From assembly GCF_001908105.1 (NCBI RefSeq), contig NZ_MKGQ01000053.1, positions 1-10,335 on the forward strand: a stretch of DNA of 10,335 nucleotides. Reading direction: 5' to 3'. This DNA is from Xenorhabdus eapokensis (lineage in GTDB: Bacteria > Pseudomonadota > Gammaproteobacteria > Enterobacterales > Enterobacteriaceae). The notes under the pieces were generated by a model, which did not search any database, was not told the origin of the DNA, and saw nothing but the letters and a program-made list of their open reading frames with translations. Positions 1-10,335 of this stretch are shown here, in pieces. How positions within the stretch are numbered: the stretch's first letter is position 1; each line of letters opens with the position of its first letter. The translations under genes and the position numbers were made by a program.

Positions 1-2
1 TC

Positions 3-722
3 GGCTACCGGCTTCGGTTAAACAAACGCAGCAGGGAGGGCATTGATGAAATTGCATCGTTTCGGTTTATTGGTCTGGTTGCTGAGCAGTTCAGTGTGGC
101 GGGGCAAATCTACAAATATGGTATGAATGCAGGATTGCCGGTTCGCCATGACGGCAAACTGGCGATTAACCTGCATTGTGATGAATTTAATGAGCTGATG
201 GGCGATGAATTTATTCCGCTGATTAATAAAGGCGGCGGTGCGGGCATGCAGGTGACAGCCTATACCCAGACTTCCTCCGATATCGAAGCCCGTATCGGCA
301 GCCCGGCTAAAACCGCACAGGTGATTGGTAACTTCAATACCCTGATTATGCTGCGGGTGCGGGATAACCGGACGGCAGAGCTGCTCACCAGCCAGTTGCC
401 CGAAGTGGAAATCTACAGCAAGACGCTGGTTTCAGGGCACTCTGATATTGCCGATGTTGAACAGGGTCAGGATTTTACCTCGTCGACGCAGGATCGGGTA
501 GGTACGGTCAAAACGCCGCTGGTCACCCCTGCCGAAATGATTAACCTGCCGAAAGGGCAGGCGTTCGCCTTACTGGAAGGCGGGCAACTGTGGAAAATTC
601 GCATGCCACTGCCAACCGGCGATGACGACGATGCCCTGATGCCGGCGAGCTTGCAGAACATCGCCGAACAGATGCGACGGCATTACCGTACCCGTGAAGC
701 TTGGTGGGAAGAGAAAGGGTAA
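3..722 (+). CDS. traD: TraD-type conjugative coupling ATPase, C-terminal part (5' truncated by window edge)
   Basis: The frame is open from the window edge, so this is the end of a longer gene; the first in-frame start visible (GTG at 96) is internal, not the true start. Coupling proteins are inner-membrane ATPases that bring relaxase-bound DNA to the type IV secretion channel. The visible part holds the Walker B strand (hydrophobic run ending in CDEFNEL, bases 159-197), then INKGGGAG and the QVTAYTQTSSDIEAR segment, then the FNTLIMLRV and TAELLTSQLPEVE segments typical of TraD from GI-type integrative elements. The tail includes KGQAFALLEGGQLWKIRMPLP and an acidic DDDD stretch. Walker A lies upstream, outside the window. 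The membrane-protein gene that follows starts 9 bases after the stop, as is usual in these elements. I could not confirm from memory that codons before base 96 match the family, but the frame is continuous. The family call is strong. Confidence 0.9.
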   Translation, partial: GYRLRLNKRSREGIDEIASFRFIGLVAEQFSVAGQIYKYGMNAGLPVRHDGKLAINLHCDEFNELMGDEFIPLINKGGGAGMQVTAYTQTSSDIEARIGSPAKTAQVIGNFNTLIMLRVRDNRTAELLTSQLPEVEIYSKTLVSGHSDIADVEQGQDFTSSTQDRVGTVKTPLVTPAEMINLPKGQAFALLEGGQLWKIRMPLPTGDDDDALMPASLQNIAEQMRRHYRTREAWWEEKG

Positions 723-731
723 TTTCAGGTC

Positions 732-1490
732 ATGGCACAGTCAGAAAACCAATCCCGTCCATCTTCCCAACCGCCCCGCCAGCATGGCCTGCTGTATCGT
801 GTGTTATGGGCATGGCCGTGGCAACTCATTGGGTTTATTGTGATGTCCTGGCTATTCAGTCTGTTGCTGGAATATCTCGGTATGACTTTTTTCTGGCCAG
901 AACAAGGTGCCTCTCATAGCCAGACGGTGATGAAAACCGAGCTGCAATTTTTATCCACGGAATTGACCCAGAGCCTGTTGTTGTCAAATCCCGCACAAAC
1001 GGTCTCTGACTGGCTGACGCAGGCATATCAATGGATTTTTGTCGACAGTGGTTTTATGCACTGGATACAGGGACAACGGCAGTATCAGCTCAATAGCCGC
1101 AATGATTTTCTGCGTGAATTCAATGCGGTATTGCATGGCATATCGGAGCATTTGCGGGAATATTGTCTGGCGACGGTGTTTATCACCATGGTGACGTTAA
1201 TCCGGTTAGCGATTCTGGTGTTATCCATCCCTTTGTTTGTGATGGTGATCTTAGTCGCTCTGGTTGACGGGCTGGGACGGCGGGATTTACGCCGTTATGG
1301 CGCAGGCTATGAATCCAGTTTTGTTTATCACCATGCCAAACGGGGCATTAAACCGGCCTGCACCATTCCCTGTGTGCTGTATTTATCCTGGCCGGATGTG
1401 GTGTATCCCACGGTGATATTGCTGCCTGCGGCACTCTTGCTGGGTATGACGGTGATGATCACGACTGCGATGTTTAAAAAGTATATATGA
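732..1490 (+). CDS. Integrating conjugative element membrane protein, TIGR03747 (PFL_4697) family
   Basis: This 252-residue membrane protein belongs to the family that directly follows traD in GI-type ICEs. Its exact role in the conjugation machine is not established. Visible hydrophobic segments lie at about residues 28-50, 147-178, 205-222 and 226-246, with a soluble loop of roughly 95 residues between the first two. The segment VDGLGRRDLRRYGAGYESSF (about 178-197), with the following HHAKR, is the family hallmark between the second and third membrane segments. The ATG at 732 lies 9 bases after the traD stop; the AGG just upstream is very close to the start, so translation may depend on coupling from traD. 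In related elements the next gene would be a small RAQPRD-family protein or another T4SS gene. Here an AT-rich gap and a metabolic operon follow instead. Confidence 0.88.
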   Translation: MAQSENQSRPSSQPPRQHGLLYRVLWAWPWQLIGFIVMSWLFSLLLEYLGMTFFWPEQGASHSQTVMKTELQFLSTELTQSLLLSNPAQTVSDWLTQAYQWIFVDSGFMHWIQGQRQYQLNSRNDFLREFNAVLHGISEHLREYCLATVFITMVTLIRLAILVLSIPLFVMVILVALVDGLGRRDLRRYGAGYESSFVYHHAKRGIKPACTIPCVLYLSWPDVVYPTVILLPAALLLGMTVMITTAMFKKYI

Positions 1491-1551
1491 ATGCCTCCCT
1501 CCCGTTTGCCAAACATTGTACTTTGATGACAGCAGGGCGATTGCAGCTATA

Positions 1552-1581
1552 TACCCGTACATGGACTCCCGTGTATGGGTA
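1552..1581. repeat. Inverted repeat / hairpin just after the ICE membrane-protein gene
   Basis: The arms TACCCGTACATG (1552-1563) and CGTGTATGGGTA (1570-1581) pair over 12 bp, including two G-U pairs, around a 6-base loop. It begins about 60 bases after the stop of the conjugation gene. No T-tract follows on either strand, so it is not a classical intrinsic terminator. It could protect an mRNA 3' end, or mark a remnant junction between ICE backbone and cargo. Confidence 0.5.
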
Positions 1582-1848
1582 AGAGAAATGTCTCTGGTTG
1601 AGGTCATGACTGAGCCTGTACATTCGGCTTATTAAACATTCATGCGTTAGCACTGGTGTTGCTCCTTCAGAGTAGTATCCAATAATAATAAAAATATATT
1701 TATTATTCTCTCGTTCTGAATGGTTTTCATGAATGCTGGTTGAACTTAAATTAGTGCTCGTAAGTTATTTAGTTAATTATTTTTATGAATTTTATTTTCC
1801 TTATAATGTTAAATGAATTAATTTAAAATTATTTAATTTATGGTAAAA

Positions 1849-1874
1849 TTTTAGCCATTCGTTAATGGCTAAAA
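1849..1874. repeat. Perfect 11-bp inverted repeat with 4-base loop
   Basis: TTTTAGCCATT (1849-1859) and AATGGCTAAAA (1864-1874) are perfectly complementary and separated by CGTT. On the + strand an A-tract follows the stem. On the - strand the stem is followed by TTTT (bases 1848-1845), so it is weakly terminator-like only for leftward transcription, for which no gene is visible. It may equally be a protein-binding dyad. Confidence 0.5.
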
Positions 1875-1941
1875 AAATTTGATAACATGTATTTTATGAA
1901 TGCCGTATACCGGCGGTTTAATTATTATTGGGTATGATATA

Positions 1942-1959
1942 TTTCATTATGTAATGAAA
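1942..1959. promoter_or_regulatory. Perfect 8-2-8 palindrome, candidate operator
   Basis: TTTCATTATGTAATGAAA consists of two perfectly complementary 8-base arms around a TG centre. Its size and symmetry suit a dimeric helix-turn-helix regulator rather than an RNA hairpin, because a 2-base loop cannot close fully. It lies about 450 bases before the AfsA-family gene. No regulator gene is visible in the window, so the ligand protein is unknown. In sequence this AT-rich, such a dyad could arise by chance; confidence concerns function. Confidence 0.35.
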
Positions 1960-2305
1960 GAGAAATAATATCCTTTAGATAAAATATAACGTCAATAAAT
2001 CGTATGTTTAATATTTTCTCATGGGGTTTTTTATGAAATTACCCTCAGAGGTAAAAGAGTCTGGTAATTAGGGTTATAAGACTAATAGGAGTATTCTGAC
2101 AAGAATTTACAGTTTATGATTTTAATTCCTAATCTCAGTCTATATGCATCGTAATTCGTTTGCAAGAACAGAGGTTATGATAATCACCACTCAGAACTCA
2201 TCATTCTCGATGACTTTATCACTATGCGAGTCTTGATAATGAAAAGATGGTATTGCTAACCCAATAAAATGAAATCGTAAATTTCTGCGCGAATGCTCCC
2301 GCTGG

Positions 2306-2334
2306 TTCATTATTAATTGCATCCAGAATATGAT
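2306..2334 (+). promoter_or_regulatory. Weak candidate sigma-70 promoter for the cargo operon
   Basis: TTCATT (2306-2311) and TATGAT (2329-2334) are separated by 17 bases and lie about 80 bases before the first cargo start codon. The -10 matches 5 of 6 consensus bases; the -35 matches only about 3 of 6. It is offered as the best-placed candidate near the operon; GATAAT at 2360-2365 is another -10-like word without a good -35. An activator may be needed. Confidence 0.2.
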
Positions 2335-2411
2335 TGTGAGCGAACGTCAATTAAATTCGGATAATCAGTGCTACATATTAATTAACCTGTGATGAGATTA
2401 AAGGAAAGATA

Positions 2412-3125
2412 ATGGCTTATATAGTCGTTGTGGGGGATCGTTTTACTGAATTCAGTGAAAATAATAATGTACTTACGTTTTCTCAGGTGTTGAAATTTCT
2501 CTCCGCTGCCCAATGTGAAGATGATTATCAGGTTATCTTTGGTCAGGGGCTTTCTAAAGAAAATATTGAGGAATTTAAAAATTTGTTACGTCATGGCGAT
2601 ACTGATAAAACGTTGCTACTTAATAAAATTCATCTGCTGCGGGAAACAACCCGGAATACACATAAACACAAAGTGGAAAATGTTCTTATTTCCGAAACTA
2701 TTAAAACCGGGGTGGTTTCATATCAATGTCATTTGTTGATTGATGACGGCTGTGCGGAAATGGCCGACCACGTAACCGGGCAGCATATCCAGGGCATGGT
2801 TTTACTTGAAGCATGTCGGCAAATGGTTAATTCCGTCTCTGAGCGGTTTCTTATCAAAACGGGTAGTGAAAAATCGTTTGTTCTACATGCGATGAACTCT
2901 GAATTTAAAGAATATCTCTTTCCGGTTGCATCGAGCATGGAAATGACTATCAGGCATTTTCGCCGGGGATTAAGAGGGGATTTTACCGCTGAATGTATTA
3001 TCACAATAATGCAAAACAACACCGTGTGTCTGTGCGTTGGCATTAAATTTAGCGCAATTGACAAAGGATACCTAAGTTTGATTGAACAACAGATGGCAGC
3101 AAAATTGCTCAGTCATCTGCATTGA
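2412..3125 (+). CDS. AfsA-family (A-factor biosynthesis) hotdog protein
   Basis: This 237-residue protein is recognised by two AfsA-type segments: HKHKVENVLIS (about 84-94) and DHVTGQHIQGMVLLEACRQM (119-138), the latter equivalent to the DH-x-xGMLLLEAARQ signature of the A-factor biosynthesis hotdog domain. Strands at about 155-215 complete one hotdog fold. Known relatives (AfsA, MmfL) condense a beta-ketoacyl-ACP with dihydroxyacetone phosphate on the way to gamma-butyrolactone or furan signals. Streptomyces AfsA is about 300 residues with a duplicated hotdog; here there is one clear copy preceded by about 75 residues I do not recognise. ATG 2412 follows AAGGA at 2401-2405 with 6-base spacing. 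It is first in the operon, 25 bases before the exporter. The sequence is rich in AT codons. The family call is strong; the reaction is inferred. A dehydratase or thioesterase-like hotdog role is the alternative. Confidence 0.8.
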   Translation: MAYIVVVGDRFTEFSENNNVLTFSQVLKFLSAAQCEDDYQVIFGQGLSKENIEEFKNLLRHGDTDKTLLLNKIHLLRETTRNTHKHKVENVLISETIKTGVVSYQCHLLIDDGCAEMADHVTGQHIQGMVLLEACRQMVNSVSERFLIKTGSEKSFVLHAMNSEFKEYLFPVASSMEMTIRHFRRGLRGDFTAECIITIMQNNTVCLCVGIKFSAIDKGYLSLIEQQMAAKLLSHLH

Positions 3126-3150
3126 ATTAGTAAATTTGAGGAGTACAAAA

Positions 3151-4389
3151 ATGAGAGAAAAACCGGGACTTATTTGGTATCTGGTATTGGTTGCGCTACT
3201 TGATTTTATCGGTTTGGGAATGGTGGTGGCGATATTTCCACATATGATGATTTCCGATGCCGCTTCACTATTCCCGGATGGCTGGGATCATCAAAAAAAG
3301 GTGATTATGTTAGGAATTTTCCTTGCAATCTATCCTCTTGGTCAGTTTTTTGGTGCCTCCATACTGGGCAAAATGTCGGACATTTATGGCCGCAGAAAAA
3401 TGATGCTAATTACTGTGGCGGGTACTGCCGTAGCCTTTGCTGCCAGTGCCTGTGCGGTTGTTGAAGTGTCGGCGGGGTTACTGCTGTTTAGCCGTTTGCT
3501 GGCTGGGATGATGGCGGGTAACGTGGCGATTGCACAGGCAAGCATGGCGGATATCAGCGCGCCGGGCAATAAAACTAAAAATCTCACCATGATTCAGACC
3601 GCACTGGGCCTAGCCTGGGTAATAGGGCCGCCGACCGGAGGCTGGCTAACCAATTTCTCTCTGGGGCAATTGAGCGGATATATGACGCCGTTTGTTATTA
3701 TGGCTGCCATCTTTACTCTGTTATTTATTTACACTTTGGTTGCGTACCCCGATACCCTGGAAAAGCATACCCCGGAAAAAATAAATGTCTTTTCCGGTCT
3801 GGTGCAAATCGCGAAAGCCTATAGCCATGCTGAATTGAGAATGGCATTTGCTATCTGGACGGTTTTTGTTGCTGGCTGGTGGCTGTTTGAGTCTTTCCTG
3901 CCCGCTTATCTGCTGGATATTTACAGTTTCAGTTCGTTTCAGATTGGTTCTTTCCTCGCGTCAATGGGAGCAACCTATGCATTATTCCAGTATCTAGTGG
4001 TAAGACACGTTGCCAAAGTCGCTAAACCTGAAAATATGGTGCGATATTCACTTGTGGTGTCATCACTTGCCGTAATGGCAATTTCAATGGTTAACAATGT
4101 TATTTACCTGCATATATTAATTACCATTTTCGTAACCTCCATGGGATTTGCATTGACCGGTCTGATAAGCAGCATTTCAAATCTTGCGCCGGAGAATGAG
4201 CAGGGCGAAATCATGGGTTCTATCAGTTCCATTCAGGCACTGGCCACGCTGATGGTCATGTTATTGGGTGGTTTCCTTGATACCACTAATATCCGGGTAA
4301 CGGTGGTGGGCGGCGGATTATTACTGTTAATTAGCTGGCTACTTTTTATGGTGCGCCTGGGAGTCATTAATCGTGAAGCGATTCGCTAG
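3151..4389 (+). CDS. Major facilitator superfamily (MFS) exporter
   Basis: A 412-residue, very hydrophobic protein with about twelve membrane segments, the normal MFS layout. Segment 1 contains DFIGLGMVV (18-26), and the loop between segments 2 and 3 carries the MFS motif A as GKMSDIYGRR (73-82), resembling drug:proton antiporters of the TetA/DHA1 type. The loop around residues 30-50 between segments 1 and 2 is polar. ATG 3151 is chosen because GAGGAG (3138-3143) lies 7 bases upstream; an earlier in-frame start at 3082 would overlap the AfsA gene by 44 bases and add a non-hydrophobic leader. In this operon it probably exports the cluster product, or gives self-resistance if the product is toxic. 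Substrate cannot be read from sequence. Confidence 0.9.
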   Translation: MREKPGLIWYLVLVALLDFIGLGMVVAIFPHMMISDAASLFPDGWDHQKKVIMLGIFLAIYPLGQFFGASILGKMSDIYGRRKMMLITVAGTAVAFAASACAVVEVSAGLLLFSRLLAGMMAGNVAIAQASMADISAPGNKTKNLTMIQTALGLAWVIGPPTGGWLTNFSLGQLSGYMTPFVIMAAIFTLLFIYTLVAYPDTLEKHTPEKINVFSGLVQIAKAYSHAELRMAFAIWTVFVAGWWLFESFLPAYLLDIYSFSSFQIGSFLASMGATYALFQYLVVRHVAKVAKPENMVRYSLVVSSLAVMAISMVNNVIYLHILITIFVTSMGFALTGLISSISNLAPENEQGEIMGSISSIQALATLMVMLLGGFLDTTNIRVTVVGGGLLLLISWLLFMVRLGVINREAIR

Positions 4390-4404
4390 GTATAAGGAGC
4401 CACA

Positions 4405-5907
4405 ATGAAAAGCCATTATCAGGTATTAATTGTGGGTGCGGGTCCTGTCGGACTGCTGCTGGCGTGCAGTCTGAAGAAAAGTGGAATTGATGTGGTGGTG
4501 GTCGAAAAAAGCTCTTCTCGCTCAACGCACTCGAAAGCATTATCAATGAACGCCGCCTCACTGGCTTTATTACGTTCTCTTGGCGTAGCGGAGCGTTTTG
4601 AACGGTCAGGAAAAGAGATCAGTGATATTTCAATTTACTGGAATCAGCAGCGAATTTCACACGTCGACTATCGCCAGTTGAACAGTTGTTATCAGCACAT
4701 TCTTGCCATTCCACAGCCAGAAACTGAGCGGTTGCTGGAAGAGTATTTTATTGAACTGGGTGGCGAAATCAGACGTTCTGTTACGTTAAGCGCGATTGAT
4801 GTTGGCTCTGATGGTATTAATGCTAGCTTCCCCGATGGGATGACGCTGACCTGTGACTATCTGGTGGGTTGTGACGGTAGCCATAGCATAGTGCGCGACT
4901 TTGCCGGTATCACCTTCAGTGGTTTCGACTACGGTATTGATTTTTACCTGTTTGATGCTCAGGTCAGCTGGCAGGGCAAACGTGATGAAGTGCATTATTT
5001 TGTCGACGAGCAGGGCTTTATTATTGTTATCCCACTGGCGGACGGTAACCATCGCTTTGTACTTCGATGTCCCCGCGAGGATAAGTCGCTGCCATCGTTG
5101 GCTGAATATCAGTCAGTGCTGTCACGTTACATCCCGCAACCCGTTGTCATTGAGCGTGTGGTCTGGGAATCGAAATCTCAGTTTTACAATCGACTGGCCA
5201 GTCAGTATCGGGTGGGCAATATTTTTCTTGCCGGAGACTCTTGTCACCTCTTCAGTCCCATCGGAGGGCTGGGGATGAATACTGGTTTCCAGGATGCCTG
5301 GAATCTTGCGTGGAAGTTGACCGCGGTAATTCGCCAGAGACAGCCTGATGATCTGCTTGATACTTACGGTGAGGAGCGGCGCAGCGTGGCGGCGATGCTG
5401 CGTGACAGCACCGATACTAGCACCCGCCTTATTGCTCGTATCGACCGTGACAGCGAAAAAATTTGCTGCTGGTTGCCCCGTTTCAGCAACAGACAGCGTG
5501 CGAGAACGCTGCATCCACAATTGTTTTCAGGACTGGCACAACGCTACAGCGGGTCATCGTTGATTTATGAAGGAAGGAATCTGGCGGGAAAATATCTGCC
5601 AGATCTCACACTGATCCAGCAGGGAAACCGCGTTAGCAGCTACGACATCGTGGATGGTGAAAATTATCATCTTATTGTGGGTAGCGAAAATGATAAGCAG
5701 TCGCTGATGACCGTTCTGATTGATTGTCATCTGTCAGTATATTTTGTCGAAGTTAACGGCTCTGATAAAAAAATCGAATTTCAACCCGGAGAATATCTTC
5801 TGGTACGCCCTGACGGTTTTGTCGCTATTCACGAAAGCTTGGGAACTTTGGAAGTCGTTGCTCACTATATTGAAACAAATAACATAAGGAATATCCATGA
5901 AAGATAA
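4405..5907 (+). CDS. FAD-dependent aromatic-type monooxygenase (PF01494, group A flavoprotein hydroxylase)
   Basis: This 500-residue protein has all three fingerprints of the para-hydroxybenzoate-hydroxylase fold: the dinucleotide-binding GAGPVG (11-16) with VVVVEK acid at about 30-35, the DG motif GCDGSHSIVR (155-164) that binds both FAD and NAD(P)H, and the second FAD motif GDSCHLFSPIGGLGMN (277-292). The part after about residue 385 fits the thioredoxin-like C-terminal domain of phenol hydroxylase/MhpA/Rox-like members, so the length is normal for that subgroup. Such enzymes insert one oxygen atom, usually hydroxylating electron-rich rings; some do epoxidation or Baeyer-Villiger oxidation. 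ATG 4405 follows AAGGAG (4394-4399), 15 bases after the exporter stop. The gene end overlaps the next start by 11 bases. In this cluster it probably tailors the assembled acyl product. The exact substrate is unknown. Confidence 0.9.
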   Translation: MKSHYQVLIVGAGPVGLLLACSLKKSGIDVVVVEKSSSRSTHSKALSMNAASLALLRSLGVAERFERSGKEISDISIYWNQQRISHVDYRQLNSCYQHILAIPQPETERLLEEYFIELGGEIRRSVTLSAIDVGSDGINASFPDGMTLTCDYLVGCDGSHSIVRDFAGITFSGFDYGIDFYLFDAQVSWQGKRDEVHYFVDEQGFIIVIPLADGNHRFVLRCPREDKSLPSLAEYQSVLSRYIPQPVVIERVVWESKSQFYNRLASQYRVGNIFLAGDSCHLFSPIGGLGMNTGFQDAWNLAWKLTAVIRQRQPDDLLDTYGEERRSVAAMLRDSTDTSTRLIARIDRDSEKICCWLPRFSNRQRARTLHPQLFSGLAQRYSGSSLIYEGRNLAGKYLPDLTLIQQGNRVSSYDIVDGENYHLIVGSENDKQSLMTVLIDCHLSVYFVEVNGSDKKIEFQPGEYLLVRPDGFVAIHESLGTLEVVAHYIETNNIRNIHER

Positions 5908-6199
5908 AATACGCCATGTCATTATTCAGTCGGTTACAGAACTCAATGCCACCTTGCCCGAACCACTACCGATTGAAAATGGCAATGAGTGCTTTATTTA
6001 TCGGCATGACTCTCATCTTGATTCAATTTCTCTGGTAATGCTGATTGCTGATTTGGAAAGTAAACTGGAAGATGATTTTGATGTTTCACTAACGCTGGCA
6101 AATGAAAAATCCATGTCGGCTAAAAACAGTCCATTTTCATCGGTAGGTCGACTGACCGATTACGTTGCTGATTTAATTGGAGAGCCACATAGTGCGTAA
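5897..6199 (+). CDS. Acyl carrier protein (first of two)
   Basis: A small acidic, helical protein of 100 residues with the phosphopantetheine attachment motif LDSISLV; Ser43 in the DS pair is the expected modified residue. The following helix, LIADLESKLEDDFDV, is typical of the recognition helix region of ACPs. It has about 15 extra residues compared with classic ACPs, partly in the loop before the DS motif (NGNECFIYRHDS). It needs a 4'-phosphopantetheinyl transferase, and none is in the window. ATG 5897 has AAGGA at 5886-5890 and overlaps the monooxygenase end by 11 bases, indicating translational coupling. It could carry the ligase-activated starter or the malonyl unit; which one cannot be decided here. 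Confidence 0.85.
   Translation: MKDKIRHVIIQSVTELNATLPEPLPIENGNECFIYRHDSHLDSISLVMLIADLESKLEDDFDVSLTLANEKSMSAKNSPFSSVGRLTDYVADLIGEPHSA
6179..6194 (+). promoter_or_regulatory. Ribosome binding site deciding a GTG start for the SDR
   Basis: GGAG at 6179-6182 sits 9 bases before GTG 6192. It uses bases within the upstream TTG (6177) that could otherwise be taken as the start, so GTG gives the better-supported start and places the TGTRKGIG nucleotide-binding motif at residues 9-16, the normal distance for the family. Confidence 0.65.
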
Positions 6200-6890
6200 A
6201 CCTGTTACCTTAATTACCGGAACCCGCAAAGGAATTGGCAAGTATCTGGCAGAGCACTATGTGGCTCAGGGACATATTGTCGTGGGATGCAGTCGTTCTG
6301 ATGTAGACTGGCAGTTAGCCGATTATCATCATTTTCTGGCCGACGTGATAGATGAGCAAGCAGTAAAAGCATTATTTAAATATATCCGACAAGAGTTTGG
6401 CTTTTTGGATAATTTAATTAATAACGCCGGCATTGCCTCAATGAATCATCTGATGCTGACCCCGTTATCCACCGTAAACAACATATTTAATACCAATGTG
6501 GTGGGCACATTCCTGTTTTGCAGAGAAGCCGCGAAAATAATGGCGAAAAACAGGTACGGTCGCATTGTTAACTTTACTACTGTAGCGACACCGCTGAAGC
6601 TTGAAGGTGAAGCTATTTATGCTGCCTCTAAATCGGCGGTTTATTCCCTTACGGAGGTGCTGGCACGCGAGTTGGCGGAGTTTAATATCACCGTTAATGC
6701 CGTGGGTCCTACGCCGATTGATACCGATCTCATCCGCTCTGTGCCTCAGGATAAAATGGATCGTCTGATTGCCCGTCAGGCCATCATCCGTAAAGGCGTA
6801 CTGCGGGATGTATCGAATGTTACTGATTTCTTCCTGCAGAAAGAGAGCGACTTTATTACGGGTCAGAACCTTTACCTGGGGGGGATCTGA
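6192..6890 (+). CDS. Short-chain dehydrogenase/reductase (FabG-like SDR)
   Basis: With the GTG start the protein has 232 residues, within the classical SDR range. Visible motifs are the NAD(P)-binding TGTRKGIG (9-16), NNAG (77-80), Asn102, and the catalytic YxxxK as Tyr143 and Lys147. The basic residues R12/K13 and R35 suggest NADPH. The usual catalytic Ser, 13 residues before Tyr, is Thr130 here (segment VNFTTVATP). The family reduces beta-ketoacyl thioesters or ketones, or oxidises the reverse way. In the cluster it may reduce the beta-ketoacyl-ACP, or reduce the butenolide-type intermediate, as reductases do in gamma-butyrolactone pathways. It overlaps the ACP before it by 8 bases and the ligase after it by one base (TGATG). 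A G-run near its 3' end is noted separately. Confidence 0.87.
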   Translation: MRKPVTLITGTRKGIGKYLAEHYVAQGHIVVGCSRSDVDWQLADYHHFLADVIDEQAVKALFKYIRQEFGFLDNLINNAGIASMNHLMLTPLSTVNNIFNTNVVGTFLFCREAAKIMAKNRYGRIVNFTTVATPLKLEGEAIYAASKSAVYSLTEVLARELAEFNITVNAVGPTPIDTDLIRSVPQDKMDRLIARQAIIRKGVLRDVSNVTDFFLQKESDFITGQNLYLGGI

Positions 6891-8239
6891 TGGACAGCGC
6901 CCTGTTATTTAAGCACCTTTACAACAACGGTGACCGGATTGCCTGCTGGTATCAGCAGAAGTCATACAGCTATAAATGGTTATTGTCGCGATGTGATGAA
7001 TTGATCTGGACCTTTAGCACGGTTGGTGTGGTTGCCGGCACAATGGTTTCCCTTATCGCTGATTACCATCCGGACTCACTGGCTTCACTGCTTGCATTGA
7101 TCAGGCTGAAAGCGATTGTTCAGCCTATGACTCGCCTCAGTGAAGAGGCCATCGCCAGAAACAGTGAAATTTGCAGTAGTGAATTCCAGTTGTGGATTGA
7201 CGAAGACGGGTTCAAAAATATTGGGTCCACGGGGATGAAGAGTGAGCATGCGTTAATTGATAACTTGCGCCTTTCCGGTCAGGCGGGCCTGATTATCATG
7301 TCTTCCGGGACTTCGGGGCAAAGCAAAGCCATTGTGCATAACCTTGAGCAGTTGATTAGCGTTGTAAAGCCCTCTTTGCAGCCGAGGACGGTGCTTTCGT
7401 TTCTGCTGTTTGACCACATTGGCGGTATCAATACCATATTGAGTGCGTTTGCTAGCGGTAACTGCCTGGTCGTTCCTGAACTGCGAACGCCAGAGAGCAT
7501 CAGTGAAGCTATCTCGCGTTATCAGGTTGATGTACTGATTACCTCACCGTCTTTCCTTAACCTGATGATCTTAAAAAATTGCTTTGAAAATCGTTCGCTA
7601 CAAGTACTAAAACAGATTAATTATGGCAGCGAAGTGATGCCGGCTTCAATACTGAGTTATCTGGCGGAAAAATTACCGACAACCAGAATGATTCAGGCTT
7701 ATGGACTTTCTGAGGCCGGTGTAATTAAAACTCGCAGCGATGATAACCAGTCAACGTTCATTCGTATCGTTGACGATGGTGTCCAGGTCAGAGTGAGAGA
7801 GAACAAGCTGGAAGTATTATCAAAAACCTCAATGCTGGGTTATATGAACGCACCATCACCCTTTACATCTGATGGGTGGTTAATAACTGGTGATGTGGTG
7901 GAGGTGCGCGACAATAGTTTTCGCATCGTTGGCAGAGATACAGAGGTGATTAACGTCGGCGGTGAAAAAGTTTACCCCGGCGAAGTGGAGAACATTATTC
8001 TTCAACTCACCAGGGTAGAAGATGTGGTGGTGAGTGCGGAGAAAAACGCCATATTGGGGAACATAGTCGTCGCAAGAATAAAAGCCAGTGTCGATACCGA
8101 TTTTATTCAATTGCGCCGCGAAGTAATTTTATGGTGTAAGAAACATCTTCCCTTATTTAAAGTTCCGCAAAAAATTACTTTTGTTAATGAAGTTGATTAT
8201 GGCCTGCGATTTAAAAAGAAACGTCAACCAATAGCCTGA
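6890..8239 (+). CDS. AMP-forming acyl/aryl ligase (ANL superfamily)
   Basis: The 449-residue protein shows the adenylate-forming core: phosphate loop SSGTSGQSK (138-146), YGLSEAG (271-277), TGD (333-335), hinge region GRD (348-350) and the VINVGGEKVYPGEVE segment (about 353-367). The C-terminal lysine-rich RFKKKR (440-445) should contain the catalytic lysine for adenylation. These enzymes activate a carboxylic acid as acyl-AMP and pass it to CoA or to an ACP thiol. With an ACP gene 8 bases downstream and another two genes upstream, loading of an ACP is the likely role. It is shorter than the usual 500-550 residues, the N-terminal part being compact. The start overlaps the SDR stop as TGATG. 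Substrate (fatty, aryl or amino acid) is not predictable by eye; an aryl acid would fit the monooxygenase. Confidence 0.88.
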   Translation: MDSALLFKHLYNNGDRIACWYQQKSYSYKWLLSRCDELIWTFSTVGVVAGTMVSLIADYHPDSLASLLALIRLKAIVQPMTRLSEEAIARNSEICSSEFQLWIDEDGFKNIGSTGMKSEHALIDNLRLSGQAGLIIMSSGTSGQSKAIVHNLEQLISVVKPSLQPRTVLSFLLFDHIGGINTILSAFASGNCLVVPELRTPESISEAISRYQVDVLITSPSFLNLMILKNCFENRSLQVLKQINYGSEVMPASILSYLAEKLPTTRMIQAYGLSEAGVIKTRSDDNQSTFIRIVDDGVQVRVRENKLEVLSKTSMLGYMNAPSPFTSDGWLITGDVVEVRDNSFRIVGRDTEVINVGGEKVYPGEVENIILQLTRVEDVVVSAEKNAILGNIVVARIKASVDTDFIQLRREVILWCKKHLPLFKVPQKITFVNEVDYGLRFKKKRQPIA

Positions 8240-8247
8240 GGTAAAAA

Positions 8248-8487
8248 ATGAATAAGATACTACTGCTTGCCGACCTGTCTGAACTACTGGAAGTGGATAT
8301 CACCTTACTGAATGATGACTATGTCCTTGACCCGGAGGGGCGCTGGGATTCTCTGGCGATTGTTTCGGTAATCGGTGCGATCAATCAGCACTATTCGGTA
8401 TTGGTTAACGGAGAAGATCTTGGCCGTTGTCAGCGAGTGGGCGAAATATTTAACCTGGTATTTAATCAAAATATTGTGGATATGTAA
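8248..8487 (+). CDS. Acyl carrier protein (second of two)
   Basis: A 79-residue protein of normal ACP size with the attachment motif WDSLAIVS; Ser35 is the expected phosphopantetheine site. The sequence EGRWDSL resembles stand-alone carrier proteins that partner dedicated ligases and ketosynthases in secondary metabolism. A GAGG ribosome site (8238-8241) overlaps the ligase stop, and ATG follows 6 bases later. The stop overlaps the ketosynthase start by one base (TAATG). Its position between ligase and KAS III suggests that it carries the ligase-derived acyl group or presents the extender to the ketosynthase. It is clearly diverged from the first ACP, so the two are not a recent duplication. 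Confidence 0.85.
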   Translation: MNKILLLADLSELLEVDITLLNDDYVLDPEGRWDSLAIVSVIGAINQHYSVLVNGEDLGRCQRVGEIFNLVFNQNIVDM

Positions 8488-9482
8488 TGAACGTTACACT
8501 TCATGGTTTAAAAATAGAGGCGGTTGCCGCCTCTGTTCCGTCAACAAAGCTGACGCTGGAGCAACTGGCTCAACAATTTGGTGAAAAGGAAGTGGAGAGG
8601 ATTGCGCTCAGCACCGGCATCAACCAGTTGGGTATTGCGCAAACCCCGTTACGGGCTTCAGACCTGTGCGTACATGCAGTGCACAAAATTTTTAATGAAC
8701 AGACCGATCCCGACGAGATCGACGGTGTGATTTTTGTTTCGCAAACGCCGGATTATCTGATGCCCGCCACTTCTTGCGTGTTACAACAGAGACTGGGGCT
8801 GTGCCGGGATGTGATTGCTTTTGACATTAACTATGGTTGTTCCGGCTATATTTACGGCCTGTATCAGGCCGCGCTGTTGATAAGTTCGCATAGCTGCCGC
8901 AAGGTTCTGCTCTGTGTGGGTGACACAATGACCCGACATATCGCTGACGACGACCATAAGCTTCGTATGGTGCTGGGAGATGCCGGTAGTGCGACCATCA
9001 TCGCTGCCGGTGATGATGACTGGGCCTTTGATATTCATACCGACGGCAGTGGTTATGACAAGCTCATCGTCCCACAGGGAGAGGATTTACGCCACGGTTA
9101 TCTGCAGATGGACGGGGTGGCTGTGATGGAATTTGCGCTTAAAGTGGTACACAACACCGTGAATAAGGCGCTCGAAATGAAGGGATGGGATAAACAGCAG
9201 GTGGATCATTTCTTTCTACACCAGCCCAACCGCTTTATGCTGCAGTACCTCACTAAAAAACTGCGGGTCGCTGCTGAAAAGGTGCCGATTGCGGTGGAAA
9301 ATTACGGTAACACCGGCCCGGCATCCATCCCTCTGACTCTCTGCCAGCATTTCAGTAGTAATAGTGAGCAGCAGCCGGGAAAGGCTATTATGTCGGGGTT
9401 TGGTGTCGGCTTATCCTGGGGGACAATAGGCCTCAGTCTGAAGAATGTCCGCGTGTTCCCTCCCTTAACCTGCACCAGCTGA
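8487..9482 (+). CDS. Beta-ketoacyl-ACP synthase III (FabH-like ketosynthase)
   Basis: A 331-residue thiolase-fold enzyme with an intact Cys-His-Asn triad: Cys118 in INYGCSGY, His245 in FLHQPNRF and Asn275 in ENYGNTGPAS, almost the same positions as in E. coli FabH (112, 244, 274). The glycine-rich end GFGVGLSWG is also standard. KAS III enzymes start chains by condensing an acyl-CoA or acyl-ACP with malonyl-ACP; secondary-metabolism relatives (PqsD-type, ester-forming KAS III) use other acyl groups. The intact Asn supports decarboxylative condensation rather than only acyl transfer. A primary-metabolism fabH copy is unlikely, given the cluster context. There is only a weak GTGGA upstream of ATG 8487, so coupling from the preceding ACP (TAATG) probably drives translation. 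The HAD gene begins 13 bases after its stop. Confidence 0.9.
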   Translation: MNVTLHGLKIEAVAASVPSTKLTLEQLAQQFGEKEVERIALSTGINQLGIAQTPLRASDLCVHAVHKIFNEQTDPDEIDGVIFVSQTPDYLMPATSCVLQQRLGLCRDVIAFDINYGCSGYIYGLYQAALLISSHSCRKVLLCVGDTMTRHIADDDHKLRMVLGDAGSATIIAAGDDDWAFDIHTDGSGYDKLIVPQGEDLRHGYLQMDGVAVMEFALKVVHNTVNKALEMKGWDKQQVDHFFLHQPNRFMLQYLTKKLRVAAEKVPIAVENYGNTGPASIPLTLCQHFSSNSEQQPGKAIMSGFGVGLSWGTIGLSLKNVRVFPPLTCTS

Positions 9483-9495
9483 AGGAGACGTTGCC

Positions 9496-10173
9496 ATGTC
9501 GTACTGTGTATTTTTAGACGTGGATGAAACGCTAATTAACAGTAAAACCTTGTTAGCTACGTTCAGGCATCATTTGAACACAGTACTCGGTGTTTCGGTG
9601 GGTGAGGAACGTTTTGCTTATGTAATGGACACTCTGTCCGATGCTCAGGCGGCAGGTTTCAGCGATCGGGCAAGTTTAAATCAGCTTTACTACCGACATT
9701 TTGCCAATATTGACGTAGCCAGTTTGGCCACCACTTGTGAATCTTGGTTTAATTCTATCGGCATAAAATTGCTGAAAACTCGGGTATGTGACGAAATTGC
9801 CCGCCATCAGCAACGTAATGCCCAGATTGTGTTGGTGTCAGGTTCATATCACGCATGCCTGGATCCGTTGTCGCGCTATCTCAAAGCCGATGCCGTCCTT
9901 TGTACCGAACTGGTTAGTGCGCAGGGCGTGTATACGGGGGAACTGCAAGGCTGCCCGACCATCGGTGAGGGCAAGGCTCGGCGCATTGCAGATTATATCG
10001 TGCAGCATCGGTTTTCTTTGCGTGGCTCCTTTGCTTACGGCGACCATCAGAGCGATGTGCCCATGCTGGAAATGGCGGATGAAAAAGTGATTGTCGATAA
10101 CTACGATCTCTACTCCGCCCTCAGAATTCGCTGGCCTGAACTGGAGTGGCTCGACAGCCAGCAAGCATCCTGA
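9496..10173 (+). CDS. HAD superfamily (subfamily IB, SerB-like) phosphatase
   Basis: A 225-residue protein with all four HAD motifs: motif I FLDVDET (Asp8 nucleophile, Asp10 acid/base), motif II VSGS (Ser115), motif III GEGKARR (Lys160) and motif IV YGDHQSDVPML (Asp183, Asp187). The helical cap at about residues 15-90 and the GEGK/YGD pattern place it in the HAD-IB phosphoserine-phosphatase-like group. It hydrolyses a small phosphomonoester in the cytoplasm. AAGGAG at 9482-9487 precedes ATG 9496 by 8 bases. As the last gene of the operon it is a good candidate to remove the phosphate that an AfsA reaction with dihydroxyacetone phosphate would leave; in the methylenomycin furan cluster a HAD phosphatase (MmfP) accompanies the AfsA homologue. 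It is not an FkbH glyceryl-ACP enzyme: too short and the wrong HAD subgroup. Confidence 0.87.
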   Translation: MSYCVFLDVDETLINSKTLLATFRHHLNTVLGVSVGEERFAYVMDTLSDAQAAGFSDRASLNQLYYRHFANIDVASLATTCESWFNSIGIKLLKTRVCDEIARHQQRNAQIVLVSGSYHACLDPLSRYLKADAVLCTELVSAQGVYTGELQGCPTIGEGKARRIADYIVQHRFSLRGSFAYGDHQSDVPMLEMADEKVIVDNYDLYSALRIRWPELEWLDSQQAS

Positions 10174-10182
10174 GCTCAGGAT
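10167..10182. terminator. 16-bp perfect palindrome at the operon end, possible weak terminator
   Basis: ATCCTGAGCTCAGGAT is fully self-complementary and overlaps the stop codon of the HAD gene. As RNA it forms a 6-bp stem with an AGCT loop followed by only three U residues, so as an intrinsic terminator it would be weak. It may alternatively be a protein-binding site. Confidence 0.3.
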
Positions 10183-10200
10183 TTTACCCTTGTGAGTGGG

Positions 10201-10253
10201 TGCTGGACGTTGGAAGGCAAAACGGGTTTTTGTTTTGTATTCCAGCGTCAGCA
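10201..10253. repeat. Long nested hairpin downstream of the cargo operon
   Basis: TGCTGGACGTTGGAA (10201-10215) pairs with TTCCAGCGTCAGCA (10240-10253) over 14 bp, with one bulged G (10206) and one G-U pair. Inside the loop, CAAAAC (10218-10223) pairs with GTTTTG (10232-10237). No gene is visible on either strand from 10174 to the window end. The structure is much stronger than expected for chance and could be a factor-independent end of the transcript, a small RNA element or a mobile-element/attachment hairpin. Confidence 0.5.
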
Positions 10254-10258
10254 GACAA

Positions 10259-10271
10259 GCCGCACTGCGGC
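10259..10271. repeat. GC-rich short inverted repeat followed by T-rich DNA
   Basis: GCCGCACTGCGGC forms a 5-bp GC stem with an ACT loop, followed about 13 bases later by a pyrimidine-rich run (CTTTCTTTCTTG). The gap to the T-rich run argues against a clean intrinsic terminator. Confidence 0.3.
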
Positions 10272-10335
10272 GCGTCAGTCAGTCTTTCTTTCTTGTTAAT
10301 GCTGATATTTTGATGGCGTATTCACCACCGGTGTC

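Follow-up and report, generated by a model that had tools for sequence, protein, structure and literature searches.

A nine-gene AfsA-containing block at a cargo site of a Xenorhabdus integrating conjugative element, a candidate pathway for an exported butenolide-type antimicrobial

The nine-gene block and its families

The window analysed here is an entire 10,335-bp contig of Xenorhabdus eapokensis. It carries a block of nine genes between two parts of an integrating conjugative element (ICE), with the following features.

3..722, plus strand: TraD coupling protein, C-terminal part (Pfam TraG-D_C)
732..1490, plus strand: TIGR03747/DUF4400 integrating conjugative element membrane protein (314.1 bits against a cut-off of 138.5)
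~1497..10201, no strand: whole insert of 8.7 kb relative to the empty site (empty in L063, L064, L066, L067 and L068)
1497..2411, no strand: AT-rich leader, GC 0.32, the first part of the insert
2412..3125, plus strand: AfsA-family hotdog protein, 237 aa (Pfam AfsA; predicted N-terminal alpha/beta stretch and one FabZ-like hotdog)
3151..4389, plus strand: MFS exporter, 412 aa (Pfam MFS_1)
4405..5907, plus strand: class A flavin monooxygenase, FMO (Pfam FAD_binding_3)
5897..6199, plus strand: ACP-like protein 1, ACP1 (DSI motif only)
6192..6890, plus strand: FabG-like SDR (Pfam SDR, YAASK motif)
6890..8239, plus strand: AMP-binding acyl ligase (Pfam AMP-binding, SSGTSGQSK)
8248..8487, plus strand: ACP-like protein 2, ACP2 (DSL motif; PP-binding just under the cut-off)
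8487..9482, plus strand: KAS III (Pfam ACP_syn_III and C domain; Cys-His-Asn motifs)
9496..10173, plus strand: HAD-IB phosphatase (Pfam HAD, TIGR01490, DVDET)
10202..10335, no strand: ICE resumes (match to L075); should include the 3' end of the minus-strand DUF5710 gene that precedes RAQPRD

According to the ORF map, all nine genes are intact and lie in the same direction at the positions of the original prediction, with neighbours spaced by -23 to +28 nt when two revised starts are used. The MFS gene most likely begins at ATG 3151, preceded by GAGGAG, rather than at 3082, and the SDR gene most likely at GTG 6192 (an ATG in X. doucetiae) rather than at 6177; these replace the starts first assigned. 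The insert contains no gene-sized ORF besides the nine.

That prediction named a family for each of the nine packed genes. The packing, the order and seven of the families stand, as seven products exceed their Pfam cut-offs: AfsA (52.9 bits against 24), MFS_1, FAD_binding_3, SDR, AMP-binding, ACP_syn_III with its C domain, and HAD, the last being also above the NCBIfam TIGR01490 cut-off. The two carrier proteins are less firmly assigned. ACP2 falls just below the PP-binding cut-off (19.5 against 20.8 bits), and ACP1 is recognised by its DSI motif, with no Pfam match even at E 10, no NCBIfam match, and a predicted fold that is uninformative (pLDDT 46). A script located the Cys-His-Asn motifs of KAS III, DVDET in the HAD protein, GAGPVG/CDG/GD in the FMO, YAASK in the SDR and SSGTSGQSK in the ligase, which we take to be the active-site motifs of their families. 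The MFS protein is most similar to tetracycline-type pumps in NCBIfam, with scores far under their cut-offs (123.6 of 475 bits for the Tet(A/B/C) equivalog NF012174). PADLOC matched none of seven proteins.

The AfsA protein is free-standing, with no fusion to a modular polyketide synthase (PKS). Its structural model has a mean pLDDT of 86.8 and a FabZ-like hotdog spanning residues ~75-218; matches in the fold search leave residues 1-75 uncovered, which is no demonstration of a new fold. Against PDB sequences the AfsA profile gave a best E of 0.013. The layout with a single hotdog was considered as a special feature and dropped, because a 310-aa AfsA protein of S. clavuligerus likewise gives one Pfam stretch.

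Within the leader, positions 1750-2367 are 76% identical to sequence ahead of a remnant of the block in another Xenorhabdus genome (G482, below). The leader has no Rfam match. A scan of it found 5 promoter-like sites (5.7 expected) and two overlapping terminator-like sites at 1901-1917 (0.5 expected), and the same scan found no sites at the right end of the insert.

Insertion site and distribution

The block sits between the TIGR03747 gene and the DUF5710/RAQPRD segment of the ICE. In five Xenorhabdus genomes the left and right ICE flanks adjoin, with the left flank ending at window positions 1484-1496 and the right beginning at 10190-10202. Downstream of the empty site in L075, beyond the reach of our window, a DUF5710 gene is followed by RAQPRD. 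With TraD and TIGR03747 in the window and RAQPRD past the empty site, the layout is that of a TIGR037xx-type ICE, presumably SPI-7-like. The same interval holds a different insert in L065/L076, and two E. coli ICEs (L061, L062) have TraD-TIGR03747 and RAQPRD in the same order with other small genes in between. Because the site is empty in five genomes and has other contents in these elements, it is, on sequence comparison, a cargo spot of the ICE. No inverted repeats were found inside either end of the insert, and matches between the two ends reach only 7 bp, so we claim no transposon mechanism.

The element was expected to be conjugative, and the TraD C-terminus and TIGR03747 agree with this. 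However, window positions 1-99 and 73-1496 map ~2.6 kb apart in L075, with 1-99 upstream, and L077 is alike; TraD has an odd junction at ~91-99. Thus this copy of the ICE seems to lack ~477 of the 687 TraD residues, unless the contig is misassembled.

A conserved nine-gene block was to be sought in other genomes, and a complete co-linear copy is present in X. doucetiae (G466), where all nine genes are 84-95% identical and the AfsA and KAS III proteins are identical to X. doucetiae proteins. A single DNA match of 89.2% runs through window positions 2308-10187, and dN/dS between the two copies is 0.06-0.29 across the nine genes, all of which are under purifying selection. Given this match and these ratios, the block is real and not a chance assembly of genes. 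Within 60 kb around the X. doucetiae copy there is no match to TraD or TIGR03747; its neighbours, judged from ORFs alone, look like chromosomal ORFs and a transposase-like remnant. The view of the block as borne by an ICE in an enterobacterium is therefore right for the copy described here, and the ICE is just one of its addresses.

The closest KAS III and FMO proteins are from X. ehlersii (98%, 6 differences in 331 residues, and 99%, 6 differences in 500 residues, respectively). Next come Xenorhabdus sp. XENO-1, X. doucetiae, X. miraniensis (AfsA and FMO), Serratia plymuthica (AfsA) and Enterobacter asburiae. Close relatives of single block proteins thus also occur in Serratia and Enterobacter, by protein matches alone.

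Linkage was gauged by a proxy in which rows on identically sized contigs were taken as one contig, using 27 AfsA rows (including that of the window, from 156 scored candidates, so that divergent AfsA proteins could be missed), the best 120 of 5918 KAS III matches and the best 120 of 5892 FMO matches. The proxy can mislead, as AfsA and KAS III rows share a contig size of 1488 bp, too short for both genes; that pair was dropped. By this measure and among the matches listed, contigs of size 92230, 4195202 and 4748641 appear in all three lists, 28149, 174087 and 1779024 in the AfsA and KAS III lists, and 7441 in the AfsA and FMO lists, so that 7 of the 27 AfsA rows are paired with KAS III and/or FMO. 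Among the same matches, the X. ehlersii contig (1272290) is without an AfsA row, and the S. plymuthica AfsA contig is without a KAS III or FMO row.

In wider samples AfsA appears at low identity only: 7/392 in the family sample (best 36%; the X. doucetiae genome is not among the matches and was probably not drawn), 5/145 among Photorhabdus relatives, and, at 31-36%, 3/30 in the genus of the Serratia locus and 3/61 in that of the Enterobacter locus. Plasmids have no DNA match to the block; their AfsA protein matches come from 19 records, all below 60% identity, and no plasmid MFS reaches at least 60% identity among the 5000 matches listed. No E. coli genome matches window positions 2412-6400; the whole window matches 49 of 5426 E. 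coli genomes, with only TraD or TIGR03747 among the 20 matches listed. Viral contigs gave no match. A class-wide KAS III search at E 1e-70 returned 0/369, with no control match either, and is hence uninformative.

AfsA chemistry had been described as best known from actinomycete signalling. Streptomyces AfsA proteins do produce signals, as the accessible part of PMC7756379 describes, but the family is not rare in Gram-negative bacteria, where one scan gave 35 loci, all with at most 37% identity to the AfsA protein of the window. In 30 of these a HAD gene accompanies AfsA, on the same strand and no more than 2.5 kb away (not so in L008, L017, L030, L032 and L035), and in six an FMO gene does, again on the same strand and up to 7 kb away. 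A separation of AfsA from HAD would have spoken against the block; instead, both lie in the X. doucetiae block as well. One common set, found in Enterobacter, Erwinia, Photorhabdus and others, consists of AfsA, HAD and two Pfam-less families (24 loci each), to which its members variously add MFS, thiolase or SDR. FMO-HAD fusion proteins exist, which suggests that the FMO and HAD steps are consecutive.

Exporter genes without the pathway

We surveyed the 30 genomes of the genus of G466, taken to be Xenorhabdus, for KAS III and MFS. The KAS III of the cluster was found in one genome (88%; the next best match has 30%), and an MFS gene of at least 90% identity in six, none with stops. Five genomes therefore keep the exporter without the KAS III of the cluster, each with the following remnants of the block.

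G467: AfsA 1-75 and FMO 1-138; the MFS is 6 codons longer than the others
G482: part of the leader, AfsA 211-237, FMO 1-109 and 234-261
G470: AfsA fragments; the contig is only 6471 bp
G480: MFS and short edges only
G476: MFS and short edges only; the MFS lies 250 bp from the contig end, so its upstream side is mostly unseen

In pairwise comparisons of their flanks, these genomes share the MFS region and the remnants of the block. Further shared matches are a short one between G482 and G470, 5 kb from the MFS, and a 95-bp stretch at the contig ends of both G476 and G470, which precedes the MFS match by ~130 bp and 1.2 kb. Pairs of MFS genes have dN/dS values of 0.05-0.14 and dS values that reach 0.87; the orphan copies appear to be under purifying selection, although the low dN/dS may in part predate the losses. 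In G482 the ratio of nonsynonymous to synonymous changes is 12:3 in the FMO remnant versus 6:12 in the MFS (p = 0.013), in a test of a single lineage picked after inspection and with small counts; on the window branch the ratios are 1:4 and 1:12 (p = 0.49). The FMO remnant in G482 changes freely and the MFS less so, with 6 nonsynonymous MFS changes compared to 1 on the window branch.

An MFS gene kept without the pathway in several relatives is the pattern that would be expected of a resistance gene to the pathway product, and is no proof of it, as the orphan MFS may be retained for some other substrate. The original prediction left open whether the product was a signal or an antimicrobial; the exporter-only pattern speaks for an antimicrobial, with a resistance exporter that can stand by itself, over a signal.

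Proposed pathway and alternatives

We suggest, with moderate confidence, that in Xenorhabdus and some other Enterobacterales the block is a mobile pathway that makes a butenolide-type antimicrobial for export. The ligase would put a carboxylic acid on an ACP, and KAS III would lengthen the acyl-ACP with malonyl-ACP to a beta-ketoacyl-ACP. AfsA would then condense this with dihydroxyacetone phosphate (DHAP) to a phosphorylated 2-acyl-butenolide, from which the HAD enzyme would take off the phosphate. The SDR would reduce and the flavin monooxygenase oxidise the product, in an order that we can only infer, and the MFS protein would export it and protect the cell. Each of these chemical steps is assigned from the protein families, and the antimicrobial activity is a prediction; the genes with their motifs and conservation, the insertion into an ICE cargo site and the exporter without the other genes are what the sequences show. 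No large synthase may be needed for the ketoacyl chain, as the block encodes a ligase, ACP-like proteins and a KAS III of its own. An AfsA protein over its Pfam cut-off and a HAD-IB phosphatase in the same operon are features expected of an AfsA-type phosphorylated butenolide pathway. The lack of profile support for ACP1, the X. ehlersii contig without an AfsA row among the matches listed, and KAS III/FMO contigs that seem to be without AfsA by the size proxy count against the proposal.

In Streptomyces, the A-factor/GBL, SAB and methylenomycin-furan pathways in several cases include a phosphatase and a reductase, and a phosphorylated butenolide is a likely intermediate. The block shares with them an AfsA-family enzyme (described for Streptomyces in part of PMC7756379), a phosphatase and a reductase; unlike them, it has its own ligase, two ACP-like proteins, KAS III and a class A flavin monooxygenase, and its insert is without a receptor. 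Its AfsA protein is also far under the cut-off of the ScbA/BarX gamma-butyrolactone synthase equivalog NF041195 (19.8 of 200 bits). AfsA-like domains are described as coupling 3-ketothioesters to DHAP (PMC7756379), and the same coupling is proposed in PMC7756420. Both papers, in the parts available, concern the PBS domain of gladiostatin/gladiofungin biosynthesis in Burkholderia gladioli, an AfsA-like domain from a Gram-negative species that offloads a beta-ketoacyl chain by transfer to DHAP and is accompanied by putative phosphatase genes; that domain is fused to a modular PKS, whereas the AfsA of the block stands free beside KAS III.

We found no characterised cluster with this set of nine families in the open literature, the scope of our search being narrower than curated cluster databases and most subscription papers. 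To call the block unrecognised is nevertheless possibly too strong, given cluster 6/14 of X. thailandensis, listed as 'butyrolactone, unknown' (PMC12383660). By its description in the portion of that source available, the cluster resembles the block in having transporters and a rifampicin-monooxygenase gene, and differs in mentioning glycerol kinase and MEP-pathway genes; it may be the same block or its nearest known neighbour. A term search of the main text of Shi et al. 2022 (PMC9177418) gave no 'butyrolactone', 'AfsA' or 'butenolide'. Among Pantoea clusters, PNP-3 was set aside as a match, being reported from Pantoea only in the accessible text of PMC11350110, as were PNP-4 and PNP-1, for which different gene sets are described in the available text. 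The ICEPan IR-4A locus of Pantoea ananatis likewise places an AfsA gene in the cargo of an enterobacterial ICE, and is set apart by its Fom1/Fom2-, SsfD-, SsfC- and StrU-like genes, as far as the description in PMC4458695 goes. AfsA genes as ICE cargo are thus already known from Pantoea (PMC4458695, in part); to our knowledge, the new points are the make-up of the present block, this cargo site and the occurrence of the exporter alone.

Other known sets are similar in part. Four Pseudomonas loci combine AfsA, HAD and FMO (L001, L002, L009 and L027; 32-34%, 35-37% and 34-41% identity, respectively), and L027 has an aldo/keto reductase, a condensation-domain acyltransferase and a hydrolase in place of the ligase, ACP and KAS III. 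In L077, a set that we take to be syringolide-type has KAS III, ACP and phosphatase genes beside AvrD and adjoins genes of the same ICE family; it differs from the block in having AvrD in place of AfsA, a thioesterase, and a phosphatase of the histidine type.

A more specific and more tentative reading is that the block is a small-molecule analogue of a colicin, in which a mobile butenolide antimicrobial pathway is paired with an exporter that doubles as an immunity gene kept by non-producers. The ICE family in Xenorhabdus that carries AvrD sets would then trade in products of beta-ketoacyl chains and sugar phosphates.

It is somewhat doubtful that the product is a butyrolactone-like signal, made by a pathway that spreads with mobile DNA and sensed by a receptor encoded at another place in the host genome. 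This would accord with the signalling role of AfsA proteins in Streptomyces (PMC7756379, in part) and with family F24, which lies upstream of AfsA in Pseudomonas L001 and L027 and is TetR-type by Pfam in L027. However, among gene-sized ORFs the insert has no receptor or regulator gene next to the synthase, since it holds only the nine genes, and it is the exporter that occurs without the rest.

A reading that we think unlikely takes the block for a small acyl-chain module of the ordinary sort, which supplies surface sugars or lipids with a short acyl donor while AfsA acts on another alcohol phosphate and the MFS is a bystander multidrug pump. Legionella, Bacteroidales and others have KAS III relatives with 45-60% identity, and in other bacteria KAS III and FMO are paired without an AfsA row on contigs of size 98460, 8327, 28065 and 21920 (by the size proxy); both findings, from the matches listed, would fit such a module. 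But AfsA and HAD remain in the block in X. doucetiae, and Pfam and NCBIfam show no sugar-transfer gene among the nine, while the AfsA search, with its 156 scored candidates, could have missed divergent partners of KAS III and FMO. Last, an assembly error at the junction of block and ICE, to which the odd TraD junction and the short contig might point, is very improbable because the flanks adjoin in five genomes, which a random joint would not produce, and the interval has other cargo in L076 and the two E. coli ICEs.

For the search for a Gram-negative butenolide-type product, the block offers a compact target of nine intact genes in insect symbionts that are tractable. The exporter-only pattern predicts a function, toxicity together with resistance, ahead of knowing the product, and the insertion points to ICE cargo sites as one of the ways in which pathways of this kind may spread. 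If the colicin-like reading is true, one ICE family would deal in products made from beta-ketoacyl chains and sugar phosphates.

Junction and ends of the insert

Window positions 1-110 are the meeting point of two ICE segments, which other ICEs keep about 2.6 kb from each other; the two have a 7-base stretch in common. TraD appears to be truncated in this copy. Two further stretches, at or near the two ends of the insert (window 1539-1630 and 10202-10279), match short sequences found in many places in Xenorhabdus genomes and are perhaps recombination sites.

AvrD gene sets in the same ICE family

The Xenorhabdus ICE family to which the window belongs also holds a set of genes for a thioesterase, AvrD, KAS III, an ACP and a histidine phosphatase, placed after a gene that we call a large conjugative ATPase from its position and size only:

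L077:15787-19206, AvrD set (genome G231)
L076:10979-13764, AvrD set (genome G461), where AvrD and KAS III are broken up across several ORFs

Seven of the 30 Xenorhabdus genomes have AvrD matches.

AfsA sets and monooxygenase fusions elsewhere

Another AfsA gene set is widespread among Gram-negative bacteria, and a Pseudomonas locus carries AfsA in different company:

L014:8256-15288, AfsA set
L028:9345-16899, AfsA set
L080:4776-10593, AfsA set
L027:9112-16327, Pseudomonas AfsA locus

The core of the first three comprises AfsA, HAD and two families that have no Pfam hit; depending on the member, LysR, MFS, thiolase or carboxymuconolactone-decarboxylase-like genes are added to it.

Among proteins from the flavin monooxygenase search, P0173 and P0180 have a HAD phosphatase fused to a monooxygenase resembling that of the window, and precomputed domains give the same fusion in P0194 and P0204.

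At L027, AfsA is accompanied by a TetR regulator, an aldo/keto reductase, a flavin monooxygenase, a condensation-domain acyltransferase and a hydrolase; this locus is a possible signal-plus-receptor relative.
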